A DNA stretch of 64,000 nucleotides from Pseudomonas sp. R4-35-07 (GTDB lineage: Bacteria > Pseudomonadota > Gammaproteobacteria > Pseudomonadales > Pseudomonadaceae). Every line of letters begins with the position of its first letter. Positions within the stretch are counted from its first letter, which is position 1. This document shows, in pieces, positions 1-64,000 of this stretch. The position numbers and the translations under genes are program-made. The stretch covers positions 2,480,001 to 2,544,000 of the forward strand of contig NZ_CP027732.1 of assembly GCF_003852235.1 (NCBI RefSeq), read 5' to 3'. The notes below the pieces were generated by a model that worked only from the letters and a program-made list of their open reading frames with translations, ran no database searches and was not told the DNA's origin.

Positions 1-686
1 TGCCCAGGCCGACGATTTTGCCGTGGCTGAAAATCGCGATGCGCTGTGACAGACGCATGGCTTCTTCCTGGTCGTGGGTCACGTAGACGATGGTGATGCC
101 CAGGCGTCGGTGCAGCTGGCGCAGTTCGTCCTGCAGGTCTTCACGCAGCTTCTTGTCGAGGGCACCGAGGGGTTCGTCCATCAGCAGGATGCGCGGCTCG
201 TACACCAGCGCACGGGCGATGGCCACTCGCTGTTGCTGGCCACCGGAGAGTTGCGAAGGGCGGCGATGGGCGAACGGTTCCAGCTGTACCAGCTTGAGCA
301 TGGCGTCCACGCGTTTCTCGCGTTCGGCGCTGGCCAGTTTGCGGATGGCCAGGGGGAAGGCGATGTTGTCGCGCACCGACAAGTGCGGAAACAACGAGTA
401 GCGTTGAAACACCATGCCGATGTCACGCTTGTGCGGCGGCACGTTGACCAGGGATTGCCCGCTCACCAGGATCTCGCCGCTGCTCGGCGTTTCAAAGCCG
501 GCGAGCATCGACAGGGTGGTGCTCTTGCCCGAGCCGCTGGAGCCGAGGAAGGTGAGGAACTCGCCGTCCTGGATGTCCAGGGAAATGTTGTCCACGGCGG
601 CAAAGTCGCCGTAGTACTTGTTCAGGTTACGCAGGCTGACCAGGGGTTGGCCGGAATTCTGCGCGACATCTTGGATCACTGCACTC
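1..686 (-). CDS. Polyamine-type ABC transporter ATP-binding protein (partial)
   Basis: This is the ATPase of a spermidine/putrescine (PotA)-type importer that energises uptake through the two permeases upstream. The visible 228 residues carry Walker A (GSSGSGKST, about residues 49-57), the signature LSGGQQQR (about 146), Walker B with MDEPLGALD (about 169-177) and the switch histidine in VTHD. The start is the ATG at 686, 19 bases after the permease stop. The C-terminal part, where PotA proteins have a TOBE domain, lies beyond the left edge. It is the last visible gene of a four-gene operon whose promoter carries the region A GntR-type operator. The substrate is not readable from sequence; PotABCD-type systems also carry other small cations and some organic acids. 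Confidence 0.9.
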
Positions 687-705
687 ATGTTCTGCTCCTG
701 GGCGC

Positions 706-1515
706 TTAGGCGTTGGTTTCAGTGCGCCGACGAAGGGCGGCGGCGATCACCATGACCAGTACCGACAGGCCGATCAGCAACGTCGAGGCGACGGAGATCA
801 CAGGCGTCAGGTCCTGGCGCAGGGTGGTCCACATTTTGACGGGAAGGGTTTGCAGGGTTGGGCTGGCCATCATCACGCTGAGCACCACTTCGTCCCACGA
901 GACGAGAAAGGCGAACAGCGCACCGGCGACCATCCCTGGGCGAATCGCCGGGAAGGTCACCTTGAACACCGCCTGCACGCGCGAGGCGCCGCAGATCACC
1001 GCCGCGTCTTCAATTGACTGGTCGAACAGCTTCAGCGAGTTGATGATCGAGATGATGGTGAACGGCAGCGCGACAATCACATGGCTGACCACGAAAGCGA
1101 ACATCGTGCCGGTATAGCCGAGCTTGAGGAACAGCGCGTACACCGCCACGGCGATGATCACCAGCGGCACGATCATCGGCAGGGTGAACAGGCCGTAGAG
1201 CAACTCGCGGCCGGGGAAGCGTCCGCGCACCAGGGCAAAGGCGGTCGGCAGCCCCAGCGCGACGGCGAACAGCGTGGTCAGCACCGCCACCTTGAGGCTG
1301 GCCATCGCCGCGCTCATCCAGTCGGGGTTGGAGAAGAACTGGCCGTACCATTTCAGTGTCCAGCCCGGTGGCGGGAACACCAGCCATTGCGACGAGCCGA
1401 ACGACAGCAACACGATAAACACGATCGGCAACAGCAGGAACAGGCCAATCAAACCGGTGGTGGTGTAGAGGCCCAGGCGCATCCTGCGACTCATGGCGTT
1501 GGGGGTCAGGAGCAT
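706..1515 (-). CDS. ABC transporter permease, PotC type
   Basis: Inner-membrane permease of 269 residues with about six hydrophobic segments. A cytoplasmic EAA-type loop (EDAAVICGASRVQAVFKV, roughly residues 165-185) ends in the typical proline-glycine pair (FPAIRPG) that docks on the ATPase. It pairs with the longer permease immediately upstream, which ends 6 bases before this start, the usual PotB-PotC arrangement. The ATG at 1515 was chosen because it abuts the preceding stop and opens directly into the first membrane helix. Assignment to the polyamine/2-aminoethylphosphonate/thiamine transporter class is firm; the cargo is unknown. Confidence 0.88.
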   Translation of the reverse strand: MLLTPNAMSRRMRLGLYTTTGLIGLFLLLPIVFIVLLSFGSSQWLVFPPPGWTLKWYGQFFSNPDWMSAAMASLKVAVLTTLFAVALGLPTAFALVRGRFPGRELLYGLFTLPMIVPLVIIAVAVYALFLKLGYTGTMFAFVVSHVIVALPFTIISIINSLKLFDQSIEDAAVICGASRVQAVFKVTFPAIRPGMVAGALFAFLVSWDEVVLSVMMASPTLQTLPVKMWTTLRQDLTPVISVASTLLIGLSVLVMVIAAALRRRTETNA

Positions 1516-1521
1516 GACGGC

Positions 1522-2451
1522 TTACCTCGCGTTGCTGGCGCCAACCGGGGATTCCGGCTGGAGCTTCAGGTAGAAGTAGAACAGCACCAACGTGATGAAA
1601 ATCAGCAACGCCGCCCCGGCACTGGCCAGACCCCAATTGAGGAACGATTGCACCTGTTGAATGATGAACTCGGGCAGCATCATGTTCTGTGCACCGCCGA
1701 GCAGAGCCGGGGTGACGTAGTAACCGAGGGACATCACAAAAACCATCAACCCGCCGGAAAACAACCCCGGCCGGCACAGCGGCAGGAACACCCGGAAGAA
1801 GTTGGTCCACGGGCTGGCGCCACAGATGGAGCCGGCCTGCAGGATCATCGGGTCGATGGCCTGCATGGTCGCCTGCAGCGGCAACACGATGAACGGAATC
1901 ATGATGTAGCTCATGCCGATCACCACGCCGGTGAGGTTATGCACCATCTCCAGCGGTTGATCGATGATGCCCATGGCCATCAACGCCTTGTTGATCACCC
2001 CCGAGGCCTGCAGCAATACCAGCCAGGAATAGGTGCGGGCGAGTAGGCTGGTCCACATCGACAGCAGCACGATACTCAGGATCCAGCGGCCCCAGCCGCG
2101 CGGCACGAGGGTAATCGCCCAGGCGAGCGGAAAGCCCAGCAGCAGGCTGAACAGGGTCACCAGGCCGGCCACTGAAAAGGTATTGAGCAACACCCGCGCA
2201 TAGGCCGAGTTGGCGAACAGCTGTTCATAGTTGCCAAGGCCCGGTACCGGCTCCAGCACGCCGCGCAGTAACAGGCCGATCAGCGGTGCCAGGAAGAACA
2301 GGCCGAGGAACAGCAGGGCCGGGATCAAGGTGCTCGACCCCCGCCAGCGTTGCGCCAGGGATAGCGCCCCGGCCTTGTGGGAAACCGCGTCGGCAGCGCC
2401 GAGGGCGCTCCCGGTCGGCGTGGTTGCCGTCATTTTCATTTGACTAGCCAT
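1522..2451 (-). CDS. ABC transporter permease, PotB type
   Basis: Permease of 309 residues with a hydrophilic N-terminus of about 40 residues, then six predicted membrane helices and an EAA-type loop (ICGASPWTNFFRVFLPLCRPG region, about residues 205-230). Its start at 2451 overlaps the end of the substrate-binding protein gene by 16 bases, which suggests translational coupling. A second in-frame methionine five codons in (MKM) could also serve. With the 706-1515 permease it should form the heterodimeric channel of a PotABCD-type importer. Nothing looks broken. Confidence 0.88.
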   Translation of the reverse strand: MASQMKMTATTPTGSALGAADAVSHKAGALSLAQRWRGSSTLIPALLFLGLFFLAPLIGLLLRGVLEPVPGLGNYEQLFANSAYARVLLNTFSVAGLVTLFSLLLGFPLAWAITLVPRGWGRWILSIVLLSMWTSLLARTYSWLVLLQASGVINKALMAMGIIDQPLEMVHNLTGVVIGMSYIMIPFIVLPLQATMQAIDPMILQAGSICGASPWTNFFRVFLPLCRPGLFSGGLMVFVMSLGYYVTPALLGGAQNMMLPEFIIQQVQSFLNWGLASAGAALLIFITLVLFYFYLKLQPESPVGASNAR

Positions 2452-3461
2452 TCATTCCACCGTGTCGCAATGGCCGGACCGTTCTTGGCCCAGTAGGCGA
2501 AATCGAGGGTGATCTGATCCTTGGCGTACGCCGTCGGTAGGTTGGGCGCCAGGACCGAATCCAGGCGCTGCACGCTGTCGATATTTACCGGAGCGTAGGC
2601 GGTCAGGTTGGAGAAATCCGCCTGGCCCTTGGCGCTGCTGGCACTGACCAGAAACTTCATCGCGGCCGCTTTGTTTTTCGAGCCTTTAGGCACCACAAGA
2701 ATGTCGGCCATCACCAGATTCTGTTTCCAGCTCACGCCCACTGGTGCGCCATCTTCCTGCAAGGCGTGAATGCGGCCGTTCCAGAACTGGCCCATGCTGA
2801 CTTCGCCGGAGGCCAGCAACTGTTGCGACTGCGCACCGCCGCCCCACCAGACGATGTCTTTCTTGATGGTGTCGAGTTTCTTGAAGGCGCGGTCCAGGTC
2901 CAGGGGGTAGAGCGTGGCGGCGGGTACGCCGTCGGCCAGCAGCGCCAGTTCAAGCACACCTGGGCTTGGCCATTTGTAGAGGGCGCGTTTGCCGGGGTAG
3001 GTCTTGGTGTCGAACAAGGCGCTCCAGTCCTGCGGTTTGCCGGTGCCGAGCTTGCCTTCGTTGTAGCCGAGCACGAAGGAGAAGAAGAACGAGCCGACGC
3101 CATGGTCGGAGACGAAACGCGGGTCGATCTTGTCGCGCTCGATCACCGAGAAGTCGAGGGGCTCGAGCAGGCCTTCGGCGGCGGCGCGCAGGGCGAAGTC
3201 GGCTTCGACATCCACCACGTCCCACTGTACGTTGCCGCTTTCGACCATGGCCTTGAGTTTGCCGTAGTCGGTGGGGCCGTCCTGAACGACGGTGATGCCG
3301 CTGGCCTTGCTGAAAGGATCGGCCCATGCCTGCTTCTGCGCATCCTGGGTGCTGCCGCCCCAACTGACGAAGTTGACACTTTCCGCCGCCAACGCCGCCT
3401 GGCTGGCCACGCTCAACAAACCCGCGAACAGCACCGCGGTTGCACCTGTGTTCAACACCAT
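2436..3461 (-). CDS. ABC transporter substrate-binding protein, PotD/PotF type
   Basis: Periplasmic binding protein of 341 residues and first gene of the importer operon. It opens with a signal peptide with likely cleavage after AALA (about residue 25), followed by VNFVSWGGSTQDAQK, which resembles the beginning of family 1 extracellular solute-binding proteins for spermidine/putrescine. The ATG at 3461 is preceded by a purine-rich GAGGG about nine bases upstream. A 24-bp operator-like inverted repeat lies about 100 bases upstream and is shared with the ribBX promoter and the 12-kb operon, so uptake is probably co-regulated with those enzymes. Polyamine specificity cannot be claimed. Confidence 0.9.
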   Translation of the reverse strand: MVLNTGATAVLFAGLLSVASQAALAAESVNFVSWGGSTQDAQKQAWADPFSKASGITVVQDGPTDYGKLKAMVESGNVQWDVVDVEADFALRAAAEGLLEPLDFSVIERDKIDPRFVSDHGVGSFFFSFVLGYNEGKLGTGKPQDWSALFDTKTYPGKRALYKWPSPGVLELALLADGVPAATLYPLDLDRAFKKLDTIKKDIVWWGGGAQSQQLLASGEVSMGQFWNGRIHALQEDGAPVGVSWKQNLVMADILVVPKGSKNKAAAMKFLVSASSAKGQADFSNLTAYAPVNIDSVQRLDSVLAPNLPTAYAKDQITLDFAYWAKNGPAIATRWNEWLVK

Positions 3462-3560
3462 TTTTACGCCCTCATTGTTGTGTTTATGAGCGGGGCTTTG
3501 GAGTGCCCGCCTGTCGGGAGCAATCGGTCCGGGTGGCCTGATTCAGGTTGTCCGGCCTAT

Positions 3561-3584
3561 GGAATATCATATTATGGTATTCCA
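3561..3584. promoter_or_regulatory. GntR-type operator, site 1 (importer promoter)
   Basis: GGAATATCAT and ATGGTATTCC form a near-perfect inverted repeat with a 3-bp spacer. Within it, TATTATGGTATTCCA (3570-3584) matches the 15-mer found at 4776-4790 and on the minus strand at 12407-12421 with a single difference. Alternating purine-pyrimidine GTATAC cores are usual for FCD-type GntR regulators, and one is encoded at 7742-8494. The site lies upstream of the importer operon. That this regulator binds here is inference. Confidence 0.65.
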
Positions 3585-3640
3585 AGCTTTGCGCAAGCAC
3601 TTTGCCATACCGGCTATCCGCCGACGCTGGGTTTCCAGCC

Positions 3641-4747
3641 TCAGGTGAAGGGGATGCTTTCCACGACTTCCAGGTCGTAACCGGTCAAGCCTGCGTATTT
3701 CAGCGGTGGTCCGAGGTGGCGCAGTTTGCCCACGCCCAGGTCCTGCAATATCTGAGCGCCAGTACCCACTTCCGAGTAAATCCGTGACTGGGAGCGGCTG
3801 AACTGACGCGGCGCCTGGGTCAACTGCGGTACGCGTTCCAACAGTGCCTGGGACGACTCATGGTTGGCCAGCACCACCACCACGCCGCTGCCTTCTGCCG
3901 CCACGCGTTGCAGGGCGGCCCACAAGGTCCAGTTGGACGGCCCACTGTAGTCGGCGCCGACCAGGTCGCGCAGCGGGTCGATCACGTGCACACGGACCAG
4001 TGCCGGTTCATCGCGGCGCAGTTGGCCCATGACCATGGCCATATGCACGCCGCCGTCGATGCGGTCTTCAAAAGTGATCAGGCGGAAGGTGCCGTGCACT
4101 GTGGGCAGGTCGCGTTCGCCGATGCGTACCACGGTGCGTTCGGTGCTGAGGCGGTAGTGGATCAGGTCGGCGATGGTGCCGATCTTGATCCGGTGCTTGC
4201 GGGCAAAGGCTTCCAGATCAGGTCGGCGGGCCATGGTGCCGTCGTCGTTCATCACTTCGACAATCACCGAGGCCGGTATGTGCCCCGCCAGGCGCGCCAG
4301 ATCGCAACCGGCTTCGGTGTGGCCGGCGCGGGTCAGCACGCCGCCATCCCTGGCGCGCAGCGGGAAAATATGCCCCGGCTGCACAATGTCGGCGGGGCCC
4401 GCGTTGATGTCCACAGCCGCCGCCACGGTGCGTGCGCGATCGGCGGCGGAGATGCCGGTGGTCACGCCGGTGGCGGCTTCGATGGACACGGTAAACGCAG
4501 TGCTGAACACGCTGCCATTGCTGGGCACCATCTGCTCCAGGCCCAGGCGTTGGCAATGTTCATCGGTGAGGGTCAGGCAGATCAGGCCCCGCGCTTCACG
4601 GGCCATGAAGCTGATAGTCTCGGCGGTGCAGCACGCTGCAGGCAACAGCAGGTCGCCTTCGTTTTCCCGGTCTTCGTCGTCCACCAGAAGCACCATCTTG
4701 CCCTGGCCGTAGTCTTCGAGGATGTCTGCGATGCTGTTGAAGGGCAT
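3641..4747 (-). CDS. ribBX: RibBX-type 3,4-dihydroxy-2-butanone-4-phosphate synthase with degenerate GTP cyclohydrolase II-like domain
   Basis: The 368-residue protein makes the four-carbon unit of riboflavin from ribulose 5-phosphate. Residues 1 to about 200 are a normal DHBP synthase with the acidic loop DDEDRENEGDL and the GHTEAGCDLARLAG active-site segment. Residues from about 205 onward resemble GTP cyclohydrolase II, but the region that should hold the three zinc-binding cysteines reads VRVHVIDPLRDLVGADYSG with no cysteine, so the second activity should be absent. This matches the proteobacterial RibBX variant. It is read away from the DUF1330 gene across a shared operator. The 69-base intergenic space is too short for an FMN riboswitch, so this copy looks tied to the GntR regulon rather than to flavin feedback. 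Confidence 0.9.
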   Translation of the reverse strand: MPFNSIADILEDYGQGKMVLLVDDEDRENEGDLLLPAACCTAETISFMAREARGLICLTLTDEHCQRLGLEQMVPSNGSVFSTAFTVSIEAATGVTTGISAADRARTVAAAVDINAGPADIVQPGHIFPLRARDGGVLTRAGHTEAGCDLARLAGHIPASVIVEVMNDDGTMARRPDLEAFARKHRIKIGTIADLIHYRLSTERTVVRIGERDLPTVHGTFRLITFEDRIDGGVHMAMVMGQLRRDEPALVRVHVIDPLRDLVGADYSGPSNWTLWAALQRVAAEGSGVVVVLANHESSQALLERVPQLTQAPRQFSRSQSRIYSEVGTGAQILQDLGVGKLRHLGPPLKYAGLTGYDLEVVESIPFT

Positions 4748-4775
4748 GGGGAGTGCTCTGTTTGTTGGTTGTATG

Positions 4776-4790
4776 TATTATGGTATACCA
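4776..4790. promoter_or_regulatory. GntR-type operator, site 2 (ribBX / DUF1330 divergent promoter)
   Basis: TATTATGGTATACCA with a perfect 10-bp palindrome TGGTATACCA at 4781-4790. It sits in the 69-base divergent region between ribBX and the DUF1330 gene, so one bound regulator could control both. The same 15-mer occurs exactly at the 12.4-kb operon promoter and with one mismatch upstream of the ABC importer. Confidence 0.7.
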
Positions 4791-4816
4791 CAAATTCTAA
4801 GCAAGAGGATGTCTCG

Positions 4817-5110
4817 ATGAAGGCCTATTGGATTGCCCATGTGGATGTGTCAGATGCAGAGCAATACACCCAGTACACCCAGCGCGCCCCGGCTGCTTTC
4901 GCGAAGTTCGGCGGGCGATTTCTGGCCAGGGGCGGGCGCAGTGAGGCGCTGGAAGGCGGGCCGGCACGGCAGCGCAATGTGGTGATTGAGTTTGAGAGCT
5001 ATGAGCAGGCGGTGGCGTGCTATGAGTCTGTGGAATATCAGGAGGCAAAGGCGCATAGAGCGGGGGCGGGAGAGGCGCAGATCATTATTGTGGAAGGGCT
5101 GGCGCCCTAG
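4817..5110 (+). CDS. DUF1330 family protein
   Basis: A 97-residue protein of the DUF1330 family, a small ferredoxin-like (dimeric alpha/beta barrel) fold often found beside catabolic genes and without an agreed function. It begins with YWIAHVDVSD and has the family's central GGRFLARGG turn and a VVIEFESYEQAVACYES segment. The ATG at 4817 follows AAGAGGA about eight bases upstream. It is divergent from ribBX and shares its operator, which places it in the region A regulon. It ends about 70 bases before a strong intrinsic terminator. Confidence 0.82.
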   Translation: MKAYWIAHVDVSDAEQYTQYTQRAPAAFAKFGGRFLARGGRSEALEGGPARQRNVVIEFESYEQAVACYESVEYQEAKAHRAGAGEAQIIIVEGLAP

Positions 5111-5177
5111 GTGCCAAGTGTATGCCAATCAGATGCAGGAGGCCCATCCACAGTAACCTGCATTCAAATTCGAAATG

Positions 5178-5206
5178 AAAAGGCGACCTTTCAAAAGTCG
5201 CCTTTT
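5178..5206 (+). terminator. Rho-independent terminator
   Basis: AAAAGGCGAC and GTCGCCTTTT form a 10-bp stem around a 9-base loop, running into a T-tract on the plus strand. It lies just downstream of the DUF1330 gene and most likely ends that transcript. Confidence 0.8.
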
Positions 5207-5555
5207 TGTCATTGCTCGCATTTCTTGCTCGGCTGCCTGCGGCGCGCTCTGCATTTTTTTGCTCGCGGTCTTAAGCAGTGGCCGCCATCACAACCAGAAT
5301 CAATAGCAAGTATCGGTATTCAGCGATCCGTATCAGGACGACTTGAGTTCGCTCAGCCGCTTTTTATGCGCGAGGAGAATTAAGGTGGGTAAGTTCTTAC
5401 AGAAAATTCAGAATTTGTTTTGAATCTATGTGGGTTTGTAACAGCAATACAATGTGAAACAAATACTTCATGGTCTCGCAGCCTTACAAATTATAAAAAG
5501 CTCAGCATGCTCCTACAGGGGGACGGTTTTACGATTGTTTTATAAGGAGCCGATG
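5207..5555. other. Intergenic stretch without a supportable gene
   Basis: About 350 bases between the terminator and the MFS exporter. The stretch is visibly richer in A and T than its surroundings. The open frames present are short, lack ribosome binding sites and resemble no family. I see no tRNA, riboswitch or repeat; the exporter's promoter must lie here but I could not pick boxes with confidence. Confidence 0.5.
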
Positions 5556-7076
5556 ATGTCATTGACGGCGGAAGATGTAACGCAGCAACCACGCTCCAGC
5601 CGGTGGATAGCTTTAGCGATATTGATGCTACCGGTCCTGCTCGTGACCGTGGATAACACTGTCCTGGGTTTTGCCCTGCCGAAAATAGCCGAAGCCTTGC
5701 ATCCCAGCGCCAGCCAGCAGCTATGGATAATCGATGCCTATTCATTGGTCTTGGCCGGGCTGCTCATTTCCATGGGTAGCCTGGGTGATCGCAAAGGTCA
5801 TCGAAAACTGCTGCTGATCGGCTCATTGGGATTTTGCGTAGTCTCCGTCATGACGGCTTACTCCGGTAATGCCGCGCAACTGATCGCCGGGCGCGCCTGC
5901 ATGGGGATCTTCGGGGCCATGTTGATGCCTTCAACATTAGCCTTGATCCGTTCACTTTTTGAAGACCGGGAAGAGCGGCGGCTTGCCGTGGCTATTTGGG
6001 CAACAACCTTGACGGTCGGTTCTGCACTCGGGCCTTTGATAGGCGGTGTGCTACTGGAGTTCTTCAGCTGGGGATCGATTTTTCTGCTGGCGGTGCCGGT
6101 GCTGGTGCCATTATTGGTCCTCGGACCGTTGCTGTTACCCGAGTCTGAGCCAGATGGGTCGGGGCCGATGGATACCATAAGTACTGTGCAATCGATGGTG
6201 GCCCTCGGTGCGCTGGTGTATAGCATCAAGCACATCGCAAGTGCTGGTCCGGATGTGTTGGCACTGGTGGCCTTCAGTGTTGCTCTCGTCATCGGCTGGC
6301 TATTCGTGCGGCGGCAACTGCGCCTGCCAACGCCGTTGATGGACCTGAGCCTGTTTCGCAACAAAATGTTCAGCGGGTCGGTGGCCATCAACCTGATGAG
6401 TCTGGCGTTTCTGATCGGTTTTATGTTTTTTTTCACTCAGTTCCTGCAAATCGTCCTGCGGATGTCTCCCCTCAACGCCAGCCTGGCGCTGATACCGGGC
6501 CAGGTTATGGCTATCGTCGTGGGGCTGCTGATAGTCCCGGTCGCCCAGCGAGTATCGGTCATTGTTTTGATTCCAATTTTGCTGGGTCTTATTGCTGCAG
6601 CCTTTTTGCTGGTTGCCGGCCTTGGTAGCAGCCTGATGGTACTAGTGGTGGCATTTGCCTTGCTGAACATTGGAGTCGGCGCCATCGCCACGGTATCCAA
6701 CGACGTGGTGCTGTCGGCCGTCCCCTCCACCAAAGCTGGAGCGGCTTCAGCCATCAGCGAGACTGCCTATGAAGTGGGTGTCGTGCTCGGTACCACCGTA
6801 CTCGGCGGCATCGTCACCGCAAACTACCGCGGCACATTACAGTTGCCGGACTTCCTGACACCGCTGCAAATGCACTTGGCCAGCGAAACATTGGCAGGTG
6901 CCCACGCGGTATCGGCAACATTGTCAGGAGATCAAGCCAATGAGGTGATGTATAACGCCACACGAGCATTTGAAGGCGGTATCAGTTTGATGGCCTGGGC
7001 AACTTTCAGTTTGGCGGTGCTGGCGATCCTCATTGCCAGGTGCACATTGAAAAGCCCCAAAGCGGCTCCGGTATAG
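5556..7076 (+). CDS. DHA2-family MFS drug exporter (14 TM, SmvA/QacA type)
   Basis: A 506-residue inner-membrane proton-driven exporter of the 14-helix DHA2 class, which exports cationic antiseptics, dyes or antibiotics. It has motif A (GSLGDRKGHRKLL) after helix 2, the acidic residue of motif D1 in VDNTVLGFALP in helix 1, and the antiporter motif C region GSALGPLIGGVLLEFF in helix 5. The start at 5556 lies six bases after AAGGAG; the ATG three bases earlier is an alternative. By eye its codons contain more A and T at third positions than neighbouring genes, so it may have been acquired separately. No regulator adjoins it. Confidence 0.88.
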   Translation: MSLTAEDVTQQPRSSRWIALAILMLPVLLVTVDNTVLGFALPKIAEALHPSASQQLWIIDAYSLVLAGLLISMGSLGDRKGHRKLLLIGSLGFCVVSVMTAYSGNAAQLIAGRACMGIFGAMLMPSTLALIRSLFEDREERRLAVAIWATTLTVGSALGPLIGGVLLEFFSWGSIFLLAVPVLVPLLVLGPLLLPESEPDGSGPMDTISTVQSMVALGALVYSIKHIASAGPDVLALVAFSVALVIGWLFVRRQLRLPTPLMDLSLFRNKMFSGSVAINLMSLAFLIGFMFFFTQFLQIVLRMSPLNASLALIPGQVMAIVVGLLIVPVAQRVSVIVLIPILLGLIAAAFLLVAGLGSSLMVLVVAFALLNIGVGAIATVSNDVVLSAVPSTKAGAASAISETAYEVGVVLGTTVLGGIVTANYRGTLQLPDFLTPLQMHLASETLAGAHAVSATLSGDQANEVMYNATRAFEGGISLMAWATFSLAVLAILIARCTLKSPKAAPV

Positions 7077-7175
7077 TGTAAGGAAGGAGCAGTGATCATT
7101 TTCTTGGTACTGTTATCGAGAGCAACGCGAATCGTCGCACCGCGCCTGCCACATTAAGACCGGTTTGGCCTGGGC

Positions 7176-8494
<1,319 letters not shown>

Positions 8495-8517
8495 GGGGTC
8501 TGCTCTGAATGTAGCGG

Positions 8518-8919
8518 TTAACTGGAGGCCTCGGCATCGGCATCGGCATCGGCTTCGGCGAAGGCTTCACGGGCCAGCCGGAAGCTGTCCACAGCAGCGG
8601 GAACCCCGCAGTAAATGCCGACCTGAAGCAGAATTTCGCGTATTTGTTCACGACTCAGCCCGTTGCGCAAGGCGCCACGCACGTGCAGCTTGAGTTCGTG
8701 AGGCCGATTGAGGGCCGAAATCATCGCCAAGTTTATCATGCTGCGTTCTTTAAGCGACAAACCCTCCCGGCCCCACACATGGCCCCAGCAGTACTCGGTG
8801 ACCATCTCCTGCAGCGGTCGGGTGAAGTCGTCGGCGTTGTCGATTGAACGCTGTACATAGGCTTCACCCAAGACCTGGGTACGAATTTTCAGGCCCTGTT
8901 CATACTTGTCGTTGCTCAT
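8518..8919 (-). CDS. Carboxymuconolactone decarboxylase-family protein
   Basis: A 133-residue protein of the CMD/PcaC branch. It has EYCWGHVWGREGLSLKERSM around residues 42-61, a helix with LHVRGALRNGLSREQI and the VGIYCGVPAAVDSF segment typical of PcaC. Family members decarboxylate gamma-carboxymuconolactone or act as AhpD-like thiol peroxidases. No other protocatechuate genes are nearby, so a different ring-opened substrate is likely. The last eleven residues (ADADADAEASS) are encoded by a short tandem repeat. AGGAG lies seven bases before the ATG at 8919. Confidence 0.85.
   Translation of the reverse strand: MSNDKYEQGLKIRTQVLGEAYVQRSIDNADDFTRPLQEMVTEYCWGHVWGREGLSLKERSMINLAMISALNRPHELKLHVRGALRNGLSREQIREILLQVGIYCGVPAAVDSFRLAREAFAEADADADAEASS
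8531..8560. repeat. Hexanucleotide tandem repeat in coding sequence
   Basis: Five consecutive TCGGC[A/T/G] units at the 3' end of the CMD-like gene encode an acidic Asp-Ala run. Units of six bases cannot shift the frame, so copy changes would only lengthen or shorten the C-terminal tail. Confidence 0.7.
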
Positions 8920-8932
8920 GGTTCAGCGCTCC

Positions 8933-9418
8933 TCAGGCCAGGGTCGGCAGTGGGCCCAGCTTGCCCTTGTGATAGATCATCGGCGTGACCGGCTGTGTGG
9001 GCAGGATCAGGTTCTTCACCGCACCGACAATGATCGCGTGGTCGCCGCCGTCGTATTCGCGCCACAACTCGCACTCGATGATGGCCGTGGCGTTGGCCAG
9101 CAACGGGTTGCCCAGCTCGCTGAGGTACCACTCGATGCCCTTGGTCTTTTCTTTGCCTTTGCTGGCGAAGGCATAGGCTTCGGCGGTCTGGCCGGCGGAC
9201 AGCAGGTGGATCGCGAAGCGCTTGCTGTCGCGCAGAATCGGGTAGGTGTCCGACGCGTAGTTGGGGCAGAACAGCACAAGGGCCGGGTCGATCGACAGCG
9301 CACTGAAGGCGCTGGCGGTGATGCCGACGATGCCGCCGTCCGGGTCGAGGGTGGTGACCACCGTGACGCCCGAAGGAAACGAGCTCATGACGTCTTTGTA
9401 AATGCCGGGTTCGATCAT
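8933..9418 (-). CDS. Flavin reductase (FMN-binding split-barrel, two-component type)
   Basis: A 161-residue flavin reductase-like protein with the family opening SGVTVVTTLDPDGGIVGITA, the segment ASAFSALSIDPALVLFCP that lines the flavin site, and FAIHLLSAGQ. Members reduce FMN or FAD with NAD(P)H and hand it to a separate monooxygenase (as RutF, HpaC or the TftC group do). No partner oxygenase is in the window. It lies between the ALDH and CMD genes with gaps of 12 and 13 bases, so it is certainly in the operon. The nearby ribBX gene in the same regulon supports a real flavin demand. Confidence 0.88.
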   Translation of the reverse strand: MIEPGIYKDVMSSFPSGVTVVTTLDPDGGIVGITASAFSALSIDPALVLFCPNYASDTYPILRDSKRFAIHLLSAGQTAEAYAFASKGKEKTKGIEWYLSELGNPLLANATAIIECELWREYDGGDHAIIVGAVKNLILPTQPVTPMIYHKGKLGPLPTLA

Positions 9419-9430
9419 GGTTGTGGTCTC

Positions 9431-10912
9431 TTAACGCATCACAAAGGGATCAGGCATGGGCGCCTGGGAGAGGTTGATCCACACCGTCTTCAGCTCGGTG
9501 TAGGCGAGCACCGAATCGATGCCGCTTTCGCGTCCATAGCCGCTGTTCTTGAAGCCGCCGATGGGCGCCATGGCCGAGACGGCGCGGTAGGTGTTGACCC
9601 AGATGATCCCCGAGCGCACGTCGCGTGCCAGGCGGTGGGCGCGGCCCAGGTCACGGGTCCAGATGCCGGCGGCGAGGCCGAACTGCGAGTCGTTGGCGAT
9701 GGCCAGGGCCTGGGCTTCGTCCTTGAAACGGATCACCGAAGCCACCGGGCCGAACACTTCTTCCTGCATGATCTTCATCGAATTGGTGTCGCACTCGAAC
9801 AGCGTCGGCTCATAGAACCAGCCTTCGCCGAGGTTCTGCGGGCGCTTGCCACCGGTGCGCAGGCGCGCGCCTTCAGCGATGGCATCCGCCACCAGGCCTT
9901 CTACCACGGCCAGTTGCTGGGCGGTGGCCATGGGACCCATTTCGCTGGCGTCGTCCTGCGGGTTGCCGATGCGGATGCGTTGGGCGCGTTCCACCAGACG
10001 CTCGACGAACTCGTCGTAGATTTCATCCTGAACCAGCAGGCGCGAACCGGACACGCAGCTCTGCCCGGACGCCGCATAGATCCCGGCGATTGCACCGTTG
10101 ATGGCACTGTCGAGGTCGGCGTCGGCAAAAATGATATTCGGTGACTTGCCACCCAGTTCCAGCGACAGCTTGGCGAAGTTCTCCGCGCTGCTGCGCACCA
10201 CATGCCGTGCCGTGGCCGCGCCGCCGGTAAAGGCGATCTTGCGTACCAACGGGTGGCGGGTGAGGGCGGCGCCGGTGTTTGGGCCGTAGCCGGTCACCAC
10301 GTTGACCACGCCTGGTGGAATCCCGGCTTCCAGCGCCAGGCGCGCCAGCTCCAAGACGGTTGCCGAAGCGTGCTCCGAGGGTTTGATCACGATGGTATTG
10401 CCCGCCGCCAGGGCCGGCGCGAGTTTGATCGCCGTCAGGTACAGCGGGCTGTTCCACGGAATGATCGCGGCGACCACGCCCATGGCTTCGTGGACCGTGT
10501 AGGCCAACAGGTCCGGTTTGTCCAGCGGCAAGGTGCCGCCTTCGAGCTTGTCGGCCAGGCCTGCGGTGTAGTGGAAGAACTCCGGCAGATAGCTTACCTG
10601 GCCACGGGTCTCGCGGATCAGTTTGCCGTTGTCGCGGCTTTCCAGCTGCGCCAGTTGTTCTGTGTTTTCGGCGATCAAGTCACCCAGGCGGCGCAACAAT
10701 TTGCCCCGTGCAGTAGCGCTGAGGCCGCGCCAGGCCGGGCTCTCGAAAGCCGATTGCGCGGCCTGTACGGCGCGGTCCACGTCGGCTTCATCGGCATCGG
10801 GCAATTGCGCCCAGGGTTCGGCCAGGGCCGGGTTGAGGCTGTCGAAAGTCTTGCCGGACAGGGCATCGACCCATTCACCGCCGATGCACATCTGGAAGCG
10901 TGCGAGTGTCAT
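9431..10912 (-). CDS. NAD(P)-dependent aldehyde dehydrogenase
   Basis: A 493-residue cytosolic aldehyde dehydrogenase. The catalytic cysteine is in SGQSCVSGSR (about residue 298), the general base glutamate in LELGGKSPN (about 264), and the coenzyme loop in FTGGAATAR (about 244). Length and motifs match the betaine/4-hydroxymuconic-semialdehyde dehydrogenase branch. The start overlaps the alpha/beta hydrolase stop by four bases (ATGA), so the two are coupled. In this operon it probably oxidises the aldehyde released after hydrolysis of the unknown substrate. Confidence 0.92.
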   Translation of the reverse strand: MTLARFQMCIGGEWVDALSGKTFDSLNPALAEPWAQLPDADEADVDRAVQAAQSAFESPAWRGLSATARGKLLRRLGDLIAENTEQLAQLESRDNGKLIRETRGQVSYLPEFFHYTAGLADKLEGGTLPLDKPDLLAYTVHEAMGVVAAIIPWNSPLYLTAIKLAPALAAGNTIVIKPSEHASATVLELARLALEAGIPPGVVNVVTGYGPNTGAALTRHPLVRKIAFTGGAATARHVVRSSAENFAKLSLELGGKSPNIIFADADLDSAINGAIAGIYAASGQSCVSGSRLLVQDEIYDEFVERLVERAQRIRIGNPQDDASEMGPMATAQQLAVVEGLVADAIAEGARLRTGGKRPQNLGEGWFYEPTLFECDTNSMKIMQEEVFGPVASVIRFKDEAQALAIANDSQFGLAAGIWTRDLGRAHRLARDVRSGIIWVNTYRAVSAMAPIGGFKNSGYGRESGIDSVLAYTELKTVWINLSQAPMPDPFVMR

Positions 10913-11742
10913 GCAACGATCCCCTTTATTGGATTGTTTTGGGCGTACACGGTGTCGAGGAACCCCAGCAGCAGGCTATTGACCAGGCGCGGTGATTCCA
11001 CCGGCATCATATGCCGTTGCTCGGCCAGCACCGCAACCGTGGCGCCGGGAATACGGTCGGCCAGTTGCCGGGCCATTTCCGGCGTCGAGCCGGGGTCCAG
11101 TTCGCCGGTGGCTACCAGGGTGGGCACGCGCAACACCTTGAGGTCGTCGGCGCGGTACATGTCCTGGGTCGCAAACAGCTCGTAGGTGGTGAGGTAGCCC
11201 TGGGGGTCGTTGCCCGCCAGGGTCTGGCGCAACGCGGCGATTTGCGCCGGATTGGCCGCCTGGTATTCACGGCTGAACCAGCGCGACAGCGCCGCTTCCG
11301 CATTTGCATCCGGCCCGTGCTCGGCGGCCTGGGCCGTGCGTGCGATCACACCGGCACGCTGCTCGGGGCTGCGGTTGAATACACTGTTGAGCACCACCAG
11401 GCTTTTGAGACGGTCGGGGTAATGCAGGGCAAACGCCCGTGCGACCAGGCCGCCCATGGAAAACCCGATCACCGTGGCCTGGGGCAGTTGCAGGTGGTCG
11501 AGCAGTTCCAGCAACTGGTCCGCATAGCCGAGCAACGGTGTGCCGGGGGCCGGGCGCGGGCTGGCGCCATGGCCGAGCATGTCATAGCTGATCACATGAT
11601 AATTGGTGGCCAGGCCAACGATTTGCCCGCCCCACATTTCTTTGTTCAGGCCCACGCCGTGGATCAAAACCACAGGCTGGCCTTGGCCGGTCGCCAGGTA
11701 ACTGGTACCCGCCGGGGTGCGTTCAGCGGTGAGCCGAATCAT
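10909..11742 (-). CDS. Alpha/beta hydrolase
   Basis: A 277-residue alpha/beta-fold hydrolase with the oxyanion segment VLIHGVGLNKEMW, nucleophile elbow GFSMGG (serine near residue 97), a late acid in TGELDPGS and the histidine in EQRHMMPVE. It resembles 3-oxoadipate enol-lactonase, RutD and MhpC relatives that cleave C-C, ester or carbamate bonds in ring catabolism. The start at 11742 was preferred over 11757 because GGAGCG lies just upstream of it. It follows the AA_synth gene by 39 bases and overlaps the ALDH gene by four. Confidence 0.88.
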   Translation of the reverse strand: MIRLTAERTPAGTSYLATGQGQPVVLIHGVGLNKEMWGGQIVGLATNYHVISYDMLGHGASPRPAPGTPLLGYADQLLELLDHLQLPQATVIGFSMGGLVARAFALHYPDRLKSLVVLNSVFNRSPEQRAGVIARTAQAAEHGPDANAEAALSRWFSREYQAANPAQIAALRQTLAGNDPQGYLTTYELFATQDMYRADDLKVLRVPTLVATGELDPGSTPEMARQLADRIPGATVAVLAEQRHMMPVESPRLVNSLLLGFLDTVYAQNNPIKGIVA

Positions 11743-11781
11743 GGAGCGCTCCTGCATGCTTTTTCTTATGGCCGGTGTCGC

Positions 11782-12372
11782 TTACTGGGCTTTTTCAGCC
11801 GCCAGCTCTTCCAGGTCGATGTAACGGTTGCCGATCCGTGGGTGCAGGCGACCGCCATCGGCGCAGCCCAGCACGACGACGATTTCGTCAGCGCGCGGCG
11901 CGTCTTCGATTTGCATTTCCAGGGTGATGTAGTGCGAGCGCAGGCCTTCGTCGTCCTTGTGCATCATTGGAATCTGGATCGAGGTACCCGGGCCGCCGCG
12001 CTTGTTGGTGAAGCTCAGGTAGCTTTTGGCCTTGACGGCTTCACGGTAGTGGTTGCCGAAGCGCAGGGTATGGATGATCGCGCTCGCGTGTTCGATCTCG
12101 CCATCGGCGCCTACCACGGCCGCTTTGCCGTAGGCCTCGATCTTGTCGGCACCGCCGATGATGCCCACCAGGCGCTCGACCATCAGCGCGCCGAGGTCGG
12201 AGCAGTTAGCGCGGATCTCCGGCTTCAGGTCTTCGACGAAACCACGGCCCAGCCAGGGGTTTTTCAGTACCACGGCCAGGCCGACCATTTTCACGGGCGT
12301 GTCGGAGGCTTTGCCGCCCTCGATAAAGGTCTCTTCTACATAACTGACGATCTTGCGGATTTCGAAACTCAT
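11782..12372 (-). CDS. AA_synth (DUF1185) family protein
   Basis: A 196-residue protein of the amino-acid-synthesis family PF06684, whose solved members show a chorismate-mutase/YjgF-like trimeric fold and have no proven reaction. Recognisable parts are IRKIVSYVEETFIEGG at the start, VGLAVVLKNPW, and the GDxE-like stretch VVGADGEIEHASAIIHTL. The ATG at 12372 follows GGAGCAGCCC. It is the first gene of a seven-gene operon; the palindromic operator lies 31-49 bases upstream. Being first in an operon of hydrolase, ALDH and flavin reductase suggests an enzymatic step in catabolism rather than biosynthesis. Confidence 0.85.
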   Translation of the reverse strand: MSFEIRKIVSYVEETFIEGGKASDTPVKMVGLAVVLKNPWLGRGFVEDLKPEIRANCSDLGALMVERLVGIIGGADKIEAYGKAAVVGADGEIEHASAIIHTLRFGNHYREAVKAKSYLSFTNKRGGPGTSIQIPMMHKDDEGLRSHYITLEMQIEDAPRADEIVVVLGCADGGRLHPRIGNRYIDLEELAAEKAQ

Positions 12373-12402
12373 GGGCTGCTCCGTCTCAGTGAGGGTCTGC
12401 GT

Positions 12403-12421
12403 ATGATGGTATACCATAATA
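12403..12421. promoter_or_regulatory. GntR-type operator, site 3 (seven-gene operon)
   Basis: A perfect 12-bp palindrome ATGGTATACCAT (12405-12416) inside the 15-mer TATTATGGTATACCA read on the minus strand (12421 to 12407), identical to site 2. It lies directly upstream of the AA_synth gene where a repressor would cover the promoter. Confidence 0.72.
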
Positions 12422-12499
12422 CGAGAAGCGCAATAGGCGTGCGGCAAGATCCCAGGCAGGCGTGCGTGGGTTTGTTGAGGAGGGGGGTATGCAGCGATC

Positions 12500-12522
12500 A
12501 GGCGGTGAAGGGCTCACCGCCT
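12500..12522 (-). terminator. Hairpin downstream of chemoreceptor gene
   Basis: AGGCGGTGA and TCACCGCCT form a 9-bp stem 17 bases beyond the chemoreceptor stop codon. No clear T-tract follows on the minus strand, so it is a weak or Rho-assisted terminator at best. Confidence 0.4.
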
Positions 12523-12538
12523 GCCTTGGGAGAGGACG

Positions 12539-14482
12539 TCAGAACTTGAAGCGGCCCACCAGACCGTTGAGCTGACCGGAAATGTCGGTCAAACGCCCCG
12601 ACCCGCTCTGCGCCGTATGCGCAAACTCTTCAACCAACTGCGCATCGGCATGAATCTGTGCGATGTGCCGGTTGATCTCTTCGGCCACTTGGTGCTGCTC
12701 TTCGGCGGCGGTGGCAATCTGGGTGTTCTGGTCGCGAATCGAGTCCACCGAACCGCGAATCTTGTCGAAGCTGTCGCGGGCCTGCTGGATGCGTTCCACG
12801 CTGGTGTGCGACCCCTGCAGGCTGCTTTGCATTTGCTGGGTGACTTCCTTGGTGCGGCGGGCAAGATTGCCCAGCAGGCTGTCGATCTCGCCGGTGGAGT
12901 CGGCGGTGCGGCGGGCGAGGGCGCGGACTTCGTCGGCGACCACGGCGAACCCTCGGCCCTGATCGCCGGCGCGTGCGGCTTCAATCGCAGCGTTAAGCGC
13001 CAGCAGGTTGGTCTGTTCGGCAATCGAGCGGATGGTATCGAGGATGGCGTTGATGTTCTGGCTGTCTTGTTCGAGCAACTGCATGGTCTGCGTGGATTTC
13101 TGCAGGTCTTCGCTGAGCTTGAGCACGCTGCCGGTGGCTTCGCCGATGTGCTGCTGGCCGTTGTGTACGTCGCGATAGCCTTCGTCGGCACTCGACGCGG
13201 CGGCGCTGCACGAGCGCGCCACTTCATTGGCGGTGGCCACCATTTCGTTGAAGGCGGTGCTCACCAGTTCCACGGCTTCGCGTTGGCGGCCGGCGGCCTG
13301 GTTCATGTTGTGCGCGACTTCACGGGTGTCAGCGGCGGCGGTTTGCAGGTCCGAAGACGCGTTGCCGATGCGCTGCACCAACTGGGCGATCATGCTCAGG
13401 AACTGGTTGAACCAACCGGCCAGGCTGGCGGTTTCGTCCTTGCCCTGCACCTTGAGCTGGCGCGTGAGGTCGCCTTCACCTTCGGCAATTTCCTGCAGGC
13501 CGTCGGCCACACCGCGAATCGGGCGCACGATCACGCGGGCGAAACTGGCGCCGACGATGGCGAATACCACCGCCAAGACGGCGGCGATGGCGGCGATCAA
13601 CCACGTCAGGCGGGTGGCGCCGGCCATCACTTCGTCACGCTTGATCAGGCCGATAAAGCGCCAGCCCAGGTCTTTGGAGCTGACCACGTTGGCCATATAG
13701 GCCACGCCGTCGATGTCGATCCGGGTCACGCCGTCGCCGCCCTTGGCCAGTTCGGCGTAGTTGGGCCCCAGGTCGGCCAGGGGCTTGAAGTTGTGCTTGG
13801 CATCGCTGGGGTCTACCAGCACGTTGCCGTTGCCTTCCACCAGCATCAGGTAGCCGCTGTCGCCCAGCTTGATGGTGCGCACCAGTTCGGTGAGCTGCTT
13901 GAGCGACACGTCCAGGCCGACTACGCCAAGGATATTGCCAGTGGTGTCGGCGACGGTATGCACGGTACCGATCAGCACCACATCGTCCGGTGCCCAGTAG
14001 TAGGCACCGGTGCGCACGGTCTTGCCTGGCGCCGCAATGGCCGCCTGGTACCAGGGGCGTACGCGTGGGTCGTAGTTGGTCAGTTTGGTGTCGTCCGGCC
14101 AACTGGCGTAGCCGCCGTCGCGCAGGCCCAGGGACAGGTAGGCAGTGCTGGGATGGCTTTTGGCGAATTGGTCGAAAATCGCCAGCAGTTCGGTGTTGGT
14201 CGGTGTGAGCGGGATTTGCGCGGCGTCCGCGCTGGCGTAGCTCTTCAGGTCTTTGGCCGCGATAACGCGCGGGTCCTTGGCCACGTACTCGACGTTCTGG
14301 CTGATGCCGTCGAAAAACTGCTTCATGCCATTGTCGATCTGGCGGATCTCGCGACCGCTGCTGTCGAGAAAGTTGGCGAGGGCGCCTTCGCGCACATTCA
14401 GCACCACGATCATCGCGACCAGGATGACCGGGAGGCACGCGATGGCCGCAAACGCCCATGTCAGCTTCTGCTTGATATTCAT
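12539..14482 (-). CDS. Methyl-accepting chemotaxis protein with dCache_1 sensor
   Basis: A 647-residue inner-membrane chemoreceptor. TM1 is at about residues 8-30, a large periplasmic dCache domain at about 31-280, and TM2 at about 285-307. HAMP follows, then a cytoplasmic coiled coil with the conserved hairpin tip ([20 protein letters not shown]). The sensor contains [10 protein letters not shown] and, about 45 residues later, GVVGLDVS, the spacing of the Tyr-Arg-Trp-Tyr-Asp amine-binding motif seen in amino-acid-sensing dCache receptors such as PctA. A GGTGAAG precedes the ATG. It neighbours the region A catabolic operon but has no copy of its operator. It ends in VGRFKF without a CheR-tethering pentapeptide. 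Confidence 0.92.
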
Positions 14483-14573
14483 GACTTCACCCGCGGGTAT
14501 TTATAGTTTTGGCAAGGGAGAAAACGGTCGTGCTGTGCGTCGCATGCGTTTTATGAGGACATGGTCATGCTTA

Positions 14574-14595
14574 CCCTCGGTATATCGACCGAGGG
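14574..14595. other. Short perfect hairpin between chemoreceptor and bestrophin genes
   Basis: CCCTCGGT and ACCGAGGG form an 8-bp perfect stem about 30 bases beyond the bestrophin stop. It may contribute to termination of the bestrophin transcript; no T-run is evident. Confidence 0.35.
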
Positions 14596-14622
14596 CGGCG
14601 GCACTTGAGGGAAGGGGGGCAA

Positions 14623-15513
14623 TCAGCCGATCTGGTCACCGGCCATGGCGTCACGACGCATCGACTGCAGGTTCTTCTCGATGGTTTCGCAGATCGCTTC
14701 CATTTGAATCTGATGTTCACTGGAGCGAAACGGGCTTTGCAGGTCGGTGCCGATGCGTTCGATGGCCAGCAGCATGAAACCCACCACCGTGGAGGCCAGC
14801 GGCGTGAACCAGCCGAGGGATTCCACCAGGCCCACGGGCACGATCAGGCAGAACAGCGAAATGAACAGACGTGGGAAATACACGTAGGGGTAGGGCAGCG
14901 GCGTGTTGGCGATCCGCTCCATGCCGCCCTGGGCATTGGACAGGTCCACCAGCGTCGACTCCAACCGCGCCAGGCGGATGCTGTCCAGGTGACCGGCCTT
15001 GTATTCCCGGGCCAGCAATGCGGCTGAGCCAGTGAGAATGTCGTTGGCGAAGTTGTTGGTTGCGCCATTGCGCGCAAATTCCGCGTCAGGGATGAACGCG
15101 CGCACTTCCTCCGGGCAGGGCTCGCCCTTGAGGTGCGCGGCCAGGCAATTCACATAGGCCACATGACGGCGCAACAGCGTGGATTTGATCGGGTTCACTT
15201 CGCTGTCGGGATCGTCCAGCAGGGTCAGTACCTGGCGGGCGAAGCTGCGCGAGTTATTGACCATCGAGCCCCATAAGGTGCGCGCTTCCCACCAGCGGTT
15301 GTAGGCGCTGCTGTTACGGAAACTGATCAGCACCACCAGTGCCGAACCCAGCAAGGTCAGGGGCATCAGCGGCAGGTTGATCTTGGAGTTGAGGAACAGC
15401 ATGAAATCCACCGTAACGGCAATATCCCACAGCAACAGCCAGAACAGGGCCCAGCCCACATAGCCCATGGTCTTGATGATCAGGCGGTATTTCTTGAGAA
15501 GGGCAGCTTTCAA
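14623..15513 (-). CDS. Bestrophin family channel protein
   Basis: A 296-residue membrane protein of the bacterial bestrophin (YneE/UPF0187) family, which forms pentameric ion channels. Evidence is the N-terminal helix WALFWLLLWDIAVTV, the family hallmark ISFRNSSAYNRWWEARTLWG (about residues 63-83) and the second hydrophobic pair near residues 205-245. The reading frame begins with TTG at 15513, supported by GAGG seven bases upstream; the next ATG at about residue 16 would remove the conserved start. It stands alone. The ion and physiological role in Pseudomonas are not known. Confidence 0.85.
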   Translation of the reverse strand: MKAALLKKYRLIIKTMGYVGWALFWLLLWDIAVTVDFMLFLNSKINLPLMPLTLLGSALVVLISFRNSSAYNRWWEARTLWGSMVNNSRSFARQVLTLLDDPDSEVNPIKSTLLRRHVAYVNCLAAHLKGEPCPEEVRAFIPDAEFARNGATNNFANDILTGSAALLAREYKAGHLDSIRLARLESTLVDLSNAQGGMERIANTPLPYPYVYFPRLFISLFCLIVPVGLVESLGWFTPLASTVVGFMLLAIERIGTDLQSPFRSSEHQIQMEAICETIEKNLQSMRRDAMAGDQIG

Positions 15514-15775
15514 ACGAGAACCTCGCGGCGTGCGGTTGGCAACAGTGCCAGGTTACGACGCCGTAGACGGGTGAAGGTTCGCCTGACGGGACCCGGTTCG
15601 GGAAATCTGGAACAACTTTGGTACTGATGTCGTCTGGCGCGGCAATCGCTGTACATTGCGCCGAGGCAAAAAGCCATTAACCGCAGGGTTTACCACGTGA
15701 TTTGTTTTGGGGCCGGGCTGCAGGGATTTCGTAGCTGAGATCAGTGGAATCAAGTTGGATGATCAGGGCTCTTTC

Positions 15776-16627
15776 ATGCATGTCAGTTCGTTGAAGTCGG
15801 CTATGTGTAATACCGCGCAAGCGCTCGAACGTCATAGGGATTTTGAATCGTGCTTGAGAGCGCATTACCACGTGCTGCTCGTGCCCTATTCCAGACGACC
15901 GTTTTTCTACAAGAGTGCACTTAAATACAGCCGTTTGATGGTGTCGTTTGCGTTATTGAGCGAGTACTTCGCCACGCCGTTGCCGTTGTTGTCCGAAGTT
16001 AAAAACCTGTGCGTGACGCGCAGGTATTGTTCGAAAAACAGCCTGGAGTCGATCTTTCTGTTGTTTCGTGCGCTGGGCTTCATGGAGGTTGCGCCGCACC
16101 CTGAAGACAGTCGCTTCAGGGTGTATGCGCCCTCGGACGAAGCCTGCCGTGAAGCGCGCCTGATGTTGACCTCCCTCACGGAGTCGTTGGCGCGGTTGTA
16201 CCCCGAGAGGGCGATTTTTCAACAATTGCGTGAGTTGGATGACCGCGGTTTCCTGGCCCTTTATTTCAAGGGTTTTGCCATCATTCTCGACGCCGACCTC
16301 ACGGTCGATGTATTGCTGCCCGAGTGTTACTGGCTGGTTAAAAGGGACGCCGGGCACCTGTTGATGTTGGCCATTTATAACGATGCCTTTGCACCGGAAA
16401 ATGATCGGGCGACGTTCAGGTCATCTTCGTATCTGGCATTGGCCAAGCAACTGTCGGTGTCCAAGACCCACATTATTCGGATGGTGCAGGAGGGCGTGGA
16501 AAAAGGCTATTTCAAAGCGCACTCCAAGACCCGGCTGGAAGTTTTGCCGCCCTTTGTCAGCCTGGTAAAGCGGTTCATGGCCTTTTCATTTGCGGTTGGC
16601 CTGCATGCTATTGAAATGGGAGCGTAG
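15776..16627 (+). CDS. Unknown protein with C-terminal helix-turn-helix
   Basis: I do not recognise this 283-residue protein. Most of it is a soluble alpha/beta chain rich in Leu and Arg. About residues 215-250 (SYLALAKQLSVSKTHIIRMV, then EGVEKGYF) look like a winged helix, so it may be a regulator. The start is uncertain: 15776 is the first in-frame ATG, but there is no good Shine-Dalgarno, and a TTG at 15707 would add 23 residues. It ends two bases before the diguanylate cyclase start, whose ribosome binding site lies inside its last codons, so the pair is translated together. Confidence 0.7.
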   Translation: MHVSSLKSAMCNTAQALERHRDFESCLRAHYHVLLVPYSRRPFFYKSALKYSRLMVSFALLSEYFATPLPLLSEVKNLCVTRRYCSKNSLESIFLLFRALGFMEVAPHPEDSRFRVYAPSDEACREARLMLTSLTESLARLYPERAIFQQLRELDDRGFLALYFKGFAIILDADLTVDVLLPECYWLVKRDAGHLLMLAIYNDAFAPENDRATFRSSSYLALAKQLSVSKTHIIRMVQEGVEKGYFKAHSKTRLEVLPPFVSLVKRFMAFSFAVGLHAIEMGA

Positions 16628-16629
16628 GG

Positions 16630-17655
16630 ATGCCTGCTCACTTGAAGTTAAGGCCCAGGATGCGCCGGTTGCTGTCGCCTGCGGTAACGCAAGCCGAATG
16701 GATAGGCATCGTTGCCTGGACTGGTATCGGCTTGATCCAGGCCATGATGTTCGACCCGTATGTGTTGAGCGTCACCCTCGGCCTGTTAGTTGTGTGCCGT
16801 TTTCATTCGCTGACGACGAACTTCCTGTTGTGGCGGTTGCTGGGGGTGACCTATATCGTGCTGTTGTCGGTGGGGTTTGCCTACATCATTCACTTGAATC
16901 CGCCATTGCGTATCTACGGCTTGCCCCTGGCCGTCACACTGGTGGTCGGCAGCGCGATCCTGTTTATCAGTGTCCAGGATTATCTGGTCGGCGCCCTGTC
17001 GGTCTGGCTTATCCTGTGGTCGCCGATGCAGGCCGAACTCTATGTCGGCACCCAAAGTTATCTGCTGATATTTTGCGCGTCGTCAGTGTCGATCGGTTTC
17101 ATCCTGAGTTACTCATACTTGAAGAACCTGCGTTCGGTGTTGCTGGTGGAAAGTGAGTTTCGCGCATTGGCCGAGACCGATTACCTGACCTCTATCCTCA
17201 ACCGGCGCGCGTTCATGCAAAGCTTCGAAAAGTTGCTCGACAGTGGCCAGGGCGGCTACTTCATCATGTTGGATATCGACAGCTTCAAGGCCAAGAATGA
17301 CCTGTACGGCCACGACGTCGGCGATAAGATTTTGCGCGCCATGGCGCTCTGCCTGAAAAACGCCAAAGGCAGCCACAGCTTTGGACGCATCGGTGGGGAA
17401 GAGTTCGGCGTGTTGTTGCAGGGCGATGACCCGGCGCGGGCCGGCGAGTTTGTGCTGGATTTGTTGCAGGCGATCCGCTGCAGCGTCGCCGCGCCTCACA
17501 ACTACACGTGCAGTGCCGGCATGGCGCGCTTTTCGGCAGGTGACGACTTGTCGACGGTACTCAAGTTAGCCGACAAAAACCTGTATGGCGCCAAGCGCAA
17601 TGGCAAGGACTGTGTGCATCTGGATGGCGCGCCGCTGCGGCCGGTCACGGCCTGA
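16630..17655 (+). CDS. Membrane-anchored diguanylate cyclase (GGDEF)
   Basis: A 341-residue protein with an N-terminal block of five or six hydrophobic helices (about residues 15-165), then a GGDEF domain. TDYLTSILNRRAF opens the catalytic domain, and the active site reads GRIGGEEFGVLL (GGEEF, competent variant). The substrate-binding DIDSFKAKNDLYGHDVGD is intact. The allosteric RxxD motif expected five residues before GGEEF is absent (the sequence there is KGSHSF), so product inhibition through the I-site is not expected. The membrane part resembles MASE-like sensors, ligand unknown. It is coupled to the upstream HTH gene. Confidence 0.9.
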   Translation: MPAHLKLRPRMRRLLSPAVTQAEWIGIVAWTGIGLIQAMMFDPYVLSVTLGLLVVCRFHSLTTNFLLWRLLGVTYIVLLSVGFAYIIHLNPPLRIYGLPLAVTLVVGSAILFISVQDYLVGALSVWLILWSPMQAELYVGTQSYLLIFCASSVSIGFILSYSYLKNLRSVLLVESEFRALAETDYLTSILNRRAFMQSFEKLLDSGQGGYFIMLDIDSFKAKNDLYGHDVGDKILRAMALCLKNAKGSHSFGRIGGEEFGVLLQGDDPARAGEFVLDLLQAIRCSVAAPHNYTCSAGMARFSAGDDLSTVLKLADKNLYGAKRNGKDCVHLDGAPLRPVTA

Positions 17656-17672
17656 AGCGCAGGGGCCGGTGT

Positions 17673-17984
17673 TCACCGTTGGGCAAGCACACTCGCCAAC
17701 AACCCGGGGAAGCGACCTTCGAGCTCTTCGCGACGCAACGAGTTCATGTGGGTGGTGCCGACATTGCGGGTGTTCACCAGGCCCGCATCACGTAACACCC
17801 TGAAGTGGTGGGACATGCTCGATTTGGGGCGCCCGCCGTCCAGTTCGCCACACGTGGCTTCGGGCACGCCGGCCAGGCAGCGCACGATTTCCAGGCGCAC
17901 GGGGTCGCTGAGGGCGTAGAGCACGCGCTCAAGTGTCAGCTCTTGCGGGGTAGGGTGTTTGAAGGCTCGCATGGCGCGGATCAT
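17673..17984 (-). CDS. ArsR-family transcriptional regulator
   Basis: A 103-residue winged-helix regulator. LERVLYALSDPVRLEIVRCL begins the DNA-binding domain, the recognition helix is SSMSHHFRVLRDAGLV, and the wing is TRNVGTTHMNSLRREELE. The metal-binding ELCVCDL motif of ArsR/SmtB proteins is replaced by EATCGELDGG, so it is unlikely to sense arsenite or zinc. It is divergent from xenA and a perfect inverted repeat lies between them. The start could be 17984 or the ATG 12 bases in. It converges with the diguanylate cyclase gene with 17 bases between the stops. Confidence 0.85.
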   Translation of the reverse strand: MIRAMRAFKHPTPQELTLERVLYALSDPVRLEIVRCLAGVPEATCGELDGGRPKSSMSHHFRVLRDAGLVNTRNVGTTHMNSLRREELEGRFPGLLASVLAQR

Positions 17985-18008
17985 AACAGGGGGGTAGCGT
18001 TGAATACC

Positions 18009-18032
18009 ATAGTTCGATTACCATCGAACTAT
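18009..18032. promoter_or_regulatory. Palindromic operator between ArsR gene and xenA
   Basis: ATAGTTCGAT, four bases, ATCGAACTAT: a perfect 10-bp inverted repeat centred in the 78-base divergent region. The size and position fit an ArsR-family dimer site controlling both its own gene and xenA. Confidence 0.75.
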
Positions 18033-18062
18033 CGAATCACGCACGTTTATCCGGAGTATCTG

Positions 18063-19154
18063 ATGTCCGCTTTGTTCGAACCGTTCAAACTCAAAGACGT
18101 AACCCTGCGCAATCGCATTGCCATCCCGCCGATGTGCCAATACATGGCCGACGACGGCATGGTCAATGACTGGCACCACGTGCACCTGGCCGGCATGGCC
18201 CGTGGCGGCGCCGGCCTGCTGGTGGTCGAGGCCACTGCCGTCGCGCCGGAGGGGCGTATCACCCCAGGCTGCGCCGGTATCTGGAGCGATGCCCATGCCC
18301 AGGCGTTCGTGCCGATGGTCAAGGCGATCAAGGCTGCAGGTTCCGTACCCGGTATCCAGATTGCCCACGCCGGTCGCAAAGCCAGCGCCAACCGTCCATG
18401 GGAAGGCGACGACCACATCCCGGCCTCCGATGCCCGTAGCTGGGAAACCATCGCCCCGTCGGCCATTGCGTTCGGCGCGAACCTGCCCAACGTACCGCGT
18501 GCCATGACCCTGGACGACATCGCCCGCGTCCAGCAAGACTTCGTCGACGCCGCCCGTCGTGCCCGTGACGCCGGTTTTGAATGGATCGAGCTGCACTTCG
18601 CCCATGGCTACCTGGGCCAGAGCTTTTTCTCCGAACACTCCAACCAGCGTACCGACGCCTACGGTGGCAGCTTCGACAACCGCAGCCGCTTCCTCCTGGA
18701 AACCCTGGCCGCCGTGCGTGAAGTCTGGCCGGAAAACCTGCCGCTCACCGCCCGCTTCGGCGTGATTGAGTACGACGGCCGTGATGAGCAGACCCTCACC
18801 GAGTCCATCGAACTGGCCCGCCGATTCAAGGCCGGTGGCCTGGACCTGCTGAGCGTCAGCGTTGGGTTCACCATTCCCGACACCAACATCCCGTGGGGCC
18901 CGGCGTTCATGGGCCCGATTGCCGAACGTGTGCGCCGTGAAGCCGGTATTCCGGTGACCTCGGCGTGGGGCTTTGGTACACCGCAACTGGCCGAAAGCGC
19001 GCTGCAGGCCGGGCATCTTGACCTGGTCTCCGTGGGCCGTGCGCACCTGGCCGATCCGCATTGGGCGTACTTTGCGGCCAAGGAACTGGGCGTGGACAAG
19101 TCGTCGTGGACCTTGCCGGCGCCGTATGCGCATTGGTTGGAACGTTATCGCTGA
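18063..19154 (+). CDS. xenA: Xenobiotic reductase XenA (Old Yellow Enzyme family)
   Basis: A 363-residue FMN-dependent NADPH oxidoreductase that reduces activated alkenes, quinones and nitro compounds. It belongs to the YqjM/XenA class: the second-residue region FEPFKLKDVTLRNRI, the flavin-tuning cysteine in PPMCQYMA (about residue 25), HAGRKAS, the HxAH-type pair in ELHFAHGYLGQSFFS, and VGRAHLADPHW near the end. Length equals that of P. putida XenA as I recall it. The ATG at 18063 follows GGAG. The divergent ArsR-type gene and palindrome suggest induction by electrophilic substrates. Confidence 0.92.
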   Translation: MSALFEPFKLKDVTLRNRIAIPPMCQYMADDGMVNDWHHVHLAGMARGGAGLLVVEATAVAPEGRITPGCAGIWSDAHAQAFVPMVKAIKAAGSVPGIQIAHAGRKASANRPWEGDDHIPASDARSWETIAPSAIAFGANLPNVPRAMTLDDIARVQQDFVDAARRARDAGFEWIELHFAHGYLGQSFFSEHSNQRTDAYGGSFDNRSRFLLETLAAVREVWPENLPLTARFGVIEYDGRDEQTLTESIELARRFKAGGLDLLSVSVGFTIPDTNIPWGPAFMGPIAERVRREAGIPVTSAWGFGTPQLAESALQAGHLDLVSVGRAHLADPHWAYFAAKELGVDKSSWTLPAPYAHWLERYR

Positions 19155-19173
19155 GCTAGCGACTCGGTAAAAC

Positions 19174-19262
19174 TGTGGGAGGGGGCTTGCTCCCGATGGC
19201 GGTGGGTCAGTAGCAGATAAGCTGCCTGATCCACCGCCATCGGGAGCAAGCCCCCTCCCACA
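19174..19262. repeat. REP doublet (REPIN), GTGGGAGGGGGCTTGCTCCCGAT family
   Basis: Two inverted REP units (TGTGGGAGGGGGCTTGCTCC and its complement) around a short loop, a structure common between genes of fluorescent pseudomonads. It lies downstream of xenA and can form a long hairpin. Similar copies occur at 21572, 34905 and 57058. Confidence 0.9.
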
Positions 19263-19325
19263 TTTGGTTTTCATACATCAGGAATACCGAGCTACCTGAT
19301 ACAGAGCTGATACGCGAAAGATAGC

Positions 19326-19342
19326 AAATGAGAATAGATGTC
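19326..19342. promoter_or_regulatory. Possible Fur box upstream of TonB receptor
   Basis: AAATGAGAATAGATGTC resembles the left half of a Fur box (AATGAGAAT) with a weaker right half, about 90 bases before the receptor start. Iron control of a siderophore receptor is expected, but the match is imperfect. Confidence 0.4.
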
Positions 19343-19428
19343 AAACGCGAATGCGTTGATATATGATGCGCGGCGAATTCTTGGCAGGTTTGCCGCCCCA
19401 TCTGGCTCATTCACTAGGTTCAACATCC

Positions 19429-21555
19429 ATGCGTCGTACCCTGATTTCCATCTGTGTGCTGCAGGCGTTTTCCCCGTTCAGTTGGGCAGATAGTGCCCCC
19501 ACCGAAAACACCAGCCTTGAGTTGCAAGCGACCACTGTGACCGGCACGGCGGATTTCGAGACGGCTCAAGGACCGGTCAAGGGCTACCACGCCACGCGAT
19601 CAGCCAGTGCGACGCGCACCGACACCTCGATTCATGAAACCCCGCAGTCCATCAGCGTGGTGTCCAGGGATGTGGTCGAAGACATCGGCGCAACGCGCCT
19701 GCAGGATGCCCTTGACTATGCCGGCGGGGTTGGCCGCGCCAACAACTTCGGTGGCCAGGGCCTGACCACCTTCACCGTGCGGGGCTTTACCACCGGTGAG
19801 TTCTACCGCAACGGTTTCCCGATCAATCGCGGTTACCCGAACATGCCGGATGCCAATACCATCGAGCGCCTCGAGGTGTTGCGCGGCCCGGCGACCATGC
19901 TCTACGGCCGTGGCGACCCCGGTGGCACGTTCAACGTGGTGTCCAAGCAGCCGCTGGCCGAACGCAGCGTCACCCTGGGCAGCCAAGTCAATGACCAAGG
20001 CATGAAGCGCGGCACCCTGGATGCCTCCGGCCCGCTGGACGAAGCAGGCCGCCTGGCATATCGCCTGAATGTGGTGGGCGAGGGCGGTGACACCTTCCGC
20101 GATCACGTCGAGACCGAACGCTACGGCGTGACACCGGTGCTCACCTGGCAGGCCAGCGATGACACCAAGGTGATCTTCGAAGGCGACTTCATGCGTAACA
20201 ATGCCCCCTTGGACCGTGGCCTGACGCGTTATCCGAATCAGCGAGGCACGCCGTCGCGCGAGACGTTCTGGGGCGACAAGGACGTGGGCAAGCTGCACAA
20301 CGACAACAACATGGCGCAGTTGCGTTTCGAGCATGCGCTCAATGACAACTGGACGTTGGGCGGTGGTTTCCAATGGTTGGACGGGACGTTGAAGGGCAAC
20401 GCAATCGAGGCTAACGGCCTGGGCGCCGATGGCCGTACCCTGGAACGCAATTTTAACTACCGCAAGCTGGAGTGGACCGACAAGGACTATCAGCTCAACC
20501 TGACCGGGCATTTCTCCACCGCTGGTTTCGAGCACACCTTGCTGACCGGCATCGAGTACGAAGACTACGACTATAAGTCGATCATCCAGCGCTCCAGCGC
20601 CACTGCGGGCACTTACCCGATCGATATCTTCAACCCGGTCTACGGCCAGGCGCGCCCACCGCTGACGCGCACGCCGACCCATGACAAGGAAAACCTCAAG
20701 ACCTACGCGGCCTTCGTGCAGGACCAGGTGGCCCTGACCGAGCGCTTGAAAGTCCTGGCCGGTGCACGTTTCGAACGGTTTGAACATGACTATGAAAGTT
20801 ATGTGCCCGGCGTGAACCCCTTTCAGAGCGCAGAAAACGCCGTCACCCCACGTGTGGGTGTGATCTACGACCTCACCGATACCGTCGCGGTGTATGCCGA
20901 CGCCGCACGTTCGTTCAAGCCGAACACCGGTGCGGCACGCGAAGGCGGTGGCTTCGCGCCAGAAAAGGGCAAGTCCTATGAGATGGGGATCAAGTGGGAA
21001 GCCCTGGACCGCCAACTGAGCGTCGATGCTTCGATTTATCAGATCGACAAGAAAAACGTACTGACCACCGACCCGGTGGTCAACACGTTCAGCGTCGCCG
21101 CCGGTGAAGTGCGCAGCCGAGGCTTTGACCTCAACGTCGCGGGCAACCTCACGCCTGAGTGGCGCATGATCGGCGGCTATGCCTACGTGGACGCCGAAGT
21201 CACCAAGGACAACAGCATCCGCTCCGGCACGCGCTTGTTGAATATTCCGCGCAACAGCTTCAGCCTGCTCAACGTCTATGAGTTCCAGGACGGCGCCCTC
21301 AAGGGCCTGGGCCTGGGCGCCGGCGGCAAATACGTCGACCAGCGCGCCGGCCAGACCGCCAATACCGCCTTCTCGATGGACGCCTACACCGTGGTTGATC
21401 TGCTGGGCTACTACAAGGTCAACGAACAGGTACGCCTGAACCTGGACGTGAAAAACCTGTTCAATCGCGAGTATGAGGAAGGCGCGTTCGGCAATATCTA
21501 CGCCTATCCAGGCGCACCGCGCACGGTGCAGGTCGGAATCTCCTACACCCTCTGA
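19429..21555 (+). CDS. TonB-dependent siderophore receptor
   Basis: A 708-residue outer-membrane receptor. It has a signal peptide (first about 21 residues, ending FSWA), a TonB-box-like stretch near LQATTVTG, a plug domain (TPQSISVVSRDVVEDIGA; TTFTVRGFTTGEFYRNGF; ERLEVLRGPATMLYGRGDPG) and a 22-strand barrel ending PRTVQVGISYTL. It lacks the N-terminal STN signalling domain, so it should not drive its own sigma/anti-sigma pair. The sequence is of the FhuE/FpvA-like hydroxamate receptor class; the siderophore is unknown. The start at 19429 was chosen because the signal peptide begins there. Confidence 0.9.
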   Translation: MRRTLISICVLQAFSPFSWADSAPTENTSLELQATTVTGTADFETAQGPVKGYHATRSASATRTDTSIHETPQSISVVSRDVVEDIGATRLQDALDYAGGVGRANNFGGQGLTTFTVRGFTTGEFYRNGFPINRGYPNMPDANTIERLEVLRGPATMLYGRGDPGGTFNVVSKQPLAERSVTLGSQVNDQGMKRGTLDASGPLDEAGRLAYRLNVVGEGGDTFRDHVETERYGVTPVLTWQASDDTKVIFEGDFMRNNAPLDRGLTRYPNQRGTPSRETFWGDKDVGKLHNDNNMAQLRFEHALNDNWTLGGGFQWLDGTLKGNAIEANGLGADGRTLERNFNYRKLEWTDKDYQLNLTGHFSTAGFEHTLLTGIEYEDYDYKSIIQRSSATAGTYPIDIFNPVYGQARPPLTRTPTHDKENLKTYAAFVQDQVALTERLKVLAGARFERFEHDYESYVPGVNPFQSAENAVTPRVGVIYDLTDTVAVYADAARSFKPNTGAAREGGGFAPEKGKSYEMGIKWEALDRQLSVDASIYQIDKKNVLTTDPVVNTFSVAAGEVRSRGFDLNVAGNLTPEWRMIGGYAYVDAEVTKDNSIRSGTRLLNIPRNSFSLLNVYEFQDGALKGLGLGAGGKYVDQRAGQTANTAFSMDAYTVVDLLGYYKVNEQVRLNLDVKNLFNREYEEGAFGNIYAYPGAPRTVQVGISYTL

Positions 21556-21571
21556 CGCTGTACACAGTTCC

Positions 21572-21666
21572 AAATGTGGGAGGGGGCTTGCCCCCGATTG
21601 CGGTGTGTCAGTCTCAATATTTTTGACTGATATACCGCTATCGGGGGCAAGCCCCCTCCCACATTT
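21572..21666. repeat. REP doublet (REPIN)
   Basis: AAATGTGGGAGGGGGCTTGC and its complement flank a roughly 55-base loop. It belongs to the same family as 19174-19262, though the inner arms read CCCCCGA instead of TCCCGA. It separates the convergent receptor and GntR genes. Confidence 0.9.
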
Positions 21667-21690
21667 GATCCCATTTATCCCCTGGGCGCG

Positions 21691-22413
21691 CTACAACGGC
21701 GTCAACACATTCATCACCGTATCCAACGCCACCCGTGTGTCATCCAACTGCACCAACGAGGCATGCCGCGCGCCCAGTGCGTCGCGGTTTTTGATCGCGG
21801 TGAGGATCGCCTTGTGCCGGGGCAGGCTCAGGCCCTGGATATCCGGGCGGCGGTTGGTGATGTTGATCGACTCGCGCAACGGCAGCGAGAGCATGTTGCA
21901 CATATAGGCGAGCAGGTCGTTGCGGGTGGCGTCGGCAATGGCGCGGTGAAAGTCCAGGTCGGCCTGCAACAGGTCTTCGTGGGTTTTCGCGGTTTCCATG
22001 CCCACGTAGGCTTTTTCGATGGTGGCGATGTCTTCGTCGGTGGCGGTGGTCGCGGCCATGGCGGCGATTTCCGGTTCGAGAATGCGCCGCACGCCGGCCA
22101 GGGTGTTGAAAAACTCGCTGTGGGGCGTGGACTGCATCAACCAGGACAGCACGTCCGGGTCGAGCAGGTGCCACTTCAAGCGTGGCCGCACCACGGCGCC
22201 CACCCGAGGCTTGGAATACACCAGGCCCTTGGCGCTGAGCACCCGCGTCGCCTCGCGCAACACCGAACGGCTGACCTTGTATTCCTCGCACAGCGTGGCT
22301 TCCATGGGCAGTCTTTCTTCCGGTTTGAAGCGTCCGGAAACGATGTGCATGCCCAAGTCCTGAACGATCTGGGCATGCATGCTCTTGCGCGGCTTGGGCG
22401 GCTGGTGATCCAT
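21691..22413 (-). CDS. GntR/FCD regulator of the arabinose locus
   Basis: A 240-residue GntR protein: winged helix with HAQIVQDLGMHIVSGRF and LCEEYKVSRSVLREATRVL (about residues 12-60), then a C-terminal FCD domain with the metal-ligand pattern DLDFHRAIADATRN and the later PRHKAILTAI histidine. It resembles DgoR/LldR-type regulators of sugar-acid catabolism. The start at 22413 gives the normal family length; the frame is open further upstream. It lies just downstream of the arabinonate dehydratase on the same strand and is the likely regulator of the ATAGTnCTACTA sites. Confidence 0.88.
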   Translation of the reverse strand: MDHQPPKPRKSMHAQIVQDLGMHIVSGRFKPEERLPMEATLCEEYKVSRSVLREATRVLSAKGLVYSKPRVGAVVRPRLKWHLLDPDVLSWLMQSTPHSEFFNTLAGVRRILEPEIAAMAATTATDEDIATIEKAYVGMETAKTHEDLLQADLDFHRAIADATRNDLLAYMCNMLSLPLRESINITNRRPDIQGLSLPRHKAILTAIKNRDALGARHASLVQLDDTRVALDTVMNVLTPL

Positions 22414-22461
22414 AACGACGGGCAGGCTCTGGCTTAAATTCGCCGCATCATAGCATCCCAA

Positions 22462-24198
22462 TTAGTGGGAATGCCGTGGGACTTCGGCGCCACGGCAGCC
22501 CACCAGGAAGTCGAAGTCGCAACCCTGGTCGGCCTGCAGCACATGGTCGATGTACAGCTGGCGATAGCCGCCGACGATGAGTTTTTCGGGCGGCGCCAAA
22601 TCGGCCATGCGCGACGCCAATTCGGCGTCGGGAATGTCCAGGTGCAGGCGCCCGTTGGCGCAGTCGAGTTCGATCCAGTCACCTTCCTGCACGGCCGCCA
22701 ACGGCCCGCCCGCTGCGGCTTCCGGCGCCACATGCAGCACCACCGTGCCATAGGCGGTACCGCTCATGCGCGCATCGGAAATGCGCACCATGTCGGTCAC
22801 GCCTTGGGCCAGCAATTTGGCCGGCAGGCCCATGTTGCCGACTTCGGCCATGCCTGGGTAACCCTTGGGCCCGCAGTTTTTCATGACCAGGATCGAGTTG
22901 GCGTCCACGTCCAGTTCCGGATCGTTGATGCGCGCCTTGTACATGTCGAAGTTTTCGAACACTACCGCGCGGCCTCGGTGCTGCATCAGCTCGGCACTGG
23001 CGGCAGACGGTTTGAGCACCGCACCCAGCGGCGCCAGGTTACCGCGCAGCACGCAGATGCCGCCGTCGGCGCGGATCGGGTTGTCGAGGGTGCGGATCAC
23101 TTCGTCCTGGCCGTAGATCGGTGAGTCCTTGGTGTTCTCGCCCAAGGTTTTGCCGTTGACGGTCAAGGCATTCGGGTGCGGGATCAGGTTGGCTTCGCCC
23201 AGGCGGCGCAGTACGGCGGGCAGGCCGCCGGCGTAGTAGAACTCTTCCATCAGGAAGCGCCCCGAGGGTTGCAGGTCGACGATAGTCGGCATGCCACGCC
23301 CGATGCGGGTCCAGTCGTCCAGGTCCAGCTCGACGCCGATGCGCCCGGCGATGGCTTTCAAATGGATCACCGCGTTGGTCGAACCGCCGATGGCCGCGTT
23401 CACCCGGATCGCGTTTTCGAAGGCTTCCTTGGTGAGGATCTTTGACAGTTTCAAGTCTTCGCGCACCATCTCTACCGCTCGCATGCCCGACATGTGCGCC
23501 AGCACATAACGCCGCGCATCCACTGCCGGAATCGCCGCGTTGTGGGGCAGGGAGGTGCCCAGTGCCTCGGCCATGCAGGCCATGGTCGACGCGGTGCCCA
23601 TGGTGTTGCAGGTACCCGCCGAACGCGACATGCCGCCTTCGGCCGCGAGGAAATCATCCAGGGTAATGGTGCCGGCCTTGACCTGTTCGCTGAGCTGCCA
23701 CACCACCGTGCCCGAGCCGATGTCCTGGCCCTTGTGCTTGCCGTTGAGCATCGGCCCGCCGGTGACGACGATGGCCGGCACATCACAACTGGCGGCGCCC
23801 ATCAACAGGGCCGGGGTGGTTTTGTCGCAGCCGGTGAGCAGCACCACGCCATCGATCGGGTTGCCGCGAATCGCTTCTTCCACGTCCATGCTCGCCAGGT
23901 TGCGCGTCAGCATGGCGGTGGGGCGCAGGTTGGATTCGCCGTTGGAGAACACCGGAAATTCTACCGGGAAGCCACCGGCTTCGATCACACCGCGTTTAAC
24001 GTGCTCGGCGATCTGGCGGAAGTGCGCGTTGCACGGGGTCAGCTCCGACCAGGTGTTGCAGATGCCGATGATCGGCTTGCCATGGAACTGATGGTCGGCA
24101 ATGCCCTGGTTCTTCATCCAGCTGCGGTACATGAAGCCGTTCTTGTCGGCAGTACCGAACCACTGGGCGGAGCGTAGGCCGGGCTTTTTATCAGACAT
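22462..24198 (-). CDS. IlvD/Edd-family sugar-acid dehydratase, probably L-arabinonate dehydratase
   Basis: A 578-residue iron-sulfur dehydratase that should convert L-arabinonate to 2-keto-3-deoxy-L-arabinonate. The cluster cysteines are visible in ICNTWSELTPC, LLTGCDKTTPA and GTCNTMGTAS, and the magnesium-binding region follows. It ends VPRHSH, as pentonate dehydratases of this branch do. The ATG at 24198 follows AGAGA. It is divergent from the sugar-acid MFS gene with a candidate operator between. The same family also acts on D-fuconate, D-galactonate and xylonate; arabinonate is preferred because of the adjoining araFGH. Confidence 0.88.
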   Translation of the reverse strand: MSDKKPGLRSAQWFGTADKNGFMYRSWMKNQGIADHQFHGKPIIGICNTWSELTPCNAHFRQIAEHVKRGVIEAGGFPVEFPVFSNGESNLRPTAMLTRNLASMDVEEAIRGNPIDGVVLLTGCDKTTPALLMGAASCDVPAIVVTGGPMLNGKHKGQDIGSGTVVWQLSEQVKAGTITLDDFLAAEGGMSRSAGTCNTMGTASTMACMAEALGTSLPHNAAIPAVDARRYVLAHMSGMRAVEMVREDLKLSKILTKEAFENAIRVNAAIGGSTNAVIHLKAIAGRIGVELDLDDWTRIGRGMPTIVDLQPSGRFLMEEFYYAGGLPAVLRRLGEANLIPHPNALTVNGKTLGENTKDSPIYGQDEVIRTLDNPIRADGGICVLRGNLAPLGAVLKPSAASAELMQHRGRAVVFENFDMYKARINDPELDVDANSILVMKNCGPKGYPGMAEVGNMGLPAKLLAQGVTDMVRISDARMSGTAYGTVVLHVAPEAAAGGPLAAVQEGDWIELDCANGRLHLDIPDAELASRMADLAPPEKLIVGGYRQLYIDHVLQADQGCDFDFLVGCRGAEVPRHSH

Positions 24199-24218
24199 GA
24201 TCGATTCTCTTATTGTAT

Positions 24219-24303
24219 GACTATATGTTCTGAGCGTGGTTAAACATAAGCGCAAAATCGAAGCTTTGGAAGAGTTGTTTTGCAAATAGTCCTACTATAT
24301 AGT
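24219..24303. promoter_or_regulatory. Divergent promoter with ACTATAT operator elements
   Basis: GACTATAT at 24219-24226 and its complement within the perfect palindrome ACTATATAGT at 24294-24303. Just before the latter, ATAGT-CCT-ACTAT (24286-24298) forms another inverted repeat. The element AATAGTnCTACTA recurs at 34021 upstream of the arabinose dehydrogenase gene. Binding by the GntR regulator at 21691-22413 is inferred. Confidence 0.55.
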
Positions 24304-24390
24304 CTTTCTCAACTGAGGTATGACCCTGGCGGATTTTCGCGAGAGGCGTCCCCCGAGCTTCTATAAAAACAACAATCGGAGATCGACCCC

Positions 24391-25713
24391 ATGAGCCAGG
24401 AACTGCGGCTTATTCGGCGCATCACGCTGAAACTGATTCCCTTCCTGATCCTGCTGTACCTGATTGCCTACGTGGACCGCTCCGCCGTGGGCTTCGCCAA
24501 GCTGCACATGGGCGCCGACGTCGGCATCGGCGATGCGGCCTATGGCCTGGGCGCGGGGTTGTTCTTCATTGGCTACTTTCTGTTCGAGATTCCCAGCAAC
24601 CTGATGCTCGACCGCTTCGGCGCGCGGCGCTGGTTCGCGCGCATCATGATCACCTGGGGCACCATCACCATCGGCATGGCCTTTGTACAAGGGCCGCACA
24701 GCTTCTATGTGATGCGCTTTCTGCTCGGCGCGGCCGAGGCCGGGTTCTTTCCGGGCGTGCTGTACTACATCACCCAATGGTTCCCGGTGCGCCATCGCGG
24801 CAAGATCCTCGGGCTGTTCATCCTCTCCCAACCAATCGCGATGATGATTACCGGGCCCGTGTCCGGCGGCTTGCTGGGCATGGACGGCACCCTGGGCCTG
24901 CACGGCTGGCAGTGGCTGTTCATCGTGATCGGCACCCCGGCGATCCTGCTCACCTGGCCGGTGCTGCGCTACCTGCCGGACGGCCCCAGCCAAGTCAAGT
25001 GGATGAGCGAGGAAGAAAAGGCCTGGCTCACCGGTGAGCTCAACAAAGACCTGCAAGCCTACGGCCAGACCCGCCACGGCAACCCGCTGCATGCGCTCAA
25101 GGACAAGCGCGTGTTGCTGCTGGCGCTGTTCTACCTGCCGGTGACCTTGAGTATCTACGGCCTGGGCCTGTGGCTGCCGACCTTGATCAAGCAATTTGGC
25201 GGCAGTGACCTCACCACCGGTTTCATCTCCGCCGTGCCGTACATTTTCGGCATCATCGGCCTGCTGATCATCCCGCGCAGTTCCGACCGTTTGAATGACC
25301 GTTACGGCCACCTCGCCGTGCTCTATGTACTGGGCGCCATCGGCCTGTTCTTCAGCGCCTGGCTCAGTGTGCCGGTGCTGCAAATGGCGGCCCTGTGCCT
25401 GGCGGCGTTCGCGATGTTTTCCTGCACTGCAGTGTTCTGGACCTTGCCGGGGCGCTTCTTCGCCGGTGCCAGTGCGGCGGCCGGTATCGCGTTGATCAAT
25501 TCGGTGGGCAACCTTGGCGGCTACATCGGCCCGTTCGTGATCGGTGCGCTCAAGGAGTACACCGGCAACCTGGCGTCGGGCTTGTACTTTCTATCCGGTG
25601 TGATGCTGTTCGGGCTGGTGCTGACCCTGGTGGTCTATCGCCTGCTGGAACGCAAGCATGTGCTGCCCACCGAGCAATTCGCCGCCAGTGCCCGTGGCGC
25701 CACACGTACTTAA
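24391..25713 (+). CDS. MFS sugar-acid transporter (ACS family, GudP/DgoT type)
   Basis: A 440-residue 12-helix carrier of the anion:cation symporter family, which imports hexuronates, galactonate, glucarate and similar acids. Evidence is the family start LIPFLILLYLIAYVDRSAVGFA, motif A region FEIPSNLMLDRFGARRW after helix 2, and the central hydrophilic loop PSQVKWMSEEEKAWL with the KxWL pattern. GGAG precedes the ATG. It is the first gene of an operon running through the AraD1 and ALDH genes to araH, so it probably imports L-arabinonate or a related acid alongside the sugar importer. Confidence 0.9.
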   Translation: MSQELRLIRRITLKLIPFLILLYLIAYVDRSAVGFAKLHMGADVGIGDAAYGLGAGLFFIGYFLFEIPSNLMLDRFGARRWFARIMITWGTITIGMAFVQGPHSFYVMRFLLGAAEAGFFPGVLYYITQWFPVRHRGKILGLFILSQPIAMMITGPVSGGLLGMDGTLGLHGWQWLFIVIGTPAILLTWPVLRYLPDGPSQVKWMSEEEKAWLTGELNKDLQAYGQTRHGNPLHALKDKRVLLLALFYLPVTLSIYGLGLWLPTLIKQFGGSDLTTGFISAVPYIFGIIGLLIIPRSSDRLNDRYGHLAVLYVLGAIGLFFSAWLSVPVLQMAALCLAAFAMFSCTAVFWTLPGRFFAGASAAAGIALINSVGNLGGYIGPFVIGALKEYTGNLASGLYFLSGVMLFGLVLTLVVYRLLERKHVLPTEQFAASARGATRT

Positions 25714-25728
25714 TTCAGGAGAAATGGC

Positions 25729-26718
25729 ATGCGTTTAGTTCAGTTCGAGTTGCCCAACGGCGAACGCCGCGTCGGCGTAGTGGAAGGCACACAGCTGCGC
25801 GAAGTTCAGGCGGCGCGCAGCGTGCGTGAATTGGCCCTGGCCGCGATCGAAGCCGGTGTGGGCCTTGAGCAGCAGGTGAACCGCCTTGGCCTGGGCGACA
25901 GCCACGACTACGCTGCGTTGCTGGCCGAGCTCAAAGTGCTGCCGCCACTGGACCACCCGGACCCGGCCCATATGCTGATCAGCGGCACCGGCCTGACTCA
26001 CCTGGGCAGCGCCTCGGCGCGAGACAAAATGCACCAGGCCGGTGACGACACCGCCCTGACCGACACCATGCGCATCTTCAAATGGGGCGTTGAAGGCGGC
26101 AAGCCAGCCGCCGGGCAGGCGGGCGTGCAACCGGAGTGGTTCTATAAAGGCGACGGCAGCACCGTGGTGCGCCCCGGCGCAGCGTTCCCGGTACCGCCGT
26201 TTGCCGAAGACGCCGGCGAAGAGCCGGAAATCGGTGGCCTCTACGTGATCGGCCCGGACAGCAAGCCCTACCGTGTGGGCTTTGCGGTGGGCAACGAATT
26301 CTCCGACCATGTGATGGAACGCAAGAACTACCTGTACCTGGCCCATTCCAAACTGCGCAGTTGCAGCTACGGGCCGGAATTGCGCGTGGGCGAGTTGCCC
26401 CAGCACCTGGCAGGCACCAGCCGCATCCTGCGTAACGGCGAAGAAATCTGGCGGAACGAATTCCTCAGCGGCGAGGCCAATATGTGCCACAGCCTGGAAA
26501 ACCTCGAATACCACCACTTCAAATACCGCCAGTTCCTCAAGCCCGGCGATGTGCACATCCACTTCTTCGGCACTGCCACGCTGTCATTTGCCGACGGTAT
26601 ACGTACCCAGGCCGGCGATGTGTTCGAGATTACCCAGGCTGAATTCGGCGCGCCGCTGGTCAACCGTGTCGGCAGCGACGACGCGGTATTCGCACCCGGC
26701 AACGTCATTACCCTTTAA
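25729..26718 (+). CDS. AraD1/GguC-family protein (fumarylacetoacetate hydrolase fold)
   Basis: A 329-residue FAH-fold protein called GguC or AraD1 in other proteobacteria, regularly placed with arabinose or galactose oxidation genes. Visible features are the N-terminal MRLVQFELPNGERRVGVVEG, the substrate loop GTGLTHLGSA, and the metal-site pattern VGFAVGNEFSDHVMERKNYL. It may dehydrate 2-keto-3-deoxy-L-arabinonate to ketoglutarate semialdehyde, since no DapA-type dehydratase is present in the locus; that is inference. It follows the MFS gene by 15 bases with AGGAGA before the ATG. Confidence 0.85.
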   Translation: MRLVQFELPNGERRVGVVEGTQLREVQAARSVRELALAAIEAGVGLEQQVNRLGLGDSHDYAALLAELKVLPPLDHPDPAHMLISGTGLTHLGSASARDKMHQAGDDTALTDTMRIFKWGVEGGKPAAGQAGVQPEWFYKGDGSTVVRPGAAFPVPPFAEDAGEEPEIGGLYVIGPDSKPYRVGFAVGNEFSDHVMERKNYLYLAHSKLRSCSYGPELRVGELPQHLAGTSRILRNGEEIWRNEFLSGEANMCHSLENLEYHHFKYRQFLKPGDVHIHFFGTATLSFADGIRTQAGDVFEITQAEFGAPLVNRVGSDDAVFAPGNVITL

Positions 26719-26729
26719 AGGAGAGCCCC

Positions 26730-28310
26730 ATGCCTCAGTTCCTCGGTCACAACTACATCGGCGGCCAGCGCAGTGCCAACGGCAGCACCCAGTTGCAGAG
26801 CGTCGACGCCACCACCGGCGAAGCCTTGCCCCAGGCGTTCTACCAGGCCACCCCGCAGGAGGTCGATGCCGCCGCCAAAGCGGCCGCCGCCGCGTACCCG
26901 GCTTACCGCGCGTTGAGCGCGTCACGCCGTGCGCAATTTCTTGATGCGATTGCCGACGAGCTGGACGCATTGGGCGATGATTTCGTCGAACTGGTCTGCC
27001 GCGAAACCGCCTTGCCGGCGGCGCGTATCAAAGGCGAACGTGGGCGTACCAGCGGCCAGATGCGCCTGTTCGCCACGGTGTTGCGTCGCGGTGATTTCTA
27101 CGGCGCGCGCATCGACAAAGCGCTGCCGGATCGCCAGCCATTGCCGCGTCCGGACCTGCGCCAATACCGCATCGGCCTGGGCCCGGTCGCGGTGTTCGGC
27201 GCCAGCAACTTCCCCCTGGCCTTTTCCACCGCCGGCGGTGATACCGCCGCTGCGCTGGCAGCCGGTTGCCCGGTGGTATTCAAGGCACACAGCGGGCATA
27301 TGGCGACGGCGGAGCAGGTGGCCGATGCGATCATCCGCGCCGCCCAAGCCACTGAAATGCCGGCGGGCGTGTTCAACATGATCTTCGGCGGCGGCGTTGG
27401 CGAAGCGCTGGTCAAGCACCCGGCGATCCAGGCCGTCGGCTTTACCGGCTCGCTCAAGGGCGGCCGTGCCCTGTGCGATATGGCGGCGGCGCGCCCGCAG
27501 CCGATCCCGGTGTTTGCCGAGATGTCGAGCATCAACCCGGTCATCGTGCTGCCGCAGGCGCTGCAAGCCCGCGCCGACAGCGTCGCCCGCGACCTGACCG
27601 CCTCGGTGGTGCAAGGCTGTGGTCAGTTCTGCACCAACCCTGGCCTGGTGATCGGCATCACGTCCCCAGCGTTCAGCGCGTTCACGCAACAGGTCGCGAA
27701 GCTGATCGGCGAGCAACCAGCGCAAACCATGCTTAACGCGGGCACCTTGGGCAGCTACGGCAAGGGCCTGGAAAAGCTCCTGTCTCACCCCGGTATCGAG
27801 CACCTGGCGGGCAACGCCCAATCGGGCAACCAGGCCCAGCCGCAGTTGTTCAAGGCCGATGTGCGCCTGTTGATCGACGGCGATGAAGTGCTGCAGGAAG
27901 AAGTGTTCGGCCCGACCACGGTGTTCGTCGAAGTCGCCGACCAGGCCCAGCTCAGCGCCGCCTTGCACGGCCTGCACGGGCAGTTGACCGCCACGATCAT
28001 TGGCGAACCGGCCGACCTGCAACAGTTCGCCGAGCTGACGCCGCTGCTGGAGCAGAAAGTCGGGCGCATCCTGCTCAACGGTTACCCCACCGGTGTGGAA
28101 GTCTGCGATTCGATGGTGCACGGCGGGCCGTACCCGGCCACTTCCGATGCCCGTGGCACCTCGGTCGGCACCTTGGCCATCGATCGGTTCCTGCGCCCGG
28201 TGTGCTTCCAGAACTACCCTGATAGCCTGCTGCCCGACGCGCTGAAAAACGCTAACCCGTTGCGTATCCAGCGGCTGGTGGATGGCGCGCCGTCTCGAGA
28301 ATCCCTGTAA
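26730..28310 (+). CDS. 2,5-dioxovalerate (ketoglutarate semialdehyde) dehydrogenase
   Basis: A 526-residue aldehyde dehydrogenase that oxidises ketoglutarate semialdehyde to 2-oxoglutarate, the last step of oxidative pentose catabolism. It is of the NADP-dependent long type: catalytic cysteine in GCGQFCTNPGL (about residue 300), coenzyme loop FTGSLKGGRAL, glutamate in FAEMSSINPV where ordinary ALDHs have ELGGK. This ExSSxNP form is characteristic of dioxovalerate dehydrogenases. AAAGGAGA precedes the start, 11 bases after the AraD1 stop. Confidence 0.92.
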   Translation: MPQFLGHNYIGGQRSANGSTQLQSVDATTGEALPQAFYQATPQEVDAAAKAAAAAYPAYRALSASRRAQFLDAIADELDALGDDFVELVCRETALPAARIKGERGRTSGQMRLFATVLRRGDFYGARIDKALPDRQPLPRPDLRQYRIGLGPVAVFGASNFPLAFSTAGGDTAAALAAGCPVVFKAHSGHMATAEQVADAIIRAAQATEMPAGVFNMIFGGGVGEALVKHPAIQAVGFTGSLKGGRALCDMAAARPQPIPVFAEMSSINPVIVLPQALQARADSVARDLTASVVQGCGQFCTNPGLVIGITSPAFSAFTQQVAKLIGEQPAQTMLNAGTLGSYGKGLEKLLSHPGIEHLAGNAQSGNQAQPQLFKADVRLLIDGDEVLQEEVFGPTTVFVEVADQAQLSAALHGLHGQLTATIIGEPADLQQFAELTPLLEQKVGRILLNGYPTGVEVCDSMVHGGPYPATSDARGTSVGTLAIDRFLRPVCFQNYPDSLLPDALKNANPLRIQRLVDGAPSRESL

Positions 28311-28326
28311 GTCATCCGGAGGCTTC

Positions 28327-29190
28327 ATGTCGTTGAGCGCAGTCACCCCGCACCGTGCCCGGTTGGGCGAAGGGCCGTTCTGGGATGCTCCGTCCCAGGC
28401 CCTGTATTGGGTGGATATCGCCGCCCGCCAGGCCCTGCGCCTGATGGACGGGCAGTTGCGAGTCTGGCAATTACCCGAACACGTCTCGGCGTTCATCCCC
28501 TGCGAAAGCGGGGATGCGCTGGTGACCCTGAGCAGCGGTGTGTACCGGCTGGACTTGAACACCGAAGCCCTGTCTTTGCTGTGCGTGGCCGACCCGCAAC
28601 CGGGTAACCGCGGCAACGAAGCCCGTTGCGATGCCCAGGGCCGACTGTGGCTGGGCACCATGCAGAACAACATCGGCGCCCACGGTGAAGACCTGCCTAT
28701 CACGCGACGCTCCGGCGGGCTGTTTCGTATCGACGCCGATGCGACGGTTACGCCGCTGCTGAGCGGGCTGGGCATTCCCAACACGCTGTTATGGAGCGAC
28801 GACGGCGGCCATGTGCATTTCGGCGACAGCCTGGATGGCACGCTGTACCGGCATGCCATTCAGCCTGACGGCCAGCTCGACGCCGCCCGGACGTGGTTCG
28901 CTGCCCACGAACGCGGCGGGCCGGACGGCTCGGCCATGGACAGTGAGGGCTACATCTGGAATGCGCGCTGGGACGGCAGTTGCCTGCTACGCCTGACGCC
29001 TGAAGGGCAGGTGGACCGCGTCGTCGAACTGCCCGTCAGCCGTCCCACCAGCTGCGTGTTTGGTGGGCCTGACCTGACCACCCTATATATCACCAGCGCC
29101 GCCAGCCCCTTGGATCACCCATTGGACGGTGCGGTACTGAGCCTGCAAGTGGAGGTGCCAGGCAAGCCCTGTCACCGCTTCGCCGGATAA
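28327..29190 (+). CDS. SMP-30/gluconolactonase-family sugar lactonase, probably L-arabinonolactonase
   Basis: A 287-residue six-bladed beta-propeller lactonase. Conserved parts are the metal-binding GEGPFWD near the start, RGNEARCDAQGRLWLGTM in the middle, GIPNTLLWS and PDGSAMDSEGYIWNARW towards the end. It should open L-arabino-gamma-lactone to arabinonate after the dehydrogenase step. The start at 28327 follows GGAGG; an upstream GTG/ATG in frame would overlap the ALDH gene. Neighbouring araF begins 44 bases later. Confidence 0.88.
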   Translation: MSLSAVTPHRARLGEGPFWDAPSQALYWVDIAARQALRLMDGQLRVWQLPEHVSAFIPCESGDALVTLSSGVYRLDLNTEALSLLCVADPQPGNRGNEARCDAQGRLWLGTMQNNIGAHGEDLPITRRSGGLFRIDADATVTPLLSGLGIPNTLLWSDDGGHVHFGDSLDGTLYRHAIQPDGQLDAARTWFAAHERGGPDGSAMDSEGYIWNARWDGSCLLRLTPEGQVDRVVELPVSRPTSCVFGGPDLTTLYITSAASPLDHPLDGAVLSLQVEVPGKPCHRFAG

Positions 29191-29234
29191 ACCGAAAAAC
29201 GAATATTCAAAAACAACAACAAGGAGTCACCCGT

Positions 29235-30236
29235 ATGAATCGTCGTCGTGGTTTGCGTTCCCTGTGCTGCGCCGCTGTGGCGGTCTCGGCCATGAGCTTG
29301 AGCGGCCTGCTGCTGGCTGAAGAAGTGAAGATCGGCTTTCTGGTCAAGCAGGCCGAAGAGCCTTGGTTCCAGACCGAATGGGCCTTCGCCGAAAAAGCCG
29401 GCAAGGAGCACGGTTTCACTGTGATCAAGATCGCCGTGCCCGACGGTGAGAAAACCCTTTCGGCCATCGACAGCCTGGCCGCCAACGGCGCCAAGGGTTT
29501 CGTGATCTGCCCGCCGGATGTGTCCCTGGGCCCGGCGATTGTCGCCAAGGCCAAGGCCAACGGCCTGAAAGTGATCGCGGTGGATGACCGTTTCGTCGAT
29601 GCCAAGGGCAACTTCATGGAGGATGTGCCGTACCTGGGCATGGCCGCGTTTGAAGTGGGCCAGAAGCAGGGCGCCGCCATGGCCGCCGAAGCGAAAAAAC
29701 GCGGTTGGGACTGGAAGGACACCTATGCGGTGATCAACACGTTCAACGAACTCGACACCGGCAAGAAACGCACCGACGGCTCGATCAAATCCCTGGAAGA
29801 AGCCGGCATTCCCAAGGACCATATCCTGACCGCCGCGCTGAAAACCCTCGACGTCCCAGGCAGCATGGACGCCACCAACTCGGCGCTGGTCAAGCTGCCC
29901 AGCGGCGCGAAAAACCTGATCATCGGCGGCATGAACGACAACACCGTGCTGGGTGGCGTGCGTGCTACCGAAAGCGCCGGTTTCGCGGCGGCTAATGTGA
30001 TCGGCATCGGCATCAATGGCACCGACGCCATCGGTGAATTGAAGAAAGCCAACAGCGGCTTCTTCGGCTCGATGCTGCCCAGCCCGCATATCGAGGGCTA
30101 CAACACCGCGCTGATGATGTACGAGTGGGTCACCAAAGGCACTGAACCGCCGAAGTACACCGCCATGGACGAAGTGACCCTGATCACCCGCGAGAACTTC
30201 CAGGCGGAACTGACCAAGATCGGGCTGTGGAAATGA
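29235..30236 (+). CDS. araF: L-arabinose-binding periplasmic protein AraF
   Basis: A 333-residue periplasmic protein closely resembling E. coli AraF as I remember its sequence: [19 protein letters not shown] at the mature start, [33 protein letters not shown], and [17 protein letters not shown]. The ligand residues in these segments are preserved, so L-arabinose (or D-galactose) is the likely cargo. A signal peptide of about 28 residues ends LLLAEE. AAGGAG lies ahead of the ATG. It is coupled to araG. Confidence 0.94.
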
Positions 30237-31735
30237 CCGCTGCGACCCTGCGTTTTGACGGTATCGGCAAAACTTTCCCTGGGGTCAAGGCGCTCGACGG
30301 CATCAGCTTCACCGCCCTCCCAGGGCAAGTGCACGCCCTGATGGGCGAGAACGGTGCGGGTAAATCGACGCTGCTGAAGATCCTCGGCGGCGCCTATATT
30401 CCCAGCACCGGCACGGTGCAGATCGGCGAGCAAGTCATGGCCTTCAAATGCGCCGCCGACAGCATTGCCAGCGGCGTCGCGGTGATCCACCAGGAATTGC
30501 ACCTGGTGCCGGAGATGACGGTTGCCGAGAACCTGTTCCTCGGGCATTTACCGTCGCGTTTTGGCGTGGTCAATCGCAGCGTGCTGCGCCAGCAGGCGCT
30601 GGCGTGCCTGAAGGGCCTGGCTGATGAAATCGACCCCCAGGAAAAGCTCGGGCGCCTGTCCCTGGGACAGCGCCAACTGGTGGAAATCGCCAAGGCGCTG
30701 TCCCGTGGCGCCCATGTGATCGCCTTCGATGAGCCGACCAGCAGCCTCTCGGCGCGGGAGATCGATCGCTTGATGGCGATCATCACGCGCCTGCGCGATG
30801 AGGGCAAAGTGGTGTTGTACGTGTCCCACCGCATGGAGGAGGTGTTCCGTATCTGCAACGCGGTGACGGTGTTCAAGGACGGCCGCTTCGTGCGCACCTT
30901 CGATGACATGAGCGCGCTGAACCACGACCAGTTGGTGACCTGCATGGTCGGCCGCGATATCCAGGACATCTACGACTATCGCCCGCGAGAGCACGGCGAA
31001 GTCGCCCTGAAGGTCAACGGCCTGCTCGGTCCCGGCTTGCGCGAACCGATCAGTTTTGAGGTGCGCAAAGGCGAAATCCTCGGCCTGTTCGGGCTGGTGG
31101 GGGCAGGGCGCACGGAACTGTTCCGACTGCTCAGCGGCCTGGAGCGTGCCAGTGCCGGCAGCCTGGAGTTGTGCGGTGAGCCGCTGCAATTGCGCTCACC
31201 TCGCGATGCCATCGCCGCCGGGGTGCTGCTGTGCCCCGAGGACCGCAAGAAGGAAGGCATCATTCCGCTGTCCAGCGTCGCCGAAAACATCAACATCAGT
31301 GCCCGTGGCGCGCATTCCGCGTTCGGCTGGCTGTTGCGCGATGGCTGGGAGAAAGGCAACGCCGACCACCAGATCAAGGCGATGAAGGTCAAGACCCCGA
31401 ACGCGGCGCAGAAAATCATGTACCTGTCCGGTGGCAACCAACAGAAAGCCATCCTCGGCCGCTGGCTGTCGATGCCGATGAAAGTGCTGCTGCTGGACGA
31501 ACCGACCCGTGGCATCGATATCGGCGCCAAGGCCGAGATCTACCAGATCATCCATAACCTCGCGGCGCAGGGCATCGCGGTGATCGTGGTGTCCAGCGAC
31601 CTGATGGAAGTCATGGGCATTTCCGACCGCATCCTGGTGCTGTGCGAAGGCGCCTTGCGCGGTGAACAACTGCGCGCACACGCGACTGAATCCAACCTGC
31701 TGCAGCTGGCCTTGCCGCGCGGCCTGGCGAACTGA
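30233..31735 (+). CDS. araG: L-arabinose ABC transporter ATP-binding protein AraG
   Basis: A 500-residue protein with two fused ABC domains of the sugar type. The first has Walker [10 protein letters not shown] (about residue 38), signature [15 protein letters not shown] and FDEPTSSLS. The second has the degenerate Walker [10 protein letters not shown], signature [15 protein letters not shown] and LDEPTRGID, as is normal for AraG/RbsA. The ATG at 30233 overlaps the araF stop (ATGA). A GTG six bases earlier is less likely. Confidence 0.93.
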
Positions 31736-31744
31736 GAGACGACC

Positions 31745-32713
31745 ATGACCACTCAAAACAACGCGCTGCCCTCGGCACGCAAACCCCTCGACCTGCGCGC
31801 CTTGCTCGACAACTGGGCGATGCTGCTGGCGGCGGTGGGCATTTTTGTCCTGTGTGCCTTGCTGATCGATAACTTCCTCTCGCCGTTGAACATGCGCGGG
31901 CTGGGCCTGGCGATTTCCACGGTAGGCATTGCGGCGTGCACCATGCTGTTCTGCCTGGCCTCCGGGCATTTCGACTTGTCGGTGGGTTCGGTGATTGCCT
32001 GCGCCGGCGTGGTGGCGGCGATTGTGATGCGCGACACCGACAGTGTGATGCTCGGCATCGGCGCGGCGCTGCTGATGGGCCTGATGGTGGGGTTGATCAA
32101 CGGGATCGTGATCGCCAAGCTGCGGGTCAACGCGTTGATTACCACCCTGGCAACCATGCAGATCGTGCGCGGCCTGGCCTATATCTTCGCCGACGGCAAA
32201 GCGGTGGGCGTGTCCCAGGATCAGTTCTTCGTGTTCGGCAACGGCCAGTTGTTCGGCGTGCCGGTGCCGATCCTGATCACCATCGTGTGCTTCCTGTTCT
32301 TTGGCTGGTTGCTCAACTACACCACCTACGGGCGCAACACCATGGCCATCGGCGGCAACCCGGAAGCGGCGTTGCTGGCGGGGGTCAATGTGGATCGCAC
32401 CAAGATCCTGATCTTCGCCGTGCACGGCTTGATCGGCGCGTTGGCCGGGGTGATCCTGGCCTCGCGCATGACCTCCGGCCAACCGATGATCGGCCAGGGC
32501 TTCGAGCTGACGGTGATTTCCGCCTGTGTGCTGGGCGGTGTGTCGTTGAGTGGCGGTATCGGCATGATCCGCCATGTGATCGCCGGGGTATTGATCCTGG
32601 CGATTATCGAAAATGCGATGAACCTGAAGAACATCGATACCTTCTACCAGTACGTGATTCGCGGCTCGATCCTGCTGTTGGCCGTCGTCATCGACCGCAT
32701 GAAACAACGCTGA
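31745..32713 (+). CDS. araH: L-arabinose ABC transporter permease AraH
   Basis: A 322-residue membrane permease of the ribose/arabinose class with 8-10 hydrophobic helices. The conserved block is GRNTMAIGGNPEAALLAGV near residue 195, followed by ASRMTSGQPMIGQGFELT and ISACVLGGVSLSGG. It ends the operon, followed immediately by a REP pair. AraF, AraG and AraH form a complete importer. Confidence 0.93.
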   Translation: MTTQNNALPSARKPLDLRALLDNWAMLLAAVGIFVLCALLIDNFLSPLNMRGLGLAISTVGIAACTMLFCLASGHFDLSVGSVIACAGVVAAIVMRDTDSVMLGIGAALLMGLMVGLINGIVIAKLRVNALITTLATMQIVRGLAYIFADGKAVGVSQDQFFVFGNGQLFGVPVPILITIVCFLFFGWLLNYTTYGRNTMAIGGNPEAALLAGVNVDRTKILIFAVHGLIGALAGVILASRMTSGQPMIGQGFELTVISACVLGGVSLSGGIGMIRHVIAGVLILAIIENAMNLKNIDTFYQYVIRGSILLLAVVIDRMKQR

Positions 32714-32715
32714 AC

Positions 32716-32831
32716 TTGATCGTTCCCACGCTCTGCGTGGGAATGCACCCCGGGACGCTCTGCGTCCACTTCTGAATCGGGACGCGGAGCGTCCCAGGTG
32801 GCATTCCCACGCGGAGCGTGGGAACGATCAA
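32716..32831. repeat. REP doublet, GATCGTTCCCACGC family
   Basis: TTGATCGTTCCCACGCTCTG and its complement at the ends, with an inner GGGACGCTCTGCGTCC/GGGACGCGGAGCGTCCC pair. This is a different Pseudomonas REP family from the GTGGGAGG type. It lies between the converging araH and galM genes and probably serves as their bidirectional terminator. Confidence 0.88.
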
Positions 32832-32840
32832 TGTAGGGTT

Positions 32841-33989
32841 TTAGTTGGCGGTGAACTTGAAGATGGTGTTCTGGGTGTAGGTCTGCCCAGGGTTCAAGCG
32901 GGTCGAGGCAAACTTGGGCTGGTTAGGCGCATCCGGAAAGTGCTGGGTCTCCAAGGTAAACCCACTCCAATGCTGGTAGGTCTTGCCAGCCTTGCCCTTC
33001 ACCGAACCATCCAGGAAGTTACTGGTGTAGAACTGCACGCCCGGTTCGCTGGTATAGAGCTGCAAACGCCGCCCCGACTCAGGATCATGCACCTCGGCCG
33101 CCAGTTGCTTCACGTCGCCTTTGGTGTCCAGTGCCCAGTTGAAGTCGAACCCACCCTGTTTCGGTTCGGCGAACTTGAGCTGCGGATGATCCTCCTTGAT
33201 GTGCTGGCCGATGGCGGTAGGCTTGAGGAAATCCATCGGCGTGCCCTTGACCGGCGCCAGTTCGCCGGTGGGAATCAGGGTGGCGTTCACCGGTGTGTAA
33301 TGGCTGGCGTGCAAGGTGGCGACCTGCTTGAGAATATCGCCATTACCCGCGCCAGCCAGGTTGAAGTAGCTGTGGTTGGTGAGGTTGAGCACGGTCGGTT
33401 TGTCAGTGGTGGCCTTGTAGTCGATGTGCAGTTCGTTCTTGTCGTTGAGGCGATAAGTGACTTCGGTTTTCAGGTTGCCGGGGAAACCCATTTCACCGTC
33501 CTTGGACAGGTAGGTGAGGGTGACCCCGACCGAGTCCTTGTCCTTGACCGGCTTGGCTTGCCACACCTGCTTGTCGAAGCCCTGGGCGCCGCCATGCAGC
33601 GAGTTGGGGCCGTCGTTGAGCGGCACCTGGTAGCGTTTGCCGTCGAGTTCGAACGCACCGCCGGCCAGGCGATTGCCGAAGCGGCCGATGGTCGCGCCGA
33701 AAAATGCGGTACCGCCTTGATAGCCTTGTACGTCGTCAAAGCCCAGCACCACGTCGTCGACCTTGCCGTGTTTGTCCGGCACCTTCAGCGATTGCAGCAC
33801 ACCGCCGTAGGTAATCACCGTGGCTTGCATGCCATGGCTATTGCGCAACACGTATTGTTCGACGGCGGTGCCGTCGTTGGTTTTGCCGAAGGGTTTGTGT
33901 TCGCTGGTCAGGCCTGCGGCCTGGGCGCCGCCGCTGGCGATCAACATGGACATCGCCAGGCCGGACAGCAGGTATCGAGGGTGCTTCAT
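32841..33989 (-). CDS. galM: Periplasmic aldose 1-epimerase (mutarotase)
   Basis: A 382-residue GalM-type enzyme interconverting alpha and beta anomers of aldoses. It has a signal peptide (about 24 residues, ending AQAA), so it works in the periplasm. Active-site parts are the substrate arginine in GRFGNRLAGG, the first histidine in NSLHGGAQGFDK, the second in NLTNHSYFNLAG (about 195-206) and the base glutamate in LYTSEPGVQFYT. The frame stays open 216 codons further upstream but that part is antisense to the SDR gene, so 33989 was chosen. It supplies the correct anomer for AraF and the dehydrogenase. Confidence 0.9.
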   Translation of the reverse strand: MKHPRYLLSGLAMSMLIASGGAQAAGLTSEHKPFGKTNDGTAVEQYVLRNSHGMQATVITYGGVLQSLKVPDKHGKVDDVVLGFDDVQGYQGGTAFFGATIGRFGNRLAGGAFELDGKRYQVPLNDGPNSLHGGAQGFDKQVWQAKPVKDKDSVGVTLTYLSKDGEMGFPGNLKTEVTYRLNDKNELHIDYKATTDKPTVLNLTNHSYFNLAGAGNGDILKQVATLHASHYTPVNATLIPTGELAPVKGTPMDFLKPTAIGQHIKEDHPQLKFAEPKQGGFDFNWALDTKGDVKQLAAEVHDPESGRRLQLYTSEPGVQFYTSNFLDGSVKGKAGKTYQHWSGFTLETQHFPDAPNQPKFASTRLNPGQTYTQNTIFKFTAN

Positions 33990-34020
33990 GGTCGAACTTC
34001 CTTTTGTTGTTTTTGGATTG

Positions 34021-34035
34021 AATAGTTCTACTAAT
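34021..34035. promoter_or_regulatory. Candidate operator AATAGTTCTACTAAT
   Basis: AATAGT-TCT-ACTA matches AATAGT-CCT-ACTA at 24285-24297 in the dehydratase/MFS promoter except for one base. It lies in the 138-base region between galM and the SDR gene. Shared control by the locus GntR protein is inferred. Confidence 0.5.
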
Positions 34036-34127
34036 GTGCGATATTTCATGATTGAGACAGCGAATTTATAGCCTTTAACGCCGATTTCGTAAAATAAAAT
34101 AAGACTAATTGATCGAGGCATCACGTT

Positions 34128-34895
34128 ATGAGTACTCAGCAGGCCCTGTATCCCGACCTCAAGGGCAAGACCGTATTGATCTCCGGCGGGGCTTCCGGGA
34201 TTGGCGAGTTCATGGTGCGGGCGTTCGCCGCCCAGGGCGCCAAGGTGGCGTTCGTGGACCGCGCCCAAAGCCAGGGCGAACGCCTGGCTGCGCTGTTGAA
34301 CTCCAACGGGCATAGCGTTGAGTTCGAATGCTGCGATATCACCGACGAGATCGGCTATCGCGCGGCGATCGGGCGCTTCGAACATTCCCTCGGCCCGATC
34401 ACGGTGCTGGTCAACAACGCGGCGAACGACGTACGCCATACCCTGGAAGAAATCGACTCGGAAATGTTCGACCGGCTGATTGCGGTCAACCTCAAGCACG
34501 CCTTCTTTGCCGCCAAGGCCGTGGTACCAATGATGAAACAGGCCGGTGGCGGCTCGATCATCAACCTGGGCTCGGTCGGCTGGATGATGGCCTCCGCCGG
34601 CTACCCGGTGTACGCCGCCAGCAAGGCCGCCGCCCACGGCATGACCCGTGGCCTGGCGCGGGAGTTAGGCCCCCACCACATCCGCGTCAATACCCTGGTG
34701 CCAGGCTGGGTGATGACGGAAAAACAACTGGCCATGTGGGTGGACGATGCGGCCCGTGAGCTGATCGCCCGCAGCCAGTGCCTGCCGGGCAGCGTGATGC
34801 CCGAGCATATCGCCAATATGGCGCTGTTTTTGGCTTCCGATGCCTCGGCGATGTGTTCGGCGCAGAACTTTATCGTGGATGGCGGTTGGGTCTAG
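34128..34895 (+). CDS. SDR-family sugar dehydrogenase, probably L-arabinose 1-dehydrogenase
   Basis: A 255-residue short-chain dehydrogenase: coenzyme motif SGGASGIGEFM (TGxxxGIG type, about residue 19), NNAAND, catalytic serine in LGSVGW, and YPVYAASKAAAHG as the YxxxK pair (about 160-164). FVDRAQSQGER places an aspartate after beta-2, favouring NAD. It lies at the end of the arabinose locus, so oxidation of L-arabinose or D-galactose to the lactone is the natural step and is otherwise missing. The family is broad and the substrate is inferred from context. Confidence 0.85.
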   Translation: MSTQQALYPDLKGKTVLISGGASGIGEFMVRAFAAQGAKVAFVDRAQSQGERLAALLNSNGHSVEFECCDITDEIGYRAAIGRFEHSLGPITVLVNNAANDVRHTLEEIDSEMFDRLIAVNLKHAFFAAKAVVPMMKQAGGGSIINLGSVGWMMASAGYPVYAASKAAAHGMTRGLARELGPHHIRVNTLVPGWVMTEKQLAMWVDDAARELIARSQCLPGSVMPEHIANMALFLASDASAMCSAQNFIVDGGWV

Positions 34896-34904
34896 GCCAG
34901 GCGC

Positions 34905-35016
34905 CACTGTTCAACTGTGGGAGGGGGCTTGCTCCCGATAGCGGTGGGTCAGTCAAGGATGCATTGACTGACATGCCCTCATCGGGAGCAAGCCCCCTCC
35001 CACATTTGAACAGTGG
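34905..35016. repeat. REP doublet with extended inverted flanks
   Basis: Same GTGGGAGGGGGCTTGCTCC family as 19174. Here the symmetry continues outside the REPs: CCACTGTTCAA at 34905-34915 and TTGAACAGTGG at 35006-35016 are exact complements, giving a stem longer than in the other copies. Confidence 0.88.
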
Positions 35017-35065
35017 TGTTTATTCGATCGGGTCAGGCTTTGAAGGCCGCGTGCCGCGCGAGGCT

Positions 35066-36055
35066 TCATGCCGAACGCCTGGCAGCCCCCGGCGGCTGCC
35101 CGGTGATGCGTTTGAAGGCACGGCTGAATGCCGCCTGGGAGGTGTAGCCCAGGCGTTGCGCCACCGTTTCGATGGGCATGCGTTCCAGGGTCAGCCATTG
35201 GCTGGCCAGGCGCATGCGCAGTTCCGTGGCATAGCGCAGTGGCGGTATGCCGAGGACGGCCTGGAAGCGGTCAGCGAACACCGAGCGCGAGGTATGACAC
35301 TGGGCGGCCAGCTCCGCCACGCTCCAGTCGTGGCCCGGCTGCTGGTGCAAGGCGAGCAGGGCGCTGGCCAGGCGCGGGTCGCGCAACGCGGCCACCAGGC
35401 CCGAGGCGTTGCCACAGGCGCACTCGACCCAGCCGCGTACGATCATCGCCGCCACGACATCGGCGAGGCGCGCAAGAATACCGGCAAAGCCTACGCGCGC
35501 CGTGGACATTTCGCGTTCCATTACCGCCAGGATCGGCATCAGTCCCGGGTAACGCTGGCCGCCGGCATCGATCAGCATCAGGGCCGGCATCAGGTTGCCG
35601 AGCCCCTGGAGGCTGCCGAGCTCAAACTCCATGCACGCACTGAACAACACCAGGCTGGGGACGGTATCGGGTGATGCATCCACGGCGCATACGGTATCTC
35701 CCAACGGTGCGCTGTCGAAATGGTCGATGTCCTGCACGACGGCATCCGCTGCGGATAACAGCGCGTGCGCGCCGCCGTGGGAGATGAACACCGCATTGCC
35801 GGCCGACAGCGCGAAAAGGCTGCCGTCCTCGGTGCGCAGCGTGGCGCGGCCGGCCGCGATAAAGTGGAAATAGGCGTGGCCCGGCCGGGCGCCAAAGCCC
35901 ATGCCGAATGTGGGCCCGGCCTGGATGCGCCGGTACTGCACACCGCGCAGGCGCATGCCGCGCAGCAACTCGTTGATCAGCTCTGAAGAAGCGGTGAATG
36001 CGTCCACTGAAGTCATGCCCGGGGTTTCGGTTAAAAACTCAAGGCTTTGTATCAT
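35066..36055 (-). CDS. AraC-family regulator with cupin sensor
   Basis: A 329-residue regulator with an N-terminal cupin-type sensor (GHAYFHFIAAGRATL; GNAVFISHGGAHAL, about residues 58-105) and a C-terminal AraC double helix-turn-helix (WSVAELAAQCHTSRSVFADRF and PIETVAQRLGYTSQAAFSRAF). It is of the cupin_6 type common beside MFS exporters. The start could be 36055 (AGGA eight bases upstream) or the methionine 13 residues in. It is divergent from the MFS gene with 62 bases between, so it most likely regulates it. Confidence 0.88.
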   Translation of the reverse strand: MIQSLEFLTETPGMTSVDAFTASSELINELLRGMRLRGVQYRRIQAGPTFGMGFGARPGHAYFHFIAAGRATLRTEDGSLFALSAGNAVFISHGGAHALLSAADAVVQDIDHFDSAPLGDTVCAVDASPDTVPSLVLFSACMEFELGSLQGLGNLMPALMLIDAGGQRYPGLMPILAVMEREMSTARVGFAGILARLADVVAAMIVRGWVECACGNASGLVAALRDPRLASALLALHQQPGHDWSVAELAAQCHTSRSVFADRFQAVLGIPPLRYATELRMRLASQWLTLERMPIETVAQRLGYTSQAAFSRAFKRITGQPPGAARRSA

Positions 36056-36117
36056 AGATCATCCTGGCCGGCCTACCTAGACTGAGCGCCTCGCTAATGA
36101 CTTGAGGAAGACCTGCG

Positions 36118-37344
36118 ATGACTGATTGTGCAGCCCATGCGCCTGCGGGCGTTGTAACAGAACCGGCCTGGCTGGCGGTATTTTCCCTGGCGATGGGGGT
36201 ATTCGGCTTGCTCACGGCGGAGTACCTGCCGGCCAGCCTGTTGACACCGATGGCCCTGGACCTGGGCGTTACAGAGGCGCTGGCCGGGCAAGCCGTCACG
36301 GTGACGGCGGTGGTAGCGCTGTTTGCCGGTCTGCTGGTGCCGGGGCTGACCCGTGGTATCGACCGGCGCGTCGTGCTGCTGGGGTTTTCCACGCTGATGA
36401 TCGCCTCCAACCTGCTGGTGGCATTGTCCTCCAGCCTGACGGTGCTGTTGTTGATGCGCATCCTGCTGGGCATCGCCCTCGGCGGGTTCTGGAGCATGGC
36501 GGCTGCAGTGGCGATGCGCCTGGTGCCGGCGGCGTCCTTGCCCCGTGCGCTGTCGATCATTTTCAGCGGGATCGCGCTGGGCACCGTGGTCGCCGTGCCG
36601 CTGGGCAGCTATTTGGGTGGCCTGTACGGCTGGCGCAGTGCGTTTATTGCGGCGGCCGCCGTCGGCCTGCTGACCCTGGCGTTCCAGGCATTCACGCTGC
36701 CGCGCATGGCACCCCATGGCACCGCGCGCCTGCGCACCGTGGTGGACGTACTGCAGCGCCCCGGTATCGCCATCGGCATGTTCGGCTGCGTACTGGTGCA
36801 CACCGCGCATTTCGCGCTGTTCACCTACATCCGGCCGTTCCTGGAAAGCACCACCGGGGTCGACACCGAGGGGCTGGCGCTGATGCTGCTGGGTTTTGGC
36901 GTGGCGAATTTCGCCGGCACGCTGCTCGCCGGGTGGCTGCTGGTGCGCCGCCCACGCACAACACTGGTGTTAATGCCGGTGTTGGTGGGAATTGCGGCAC
37001 TGGCCCTGGTCTGGTTGCCGGCGTCACTGCCGGGCCAGGCGATGCTGCTGGCGCTATGGGGCATGGCATTTGGCGGCGTACCCGTGGCGTGGTCGAACTG
37101 GGTCGCGCGTGCGGTGCCGGACCAGGCGGAAAGTGCCGGAGGCATGGTCGTCGCGTCGGTGCAGTCGGCCATCGCGGCGGGCGCTGCCGGTGGCGGGCTG
37201 ATGTTCAGCTTCAGTGGCATTGGTGGGGTGTTTATCGGTGCGGGTGTGTTGATGTTGCTCGCGGCCTTGCTCATCGCTCTGCGTGTGCAGGTGCCTGGGC
37301 AAGACGGGGACACCAGTGTGACGCGCCACGCGTCTTTGGTTTAG
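36118..37344 (+). CDS. DHA1-family MFS transporter (sugar-efflux/drug type)
   Basis: A 408-residue 12-helix exporter of the AraJ/NepI group. Helix 1 has MGVFGLLTAEYLPASLLTP (the family's TEF/TEY signature), motif A is PGLTRGIDRRVVLLG, and motif C is GTVVAVPLGSYLGGLYGWR in helix 5. It probably exports purine ribosides, sugars or drugs; its divergent AraC regulator suggests induction by the exported compound. It lies next to the arabinose locus but has no clear operator in common. Confidence 0.87.
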   Translation: MTDCAAHAPAGVVTEPAWLAVFSLAMGVFGLLTAEYLPASLLTPMALDLGVTEALAGQAVTVTAVVALFAGLLVPGLTRGIDRRVVLLGFSTLMIASNLLVALSSSLTVLLLMRILLGIALGGFWSMAAAVAMRLVPAASLPRALSIIFSGIALGTVVAVPLGSYLGGLYGWRSAFIAAAAVGLLTLAFQAFTLPRMAPHGTARLRTVVDVLQRPGIAIGMFGCVLVHTAHFALFTYIRPFLESTTGVDTEGLALMLLGFGVANFAGTLLAGWLLVRRPRTTLVLMPVLVGIAALALVWLPASLPGQAMLLALWGMAFGGVPVAWSNWVARAVPDQAESAGGMVVASVQSAIAAGAAGGGLMFSFSGIGGVFIGAGVLMLLAALLIALRVQVPGQDGDTSVTRHASLV

Positions 37345-37390
37345 TCTTAAACCCTTTGTTGATCGCAAGCGCCCTCTAGGAGCATCGAGC

Positions 37391-38218
37391 ATGGCTGACT
37401 ACGTACCCCCCAAGGTCTGGACCTGGGACACCGAAAGCGGCGGCACCTTCGCCAGCATCAACCGGCCCATCGCCGGCGCCACCCATGAAAAAGCGCTGCC
37501 GGTCGGCAAGCACCCGTTGCAGCTGTATTCCCTGGCCACGCCCAATGGGCAGAAGGTCACGATCCTGCTCGAAGAGCTGCTGGCGCTCGGGCACACCGGT
37601 GCCGAATACGACGCCTGGCTGATCAAGATCGGTGACGGCGACCAGTTCGGCAGCGGTTTCGTGGCGGTGAACCCGAACTCGAAGATTCCGGCGCTGATGG
37701 ATCACAGCGGCGCTGCGCCGATTCGCGTGTTCGAGTCGGGCGCGATCCTGCAGTACCTGGCCGAGAAGTTCGGCGCGTTTTTGCCCACCGAACCTGCCGC
37801 CCGTGCCGAATGCCTGTCGTGGCTGTTCTGGCAGATGGGCAGCGCACCGTACTTGGGCGGCGGCTTCGGGCATTTCTACGCGTATGCGCCGAGCAAGATG
37901 GAATACCCGATCAATCGTTTCGCCATGGAGGCCAAGCGCCAGTTGGATGTGCTGGACAAGCGCCTGGCGGTGAGCGAGTACATTGCCGGGGACGCCTACA
38001 CCATCGCCGACATCGCCATCTGGCCCTGGTACGGCGGGTTGGTCAAAGGGCGGTTGTATGGGGCGGCGGAGTTTCTGTCGGTGCATGAATACAAGCACGT
38101 CATGCGCTGGGCGGATGCGATTGATGCACGGCCGGCGGTGCAGCGCGGGCGGCGGGTGAATCGGGTGTCCGGTGATGATCAGTTGGCCGAGCGCCATAGT
38201 GCGAGCGACTTGGACTGA
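37391..38218 (+). CDS. yghU: YghU-like glutathione-dependent disulfide-bond oxidoreductase
   Basis: A 275-residue glutathione transferase homologue of the Nu class. YVPPKVWTWD at the start, GKHPLQLYSLATPNGQKVTI for the thioredoxin-like domain, NPNSKIPALMD with the cis-proline, and FESGAILQYLAEKFG for the glutathione site all match YghU. These enzymes hold two glutathiones and show disulfide-bond reductase activity. AGGAG lies ahead of the ATG. It is probably a single-gene unit, ending in a short REP hairpin. Confidence 0.9.
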   Translation: MADYVPPKVWTWDTESGGTFASINRPIAGATHEKALPVGKHPLQLYSLATPNGQKVTILLEELLALGHTGAEYDAWLIKIGDGDQFGSGFVAVNPNSKIPALMDHSGAAPIRVFESGAILQYLAEKFGAFLPTEPAARAECLSWLFWQMGSAPYLGGGFGHFYAYAPSKMEYPINRFAMEAKRQLDVLDKRLAVSEYIAGDAYTIADIAIWPWYGGLVKGRLYGAAEFLSVHEYKHVMRWADAIDARPAVQRGRRVNRVSGDDQLAERHSASDLD

Positions 38219-38221
38219 AAG

Positions 38222-38249
38222 TGTGGGAGGGAGCAAGCCCCCTCCCACA
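38222..38249. repeat. Truncated REP hairpin
   Basis: TGTGGGAGGG and CCCTCCCACA separated by only eight bases: the outer arms of a REPIN whose middle is missing. It can act as a terminator for the converging yghU and solute-binding protein genes. Confidence 0.8.
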
Positions 38250-38270
38250 TTTGGATCTTCTTGGCTTCAA

Positions 38271-39197
38271 TTATTTGTAGCGTTGCTCGAACACAGCCAC
38301 TTGCTCGGGTTTTATGAGTTCGAAGGGCACCCACACCTCCGACTCAATCGGCTCGCCCTTGATCATCCGCACCGCCGCTTGTACCGCTTGAGTCGCCTGG
38401 GCTTTGGGGTCCTGGAACACTGAGGCGGTGAGCACGCCGCGCCTGATCGCCGCCAGGCCATCGGGCAGGCCATCGATGCCGACAATCGCCACGTCGCCCT
38501 TGGCTTTGCCGGCCTGCTGCAAAGCCATGGCCGCGCCAATCGCCATTTCATCGTTGTTGGCCACAATCGCATCGAACTGTGTGCCCGCCAGCAGCCAGTT
38601 GCTGGTCAGGTCCATGGCCTTGCTGCGTTGCCATTCGGCACTTTGCTGCTCGACGATCTTGATCCCGGGAAAGTCCTTGAGCACCTGCTTGGCGCCTTCA
38701 GTGCGGTCATGGGTGGCGTTTTGCGCCAGGTCGCCCATGATGATCGCCACGTTGCCCTTGCCGCCGAGTTTTTCCGCGAGGTAGCGCATTTGCAATTGCC
38801 CGGCTTCGATGTCGTTGGACGCCACGGTCACGACTCCCTTGGGCAGCGTGCGTTGATCGGGATGGCGGTTGACGTACACCAATGGCTTATTGGCGGCCAC
38901 GGCGGCGCGGGTCATGTTGGCGGTGGCGGCGGTGTCCACCGGCAGCACGATGACCGCGTCGACGTTCTGGTTGAGAAACCCTTCGACCTGGTTGAGCTGA
39001 CGCACCACGTCGCCCTGGGCGTCCTCGAACTGGATCTGCACGTCTTGTTGTTTGGCGGCCGTTTCAAGGCCAGTGCGCACGTAGGTCATGAAGTTATCGT
39101 CAACCCGCGCGATGCTCACGCCAATGCGGTACGCGGCGAAGGTCCATTGGCTGAACAGCAGCAACAGGGTGGCAACGATCAATGAATAGCGATGCAT
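38271..39197 (-). CDS. Sugar/cyclitol-binding periplasmic protein (MocB-like)
   Basis: A 308-residue ribose/inositol-type solute-binding protein with a signal peptide (about 21 residues, ending TFAAY) and the type 1 periplasmic-binding fold: RIGVSIARVDDNFMTYVRTG, AVIVLPVDTAATANMT, NRHPDQRTLPKGVVTVASND. No ATPase or permease adjoins it, so it must share a membrane transporter or act in sensing. It is the last gene of the sigma-54-driven operon. In the rhizobial moc set the corresponding component is MocB; that identification rests on context. Confidence 0.85.
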   Translation of the reverse strand: MHRYSLIVATLLLLFSQWTFAAYRIGVSIARVDDNFMTYVRTGLETAAKQQDVQIQFEDAQGDVVRQLNQVEGFLNQNVDAVIVLPVDTAATANMTRAAVAANKPLVYVNRHPDQRTLPKGVVTVASNDIEAGQLQMRYLAEKLGGKGNVAIIMGDLAQNATHDRTEGAKQVLKDFPGIKIVEQQSAEWQRSKAMDLTSNWLLAGTQFDAIVANNDEMAIGAAMALQQAGKAKGDVAIVGIDGLPDGLAAIRRGVLTASVFQDPKAQATQAVQAAVRMIKGEPIESEVWVPFELIKPEQVAVFEQRYK

Positions 39198-39215
39198 GAG
39201 GTGTTCCTCTTGTTG

Positions 39216-39995
39216 TTATAGGGTGAAGGCTTGGCGAAAACGCTCCAGGGCCGCTTCGCTGTCGCCGCTGGCCCAGGCTTCCAGGCCGACCACGCCGCTG
39301 TAGCCGATGGCCTGCAGCGCCCTGGCAATCGCCGGGTAGTGGATTTCGCCGGTGCCAGGCTCCTGGCGCCCGGGCACGTCCGCCACCTGGATTTCGCCGA
39401 TGGCGCTGCCCGCGCGCTGGATCAATTCGATCAGGTTTCCTTCGCCGATCTGCGCGTGGTAAAGGTCCAGGTTCATTTTCAAATACGGGCTGCCCACGGC
39501 TTCGATCAGCGCCAGGGTGTCGTCGGCGCGGGCGAATGGCGTGCCGGGGTGGTCGACCTCGGTGTTGAGGTTTTCCAGCAGGAACACGCGGCCGGCGTCT
39601 TGCCCCAGGCGAGCGATTTTCTCCAGCGTCTTGCAGGCACTCAGCCACATGCGCCCGGTGGTCCGGCTGACGGGTTGCACCGGCAGGCCGCCGTCACCCA
39701 GGCCGGTGCCGTGCAAATTGAGGCTGGGGCACTTGAGGCGCTCGGCAACACTTAAGGATTCGCGGGCGCTGTCGAGCAAGTGGAGGATACCGTCGGGGTC
39801 GGTGAGCGTGCCGCTGATGTAGCCGGTCATCGAGGTGAAGTCCGCGCCCGTCGCGGCCAGGGCGTTGATGTCCTTGTCTGTCCAGTTCCAGATTTCGGCG
39901 CTGAAACCCAGGGCATGAATCCGCTTGACCCGCTCGACGAAGGGCAGATCCAGAAACACCATCTCGGCACTCACCGCCAGCTTGAACGGGCTCAT
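39216..39995 (-). CDS. TIM-barrel sugar isomerase (hydroxypyruvate isomerase/OtnI-like; MocC candidate)
   Basis: A 259-residue AP-endonuclease-2-fold isomerase. FKLAVSAEMVFLDLPFVERV begins the barrel. Metal ligands are probably the glutamate in FLLENLNTEVDH (about residue 143), the aspartate/histidine in LKMNLDLYHAQIG, the region GEIQVADVPGR, and the final glutamate in GVVGLEAW. Length and motifs are close to Hyi/OtnI. Its start overlaps the stop of the dehydrogenase gene by four bases, so it acts on the ketone that enzyme makes. It parallels MocC/IolE-type steps in cyclitol breakdown. Confidence 0.85.
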   Translation of the reverse strand: MSPFKLAVSAEMVFLDLPFVERVKRIHALGFSAEIWNWTDKDINALAATGADFTSMTGYISGTLTDPDGILHLLDSARESLSVAERLKCPSLNLHGTGLGDGGLPVQPVSRTTGRMWLSACKTLEKIARLGQDAGRVFLLENLNTEVDHPGTPFARADDTLALIEAVGSPYLKMNLDLYHAQIGEGNLIELIQRAGSAIGEIQVADVPGRQEPGTGEIHYPAIARALQAIGYSGVVGLEAWASGDSEAALERFRQAFTL

Positions 39996-40996
39996 AGGCT
40001 CACCGCCGTGCCTTGCTCATAGGATTGGATACACGCGCGGGCAATCGCCAGGGCGGCGCGGGCATCTTCCCCGCTGGCCAGGGGCTTGGCGCCGCTTTGC
40101 AGGCAGTCGACGAAGTGGTTGAGCTCGGCAATGTAGGCATCGCGCAACAGGTCGGTGTCCAGGCGCTGGGTGTCGGCCTGGATGCCCTGGGCCTGGTAGC
40201 GCACCAGGTCGCAGGCCTGCACGCTGCCCATGGTCAGCATGCCGGCGCTGCCGAACACTTCACCGCGCACGTCATAGCCATACACCGCCTGGAAGCTGGC
40301 TTCGGCGGTGGCAATCGCGCCGTTATCGAAACGGATCGTGACCACGGCGGTGTCGAGCAAACCCTGGCTTTTGTAGTCCGGGGCGATCAGGGCGTCGGCC
40401 ATCACCTGCACCTGCACCGCTTCGGCGCCGGGGTTGAGGTAGCGCAGGGTGTCGAAGTCGTGGATCAGGGTTTCCAGGAAAATCACCCATTGCGGTGAGG
40501 CGCCAGGGTTGTTCAGCGCCGGGTCGCGGGTCAGGGAGCGCAGCAACTGCGGAGTGCCGATACGGCCTGCGGCGACGTCGAGGTGGGCGGCGCGAAAGCT
40601 GTTGGCGAAGCGCCGGTTGAAGCCGACTTGCAGTGGCACTCGGGCATCGGCCGCAGCGGCGATGGCGCGGTCGGCTTCATCGAGGGTGATCGCCATGGGC
40701 TTCTCGCAGAAGATGCCCTTGCCGGCACGGGCGGCGCTGATCACCAGTTCGGCATGGCTGCGGGCGGGGGCGGCGATGAGTACGCCGTCGATATCCGGGT
40801 CGTCGAGCAGTTGCTGCGGGTCGGTGTACACCTTGGCTACACCCAGCTCTGCCGCCAGACGTGCGGCTTGCCCTGGCGTAGGGTCGGCGATGGCGGCGAG
40901 GCAAGCGCCGGGAATGTGCCGGGCGGCGGTCAGGCCGTGGAAGCTGCCCATGCGGCCGGCGCCGATCAAGCCCAGGCGGATGTTTTTTGTATTCAT
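39992..40996 (-). CDS. Gfo/Idh/MocA-family oxidoreductase
   Basis: A 334-residue NAD-dependent dehydrogenase of the inositol 2-dehydrogenase/MocA family. Rossmann motif GLIGAGRMGSFHG (about residues 9-21), the EKP motif in GIFCEKPMA (about 95-103), and VGFNRRF then the catalytic HDFDTLRYL (Asp-x-x-x-His type, about 180). AGGGG lies before the ATG. It is the first gene of the operon, under a -24/-12 promoter at 41052-41069. The likely reaction is oxidation of a hydroxyl (or imine-forming oxidation) on a cyclitol such as scyllo-inosamine. Confidence 0.9.
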   Translation of the reverse strand: MNTKNIRLGLIGAGRMGSFHGLTAARHIPGACLAAIADPTPGQAARLAAELGVAKVYTDPQQLLDDPDIDGVLIAAPARSHAELVISAARAGKGIFCEKPMAITLDEADRAIAAAADARVPLQVGFNRRFANSFRAAHLDVAAGRIGTPQLLRSLTRDPALNNPGASPQWVIFLETLIHDFDTLRYLNPGAEAVQVQVMADALIAPDYKSQGLLDTAVVTIRFDNGAIATAEASFQAVYGYDVRGEVFGSAGMLTMGSVQACDLVRYQAQGIQADTQRLDTDLLRDAYIAELNHFVDCLQSGAKPLASGEDARAALAIARACIQSYEQGTAVSL

Positions 40997-41051
40997 GTAT
41001 GACCCCTTTTTATTGTTGGCCTCAGGACGGTCCTGGCGGGTAAAGGGGTAA

Positions 41052-41069
41052 GAGCAAGGGCTGTGCCAA
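41052..41069 (-). promoter_or_regulatory. Sigma-54 (-24/-12) promoter
   Basis: On the minus strand TTGGCACAGCCCTTGCTC matches the sigma-54 consensus TGGCAC-N5-TTGCT at every conserved base. It lies 56 bases upstream of the dehydrogenase start. The divergent gene encodes a sigma-54 activator, which makes a functional promoter very likely. Confidence 0.88.
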
Positions 41070-41119
41070 AATCCAAGTGACTGATATTTAACGGTTATAA
41101 ATAAACACCAAAAAAATAG

Positions 41120-41170
41120 TGTTCATTTAAATGACATGTCTATGCTGACATGTTGAAAACATGAACATGG
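41120..41170. promoter_or_regulatory. Candidate upstream activator sites
   Basis: A palindrome TCATTTAAATGA, followed by TGACATGTC and TGACATGTT 14 bases apart, then AACATG repeats. They lie about 60-100 bases upstream of the -24 element, where enhancer-binding proteins normally bind, and just before the activator's own start, so autoregulation is also possible. Confidence 0.5.
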
Positions 41171-41179
41171 ACACCGCTT

Positions 41180-43153
41180 ATGAGCATGGCGATCAGTGCG
41201 CAAGACCTCGATTACCTGACGGCGCTGGGCCCCGCGGCGCTGAATGACGGCCCGGTCGCAGCCTTGGAGCAGGCGTGGCAGGCCTGCCTGAGCGGCCAGC
41301 TGCAGCGCCCGCCCGAGGTGCGTCAGACGATCTGGGATTCCTGGCGGCGCAGCGTCGAGGCCGGCATCGATCCGGCAGACAACGCTTACCGTTTCGTCGC
41401 CGCCGACACACTGGCGGCCACCCTGGCCAGCCACCGCGTGCTGATCGCCGCCGCCGCGCAAGTCATGCACGGATTACTGGCGTACAACCCGCGCGGTCAT
41501 ATCAACCTTACCGACGCTGACGGCACCACTTTGTATTTCTGTGGGTTGGACATCACCCCCGTGGGCAGTCGCCTGCTCGAATCGGTGCAGGGCACCAACT
41601 GCACCGGCCTGGCGCTGGCCGAAGATCATCTGGTGTATGTGCTGGCCGAAGAAAACTTCGCCGTCGGCCTGCGTCAACGCCGCATGCACTGCGCCGCCGC
41701 GCCGATAAAGAATGCCCAGGGCCAGACCCTGGCCATGCTGACGCTGACGGCCGAGCCCGGCTGGTTTCACTTCCATACCCTGGGCACCGTCCAGGCGGCC
41801 GCCGAGGCCGTGTCGCGGCAGATGGCGCTGCAAGCGTTGCTGCAAGAGCAGCAAACCGTGCTTGAAGTGCTTAACGAAGGCTTGGTGGTGCTGGATGAAC
41901 GCGGGTGCATCAAGGCGATCAATCGCTACGCGCGGCAACTGTTCAACGTGGGCCTGGAGCTGCTCGGCAGCCCCTTCAATCGGCTCGCTCGCAGCGAGCT
42001 GAGCGACGCCATGCTCCTGCGCGGCGGCGAAAACCTGCGCGATCTGGACTGCACCTTTCACTTGCACGACCGCAGCCAGCTCGCCTGCCTGGTCTCGGTG
42101 TGCCCGCTGGAGCAGGGTGGGGTGATCGTGTCGGTGCGTGAAAACCGCCGCATCCGCGAAATCACCCGGCGCATTGTCGGCACCCAGGCCCGCTACACCT
42201 TTGAAACCATCCAGGGCACCTCGCGCGCGATCCAGGACGCGCTGCACCTGGGACGCATCGCCAGTCGCAGTGATTCCACCACCTTGATCCTCGGCGAAAG
42301 CGGCACCGGCAAAGAGTTATTTGCCCAGGCCATTCATAACGCCAGCGAGCGTTGCACTGGCCCCTTCGTCGCAGTCAACTGCGGCGCGATCCCACGGGAC
42401 CTGGTGCAAAGCGAATTGTTCGGCCATACCGAAGGCGCCTTCACCGGCTCGGCACGCGGCGGTTCGGCGGGCAAGTTTGAACTGGCCGATGGCGGGACGA
42501 TTTTCCTCGATGAAATCGGCGACATGGCCTTCGACGCGCAAGTCAGCCTGTTGCGCGTGTTGCAGGAAGGCGAGGTGACCCGCGTGGGCGCGAAGACCTC
42601 ACGGCCAGTGGATGTGCGCATCATTGCGGCGACCCACCGCAATCTCAGCCAGGCGGTGGCCGAGGGGGCGTTTCGCGAAGACCTTTACTACCGCCTCAAC
42701 GTGCTGAATATCACCGTGCCGCCCCTGCGTATGCGCCGTGACGATATTCCTCTGCTGGCGCGGCATTTCCTGCAGCGTTGCGCGCGTTCGTTGCGCAAAT
42801 CGCTGCAAGGATTCTCGCCGGATGCGCTGGCGTTGCTGTCGGCCCATGGCTGGCCGGGCAATGTGCGCGAGCTGGAAAACGCGATTGAGCGGGCGACCAA
42901 CCTGGCGATGGGCGAGTGGATCGAGCCTGGCGATTTACCCTTGGAGGCCAGGCCGCGCGCCCCGGCCATCCCATATGCCGCGCCAGCCACCCAAGACCTG
43001 AGCAGCCACGAGATGCACGCCATCGTCACGGCGCTGAAAAACACCGCTGGCAATATCCGCCTGGCCGCCCGGCAGCTGAACGTTTCCCGTGGCGGGCTGT
43101 ACAACAAGATGAATCGGTTCGGGTTGAATGCCGGGGATTTTCGCGGCCGGTGA
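41180..43153 (+). CDS. Sigma-54-dependent activator, AcoR type
   Basis: A 657-residue enhancer-binding protein. It has an N-terminal GAF-like sensor (about residues 75-230), a PAS-like segment (EVLNEGLVVLDERGCIKAIN, about 235-310) and an AAA+ domain with Walker A GESGTGKE (about 374-381), the sigma-54 contact loop EGAFTGSARGG, Walker B GGTIFLDEIGDM, and sensor RLNVLNITVPPLR. A Fis-type HTH (NIRLAARQLNVSRGGLYNKM) closes the protein. The contact loop reads GAFTGS where GAFTGA is the rule. It is divergent from the operon that carries the -24/-12 promoter. Confidence 0.92.
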   Translation: MSMAISAQDLDYLTALGPAALNDGPVAALEQAWQACLSGQLQRPPEVRQTIWDSWRRSVEAGIDPADNAYRFVAADTLAATLASHRVLIAAAAQVMHGLLAYNPRGHINLTDADGTTLYFCGLDITPVGSRLLESVQGTNCTGLALAEDHLVYVLAEENFAVGLRQRRMHCAAAPIKNAQGQTLAMLTLTAEPGWFHFHTLGTVQAAAEAVSRQMALQALLQEQQTVLEVLNEGLVVLDERGCIKAINRYARQLFNVGLELLGSPFNRLARSELSDAMLLRGGENLRDLDCTFHLHDRSQLACLVSVCPLEQGGVIVSVRENRRIREITRRIVGTQARYTFETIQGTSRAIQDALHLGRIASRSDSTTLILGESGTGKELFAQAIHNASERCTGPFVAVNCGAIPRDLVQSELFGHTEGAFTGSARGGSAGKFELADGGTIFLDEIGDMAFDAQVSLLRVLQEGEVTRVGAKTSRPVDVRIIAATHRNLSQAVAEGAFREDLYYRLNVLNITVPPLRMRRDDIPLLARHFLQRCARSLRKSLQGFSPDALALLSAHGWPGNVRELENAIERATNLAMGEWIEPGDLPLEARPRAPAIPYAAPATQDLSSHEMHAIVTALKNTAGNIRLAARQLNVSRGGLYNKMNRFGLNAGDFRGR

Positions 43154-43197
43154 ACGGTTACCGATGTGGGAGGGGCGATGAAGCGTACGCCGCCCTC

Positions 43198-43296
43198 TGT
43201 AGGAGCGAGCTTGCTCGCGAAAAACGCCCAGGCAACGCGTTTATTCTGGATAAACGCGGGGGGCCTGAATTTTTCGCGAGCAAGCTCGCTCCTACA
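43198..43296. repeat. REP doublet, TGTAGGAGCGAGCTTGCTCGCGAA family
   Basis: TGTAGGAGCGAGCTTGCTCG and its complement flank about 50 bases that contain a second complementary pair (AACGCG...). It is a third REP family in this window and lies between the converging activator and LacI genes. Confidence 0.9.
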
Positions 43297-43335
43297 AAAA
43301 GCTCTGACTGACTGGCATCAGGGCAAGCCCCCTCT

Positions 43336-44385
43336 TCAGGTGCCCATGTTTTCCGAGGTGACGATGTGCGGCGGGATGTGCACCCGATGCCGCGCCGGAT
43401 CGAACGCCTCGTCGCTCTGCAGCGCCACCAGCAGGTCCACCAGCGCCACCGCCGTCTGGCGTGGCTGCGAATCCATCACCACATCGATCAACCCTCGGCC
43501 CAGGGCCTGGCGCGACAGTTCGGTGGACTCCTGCAAAATGCAGCACAACGCCGGGCGCTTGGGCAGTTGCGCCAAGGCGTTGATCACGCCGTCACCGCCG
43601 CCGCCCACCACGCACAGCCCGCGCAAGTCGGTGTGGCGGCTGAGCAGGTCGAGGGTGGCTTCTTCGGTGATGTCGCAGTTGTCCAGATTGATCAGCGGTT
43701 CCAAGGGTTTGAGCCCCGGTGCGTGTTCGGCCAGGTAGCTGTGCAAGCCTTCGACCCGCGCCTGGTGGCCGAGAAAACGGTGGCCCCCCAGCAAGATGCC
43801 CACGCTGCCTTTACGCGCACCGCAGGTACGCGCCAACAGCCAGCCCATGGTGCGGCCGACGACGTGATTATCCTGGCCCACATAAGGTTCGGCCGCGCGT
43901 TCGTGGATGTCCGAGAGCAGCGCCACCACCGGCACGCCGGCTGCGCGGATCTGCGCCAGGCACGCATTGATCAACGGGTGGGCGAAGCTGACCACCGCCA
44001 GCGCGTCGCACTGCACGGCCAGTTGCTCGATCTGCGCGACGATGGCGCTGGGTGTGCGGTCAACGATGTACTCGAACTGGCAGCTCAGGTTGGCGCTGGC
44101 GTGCTGCTGCGCCGCCGCGCTGATCGACTGGGCCAGGTTGGCATAGAACGCCTGGGCGGTGCCCAGCAGGAGAATGCCGAAACGGTAGGTCGGACGCCGT
44201 TCGCGAATACGCTGGCCGATCAGTCGCGCGGCGAAATAACCGACCGCTTCGGCGGCCTGGAATACGTGCTCGGCGGTTTGCGGATTGACCGGTGCGCGAG
44301 CGTTCAATACACGGTCGACGGTGGCCACACTGAGGCCCGCGTGGGCGGCAACCGTGGCGATGGTCGGGCGTTTATGGGTATTCAT
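43336..44385 (-). CDS. LacI-family regulator
   Basis: A 349-residue LacI-type regulator. The N-terminal HTH and hinge read TIATVAAHAGLSVATVDRVLN (about residues 8-28), followed by a periplasmic-binding-protein-like sensor (RFGILLLGTAQAFYANLA; LAVVSFAHPLINA; GSVGILLGGHRFLGHQARVEG). The HTH has VDRVLN instead of the usual VSRVLN, as in regulators such as those of inositol loci. It is divergent from the mocD-like gene across a palindrome, so repression of the oxygenase operon until a cyclitol binds is likely. Confidence 0.88.
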   Translation of the reverse strand: MNTHKRPTIATVAAHAGLSVATVDRVLNARAPVNPQTAEHVFQAAEAVGYFAARLIGQRIRERRPTYRFGILLLGTAQAFYANLAQSISAAAQQHASANLSCQFEYIVDRTPSAIVAQIEQLAVQCDALAVVSFAHPLINACLAQIRAAGVPVVALLSDIHERAAEPYVGQDNHVVGRTMGWLLARTCGARKGSVGILLGGHRFLGHQARVEGLHSYLAEHAPGLKPLEPLINLDNCDITEEATLDLLSRHTDLRGLCVVGGGGDGVINALAQLPKRPALCCILQESTELSRQALGRGLIDVVMDSQPRQTAVALVDLLVALQSDEAFDPARHRVHIPPHIVTSENMGT

Positions 44386-44403
44386 GGCGAGCCCCTTGAG
44401 CGT

Positions 44404-44453
44404 CTTGATAGAAAACTATCAAGCCCCGCTGGGCCTGGATGATAGCTTGATAG
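44404..44453. promoter_or_regulatory. LacI-type operator
   Basis: CTTGATAG-AAAA-CTATCAAG (44404-44423) is a perfect inverted repeat, and a third copy of the half-site CTTGATAG is at 44446-44453. They sit between the LacI start and the oxygenase start. A dimer on the full site with a nearby auxiliary half-site would repress both directions. Confidence 0.72.
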
Positions 44454-44547
44454 GGAATGGATTCAAGCCCTTGAGGCTGATTTGGCCGCGCTCTATGGTT
44501 GGTCTCGCAAAGCCCCTGAAACCCCACGCTTGCGGAGAACGATAACA

Positions 44548-45633
44548 ATGCCTGAACACACCGCTCACCGCGCCCGGCGCGATTACAGCCTGACCGGCCC
44601 CGAAGCCGCCCGCGCCGCCGAAAAAGGCCTGGTCTCGGCCCGTTGGTACCAATCGCCGATTCCGCGCAAACGCATGAAGGAACTGATGCAGCGCCGTGAC
44701 GGCCCGGCCCTGGTCGATACGGCCATCTGGTTCACCGCGTTGTTCGTCACAGGCTTTGGCGGCTACTGGTTCTGGGGCTCCTGGGCCTGTGTGCCGTTCT
44801 TCCTCGCCTATGGCGTGCTCTACGGCACCGCCTCCAACCCGCGCTGGCACGAAACCGGGCATGGCACGGCGTTCAAGACCCGCTGGATGAATGACGCGCT
44901 GTACCCAGTGGCGTGCTTCATGTGCCTGTTCGAACCCCATGTGTGGCGCTGGAGCCATGCCCGGCACCACACCGACACCATCGTCGTCGGCCGCGACCCG
45001 GAGATCGTCGAGCCGCGCCCGCCAAGCTTCTGGATGATGTTTCTGAGCCTGTTCAATCTGCCCCTGGCCTGGAAGACCTTCAGTGGCGTGGCCCGCCATG
45101 CCATCGGCCGTATGAGTGCCCAGGAGCAGGACTTCATCCCCGAATCCGAATGGCCCAAAGTGTTTCGCGCCGCGCGCATCTGGGTGGGCATTTACGCGTT
45201 GATCATCGGCACCGCCTTGTACCTGCACAGCTGGTTGCCGCTGATGCTGGTGGGGCTGCCGAGTCTCTATGGCGCCTGGCTCGGCTACCTGTTCGGCCTC
45301 ACCCAGCACGTGGGCCTGGCCGAAGATGTGCTCGACCACCGCAGCAACTGCCGCACCATTTACATGAACCGCGTGCTGCGCTTTATCTACATGGACATGA
45401 ACTACCACCTCGAGCACCACATGTACCCGATGGTGCCGTACCACGCGCTCGAACAACTGCACGAAGAAATCCGCCGCGACTGCCCACCGCCGTATGCCAA
45501 TCTGTTCGAGGCCTACAAGGAAATCCTGCCAACCCTGTGGAAGCAGCGCAGCGACCCGACCTATTTCGTCCAGCGCCCCACCCATAGTGGCGAGCGAGCT
45601 TGCTCGCGCTGGGCTGCGCAGCAGCCCCAATAA
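44548..45633 (+). CDS. mocD: Fatty-acid-desaturase-like membrane oxygenase (MocD-like)
   Basis: A 361-residue membrane di-iron protein. Histidine boxes are HETGH (about residue 100), HARHH (about 137), and HLEHHMYP (about 290), with hydrophobic segments near residues 60-95, 160-180 and 210-250. It is followed by a Rieske ferredoxin and a ferredoxin reductase, so it should hydroxylate or O-demethylate a substrate with electrons from NADH. In Rhizobium leguminosarum MocDEF is the complex needed for 3-O-methyl-scyllo-inosamine. The last 15 residues (SGERACSRWAAQQPQ) and the stop come from a REP element inserted at the end of the gene. GGAG precedes the ATG. Confidence 0.85.
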   Translation: MPEHTAHRARRDYSLTGPEAARAAEKGLVSARWYQSPIPRKRMKELMQRRDGPALVDTAIWFTALFVTGFGGYWFWGSWACVPFFLAYGVLYGTASNPRWHETGHGTAFKTRWMNDALYPVACFMCLFEPHVWRWSHARHHTDTIVVGRDPEIVEPRPPSFWMMFLSLFNLPLAWKTFSGVARHAIGRMSAQEQDFIPESEWPKVFRAARIWVGIYALIIGTALYLHSWLPLMLVGLPSLYGAWLGYLFGLTQHVGLAEDVLDHRSNCRTIYMNRVLRFIYMDMNYHLEHHMYPMVPYHALEQLHEEIRRDCPPPYANLFEAYKEILPTLWKQRSDPTYFVQRPTHSGERACSRWAAQQPQ

Positions 45634-45713
45634 ACCTGACGCGGTCTTTCAGATAACCCTCAATCGCGATCCTGGGCTGCTTCGCAGCCCAGCGCGAGCA
45701 AGCTCGCTCGCCA
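45588..45713. repeat. REP doublet overlapping the oxygenase 3' end
   Basis: TGGCGAGCGAGCTTGCTCGC and its complement bound the element, with inner GCTGGGCTGC arms. The left unit forms the final codons of the mocD-like gene; the right unit lies 30 bases before the ferredoxin start. The hairpin could alter the ratio of oxygenase to electron carriers. Confidence 0.9.
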
Positions 45714-45743
45714 CCAGGAACGTTATTCACTTGGAGAAAAATC

Positions 45744-46064
45744 ATGAACGATCAATGGATCGACGTCTGCGCCGTGGGCGAGATAGACGAAGAAGACGTG
45801 CTGCGCTTCGACCACGGGGCACACACCTATGCGGTGTTCCGCTCCGCCGACAATGAGTTTTTCGCCACCGCCGGCCTGTGCACCCACGAGAAAATCCACC
45901 TGGCCGACGGCCTGGTCATGGACCATGTGATCGAATGCCCCAAGCACAACGGGCGTTTCGATTACCGCTCCGGCAAGGCCCTAGGCGCGCCGGTCTGTGT
46001 CAACCTGAAGACCTACCCGGTACGGGTCGAAGCGGGGCGAGTGTTGCTCGCTGTCACGGCGTGA
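45744..46064 (+). CDS. mocE: MocE-type Rieske [2Fe-2S] ferredoxin
   Basis: A 106-residue Rieske-type ferredoxin that carries electrons from the reductase to the oxygenase. Cluster ligands are in LCTHEKIHLADG (Cys-x-His, about residue 46) and ECPKHNGRFDY (Cys-x-x-His, about 65). AspTrp-rich start and length fit the MocE family. TTGGAG precedes the ATG. Its stop overlaps the reductase start (TGATG). Confidence 0.9.
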   Translation: MNDQWIDVCAVGEIDEEDVLRFDHGAHTYAVFRSADNEFFATAGLCTHEKIHLADGLVMDHVIECPKHNGRFDYRSGKALGAPVCVNLKTYPVRVEAGRVLLAVTA

Positions 46065-47266
46065 TGATGAGCGCGCCCCTGATTATCGTTGGCGCCGGCC
46101 ATGCCGGTGGCCGTGCGGCGTTGACCCTGCGCGAGGAGGGTTACGACGGTCGGCTGATCCTGATCGGCGACGAACCGCACGTGCCCTACGAACGACCGCC
46201 GCTGTCCAAGGCCCTGTTGCAAGGCAGCCAGGACCTGGCCGGGTGTAGCCTGTGCGACAGCGCGCGGCTGGCCGAGCTGGATATCGAGCATATTGCCGGC
46301 AATGCGGTCAGCCAGCTGGCGCCGCAGCAGCATCGGCTGCAACTGGCCGATGGCCGCTGGCTGGACTATGCCGGCGTGCTACTCGCCACTGGCGGCCGTG
46401 CGCGGCGTCTGCCTCAGGCCCAGGCCAATGTGCTTTACCTGCGCACCCACGATGAAGCGCTGGCCCTGCGCGTCCAGTTGCGCCCCGGCACCCGGCTGGT
46501 GATCGTCGGCGGTGGGTTTATCGGCCTGGAAGTGGCGGCGACTGCGCGAGGCCTGGGCTGCGCGGTGACGGTGCTCGAAGCCGGGCCGCGCCTGGCCGGC
46601 AGGGTATTGCCAGCGATCATCAGTGCAGCATTGCTGGATCTGCACCGCGAACAGGGTGTGGACGTGCGCTTGAACGTCACTGTGGAATCCATCCAGGCCG
46701 ACGCCGTGCAACTGGTGGACGGGCAGACGCTGCCCTGTGACCTAGTGGTGGTCGGCATCGGCATGCAACCCAATATCGAACTGGCGGCAGCGGCCGGGCT
46801 GGAGGTAGGGCAGGGCATTCGCGTTGACGTGCACTTGCGTACCAGCGCGGCGAATATCTACGCAGCGGGAGACGTCTGCGAGTTCCGGCTTGGCGGCCTC
46901 TATCAGCGTCAGGAAACCTGGCGCAATGCCGAGGCCCAAGGTCGGCATGCCGCGTTGAACCTGCTGGGCCGGGCATTGCCCTTCGACGCCGTGCCGGGTT
47001 TCTGGTCCGACCACTATGACTGGGGCTTGCAGACGGTCGGTGTGATGACGCCGGAGGTGGTCAGCCGCGCCTTGCCCCACGGCGGTTTGCTGCTGTTCTA
47101 CCTCGATGCCGATGGGTATCTGCAAGGCGCCTGCGGCTGGGCGCCGGGCAATAGCGTGGCCAAGGACATCAAGCTGTGTGAACGCCTGATCATCGCCCAT
47201 GTGCCGTTGCCGTCGGTGGGCCTGGCTGATCCGGCGGTCTCTCTCAAACATTGGTTGCGGGGCTGA
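46064..47266 (+). CDS. mocF: FAD-dependent ferredoxin reductase (MocF-like)
   Basis: A 400-residue NAD(P)H:ferredoxin reductase of the ring-hydroxylating dioxygenase type. FAD motif IIVGAGHAGGRAAL (about residue 8), YERPPLSKALL, the NAD motif VIVGGGFIGLEVAATARG (about 146), and the late FAD motif NIYAAGDVCEF (about 263). The C-terminal domain ends GDPAVSLK-like. It should reduce the adjoining Rieske ferredoxin. The start overlaps the ferredoxin stop by one base; the second ATG three bases on is equally possible. Confidence 0.88.
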   Translation: MMSAPLIIVGAGHAGGRAALTLREEGYDGRLILIGDEPHVPYERPPLSKALLQGSQDLAGCSLCDSARLAELDIEHIAGNAVSQLAPQQHRLQLADGRWLDYAGVLLATGGRARRLPQAQANVLYLRTHDEALALRVQLRPGTRLVIVGGGFIGLEVAATARGLGCAVTVLEAGPRLAGRVLPAIISAALLDLHREQGVDVRLNVTVESIQADAVQLVDGQTLPCDLVVVGIGMQPNIELAAAAGLEVGQGIRVDVHLRTSAANIYAAGDVCEFRLGGLYQRQETWRNAEAQGRHAALNLLGRALPFDAVPGFWSDHYDWGLQTVGVMTPEVVSRALPHGGLLLFYLDADGYLQGACGWAPGNSVAKDIKLCERLIIAHVPLPSVGLADPAVSLKHWLRG

Positions 47267-47267
47267 C

Positions 47268-48146
47268 ATGCGCGAATTTCTGGTATTCCAATCCCTGTGG
47301 GCGATGCACACCGAACCCGGCCCGCTCGAGGCGCAACTGGATCGCATCGCCGCCGCCGGTTTCGATGGCGTCACCGATCACTACTGGAAGGCGGCCGAGG
47401 TAGCACGCCTGCAAGCGGCCGCCGCCGCACGGGGTTTGCAGATCGAAGGCCAGCTGTTTCCGCAATCGGTGGATGACCTGGCGCGGGCACTGGAGGTGAT
47501 CAGCCGCTACGGCTGTCATCACCTCACTCTGCAAGCCGACGTGCGCCCGCGTACCCAGGCCGAGGCGGGCCGGTTGATCGACGGCTGGCAACGCCTGGCC
47601 GAGCAGGTGGCTTTCCCGATCCTGCTGGAAACCCACCGTTATCGCCTGACCAGTGACCTGTTGTTCACCCTCGACCTGCTGGCGCAAATGCCTGACCTGA
47701 AACTGCTGGCGGACCTGTCCCACTACGTGGTCGGTGGCGAATTGCCCGAACCTGGCGCCGCCGACGACGATGAACAGATACGCACGATTCTGCACCATAG
47801 CTGGGGCTTTCATGGGCGCGTAGCCAGCAGTGAACAGGTGCAGGTCGCGCTGGATTTCCCCCAGCATCGAGCCTGGGTAGAACGCTTTCTCGGCTGGTGG
47901 CGCTACGGAATCGAGGACTGGTTGGCCCGCCCGAACACCCCCCAAAGCCTGTCCTTCACCTGCGAACTCGGCCCGCCGCCCTATGCGATCACCGGCGCGG
48001 ATGGCCGGGAACTCAGTGATCGCTGGGCTGAGGCGCTCACCATGAAAACCCTGGTTCGCAACCTATGGAAGCAGTGCCTGGACGATCAACTCAGCAGCCC
48101 GGTGCTGACCGCCCCAATCAAAAACACCCCCAGCAGCGCGCGGTAG
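47268..48146 (+). CDS. TIM-barrel sugar-phosphate isomerase/epimerase-like protein
   Basis: A 292-residue AP-endonuclease-2-fold protein, last gene of the oxygenase operon. It starts one base after the reductase stop. Metal ligands are probably in PILLETHRYRLTSD (glutamate and histidine), KLLADLSHYVVG (aspartate, histidine), the HHSWGFHGRVA segment, and FTCELGPPPYAI. This is the inosose-dehydratase/epimerase-like class often found with moc genes. The last 20 residues lie antisense to uppP and read like out-of-frame sequence, so the ancestral stop was probably earlier. Confidence 0.82.
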   Translation: MREFLVFQSLWAMHTEPGPLEAQLDRIAAAGFDGVTDHYWKAAEVARLQAAAAARGLQIEGQLFPQSVDDLARALEVISRYGCHHLTLQADVRPRTQAEAGRLIDGWQRLAEQVAFPILLETHRYRLTSDLLFTLDLLAQMPDLKLLADLSHYVVGGELPEPGAADDDEQIRTILHHSWGFHGRVASSEQVQVALDFPQHRAWVERFLGWWRYGIEDWLARPNTPQSLSFTCELGPPPYAITGADGRELSDRWAEALTMKTLVRNLWKQCLDDQLSSPVLTAPIKNTPSSAR

Positions 48147-48958
48147 ATCACGAACGGCCAGGTGGAGAAGCGTTCCAGAAACTTCATCAGGCCCCAGATC
48201 GCGAAAAACGCCGAGATGCTCGCCACCACCAGGCCGAAGAGCAAGTGCGGCCAGGCGTGGGCGGGCAGGTCGGCGTGCAGCAGCACCCACAGTTCTTTCA
48301 GGCCGGCGAGGGCGATGGCGGGCAGGCCCAGCAAGAACGAAAAGCGTGCCGCTTCTTCGCGTTTGAAATTCAGGAACAGCGCGGCGGTCAAGGTCGAGCC
48401 CGAGCGCGAGACCCCGGGAATCAACGCGCCGATCTGGGCGATGCCGACGATCAACGCATCACGCAAGCGCATTTCGCTCACCTCGCGGGTGTGACGGGCG
48501 CGCAGTTCGGCTGCCGCCAGTAATATCGCCATCACCACACAGGCAATACCGATCACCATCAGCCCGCGCAGCGGCGAGTTGCAGGTATTCAAGGTTGACG
48601 ACAGCGCCAGGCCGGCGATGCAGATCGGGATGGTCGCCAGCACAATCGCCACCGCCAGCTTGAACCAGCGGTCGTTGTAGTCACCCCGGCGTACGGCACT
48701 GATGCTGCCCGTGGTCACTTGCTGCACATCGCGCCAGAAGTAGCTCACCACCGCCGCCAGCGCCGCCAACTGCATCGCTGCGGAAAACGCCGAGCCAGGG
48801 TCTTGCCAGCCAAGCAGTGCCGGCACCACGCGCATGTGCGCGGTGGACGACACCGGCAGCAATTCGGTAATGCCCTGGATCACACCCAGGATAAAAATCT
48901 GCAGGTAATCCAGGGAGGCAAACCCCACATCCAGGCCGGCGGAGCAGACGTTAGTCAA
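48086..48958 (-). CDS. uppP: Undecaprenyl-diphosphatase
   Basis: A 290-residue inner-membrane enzyme that recycles undecaprenyl pyrophosphate for cell-wall synthesis and gives bacitracin tolerance. It contains the (E/Q)xxxE motif in GVIQGITELLPVSSTAHM (about residues 25-42) and PGVSRSGST (about 182-190), with seven or eight helices. The frame starts at a TTG (48958) preceded by AAGGA at eight bases. It overlaps the converging TIM-barrel gene by 61 bases. Pseudomonads often have more than one copy; this one is probably accessory. Confidence 0.92.
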   Translation of the reverse strand: MTNVCSAGLDVGFASLDYLQIFILGVIQGITELLPVSSTAHMRVVPALLGWQDPGSAFSAAMQLAALAAVVSYFWRDVQQVTTGSISAVRRGDYNDRWFKLAVAIVLATIPICIAGLALSSTLNTCNSPLRGLMVIGIACVVMAILLAAAELRARHTREVSEMRLRDALIVGIAQIGALIPGVSRSGSTLTAALFLNFKREEAARFSFLLGLPAIALAGLKELWVLLHADLPAHAWPHLLFGLVVASISAFFAIWGLMKFLERFSTWPFVIYRALLGVFLIGAVSTGLLS

Positions 48959-49136
48959 AATACGTGTCCTTGAAAAAAGGGAGAGCCGGCGAAGTTTATT
49001 CTAAATGTTTCTGGATTTCGGCCAGGGGCCAGGGCTATTTGCAATCGGTTCAGCCAATAGAAAGGTTGGGCAATGTATTGGCCTTGCCAGCCGATTTGTG
49101 AACAATGGCGCCCTGCGTTTTTTCACCGAGAGCCCC

Positions 49137-49643
49137 ATGCCTGAAACCACTGTCGAATTGATCCAGACCGGCCCTGAACACGCCGAGCTGATCCGCAATC
49201 TCTACCAGTACTACGCCTATGAGTCTTCAGATTGGGAGCAGGAAGATGTCGAGGCCGATGGCCGTTTCTACATCCACGACGAGCACCTGGCCCGCTATTG
49301 GCATGACCCGCAGTGGAGCGCCAATCTGTTATTGGTCGACGGCTATGTGGCCGGCTTCCTGCTGATCGAAGGCAGCGAACTGCCAGGCATCGATGCCCTG
49401 GAGCTGGCCGACCTGTTCATCCTCAAGCGCTACCGCCGCAAAGGCATCGGCCGCGCCATCGCCACCCAAGTGCTGTGCAGCGGCGAGGCCAATTGGCTGG
49501 TGCGGTTTTATGACCAGGACGAAGTGTCCCAGGCGTTCTGGCGCACGGTGCTGGATAACCTGCCGCGCCCGGTGCAAACCCTCGAACTCGAGGATGAGCC
49601 GCACTTGATCAGCTACCTGGTGACCCACGCTTCACTGCATTGA
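49137..49643 (+). CDS. GNAT-family N-acetyltransferase
   Basis: A 168-residue GNAT acetyltransferase. AHxIxNLYQYYxYE-type opening (AELIRNLYQYYAYESSDW), ADLFILKRYRRKGIGRAIA as the acetyl-CoA site (R-R-K-G-I-G), and WLVRFYDQDEVSQAFWR near the end are seen. This subgroup is common in Pseudomonas and has unknown substrates. The start at 49137 is the first methionine aligned with the family; the frame is open upstream. It converges with the AraC/DJ-1 gene, overlapping its stop by 12 bases. Confidence 0.85.
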   Translation: MPETTVELIQTGPEHAELIRNLYQYYAYESSDWEQEDVEADGRFYIHDEHLARYWHDPQWSANLLLVDGYVAGFLLIEGSELPGIDALELADLFILKRYRRKGIGRAIATQVLCSGEANWLVRFYDQDEVSQAFWRTVLDNLPRPVQTLELEDEPHLISYLVTHASLH

Positions 49644-50594
49644 GCGGCCATGGGCCTGGGCGGGGCTGAACAACACCTGCTGCATCGCTTGCGGCGGTTG
49701 CCCGAAGGCTCGCAGGAACGCCTGGCGCATGCGCTCGCGATCACCAAAGCCGGTCTCGCGGGCTACCACTTCGACCGGGTGGCGGCTGGTTTCCATCATC
49801 GCCCGCGCCGCCTCCACGCGCAGCGCCTCGATGGCCTTGGCCGGCGTTTGCCCGGTTTCTTCGCGAAACACCCGGCTGAACTGGCGCGGGCTGAGACGGG
49901 CGACATCGGCCAGGGCGTCCACCGACAGGTCGTGGGTGAGGTTTTCGCGGGCGTAGGCCAGGGCCAGTTGTACACGGTCGGACTTGGGGTCCAGTTCCAG
50001 CAGGGCCGACAGTTGCGACTGTTCACTGCCGCGCCGTTGTGCGATCACCAGCTTGCGCGCAATGCGCCGGGCCAGGTCGCTGCCCAGGTCGTTTTCGACC
50101 ATGGCCAGCGCCAGATCGACCCCGGCGCTCATGCCGGCGCCGGTCCATACCTGGCCGTCCACCACGAATAACTTGTCTTCTTCCAGGCAAATATCCGGGT
50201 AGCGCTTGCGAAACGCCGGTGCGTGGATCCAGTGAGTGGTGGTGCGCTTGCCTTCGAGCAACCCGGCTTCGGCCAGCACGAAAATACCCATGCACAATGA
50301 GGCCACGCGGCGCGATTGCGCGGAGGCGGCCTTGACCATCTCCAACAGATTGGCTTCCGGCAGGCGAAACTCCAGGTAGCCGCTGACGATCAGCGTGTCG
50401 TAACCCTGCGGCCTAATCGGCGCGGTGTTCACCGAAAAACCCTGGGACGTCATCACCGCGCCGCCGCTTTCCGATACCAGGTGAAACTCATACGCCGGCT
50501 CGCCCCGCAGCAGGTTGGCGCACTCGAACACCGAGCCCAGGCTGAGGCTCAAGGACTGGAAATTCGGGTAAACCATCAACGCAACGCTGTGCAT
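49632..50594 (-). CDS. GlxA-family AraC-type regulator with DJ-1/PfpI domain
   Basis: A 320-residue regulator: residues 1 to about 185 form a DJ-1/PfpI (GATase1) domain with LMVYPNFQSLSLSLGSV and the nucleophile-elbow cysteine in VASLCMGIFVLAEAGL. Residues 200-310 form an AraC HTH pair with LSVDALADVARLSPRQFSRVF and HPVEVVARETGFGDRERMRQAF. Relatives include GlxA, CdhR and ArgR of Pseudomonas, which sense amines or amino acids. The start at 50594 has GGAG seven bases upstream; the frame is open earlier. The target is unknown. Confidence 0.88.
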   Translation of the reverse strand: MHSVALMVYPNFQSLSLSLGSVFECANLLRGEPAYEFHLVSESGGAVMTSQGFSVNTAPIRPQGYDTLIVSGYLEFRLPEANLLEMVKAASAQSRRVASLCMGIFVLAEAGLLEGKRTTTHWIHAPAFRKRYPDICLEEDKLFVVDGQVWTGAGMSAGVDLALAMVENDLGSDLARRIARKLVIAQRRGSEQSQLSALLELDPKSDRVQLALAYARENLTHDLSVDALADVARLSPRQFSRVFREETGQTPAKAIEALRVEAARAMMETSRHPVEVVARETGFGDRERMRQAFLRAFGQPPQAMQQVLFSPAQAHGRSMQ

Positions 50595-50735
50595 CGGCAT
50601 TCTCCAAGGGGCGCGGGAGAGGCGATTGTCGGCGCGTGCCAGGTAAACGGCAACTGGCTTTGGCCGATGGCCGGAATCCTTGCGCATATGACATTGTGAG
50701 CCTGCGCCTGCGGCCCTAACATTCCTCCAACGAAC

Positions 50736-50750
50736 TAGACGACTGGTCTA
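50736..50750. promoter_or_regulatory. TetR operator TAGAC-N5-GTCTA
   Basis: TAGAC-GACTG-GTCTA, an exact 5-bp inverted repeat 18 bases before the TetR start. NemR-type repressors bind TAGAC/GTCTA palindromes, so this is the probable auto-operator of the operon. Confidence 0.7.
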
Positions 50751-50767
50751 ATCGGCAGGGGCGAAGC

Positions 50768-51397
50768 ATGAACAGCGAAACCAGAAGTGCACGGCAGACC
50801 ATTCTTGAAAGTGCGCAAGCGATTGTGGGCAGCAAGGGATTTTCCGCGGTGGGATTGAACGAAATACTTCAAGCCGCCGACGTGCCCAAGGGTTCGTTCT
50901 ATCACTACTTCAGCTCCAAGGACGCCTTCGGTGTGGTGTTGCTCGATACGTATTTCGACAACTACGTGCTCGGCATGCAGCAGTTGTTCAGCCAGGCGGA
51001 CCTGTCTGCGTACGCCAAGCTGATGCGCTACTGGCAGGCCTGGATCGACAACCACACCGGCTGCACCGACGCCGGCAAATGCCTGGCCGTCAAACTCGGC
51101 GCCGAAGTGTCTGACCTGTCAGAGCCGATGCGCCTGGCGTTGCAACGCGGCACTTCACGCACCATCGAGCTGCTCGCCACGGAGTTGCAGCACGGTGTGC
51201 AAGACGGCTCGCTGATGATCGGGCAACCCCCCGAAAGCCTGGCCCGACGCCTGTATGCGTTGTGGCTGGGAACCAGCGTCATGGGCAAGATTACCCGTAC
51301 CACCGCGCCGTTCGATGAGGCGCTGGGGCTGACCCGACAGTTGTTGGGCCACCCCGAAAACCCTGTTAATCACAACGATCGAGGCACTGGAAAATGA
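50768..51397 (+). CDS. nemR: TetR-family regulator, NemR-like
   Basis: A 209-residue TetR repressor. The HTH reads GLNEILQAADVPKGSFYHYFSSK (about residues 27-50, broken here only by spacing). The ligand domain has a cysteine pair in GCTDAGKCLAVKLGAEVSD (about residues 98-106), corresponding to the redox/electrophile-sensing cysteines of NemR. It is coupled by ATGA to the Hsp31-like gene and followed by the ene-reductase. The layout matches an electrophile (methylglyoxal, N-ethylmaleimide, quinone, hypochlorite) response operon. Confidence 0.85.
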   Translation: MNSETRSARQTILESAQAIVGSKGFSAVGLNEILQAADVPKGSFYHYFSSKDAFGVVLLDTYFDNYVLGMQQLFSQADLSAYAKLMRYWQAWIDNHTGCTDAGKCLAVKLGAEVSDLSEPMRLALQRGTSRTIELLATELQHGVQDGSLMIGQPPESLARRLYALWLGTSVMGKITRTTAPFDEALGLTRQLLGHPENPVNHNDRGTGK

Positions 51398-52071
51398 AAG
51401 TATTAATGGTACTGACCTCTCACGACCAGCTTGGCGATACCGGCCGCAAGACCGGCTTCTGGCTCGAAGAGTTTGCCGCTCCCTATTACGCGTTCAAGGA
51501 CGCCGGTGCCGATGTAGTGCTGGCATCGCCCGCCGGTGGCCAGCCGCCGCTGGACCCGGTCAGCGATCAGCCGGACTTCCAGACCGACCAAACCCGACGC
51601 TTCGCCGCCGACCCGGCCGCGCAACAGGCCTTGGCCACCACGGTGAAACTGGACGCGGTCAACGCCGATGACTTCGACACCGTGTTCTACCCAGGTGGCC
51701 ACGGCCCGCTGTGGGACCTGGCCGAGTCGCCGGTTTCCATCGCGCTGATCGAGTCGTTCGAGCGTGCCGGCAAGCCTGTCGGGTTTGTCTGCCATGCACC
51801 GGGCGCCTTGCGTCACGTCAAGGCGGTCAACGGCGAGCCATTGATCAAAGGCCGTCGCGTCACCGGGTTCTCCAACTCCGAAGAGGCGGCGGTGGGATTG
51901 ACCGAGGTGGTGCCCTTCCTGATTGAAGATGAATTCAAGAAGCTGGGTGGCAACTATGAGAAGGGCGCTGATTGGCAGTCTTTCGTGATCGTCGATGGCT
52001 TGCTGGTGACGGGGCAGAACCCCGGCAGCTCCAGCGAAGTAGCCAAGGCGCTGCTCAAACTCACCGCTTAA
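51394..52071 (+). CDS. DJ-1/PfpI-family protein (Hsp31-like glyoxalase/deglycase class)
   Basis: A 225-residue DJ-1-superfamily protein of the GATase1_Hsp31-like type. Catalytic cysteine is in GFVCHAPGAL (about residue 130), the acid in TGFWLEEFAAPYYAF (about 27), and the histidine in FYPGGHGPLWDL. Members act as glutathione-independent glyoxalases or protein/DNA deglycases against methylglyoxal. It overlaps the TetR stop by four bases and lies 77 bases before nemA, so both serve aldehyde/electrophile detoxification. Confidence 0.87.
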   Translation: MKVLMVLTSHDQLGDTGRKTGFWLEEFAAPYYAFKDAGADVVLASPAGGQPPLDPVSDQPDFQTDQTRRFAADPAAQQALATTVKLDAVNADDFDTVFYPGGHGPLWDLAESPVSIALIESFERAGKPVGFVCHAPGALRHVKAVNGEPLIKGRRVTGFSNSEEAAVGLTEVVPFLIEDEFKKLGGNYEKGADWQSFVIVDGLLVTGQNPGSSSEVAKALLKLTA

Positions 52072-52148
52072 TTTTAATAACCGATTGATGCGTTGGCGGC
52101 TCGCGAGAGCCGCCAGTGTTTTCGTTCGTCCTGAATTTGGAATATCCC

Positions 52149-53276
52149 ATGGCTCATCCATTGAACACCCCAGTAAAACTGGGACATCACACCTTGAACA
52201 ACCGCATCGTGTTGCCGCCCCTGACGCGCCAGCGCAGCGCCCAACCCGGCGATATCGCCACCGACTTGATGGCCCGCTACTACCGTCAACGCGCCAGCGC
52301 CGGCTTCATGGTCAGCGAGGGCACCCAGATCGAACCGCGTGGCCAGGGTTACGCGTGGACGCCGGGGATCTACACGCCGGCGCAGATCGACGGCTGGCGC
52401 AAGGTCACCGAGGCGGTGCATGCCGAGGGCGGGGTGATCTTCGCCCAGTTGTGGCATGTGGGCCGCGTGTCCCATAACGCCTTGCAACCCGAGGGCGCCG
52501 CGCCGGTCGCACCGTCGGCGATCCAGGCCGTGCAAGCGAAGGCATTTATCGAAACCGCGCCGGGTGTCGGCGAGCTGAAACAGCCCCCGGTACCCCGTGC
52601 TCTGACGGTGCTGGAGATCGAGGAACTGGTCGGCCACTACGCACAGGCGGCGCGCAATGCGTTGGACTCAGGCTTCGACGGGGTGGAGATTCATGCGGCC
52701 AACGGCTACCTGGTCAACCAGTTCATCTCGGCCCATTCGAACCAGCGTGAGGATGAATACGGCGGCTCACTGGACAACCGTCTGCGCTTTCTGCGCGAGA
52801 TCGTCGAAGCTGTCTGCCGCGTAGTGGGTCCGGAACGTGTGGGCGTGCGCTTTTCGCCTTTGTTCAGCGGCACTGACCAAGATCGCGTGTACATCGGCCT
52901 GGTGGAAGAAGACCCGCACCACACCTACATCGAAGCGATCAAAGTGCTGGAGCAGTCGGGTATCGCTTACGTCTCCATTGCCGAAGCCGACTGGGACAAT
53001 GCCCCTGTGCTGCCGCACAGCTTCCGCCAGGCCGTGCGCAGCACCTTCAGCGGGCGCATCATTTACGCCGGCCGTTACACCGCTGAGCGCGGCGCGCAAC
53101 TGGTGCAAGCGGGGCTGGCGGACCTGATTGCGTTCGGGCGGCCGTTCATTGCCAACCCGGATCTGCCGCAGCGGATTTTCAATGGCTGGCCGTTGAATGT
53201 GTTGAAGGCTGAAGGGCTGTATGGCGGGACTGAGGCGGGGTATGTCGATTATCCGGAATATGCCCAACAAAACTGA
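52149..53276 (+). CDS. nemA: Alkene reductase (N-ethylmaleimide reductase, OYE family)
   Basis: A 375-residue FMN-dependent ene-reductase of the classical OYE group. LGHHTLNNRIVLPPLTRQRS at the start, QLWHVGRVSH, the substrate pair in DGVEIHAANGYLVNQF (His-Asn), RVGVRFSPL and AFGRPFIANPDLP at the end. It reduces maleimides, quinones, nitroesters and enals using NADPH. The start at 52149 matches the family. It is the third gene of the nemR-like operon and the second OYE of the window, the other being xenA of a different subclass. Confidence 0.9.
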   Translation: MAHPLNTPVKLGHHTLNNRIVLPPLTRQRSAQPGDIATDLMARYYRQRASAGFMVSEGTQIEPRGQGYAWTPGIYTPAQIDGWRKVTEAVHAEGGVIFAQLWHVGRVSHNALQPEGAAPVAPSAIQAVQAKAFIETAPGVGELKQPPVPRALTVLEIEELVGHYAQAARNALDSGFDGVEIHAANGYLVNQFISAHSNQREDEYGGSLDNRLRFLREIVEAVCRVVGPERVGVRFSPLFSGTDQDRVYIGLVEEDPHHTYIEAIKVLEQSGIAYVSIAEADWDNAPVLPHSFRQAVRSTFSGRIIYAGRYTAERGAQLVQAGLADLIAFGRPFIANPDLPQRIFNGWPLNVLKAEGLYGGTEAGYVDYPEYAQQN

Positions 53277-53288
53277 GCGCAAACGCTA

Positions 53289-53351
53289 CCCCTGTGAAGG
53301 ATTGAGGAGGGCTTCGCCCTCCAGCGGGAGCAAGCTCCCTCGCCACAGGGG
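53289..53351. repeat. REP-like hairpin
   Basis: CCCCTGTG and CACAGGGG bound a 63-base element with inner GGAGGGCTTCGCCCTCC. It combines pieces of Pseudomonas REP families, and separates nemA from the converging quinone reductase gene. Confidence 0.75.
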
Positions 53352-53361
53352 CAGGCGTGTT

Positions 53362-54360
53362 TTATTCGACGCGCAACACAATCTTGCCGATATGATCGCC
53401 ACCTTCCATCCGCGCGTGCGCCTGGGCGGCGTCGGTGTATTCATACACCTTATCGATGATCGGCAGGCAGCGCCCTTGGCTCAGCACCGGCCAGATATGT
53501 TCACGCAACTGCTCGGCAATCGCGGCCTTTTCTTCGCGAGTGCGAGCGCGCAGTAGCGAACCGGTGATCACCGCGCGTTTGCCGAGAATGGTCAATAGGT
53601 CCACATCATTGGCCTTGCCGCCACCGAGAAAGCCCAGCATCACCAAGTGGCCGTCCATGCCCAGGGCCTTGAGGTTGTTGTTGAGGTAGGAGGCACCCAT
53701 GATGTCGAGGATCACATCGACGCCCTGGCCGGCGGTTTTCTCGGCGATGACCTCGGCAAAGTCTTCCTCGCGATAATTGATCGGCTGCGCGCCGAGCTTG
53801 GCAATTGCCGCGCATTTGTCGGCGCTGCCGGCGGTGGCGAAGGCCTGGATACCGAATTCCTGGCAGAGCATCAAGGCGGTGGTGCCGATGCCGCTGGTGC
53901 CGCCGTGGATCAAGGCGCGTTCGCCGCTGCAGGCGCCGCCCAGACCGAACAGGTTGGCCCAGACGGTGAAGAAGGTTTCCGGCACGGCAGCGGCCTGAAT
54001 CCAGTCCATGCCTTCGGGAATCGGCAGCGCCTGGCTGGCCGGTACCGCGCAGAACTGCGCATAGCCGCCGCCATTGGTCAGGGCGCAGACCTTATCGCCG
54101 AGCGCGAATTGATCCACGCCTTCACCCAGCGCCACCACTTCACCGGCCACTTCCAGGCCGGGAATCGGGCTCATGCCGGGTTTCATCGGGTACTTGCCGG
54201 CCCGCTGCAAGGCGTCGGGGCGGTTGACCCCGGCCGCATGCACGCGAATCAGGATCTCGCCCGGGCCGGCCACCGGTACGTCTGCACGTCGCGGTTGCAG
54301 CACTTCGGGGCCGCCGGGGGCGGTGATTTCGATCAGGGTCATTTCTTGAGGCAGGGTCAT
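53362..54360 (-). CDS. NAD(P)H:quinone oxidoreductase (zinc-independent MDR family)
   Basis: A 332-residue medium-chain reductase of the Qor/PIG3 group. It has AAGVNRPDALQRAGKYP near residues 44-60, GLEVAGEVVALGEGV, the coenzyme motif HGGTSGIGTTALMLCQ (about 150), and the domain end EYTDAAQAHARMEGGDHIGKIVL. Zinc ligands are absent. It reduces quinones with NADPH. It overlaps the upstream MFS gene by four bases (ATGA), and both are divergent from the LysR gene, suggesting LysR control. Confidence 0.9.
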   Translation of the reverse strand: MTLPQEMTLIEITAPGGPEVLQPRRADVPVAGPGEILIRVHAAGVNRPDALQRAGKYPMKPGMSPIPGLEVAGEVVALGEGVDQFALGDKVCALTNGGGYAQFCAVPASQALPIPEGMDWIQAAAVPETFFTVWANLFGLGGACSGERALIHGGTSGIGTTALMLCQEFGIQAFATAGSADKCAAIAKLGAQPINYREEDFAEVIAEKTAGQGVDVILDIMGASYLNNNLKALGMDGHLVMLGFLGGGKANDVDLLTILGKRAVITGSLLRARTREEKAAIAEQLREHIWPVLSQGRCLPIIDKVYEYTDAAQAHARMEGGDHIGKIVLRVE

Positions 54361-55586
54361 GAAGGGGTTCCTGTGACGATGAGCGTATGGGTTGGGACCG
54401 TGGCGAGCGGTCGACGGTTCAGCCAGATCATGCCCGCTTCCAGCAACAGTGCAACCACAATGGCGCCAGCCGCGATCAGGAACAACAGCCCATGCTGGCC
54501 GCCACTGCCGTTGAACAGCGCCGAGTAGGCAAAGCCGGCGAGCGCCTGGAAGGTAGCAAAAGACACTGTCGCCCGGCTCCAGGCTATTTGCTGCGAGTGA
54601 TGCTCGGGGATCAGTTCGTGGATTCGCGCCAGCGCCAGCGGCACAATGCCTGGCGGGAACGAGCCGAGGATCAGCGCCAACACGGCAAGGGCCACGAATG
54701 AGCTGGAGACCGCCAGCGAGCCCAATGCAATCGCCTGTATCACCAGCACGACGCGAATACTCAAGCGGGCACCGAGGGTGTCGGCAAGAAATCCGTAGGT
54801 TACCGGCCCGACGATGGCGCCCAGGCCATACATCACCCAGATCATCGCCCCGACATGCGCCCCGGCACCCAGGCCGCGTGCCACGTAATCCACCAAGAAC
54901 ACCATGGCCGGCACCAGGCCCGCCGCCATGAAAGCGTATTGCGCGAACAGCAGGTACACCGCTGCCGGTGTCGGCGTTTTAGCCGTTGGCGGCGTTGCCT
55001 CCTGCAGCGTGCCGTTGGGCCAGGCGAACCAACTGGCGGCGGTCAGCACCAGGGCCAGCAGGCCCAGGCCGAACCAGGTCTGTTGCAGGCCCAGATTCAA
55101 CAACGGCGGCACGATTGTGCCGGAGCCGGCGATGCCCAAGCCGATGCCGAGGAAGATCGCACCACTGGCCACGCCACGGCGCGGGGCCGGAACATGCGGC
55201 AGCACGGTCGCCGCCACCAACACCATGATCGCGCCGCCGGCGATGCCCGACAGCAAGCGCCAGGCGAAGAACCACAGCACCGACAACGGATAGCCACAGG
55301 CGAAAAACGCCAGGGTCACTGCCACCATCATCAGGCGCAGCGCCGTTTTGTTGGAAGTCGCTCGGGCGATGGGCCGCCCGATCAGCGCGCCCACCAGGTA
55401 ACCCACCAGGTTCGCGGCGCCGAGGTAGACCACGTCGCTGGCGGAAAACCACTGGGCCTGGATCAGCGAGGGGATCAACGGCGTATAGGCAAAGCGCGCC
55501 AGGCCGATGCTGACCAGGCTGGCGCAGAGCCCGGCGAAGATCGGTAACCAGACGGCGTTTCGGGATGAAGCCTGTGTGTGCAGCAT
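54357..55586 (-). CDS. YbfB/YjiJ-family MFS transporter
   Basis: A 409-residue protein with 12 predicted helices of the YbfB/YjiJ family, whose substrates are not established. GLCASLVSIGLARFAYTPLIP in helix 1 (family signature), YLGAANLVGYLVGALIGRP for motif A, and PAPRRGVASGAIFLGIGLGIAGSG in helix 5. It is translationally coupled to the quinone reductase downstream and divergent from a LysR gene 109 bases away; together they look like a small export/reduction unit. Confidence 0.87.
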   Translation of the reverse strand: MLHTQASSRNAVWLPIFAGLCASLVSIGLARFAYTPLIPSLIQAQWFSASDVVYLGAANLVGYLVGALIGRPIARATSNKTALRLMMVAVTLAFFACGYPLSVLWFFAWRLLSGIAGGAIMVLVAATVLPHVPAPRRGVASGAIFLGIGLGIAGSGTIVPPLLNLGLQQTWFGLGLLALVLTAASWFAWPNGTLQEATPPTAKTPTPAAVYLLFAQYAFMAAGLVPAMVFLVDYVARGLGAGAHVGAMIWVMYGLGAIVGPVTYGFLADTLGARLSIRVVLVIQAIALGSLAVSSSFVALAVLALILGSFPPGIVPLALARIHELIPEHHSQQIAWSRATVSFATFQALAGFAYSALFNGSGGQHGLLFLIAAGAIVVALLLEAGMIWLNRRPLATVPTHTLIVTGTPS

Positions 55587-55695
55587 GATGGCGGTCCTGG
55601 ATATTTTTCTGTGGCGGCCAGCATAGCCAGGTTTGCTGATGCAATAATGCAGCGAATTTGCGGCGCGTTGATGCGTTTATGCAGTGGGGGTAGTG

Positions 55696-56571
55696 ATGAA
55701 TTGGGACGATGCGCGAGTGTTCCTCGCGGTATGCCGGGAAACCACATTACGTGGCGCGGCTCGGGTGCTGGGCGTGGACCAGGCCACGGTCGGGCGGCGG
55801 ATCAACGCCTTGGAAAAATCCCTCGGCGCGACGTTGTTCCTGCGCACTTCCGAGGGCTATGCCTTGACCGCCGTCGGCGAAGCCGCGTTGCTTTCGGTGG
55901 AAAAAATGGAGCGTTCGGCCCTGGAGTTGCAGCGCCAGATACAAGGGCTGGATGAGCGTCTCACCGGCACCGTGCGCGTCAGCACCACCGACTCGTTGGC
56001 CATCGACTTCCTGATCCCGGCCATCGCGCGTCTGCATGAGCAGCACCCGGACGTGCGCGTGCAGTTGGACGCCTCGACCCAGTTCCTCAGCCTGGCCAAG
56101 CGTGAAACCGATATCGCCGTGCGTAACATCCGCCCGGACAACCCGGACCTGATCGCCCGGCGCATCGCCCGCTGGCCGGTGGGGCTGTTCGCGGCGCAGT
56201 CCTATATCGATCGCCACGGCGTGCCGGAACCCGGCAGCCTGTTCGAAGGCCATGACCTGGTGGTGTATCAACCCTACCTGCAAAGCCAGAAAGACTTGAC
56301 GCTGGTCTGCGAACCGTTGGGGCGCGGGCGGATTGTGGCAGCGTTGAGCTCCAGCCTGCTGGTACGCCGCGCAATTGCCGCTGGCATCGGCATCGGCGAG
56401 ATCCCGGTGTACACCGGCGAACGCGACGGTCTGGTCCGCCTGTGGCCGCAGCGCACGCGACCGTTGCCCTATGACGTCTGGCTGGTAACCCACGCCGACC
56501 TGCGTCATACCGCACGGGTGCGGGTGGTGATCGATGAAATCGTTGCGGGTTTTTCAGTGTCACCGGTCTAA
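55696..56571 (+). CDS. LysR-family transcriptional regulator
   Basis: A 291-residue LysR regulator. HTH: FLAVCRETTLRGAARVLGV then ATVGRRINALEKSLGATLF (about residues 8-47); the remainder is the substrate-binding domain (RVSTTDSLAIDFLIPAIARL; ETDIAVRNIRPDNPDLI). The start at 55696 begins the family's NWDDARVFL; a GTG 12 bases upstream is possible. It is divergent from the MFS/quinone-reductase operon and probably regulates it. Confidence 0.9.
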   Translation: MNWDDARVFLAVCRETTLRGAARVLGVDQATVGRRINALEKSLGATLFLRTSEGYALTAVGEAALLSVEKMERSALELQRQIQGLDERLTGTVRVSTTDSLAIDFLIPAIARLHEQHPDVRVQLDASTQFLSLAKRETDIAVRNIRPDNPDLIARRIARWPVGLFAAQSYIDRHGVPEPGSLFEGHDLVVYQPYLQSQKDLTLVCEPLGRGRIVAALSSSLLVRRAIAAGIGIGEIPVYTGERDGLVRLWPQRTRPLPYDVWLVTHADLRHTARVRVVIDEIVAGFSVSPV

Positions 56572-56651
56572 GGTCAGCACACGCCTGCAAGCCCATCGTC
56601 GCGGCCAGGGCCACACTGGCGGTCGGTCATTTCGACGGACACAGGTGGCAT

Positions 56652-57038
56652 ATGAACGAAACCAAGAAACAAGATATCGGGCTGTTGTTCCTGCGGGTCA
56701 GCGGGGCGCTGTTTTTGCTGTGGGTGCATGGATTGCCGAAACTGCTCAACTACAGCGACCAGTTGAAGCTGATCGAAGACCCGTTTCACCTGGGCGCGCC
56801 GCTCACCTTGCTGCTGGCCATATTTGCCGAGGTGCTGTGCCCGCTGCTGATCATCGCGGGGGTGTGGACGCGCTTGGCATGCCTGCCGATCCTGGCGGTG
56901 CTGGTGATCGCGCTGCTGGTGGTGCATCCGGAATGGACGCTGTTCGAAGGGCAGTTTGGCTGGCTGTTGATGATTATCTTCACCAGCATCCTGATTGCGG
57001 GGTCGGGGAGTCTGAGACTGGGGCAGCGACTTGCCTGA
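56652..57038 (+). CDS. DoxX family membrane protein
   Basis: A 128-residue protein with four hydrophobic segments. IGLLFLRVSGALFLLWVHGLPKL opens with the RxxxGxxFxxHGxxK pattern of DoxX proteins. DoxX relatives are small membrane subunits, sometimes paired with oxidoreductases; the role here is not known. It is transcribed away from the esterase gene and ends at a REP pair. Confidence 0.85.
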   Translation: MNETKKQDIGLLFLRVSGALFLLWVHGLPKLLNYSDQLKLIEDPFHLGAPLTLLLAIFAEVLCPLLIIAGVWTRLACLPILAVLVIALLVVHPEWTLFEGQFGWLLMIIFTSILIAGSGSLRLGQRLA

Positions 57039-57057
57039 ATAGTAAAGGTGATTCAAC

Positions 57058-57146
57058 TGTGGGAGGGGGCTTGCTCCCGATAGCGGTGGGTCAGTTATCA
57101 GTACGCTGACTGAACCACCGCTATCGGGAGCAAGCCCCCTCCCACA
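57058..57146. repeat. REP doublet (REPIN)
   Basis: TGTGGGAGGGGGCTTGCTCC and its complement around TCAGTTATCAGTACGCTGAC, with inner arms CCGATAGCGGTGG/CCACCGCTATCGG also complementary. It lies between the converging DoxX and esterase genes. Confidence 0.9.
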
Positions 57147-57154
57147 GGGGTTAC

Positions 57155-57973
57155 TCAGCGGTTCAGGAAGGCCAGCAGGTCTTCATTGAGCTGCTGGGTG
57201 TGGGTGGCGGCAAACCCGTGGGGCGCATCTTTGTACACCTTCAGTTGCGCGCCCTCGATCATCTGGGCGGCAACTTTGCCAGTGGTTTCGAACGGAACGA
57301 TCTGGTCACCGTCACCGTGGATGACCAGGGTCGGCACGTCAATTTTGGCCATGTCCGGGCGGAAGTCGGTCTGGGAGAACGCGGTGACGCAATCCACGGT
57401 GGCTTTCAGCGAGGCTTGCAGCGCGATCTGCAGGGTCTGGGTGAGCACGCCCTCCGAGACTTTCTGGCCCTTGTTGAGGCCAAAGAACGGCGTGTTGAAA
57501 TCGCTGATGAATTGCGCGCGGTCCTTCAGCAGGCCGGCCTTGATGCCATCGAAGACGTCGTTGGGCACGCCTTGTGGGTAATCGGCTTTCTGCCCGAAGA
57601 TCGGCGTCACCGCACCCAGCAGTACCAGCCCGGCGACCCGCGCGCTGCCATGGCGCGCGATATAGCGGGCCACATCACCGCCACCCATGGAGAAACCCAC
57701 CAGGGTCACGTCGTTGAGGTCCAGGTGGTCGATCAACTGGGCGATGTCGTCGGCGAAGGTGTCGTAATCGTTGCCGGTCCACGGCTGGTCCGAGCGGCCA
57801 AAGCCTCGGCGGTCGAACGCGATTGTGCGAAAGCCACGGCTGCTCAGGTATTCCATCTGGTATTCCCACATGTCGGCATCCAGCGGCCAGCCGTGGCTGA
57901 ACAGCACGGGTTTGCCGCTGCCCCAGTCCTTGAAGTAGATCTGGGTACCGTCTTTGGCAACGAATGTGCTCAT
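57155..57973 (-). CDS. Arylesterase/perhydrolase (P. fluorescens esterase I family)
   Basis: A 272-residue alpha/beta hydrolase almost identical in segments I remember to P. fluorescens esterase I: GTQIYFKDWGSGKPVLFSHG, GFSMGGGDVARYIARHG, VTAFSQTDFRPDMAKIDVPT. Catalytic serine is in GFSMGG (94 without the initiator Met), aspartate in HGDGDQIVPF (222) and histidine in DAPHGFAA (251). Position 29 reads proline (SHGWPLDAD) where esterase I has leucine; Pro29 is the change known to raise perhydrolase activity. AGGAG precedes the ATG at 57973 by seven bases. Confidence 0.93.
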   Translation of the reverse strand: MSTFVAKDGTQIYFKDWGSGKPVLFSHGWPLDADMWEYQMEYLSSRGFRTIAFDRRGFGRSDQPWTGNDYDTFADDIAQLIDHLDLNDVTLVGFSMGGGDVARYIARHGSARVAGLVLLGAVTPIFGQKADYPQGVPNDVFDGIKAGLLKDRAQFISDFNTPFFGLNKGQKVSEGVLTQTLQIALQASLKATVDCVTAFSQTDFRPDMAKIDVPTLVIHGDGDQIVPFETTGKVAAQMIEGAQLKVYKDAPHGFAATHTQQLNEDLLAFLNR

Positions 57974-58085
57974 CTGAAACTCCTGTGTCTGCATGAAAAG
58001 ACTGGGTAAAAAATCCGCCTTGTTACATCGCGAAAAGCCTGCGCCAAAAAACCAAGCCGGGCTTGTATCGGTGTGCTTGCCTCAA

Positions 58086-59477
58086 TTACCAACTGAACTT
58101 GAGCTCCATGCCCAGGTAATTGCTGTCGTGCCCGCCGGCATCACGCAGGGTCTGGCCGACCGCGTAATGCACGGCTTCGACCGCGCCGGTCAGGTTCGGC
58201 GTGAAGGCGTAGTCGGTTCTCAGCTGACCGTAGGCACCGGTCCAGCGTTCACCCTGGCCCGCAGTGCCGGCGACCGGCACGCTGGGCTGGGTGTAGACCG
58301 CATCCGCCGTGGTTTGCCGCCACAGCAAGCCGATGGCGGTTTGCACGCTGAGCTTGGCGATGGGCTTGACGGTGATCGATGGCTTGACGTGAATCAGGTT
58401 GCTGTAGCCGGTATAGCCCGCCAGGGAAAAGTAGTAGCCGTTGGGAAACAGCGGGTTGAAGGTGCCGACGGTGCCGTCACCGGTTTTGCGATCGCCCGAG
58501 GCGATGTCCAGTTGCAGGCCGAGGCGCGGCTTCCACGCCAGGCTGTCGAAGGTGTAGCCGGTGCGGCTGCCGCCGGCCCAGGCGCGAATGTCTTTGTTGC
58601 CCACCGAGCCGCCTTGCAGCATGGCTTCGATGTCCCAGTCGAAGCCCTGGGCCGCGCCACCCAGGCGCGCATCCAACAGCTGGCGCGTTTCGTCGCCATC
58701 GGCGTCCAGATAGTGCGCCGCGCTGCGCTCATACACGCCGTAGTAGGCCGACAGCTCATTCGTGCCGCCCACCAGGCGCTCGACCCGCAGCATATGAAAA
58801 CGCGCGTCACTGTTGGACTTGTCGTCGAAATGCCGGCCATCCTGGTACTGCACCGGTTGGCTGGCGATCCCGATAAAGCGCCAGTTTGGCGTTTCCCAGT
58901 CGGCCCACAACGCATCGAACGACTGCCGCACATTCGGGCCGTCCCGTGACGAAATGAAGCGCTGCAAGTCGAAGGCAAAGTCCTGGCGACCGATACGGCT
59001 CTTGAACGTGCCGCTGCTGAAGGTGTTCACGTATTCGGCGAAGGCCAGGCGCAAATCCACGCGGTTCTGATCGGCGCCGCCCAGGGTGGTTTTGTCATAG
59101 GCGCGCACGTCTTCGAGCTGGGTGAACACGCGCCAGTGTTCATTCAAATGCAGGTCGGCATGAACCTGGAAGCGCTGGATCAGGTAGCGATCACGGGCCA
59201 CGTTCTTCACGCCGAAACCGCTGGCGTCATTCATCTCGAAACGCTCGCGCAAGGTCGCGCCCAGGGACAGGTAGGTGAACGGGTTGGCGCCCGACAGCGG
59301 GATGTACTTGAGGGTGTCCAGCGGCTGCGTGCGCAACGCCGGGTCCTTGAGCACCGACCAGTCTTCCTGCCAGCGATTGGCCTTGATCGCCGGTCGGCTC
59401 GGTGGATCGTCGGCGTGGACGCTGCCGACGAGCAGCGGCCACAGCACGGCCAGGCTCCAGCCTGTATGACGGATCAT
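58086..59477 (-). CDS. Alginate-export-family outer-membrane porin
   Basis: A 463-residue outer-membrane beta-barrel of the alginate_exp family. It has a signal peptide (about 22 residues, ending VHAD), alternating strands such as RVFTQLEDVRAYDKT, RIGRQDFAFDLQRFISSRDG (family signature), and a terminal strand NYLGMELKFSW ending in an aromatic residue. No alginate biosynthesis genes are near, so export of alginate is not implied. Its start overlaps the stop of the VOC gene by four bases, so it forms an operon with it. Confidence 0.88.
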   Translation of the reverse strand: MIRHTGWSLAVLWPLLVGSVHADDPPSRPAIKANRWQEDWSVLKDPALRTQPLDTLKYIPLSGANPFTYLSLGATLRERFEMNDASGFGVKNVARDRYLIQRFQVHADLHLNEHWRVFTQLEDVRAYDKTTLGGADQNRVDLRLAFAEYVNTFSSGTFKSRIGRQDFAFDLQRFISSRDGPNVRQSFDALWADWETPNWRFIGIASQPVQYQDGRHFDDKSNSDARFHMLRVERLVGGTNELSAYYGVYERSAAHYLDADGDETRQLLDARLGGAAQGFDWDIEAMLQGGSVGNKDIRAWAGGSRTGYTFDSLAWKPRLGLQLDIASGDRKTGDGTVGTFNPLFPNGYYFSLAGYTGYSNLIHVKPSITVKPIAKLSVQTAIGLLWRQTTADAVYTQPSVPVAGTAGQGERWTGAYGQLRTDYAFTPNLTGAVEAVHYAVGQTLRDAGGHDSNYLGMELKFSW

Positions 59478-60370
59478 TTTTTCGCGGTGAGCTGGTGAAT
59501 TTCCGCCACATAACCGCCGGGGAATTCGACCACTGCACTGCGCCGGCCTTTGCTGTCGAACGCGGGCACCAGCACCTTGGCGCCAGACCCGCTGGCCTTG
59601 CCGAGGGTGGCGGCCAGGTCGCTGACTTGATAGCCGGTGGTGTCGTGGCCGAACGGGTAGGGCAGATGGCCATTGGTGACCAGCACCGCCATGCGCCCGA
59701 AGGCTGACTCGATCTCGACGCGACGGTACTCGCCGCCCGCTTGGCCGACATCAGCGGCGGGGGCGTGCTTGTCGTCGTTCACTATGTTGCCGTGGGAGAA
59801 GCCGAGGAACGCTTTGATAAAGCGCTCGGCACTGTCATTGGACACATACACGCGGTTCTCCGGAATGGTCTCGAACGCCGCGTAATCCGGGGTCTTGGTG
59901 TGCCAGTAGAGCTGCATGTTGACGCCGCCCGGCCACTGCACCACGGCATCACGGCCGATGGGGTCGGGAAAATCGCTGACGATCACATCGGCGCCATTGT
60001 CCCGCGCCGCCTTGAGGGCTATGTCCATGTCCTTGACCAGATAGCCGTTGCGTTCCTGACCGAACGGGTGCGGCACGGGCGTGGTGAAGCCGAACAACGA
60101 GACCGTGCCCGCCGGGGTCTGCAGCAATTGCGAAGTAGTGCTGCTCGGCACCGGCAGCACATTCACCACCACTTGGGGCGTGCTTTTGCCGCCGAAGGTA
60201 GCCAGGAAACTCTGGGCGAAACGGTCGACATCGGCCGGCGCGACATACACGTGGCTGGTGTCGTATTGCGGCGCCACGGCGACGCTTGGGGTGGCCGCCA
60301 AAGCGCTGTTTATCATGGCGCTTGCCAACAGCGTCAATGCTACGGATACCTTGATTGCTTTGTTACGCAT
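59474..60370 (-). CDS. Exported VOC (glyoxalase-fold) protein
   Basis: A 298-residue protein with a signal peptide (about 26 residues, ending NSALA) and two VOC-type repeats: HVYVAPADVDRFAQSFLATF with VQWPGGVNMQLYWH, and RVYVSNDSAERFIKAFLGF with VEFPGGYVAEIHQ. The paired glyoxalase folds lie in the periplasm, which is unusual. GGAG lies seven bases before the ATG at 60370. It is the first gene of the pair with the alginate-export porin. I cannot assign a ligand. Confidence 0.82.
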   Translation of the reverse strand: MRNKAIKVSVALTLLASAMINSALAATPSVAVAPQYDTSHVYVAPADVDRFAQSFLATFGGKSTPQVVVNVLPVPSSTTSQLLQTPAGTVSLFGFTTPVPHPFGQERNGYLVKDMDIALKAARDNGADVIVSDFPDPIGRDAVVQWPGGVNMQLYWHTKTPDYAAFETIPENRVYVSNDSAERFIKAFLGFSHGNIVNDDKHAPAADVGQAGGEYRRVEIESAFGRMAVLVTNGHLPYPFGHDTTGYQVSDLAATLGKASGSGAKVLVPAFDSKGRRSAVVEFPGGYVAEIHQLTAKK

Positions 60371-60517
60371 GCCCATTCTCCAGCGCTTCTACGGGTTCGA
60401 AAGCCGTGAGGTTAGGGGGCAGGCGCCATTGGGAATTGTATGGACGTGCTCGGTTGAACGTTTCAGCGGCCAGGCGTGTCCACCGAACTCTTCCGTCAGA
60501 TCACACAGGTGAACGAA

Positions 60518-61585
60518 ATGGCCAAGACTTACAGCTATGCCGCTCGGGACTCCAAGGATTCGCTCAAGCCCTTTATCTTTGAGCGCCGCGCCCCCGGCGC
60601 GGATGACGTACAGATCGAGATTCTTTATTGCGGGGTATGCCATTCCGACCTGCACACCGCCCGCAACGAGTGGAACAACACCCTGTACCCGTCGGTGCCC
60701 GGTCATGAAATCGTCGGCCGTGTGACGGCGGTCGGCGCCAATGTGAAGACATTCAAGGTGGGTGACCTGGCGGGTGTCGGTTGTATGGTCGACAGCTGCC
60801 AGCAGTGCGCATCCTGTGCCGAGGGCGAGGAGCAGTATTGCGAGAACGGCTTTACCGGCACCTATAACGGCCCGCTGTTCGGTGGCGAGAACACCTACGG
60901 CGGCTATTCGGACAACATCGTGGTCAAGCAGCAGTTCGTGCTGCGCATCTCCCACGATGATTCGAACCTGGCGGCGGTAGCGCCGTTGCTGTGTGCCGGG
61001 ATTACCACCTATTCGCCGCTGCACCACTGGAAGGTCGGGCCGGGCAAGAAGGTTGGGGTGGTCGGGCTTGGCGGGCTTGGGCATATGGCGGTGAAGATTG
61101 CCCACGCCATGGGGGCACATGTGACGTTGTTCACCACTTCACCGAACAAGCGTGAGGATGGGTTGCGTTTGGGTGCTGATCAGGTGGTGGTGTCGAAGAA
61201 TGCCGATGAGATGGCCAAGGTGGTCAACAGCCTGGACTTTATCCTCAATACGGTGGCTGCGCCCCATGACCTTGATGCGTTTATCAACCTGCTCAAGCGT
61301 GATGGCACGATGACGCTGGTGGGTGCGCCGGACAGTCCGCATCCGTCGCCTGCGGTATTCAACCTGATTTTCAAGCGGCGCAGTTTGGCGGGGTCGTTGA
61401 TTGGTGGGATTCAGGAGACCCAGGAGATGTTGGATTTTTGTGCCAAGCACGGGATTGTTTCTGATATTGAGATGATTGATATCCAGGGGATCAACGAGGC
61501 GTATGAGCGGATGCTCAAGGGGGATGTGAAGTATCGGTTTGTGATTGATATGGAGAGTTTGAAGAGGGAAAGTCAGGTGGCCTGA
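60518..61585 (+). CDS. Zinc-dependent NAD(P) alcohol dehydrogenase (YahK type)
   Basis: A 355-residue medium-chain zinc alcohol dehydrogenase of the cinnamyl-alcohol/YahK class that reduces aldehydes with NADPH. Catalytic zinc ligands are in ILYCGVCHSDLH and PGHEIVGRV; structural zinc cysteines are in CQQCASCAEGEEQYC; the coenzyme motif is GVVGLGGLGHMAVK (about residue 180). The start MAKTYSYAA at 60518 fits the family; an upstream GTG in frame is unsupported. It is divergent from the VOC/porin pair with no regulator nearby. Confidence 0.9.
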   Translation: MAKTYSYAARDSKDSLKPFIFERRAPGADDVQIEILYCGVCHSDLHTARNEWNNTLYPSVPGHEIVGRVTAVGANVKTFKVGDLAGVGCMVDSCQQCASCAEGEEQYCENGFTGTYNGPLFGGENTYGGYSDNIVVKQQFVLRISHDDSNLAAVAPLLCAGITTYSPLHHWKVGPGKKVGVVGLGGLGHMAVKIAHAMGAHVTLFTTSPNKREDGLRLGADQVVVSKNADEMAKVVNSLDFILNTVAAPHDLDAFINLLKRDGTMTLVGAPDSPHPSPAVFNLIFKRRSLAGSLIGGIQETQEMLDFCAKHGIVSDIEMIDIQGINEAYERMLKGDVKYRFVIDMESLKRESQVA

Positions 61586-61662
61586 TGACTGCGCTGGGGT
61601 GGGGTTGACCGGGTACATATCCGTTATTTAGGTCATGGCGGCTGGCGGTTCCGCTCTTACAG

Positions 61663-63084
61663 CCAGCCCTTTCAAGGTCTTTGATAAAATCCCGCAAAAC
61701 TCCGATCAGGGTGACGAAAGCGATGTGGGCAGAGGTTCTAGCGCGGTTTGAAAAAAAAGCACCGGCCAGTGTCATGACCAGAGTGATATTGGAGCAGGCT
61801 GTTCCTGCTGAATGGGTCGACCAGATATTCGAAGAGCACCGTCAGCGGCAGTACCCACGAGAGCTTTTGTTTTCAACCATCGTTGAACTGATGTCCCTTG
61901 TTTCATTGGGTTTGCGACCTTCGCTGCATGCCGCCGCGCGACAGATGGAAGATCTTCCTGTCAGCTTGGCGGCGCTGTATGACAAGGTCAGTCGTACAGA
62001 GCCTGCGCTACTGCGCGCCCTGGTCACCGGTAGCGCAGAGCGTTTGGCACCGACGATAAAAGAACTGGGGCACACAGCCATTTTGCCTGGTTGGCAACTA
62101 CGGGTCGTTGACGGTAACCACCTGCCTTCCAGCGAAAAGCGTCTGGGCGCTTTGCGCCGTGAACGAGGCGCCGCCCGGCCTGGTTTTTCCGTTGTGGTTT
62201 ACGACCCCGATCTGGACCAGGTCGTTGATCTTCAGCCTTGTGAAGATGCCTATGCCAGCGAACGCGTCAGCGTGCTGCCGTTGCTGGAAAAGGCCTGTGC
62301 GGGACAACTGTGGATGGCTGACCGACTCTACTGCACGCTCCCAGTCATGGAGGCCTGCGAAGATACCGGGGCCTCGTTCATCATTCGCGAACAGAGCAAA
62401 CATCCACGCCTGCTTAAGGAAAGCGACTGGCAGCTGCCTGTTGCGGTCGCGGCAGGCAGCGTGCGTGAGCAAATCATCGAAGTAAAAGGTGGACGCCAGT
62501 GGCGGCGAGTCGAACTGAGCCTGCAAAACCCCACCGAATCCGGCGACACCACGCTGCTGTTCTGGAGCAACTTGCCCGACTCTATCAGTGCTGAGCAAAT
62601 CGCCGATTTGTACCGCCGTCGTTGGAGCATCGAAGGGATGTTCCAGCGCCTGGAAGCGGTGTTGGACAGTGAAATCGAAACCTTGGGCAACCCTAAAGCA
62701 GCCCTGTTGGGATTTGCATCAGCCGTGTTGGCTTACAACGTTCTGGCCGTGCTCAAACGCAGCGTCGAGCAGGCTCATCGCCAGACTTTGCCCGACGATT
62801 GGGAGGCATCGATTTTCCACCTGACGGTGCAGGTACGCAGCGGTTACGAGGGAATGCAAATAGCCTTGCCAGAATATTTATCCATCCCTATCCCCGCAGC
62901 GGGGCTGGCTCAATATCTGCTTGCACTTGCTCGAAATATCCAGCCCAAAGCGGTCGTCAAGAGCAAGCGAGGGCCGAAGGTGCCTAAACCCAAGGAATGG
63001 CTGGAAGGCAAAGCCGCGAATGCCCATGTGTCGACGGATCGGGTGCTCAAGGCCGCTAAAATCAAAAGACCTTGAAAGGGCTGG
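61663..63084 (+). mobile_element. Complete IS4-family insertion sequence
   Basis: Terminal inverted repeats CCAGCCCTTTCAAGGTCTTT (61663-61682) and its exact complement (63065-63084) bound a 1,422-bp element with one transposase gene. Identical 9-bp direct repeats CTCTTACAG lie just outside (61654-61662 and 63085-63093), a target-site duplication. Both ends and the transposase are intact, so the insertion is probably recent and the element may be active. Confidence 0.9.
61681..63075 (+). CDS. IS4-family transposase
   Basis: A 464-residue DDE transposase. The first aspartate is in RVVDGNHLP (about residue 142), the second in LWMADRLYC (about 219), and the glutamate in the YRRRWSIEGMFQRLE stretch (Y-(2)R-(3)E-(6)K type, about 319). 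An N-terminal helical part and C-terminal basic tail follow the family pattern. The frame begins with TTG in the left inverted repeat; the ATG at 61723 is an alternative start. The stop lies inside the right repeat. Confidence 0.92.
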   Translation: MIKSRKTPIRVTKAMWAEVLARFEKKAPASVMTRVILEQAVPAEWVDQIFEEHRQRQYPRELLFSTIVELMSLVSLGLRPSLHAAARQMEDLPVSLAALYDKVSRTEPALLRALVTGSAERLAPTIKELGHTAILPGWQLRVVDGNHLPSSEKRLGALRRERGAARPGFSVVVYDPDLDQVVDLQPCEDAYASERVSVLPLLEKACAGQLWMADRLYCTLPVMEACEDTGASFIIREQSKHPRLLKESDWQLPVAVAAGSVREQIIEVKGGRQWRRVELSLQNPTESGDTTLLFWSNLPDSISAEQIADLYRRRWSIEGMFQRLEAVLDSEIETLGNPKAALLGFASAVLAYNVLAVLKRSVEQAHRQTLPDDWEASIFHLTVQVRSGYEGMQIALPEYLSIPIPAAGLAQYLLALARNIQPKAVVKSKRGPKVPKPKEWLEGKAANAHVSTDRVLKAAKIKRP

Positions 63085-63094
63085 CTCTTACAGC

Positions 63095-63673
63095 GGGTCA
63101 CTTTTGGAGGGACCCAAAAGTAACCAAAAGGTCCTCGCCCCACCACTCGGTGCCTCGCCTAGGCTCGGCATGCCCTCACTCCGGCTTGAATCCGTGGGCC
63201 GCCGCCATGCGCCATCCATGGCGCAGGGCGGCTAACCCGGCGTCCTGCCGGGTTACCCACGGATTCAAGCCTGCGTTCGGCCAGCGTGGTTTAACGGGGC
63301 GCCCGAGATCAAGATCCAAAGCAAAAGCAGGAGCAAGAGCCAGATCAAAAGATTGCTGACTTCGTCAGCGTCTAAGGAAGTAGAAGCCATATCGCGCACG
63401 CTTCAATAATCAGGTCGGCTTTAAGGCCGCCGCGCTTTGCTTTTGCTTTTGCTTTTGATCTTAAGCGCCCCGTCAACCACGCTGGCCGGAATTCGATAGG
63501 GATTTGGGGGGTAAACCGGCAGGACGCCGGTTTAGCCGCCCCGCGCCATGGATGGCGCGTGGCGGCGGCCCCCCCAAATCACTGTCGGATTACGGGCACA
63601 CCGAGCCTAGGCGAGGTGCCGAGTGGTGGGGCAAGAGCCTTTTGGTTACTTTGGGGCTTTTCCAAAGTGACCC
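63095..63673. repeat. Large imperfect inverted repeat (about 580 bp), no gene
   Basis: GGGTCACTTTTGG at the left and CCAAAGTGACCC at the right bound arms that are complementary in blocks: AAGTAACCAAAAGG, CCCCACCACTCGG, GCCTAGGCTCGG and GCGCCATCCATGGCGC each return in reverse. The centre has runs of AAAGCAAAAGCAGGAGC and GCTTTTGCTTTTGC. Open frames inside are poor. It fills the gap between the IS4 element and the IS3 element and resembles a non-autonomous mobile or structured-RNA repeat of Pseudomonas. Confidence 0.85.
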
Positions 63674-63678
63674 GCCGT

Positions 63679-64000
63679 TGAACTGCCCCCCGAATGTTGG
63701 ACATCTGACCCCACGGGAGGGTGTTCCATGACGAAATACAACCTAGCACTCAAGCAATCACTGATTGAAGAGTGCCTGTCTGCCAGTAGCGTTCATGAGG
63801 TGGCCCTCAAGCATGGCTTGAGTCCATCGCTGCTGCGGCGCTGGGTCAAGGGTTTTGAAAAGCACGGCGCCTCTGGCTTGATTGCCAAATACAGCCATTA
63901 CGATGCCCAGTTTAAATTGAAGGTTTTGCAGTGCATCGAACAAGACGGACTGTCGGACCAACAGGCCTGTATACGGTTTGATATCCGTGGTCCAAGTAGT
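63679..64000 (+). mobile_element. Left end of an IS3-family (IS150-group) insertion sequence
   Basis: TGAACTGCCCCCCGAATGTT at 63679 resembles the terminal repeat of IS150-group elements and is followed 30 bases on by an OrfA-type HTH gene. The right part lies beyond the window, so completeness cannot be judged. Confidence 0.7.
63728..64000 (+). CDS. IS3-family transposase OrfA-like HTH protein (partial)
   Basis: The visible 91 residues begin MTKYNLALKQSLIEECLS and include a helix-turn-helix (SSVHEVALKHGLSPSLLRRW) and a second one starting FKLKVLQCIEQDGLSDQQA, the double helix arrangement of IS150 InsJ-like OrfA proteins. GGGAGG lies seven bases before the ATG. The gene runs off the right edge still open, and OrfB would be downstream. 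Confidence 0.82.
   Translation, partial: MTKYNLALKQSLIEECLSASSVHEVALKHGLSPSLLRRWVKGFEKHGASGLIAKYSHYDAQFKLKVLQCIEQDGLSDQQACIRFDIRGPSS

Follow-up and report, generated by a model that had tools for sequence, protein, structure and literature searches.

A two-module gene island in Pseudomonas sp. R4-35-07 that may serve the catabolism of O-methylated inositols

Introduction

Which compound is degraded by a Pseudomonas that carries relatives of the rhizobial rhizopine genes? The question is raised by an island of nine genes at positions 38271-48146 of a 64,000-nucleotide stretch of the Pseudomonas sp. R4-35-07 chromosome (the window), initially annotated as a complete moc-like island. O-Methyl-inositols are plentiful plant solutes, and pinitol and ononitol accumulate in Lotus nodules. 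The portions of the literature retrieved in our search assign no bacterial gene set to O-methyl-inositol use, apart from the rhizopine genes.

Results

Layout of the island

All nine genes were confirmed at these positions (Table 1). The island consists of two modules, A (LacI, MocD-MocE-MocF and TIM2) and B (the Gfo-TIM1-SBP sigma-54 operon and its activator). This grouping is not due to chance, given that a divergent LacI gene adjoins mocDEF in 80/80 of the Pseudomonas loci kept (from 104 encoding a relative), and that the unlinked module-B loci fetched from other genomes retain Gfo, TIM1, SBP and the activator.

Table 1 Genes and predicted regulatory sites of the island, in window coordinates
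Feature	Module	Position	Strand	Assignment
SBP	B	38271-39197	-	Pfam Peripla_BP_4; sugar/cyclitol substrate-binding protein
TIM1	B	39216-39995	-	AP_endonuc_2 barrel, hydroxypyruvate isomerase/OtnI type; candidate inosose isomerase
Gfo	B	39992-40996	-	Gfo/Idh/MocA dehydrogenase, IolG-like
Sigma-54 promoter TGGCACAGCCCTTGC, Gfo-TIM1-SBP operon		41054-41068	-	predicted from sequence match and conservation
Sigma-54 activator	B	41180-43153	+	GAF, AAA+ and Fis domains
LacI-family regulator	A	43336-44385	-	
LacI operator CTTGATAGAAAACTATCAAG		44404-44423	.	predicted; conserved site before mocD
MocD-like	A	44548-45633	+	membrane di-iron oxygenase, FA_desaturase family
MocE	A	45744-46064	+	Rieske ferredoxin
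MocF	A	46067-47266	+	FAD ferredoxin reductase
TIM2	A	47271-48146	+	second xylose-isomerase-like barrel

Module A encodes relatives of rhizopine MocDEF

Judged by sequence comparison, the three oxygenase components are true relatives of rhizopine MocDEF, as first proposed, with identities of 54% (MocD), 66-70% (MocE) and 44-46% (MocF). MocE scored 167 bits against the NCBIfam MocE-family model TIGR02377, above its cut-off of 136, and MocD has all three of the His boxes (HETGH, HARHH and HLEHH) that characterise the membrane desaturase/hydroxylase superfamily. The identity of MocD to FixV-linked MocDs is 55-57%. The predicted structure of MocD (pLDDT 60, pTM 0.54) was set aside, and an NCBIfam search with TIM2 returned no match.

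Phylogenetic analysis relied on a careful 45-row MocD tree, comprising 27 of the 98 rows of an earlier quick tree (12 of its 81 Pseudomonas rows) and 18 new loci from the 29 MocD matches outside Pseudomonas, and excluding Paraburkholderia L129 and Ruegeria L132. The Pseudomonas sequences formed a single clade apart from rhizobial MocDs, and the rhizopine MocDs were nested among LacI (FixV)-linked rhizobial MocDs. Because LacI (FixV)-linked mocDEF is common among the rhizobial loci examined and the rhizopine MocDs are nested there, the LacI regulator need not be a replacement of MocR; the annotated presence of LacI and absence of MocR are correct, whereas the implied replacement is not required.

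Proteins of module B

Of all proteins compared with it, the window SBP most resembles the iol SBP of its own genome (53% identity) and not to rhizopine MocB (42-44%); conversely, a search of the genome with MocB retrieved the iol SBP (49%) ahead of the window SBP (45%). By these comparisons the MocB-like gene is not a MocB orthologue. The ‘rhizopine SBP’ model NF052284 was dropped as a test for MocB in favour of direct protein comparison: the window SBP scored 33 bits, and MocB from a genuine cluster was absent at E 1e-20. The best PDB sequence match of the SBP is 4yo7, and no permease or ATPase gene adjoins this orphan protein.

Gfo scored 314 bits against TIGR04380 (IolG), below the cut-off of 355, and 11 of its 15 PDB matches bear the name inositol dehydrogenase. 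A Glu occupies the position aligned with an Asp of IolG in 62/62 sequences. Although Gfo is the best match of MocA in the genome, the identity is 33%, and Gfo is about as near to IolG; the MocA-type and MocB-type labels of the initial annotation hold only at the superfamily level. The TIM1 motif PGRxEPGTGEI is conserved in at least 98% of 61 sequences. TIM1 lies nearest to hydroxypyruvate/2-oxo-tetronate isomerases, although its scores fall far short of the curated cut-offs for these models, and not to a named inosose isomerase. IolI was rejected as its named family, as NCBIfam gave no such match, and TIM1 reached 25 bits against the IolE-family cut-off of 290.

Predicted regulatory sites

An exact match to TGGCACAGCCCTTGC occurs once in the window (0.41 expected), and the site was found within one mismatch in 62/62 module-B loci (exact in 49), 34-76 bp before Gfo. 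The CTTGATAGAAAACTATCAAG operator was present within three mismatches in 116/116 Pseudomonas loci examined; L154, whose site has five mismatches, fell outside this count through a length filter. Both conserved sites are in keeping with the originally suggested control by sigma-54 and LacI. Exact CTTGATAGAAAACTATCAAG is a single site in the whole genome, and up to two mismatches gave 15 genome sites versus 4 for a control pattern, including 1133339 and 2185499 (one mismatch each) and 2813037 (two mismatches), the last within the stretch holding the iol cluster. LacI control of module B was rejected since the genome has no second exact operator, and the two modules are thus probably not co-regulated by LacI.

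Co-occurrence with the iol pathway

Counts over all 298 Pseudomonas genomes, none dropped, point to the inositol-type pathway originally proposed: iolE is present in 59/59 genomes carrying MocD and in 60/60 carrying module B, compared with 135/298 overall. The modules occur together in 50 of the 298 genomes (adjacent in 34, adjacency not shown in 16); A lacks B in 9/59 and B lacks A in 10/60. Within iolE-positive genomes, after exclusion of the 34 adjacent cases, A and B remained associated (both, A only, B only, neither: 16/9/10/66; odds 11.7, p 2e-6), which supports the notion of one joint pathway even for unlinked modules. These associations are confounded by relatedness, because the control gene xylA of an unrelated pathway also associates with MocD (44/59 genomes, odds 8.4) and with iolE (odds 10.6).

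No iol gene adjoins the island, as annotated, but an iol cluster (L120) lies about 280 kb away in the same chromosome, and the IolG of this genome satisfies the equivalog model for inositol 2-/D-chiro-inositol 1-dehydrogenase. This myo-inositol pathway, which presumably handles unmethylated inositols, resembles module B in its SBP and IolG-like dehydrogenase and differs in having its own locus and regulation.

Proposed pathway and alternatives

From sequence evidence, we moderately favour the view that the two modules together break down O-methylated inositols, such as pinitol, ononitol, sequoyitol or quebrachitol, and the initial alternative of a related methylated cyclitol gains support. The cyclitol, once bound by the SBP, would probably be handed to the ABC transporter encoded in the iol cluster. 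Electrons would pass from NADH via MocF and MocE to MocD, which may hydroxylate the methoxy carbon to give free inositol and formaldehyde, a role suggested by its family, by that proposed for rhizobial MocDEF and by PanB/PurU/FolD partners in alphaproteobacteria. Gfo would oxidise the inositol to an inosose, TIM1 and/or TIM2 could shift the keto group to provide 2-keto-myo-inositol, and the latter would be broken down by IolE and the remaining iol pathway, a linkage supported by co-occurrence. LacI is likely to bind its conserved site before mocD, and the sigma-54 activator would drive Gfo-TIM1-SBP from the conserved promoter. The iolE co-occurrence, the IolG equivalog and an operator core that recurs at some mocDEF loci outside Pseudomonas speak for O-methyl-inositols; the Glu of Gfo, the absence of PanB-like, PurU and FolD genes beside the Pseudomonas units, the genomes with one module only and the nearest relatives of TIM1 speak against, as does another mocDEF, accompanied by root-exudate-induced mocB-like and iol genes, that is interpreted as rhizopine use in the part of PMC5789663 available. 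In the accessible portion of PMC4738288, on D-pinitol and bark-beetle bacteria, Pseudomonas sp. 7 grew less on pinitol than on glucose, from which we conclude nothing here.

A true rhizopine system, degrading 3-O-methyl-scyllo-inosamine from rhizobia in nodules, would explain the MocDEF relatives at 44-70% identity, the inositol pathway in the genome (on which rhizopine use also depends according to the literature) and Gfo as the top match of MocA. The rhizopine clusters (mocCABRDEF; S. meliloti L127, Phyllobacterium L122 and R. indicum L124) have MocDEF and the Gfo and SBP superfamilies in common with the island. However, ‘complete’ proved too strong a term: the island has no MocR (GntR-aminotransferase), its regulators being LacI and sigma-54 proteins, and lacks an ABC permease, an ABC ATPase, ChbG, PanB, PurU and any IolE-like gene, the family to which we take MocC to belong. 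Together with the iol SBP as top match of MocB, the mere 33% identity of MocA and the separation of the Pseudomonas clade from the FixV-linked group that holds the rhizopine MocDs, this makes rhizopine a very unlikely substrate. The host Pseudomonas is plant-associated, and its gene sets resemble the rhizobial rhizopine genes without being them. More credible, though still rather unlikely, is that the modules are unrelated neighbours, with A demethylating an O-methyl compound and B using another cyclitol such as scyllo- or chiro-inositol; separate regulation, the genomes with either module alone and an RNA-repair operon lying between the modules in locus L008 fit this explanation, but co-occurrence exceeds adjacency and some alphaproteobacterial FixV-mocDEF loci join Gfo and SBP to mocDEF.

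Module B might instead act as a keto-glycoside lyase (oxidation by Gfo, elimination by the barrel), with MocDEF acting on a methylated plant sugar; this is unlikely in light of the invariable tie of both modules to iolE and the grouping of SBP and Gfo with inositol proteins. The ferredoxin and reductase resemble aromatic dioxygenase carriers, a hydrocarbon or aromatic hydroxylase is suggested for P. syringae mocDEF in the part of PMC5132102 seen, and a distant MocD homologue (31%) in Ruegeria L132 lies near an aromatic-type dioxygenase subunit. Such a hydroxylase, or a lipid desaturase, is nevertheless highly improbable: a sugar-type LacI gene accompanies mocD in every Pseudomonas locus kept, the nearer annotated plasmid loci hold sugar, cyclitol and one-carbon genes and no aromatic ones (L117, L129 and L131 being unannotated), and the NCBIfam desaturase models DesA/DesB gave 25-33 bits against cut-offs of 500.

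FixV-type and P. syringae mocDEF loci

Among the nearest known systems is rhizobial LacI (FixV)-linked mocDEF, for which the part of PMC3538637 consulted is the source; examples are S. meliloti 1021 pSymB (L117), Pararhizobium (L118), M. huakuii (L119) and R. johnstonii 3841 (L126). The window LacI is 38-40% identical to the regulators beside rhizobial mocDEF, which are FixV-type by position. Both groups have the divergent LacI-mocDEF layout and a neighbouring barrel, although the barrel found in rhizobia, which judging by its position is of the Msi119 type, gave no BLASTP match to TIM1 or TIM2. TIM2 stands where rhizobia have a PanB-like gene, and the sigma-54 module B takes the place of a full ABC operon; L118, L199 and L201 carry a MocB-like SBP, ABC genes and Gfo alongside LacI-mocDEF, those of L118 being inositol-type. 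Of 12 rhizobial plasmid loci, 11 have a PanB-like gene adjoining mocD, 5 have PurU and 4 have FolD; the one locus with no PanB-like gene there, L116, also lacks mocE and mocF. These partners point to one-carbon handling through tetrahydrofolate, of the kind that demethylation should entail. PanB-like and TIM2 genes coincide in 0/173 MocD loci (repeats included), barring a distant PanB at the edge of L047.

The woody-host P. syringae mocDEF-xylA2 likewise has an isomerase barrel after mocDEF and no mocCABR; the portion of PMC5132102 seen leaves its function open and mentions neither module B nor an iol linkage. By position, XylA2 is probably the same gene as TIM2.

A broader reading, which we offer tentatively and regard as possible at best, is that LacI (FixV-type) and MocDEF form a regulon for O-methyl-inositol demethylation that is old, spans classes and has a common TTGATAGA-type operator, that rhizopine catabolism is a late offshoot, that the LacI-type protein FixV, which activates nifA2 in Mesorhizobium loti, responds to an O-methyl-inositol (pinitol or ononitol, for example), and that PanB-like and TIM2 are alternative partner barrels of the demethylase. 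A methyl-inositol may be the FixV signal, which we regard as the best lead. If the O-methyl-inositol reading is right, a gene set for the use of these compounds would be named in roughly one-fifth of the Pseudomonas genomes sampled (59/298), P. syringae mocDEF-xylA2 would gain a function, and FixV, which gates nitrogen fixation in M. loti, would acquire a testable candidate ligand and binding site. Of 17 loci examined outside Pseudomonas, 8 have the operator core TGATAGA...ATC before mocD and 9 lack it (shuffles: mean 0.04, maximum 2); among the rhizobial examples above, the TGATAGA core is absent from L117 and L119 and present in L118 and L126.

Gene content and neighbourhood

The host is a Pseudomonas with a 5.84-Mb genome in a single contig, and the nearest MocD in a genome-contig search was that of Pseudomonas sp. 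W4I3 (98%), followed by P. orientalis and P. fluorescens PfR 37 (95%). The nine genes lie exactly where the initial annotation had placed them and form two transcription groups, module A (LacI, MocD-MocE-MocF and TIM2) and module B (a Gfo/Idh/MocA-type dehydrogenase, Gfo, with TIM1, a substrate-binding protein, SBP, and a sigma-54 activator), TIM1 and TIM2 being TIM-barrel isomerase-like proteins. The neighbours scanned (34-53 kb of the window, with 51394-52071 left out) encode SDR, AraC, MFS, YghU-type GST, UppP, GlxA-type AraC, TetR and OYE-type oxidoreductase proteins, with no ABC permease or ATPase among them; neither was any iol (myo-inositol pathway) gene found there, in agreement with the earlier claim that none adjoins. 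REP/REPIN-like repeats of the TGGGAGGGGGCTTGC type occur in the window as inverted pairs ~70 bp apart. Two TwoAYGGAY RNA matches over the Rfam gathering score, divergently oriented and ~200 bp apart, may be a structured repeat pair.

Features of the island, its surroundings and related loci (window coordinates unless a locus, L, is named)
Feature	Coordinates	Strand	Remarks
Island, nine genes	38271-48146		modules A and B
Module B operon, Gfo-TIM1-SBP		minus	4 bp overlap Gfo/TIM1
Module B activator			GAF/AAA+/Fis domains; divergent from Gfo-TIM1-SBP
Module A, LacI		minus	divergent from MocD-MocE-MocF-TIM2
Module A, MocD-MocE-MocF-TIM2			gaps 110, 2, 4 bp in order
Neighbour	49005-49643		no match at E 1e-8 in neighbour scan
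TGGGAGGGGGCTTGC-type pair	34904-35016		
Further TGGGAGGGGGCTTGC-type pairs	near 19176/19246, 21577/21647, 57060/57130		
TwoAYGGAY match	63176-63278	minus	
TwoAYGGAY match	63478-63604	plus	
RNA-repair operon	L006:3936-8793		
PanB homologue	L124:12750-13592		example from a moc cluster

Comparison with rhizopine moc clusters

In Phyllobacterium zundukense Tri-48, R. indicum and S. meliloti RCAM1115, mocDEF is clustered with genes for a MocR-type regulator, an SBP and a Gfo protein. The layout recurs in R. leguminosarum RCAM2802, with mocR not among the listed genes. The label rhizopine cluster was assigned by this gene content. The island had been proposed to be a complete rhizopine-type moc system, of which the MocDEF part stands as relatives, with identities to the rhizopine clusters of 54% for MocD (two MocDs compared) and of 66-70% for MocE and 44-46% for MocF (three compared). 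The SBP part does not. The window SBP is closer to the iol SBP of its own genome (53% identity) than to rhizopine MocB (42-44%), and a MocB query against this genome retrieved the iol SBP (49%) ahead of the window SBP (45%). With MocA as query the window Gfo was the top match, yet at 33% identity. Gfo scores 314 bits against an inositol dehydrogenase model with a cut-off of 355, and all 62 module-B Gfo proteins carry Glu where IolG has an aligned Asp, which we take to be the catalytic residue (Asp172 in B. subtilis numbering). Judged from these comparisons, the island is therefore not a moc system by membership, though its working may still resemble one. Rhizopine itself is very unlikely to be the substrate.

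The best-supported reading, which we consider probable, is that the island provides O-methyl-inositol demethylation and an entry pathway into iol. An O-methyl-inositol would be taken up via the iol ABC transporter and demethylated by MocDEF, with Gfo, TIM1 and TIM2 as putative catalysts of pathway steps. The data themselves establish which genes are present, how far orthology extends, that the promoter and operator are conserved and that the genes co-occur; the substrate and the reactions are inferred.

Co-occurrence with iol and between modules

The organism's own iol cluster, ~280 kb off the island, comprises IolE, IolG, SBP, ATPase and permease, its IolG passing the inositol/D-chiro-inositol dehydrogenase equivalog. 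Among 298 sampled Pseudomonas genomes (thresholds E 1e-40 for MocD and E 1e-110 for module-B Gfo), MocD was present in 59, iolE in 135 and module-B Gfo in 60. All 59 MocD-positive and all 60 module-B-positive genomes carry iolE, compared to 76 of the 239 without MocD (Fisher 7e-25). The control gene xylA, found in 44/59 MocD-positive vs 62/239 MocD-negative genomes (odds 8.4; xylA-iolE odds 10.6), indicates that shared ancestry accounts for part of this association, but not for the zero iolE exceptions.

Both modules occur together in 50 genomes, 34 with the modules at most 25 kb apart, eight on the same contig at 93 kb to 5.0 Mb and eight on different contigs; in three of the latter (G067, G122 and G286) a contig start is less than 10 kb away, and assembly alone may have separated the modules, the contig-end check covering not all of the others. 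Module A is found alone in nine genomes and module B alone in ten. The association persists within iolE-positive genomes when the 34 adjacent cases are excluded (16/9/10/66, odds 11.7, p 2e-6). No module-B match was observed in 13 Pseudomonas module-A loci of at least 18 kb (L022, L032, L037, L040, L046, L050, L052, L064, L068, L071, L072, L077 and L083), where B possibly lies farther away.

Conserved control sites

The predicted sigma-54 promoter TGGCACAGCCCTTGC has its sole exact match in the window ~58 bp upstream of Gfo; as 0.41 matches are expected by chance, this site by itself proves little, and its conservation is the evidence. It was found with at most one mismatch in 62/62 module-B intergenic regions (the copy from this genome included), exactly in 49, at 34-76 bp upstream of Gfo. 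The perfect inverted repeat CTTGATAGAAAACTATCAAG between LacI and mocD, a predicted LacI operator with no other exact copy in this genome, is retained with at most three mismatches in 116/116 Pseudomonas loci examined, a count in which some are the same genome via two tools and from which a length filter left out L154, with a five-mismatch form. Outside Pseudomonas, TGATAGA-N1-4-ATC occurs on one strand in 8 of 17 LacI-mocD intergenic regions (shuffles: mean 0.04, max 2) and is absent from nine, including S. meliloti 1021 (L117) and M. huakuii (L119).

In L006, L008 and L030, an RNA-repair operon (RtcB, RlaP and RNA 3'-phosphate cyclase, as scanned in the L006 set) comes with a second sigma-54 activator gene adjoining LacI; in L008 it sits between modules B and A. 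A divergent LacI-mocDEF clade (L073-L076, L078 and L079; P. bohemica, P. putida-group and others), with TIM2 seen except in L078, adjoins a second LacI and an unrelated Gfo, L073 additionally having SDR, PhyH dioxygenase and DUF1989 genes; its substrate is possibly different.

MocD phylogeny and FixV-linked relatives

In a tree of 45 MocD rows from a careful search, all 12 rows from Pseudomonas group together in a single clade (100/99), separate from a 29-row alphaproteobacterial clade (96/95), with alphaproteobacterial L115 and L195 and other gammaproteobacterial L190 and L191 outside both. The four rhizopine rows fall within a 15-row alphaproteobacterial clade (96/89) alongside MocDs linked to LacI of the FixV type (FixV being the activator of nifA2 in Mesorhizobium loti), in a branching order not settled by the tree. 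Here FixV-type denotes LacI genes adjoining rhizobial mocDEF as in the available part of PMC3538637, FixV's own sequence standing outside the comparison; that source already describes this arrangement and a proposed inositol-derivative signal. The mocD promoter of S. meliloti L5-30 is rhizopine-inducible (extract of PMC10107442), and a MocR biosensor was also given pinitol and ononitol, the activators named in the accessible text being scyllo-inosamine and L-3-O-methyl-scyllo-inosamine (PMC6668481). Since Lotus nodules accumulate pinitol and ononitol (PMC8730688), an O-methyl-inositol such as either of these is a concrete, testable idea for the FixV signal.

One-carbon partner genes

A PanB-like gene adjoins mocD in 11 of 12 plasmid loci of rhizobial genera, accompanied by PurU in five and FolD in four; the exception, L116 (R. 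leguminosarum Vaf-108), also lacks mocE and mocF. All three enzymes, PanB, FolD and PurU, handle one-carbon units on tetrahydrofolate, consistent with demethylation. The PanB/PurU/FolD search gave no match in the remaining five plasmid loci (L114, L115, L129, L130 and L132), and a PanB-like gene was present in 8 of 18 additional fetched loci. The sole such match in Pseudomonas loci is distant (35%) and at the edge of L047; this locus aside, those with TIM2 (Pseudomonas, L115, L130, L190 and L191) are without a PanB-like gene and vice versa. With scores of 123 and 102 bits, far short of the respective PanB cut-offs of 272 and 208, the moc-cluster PanB homologue is likely to be a paralogue that uses another acceptor. 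A sterol-desaturase-family gene adjoins MocD in L130 (Jiella) and in L116, the latter pair near iolE/iolD.
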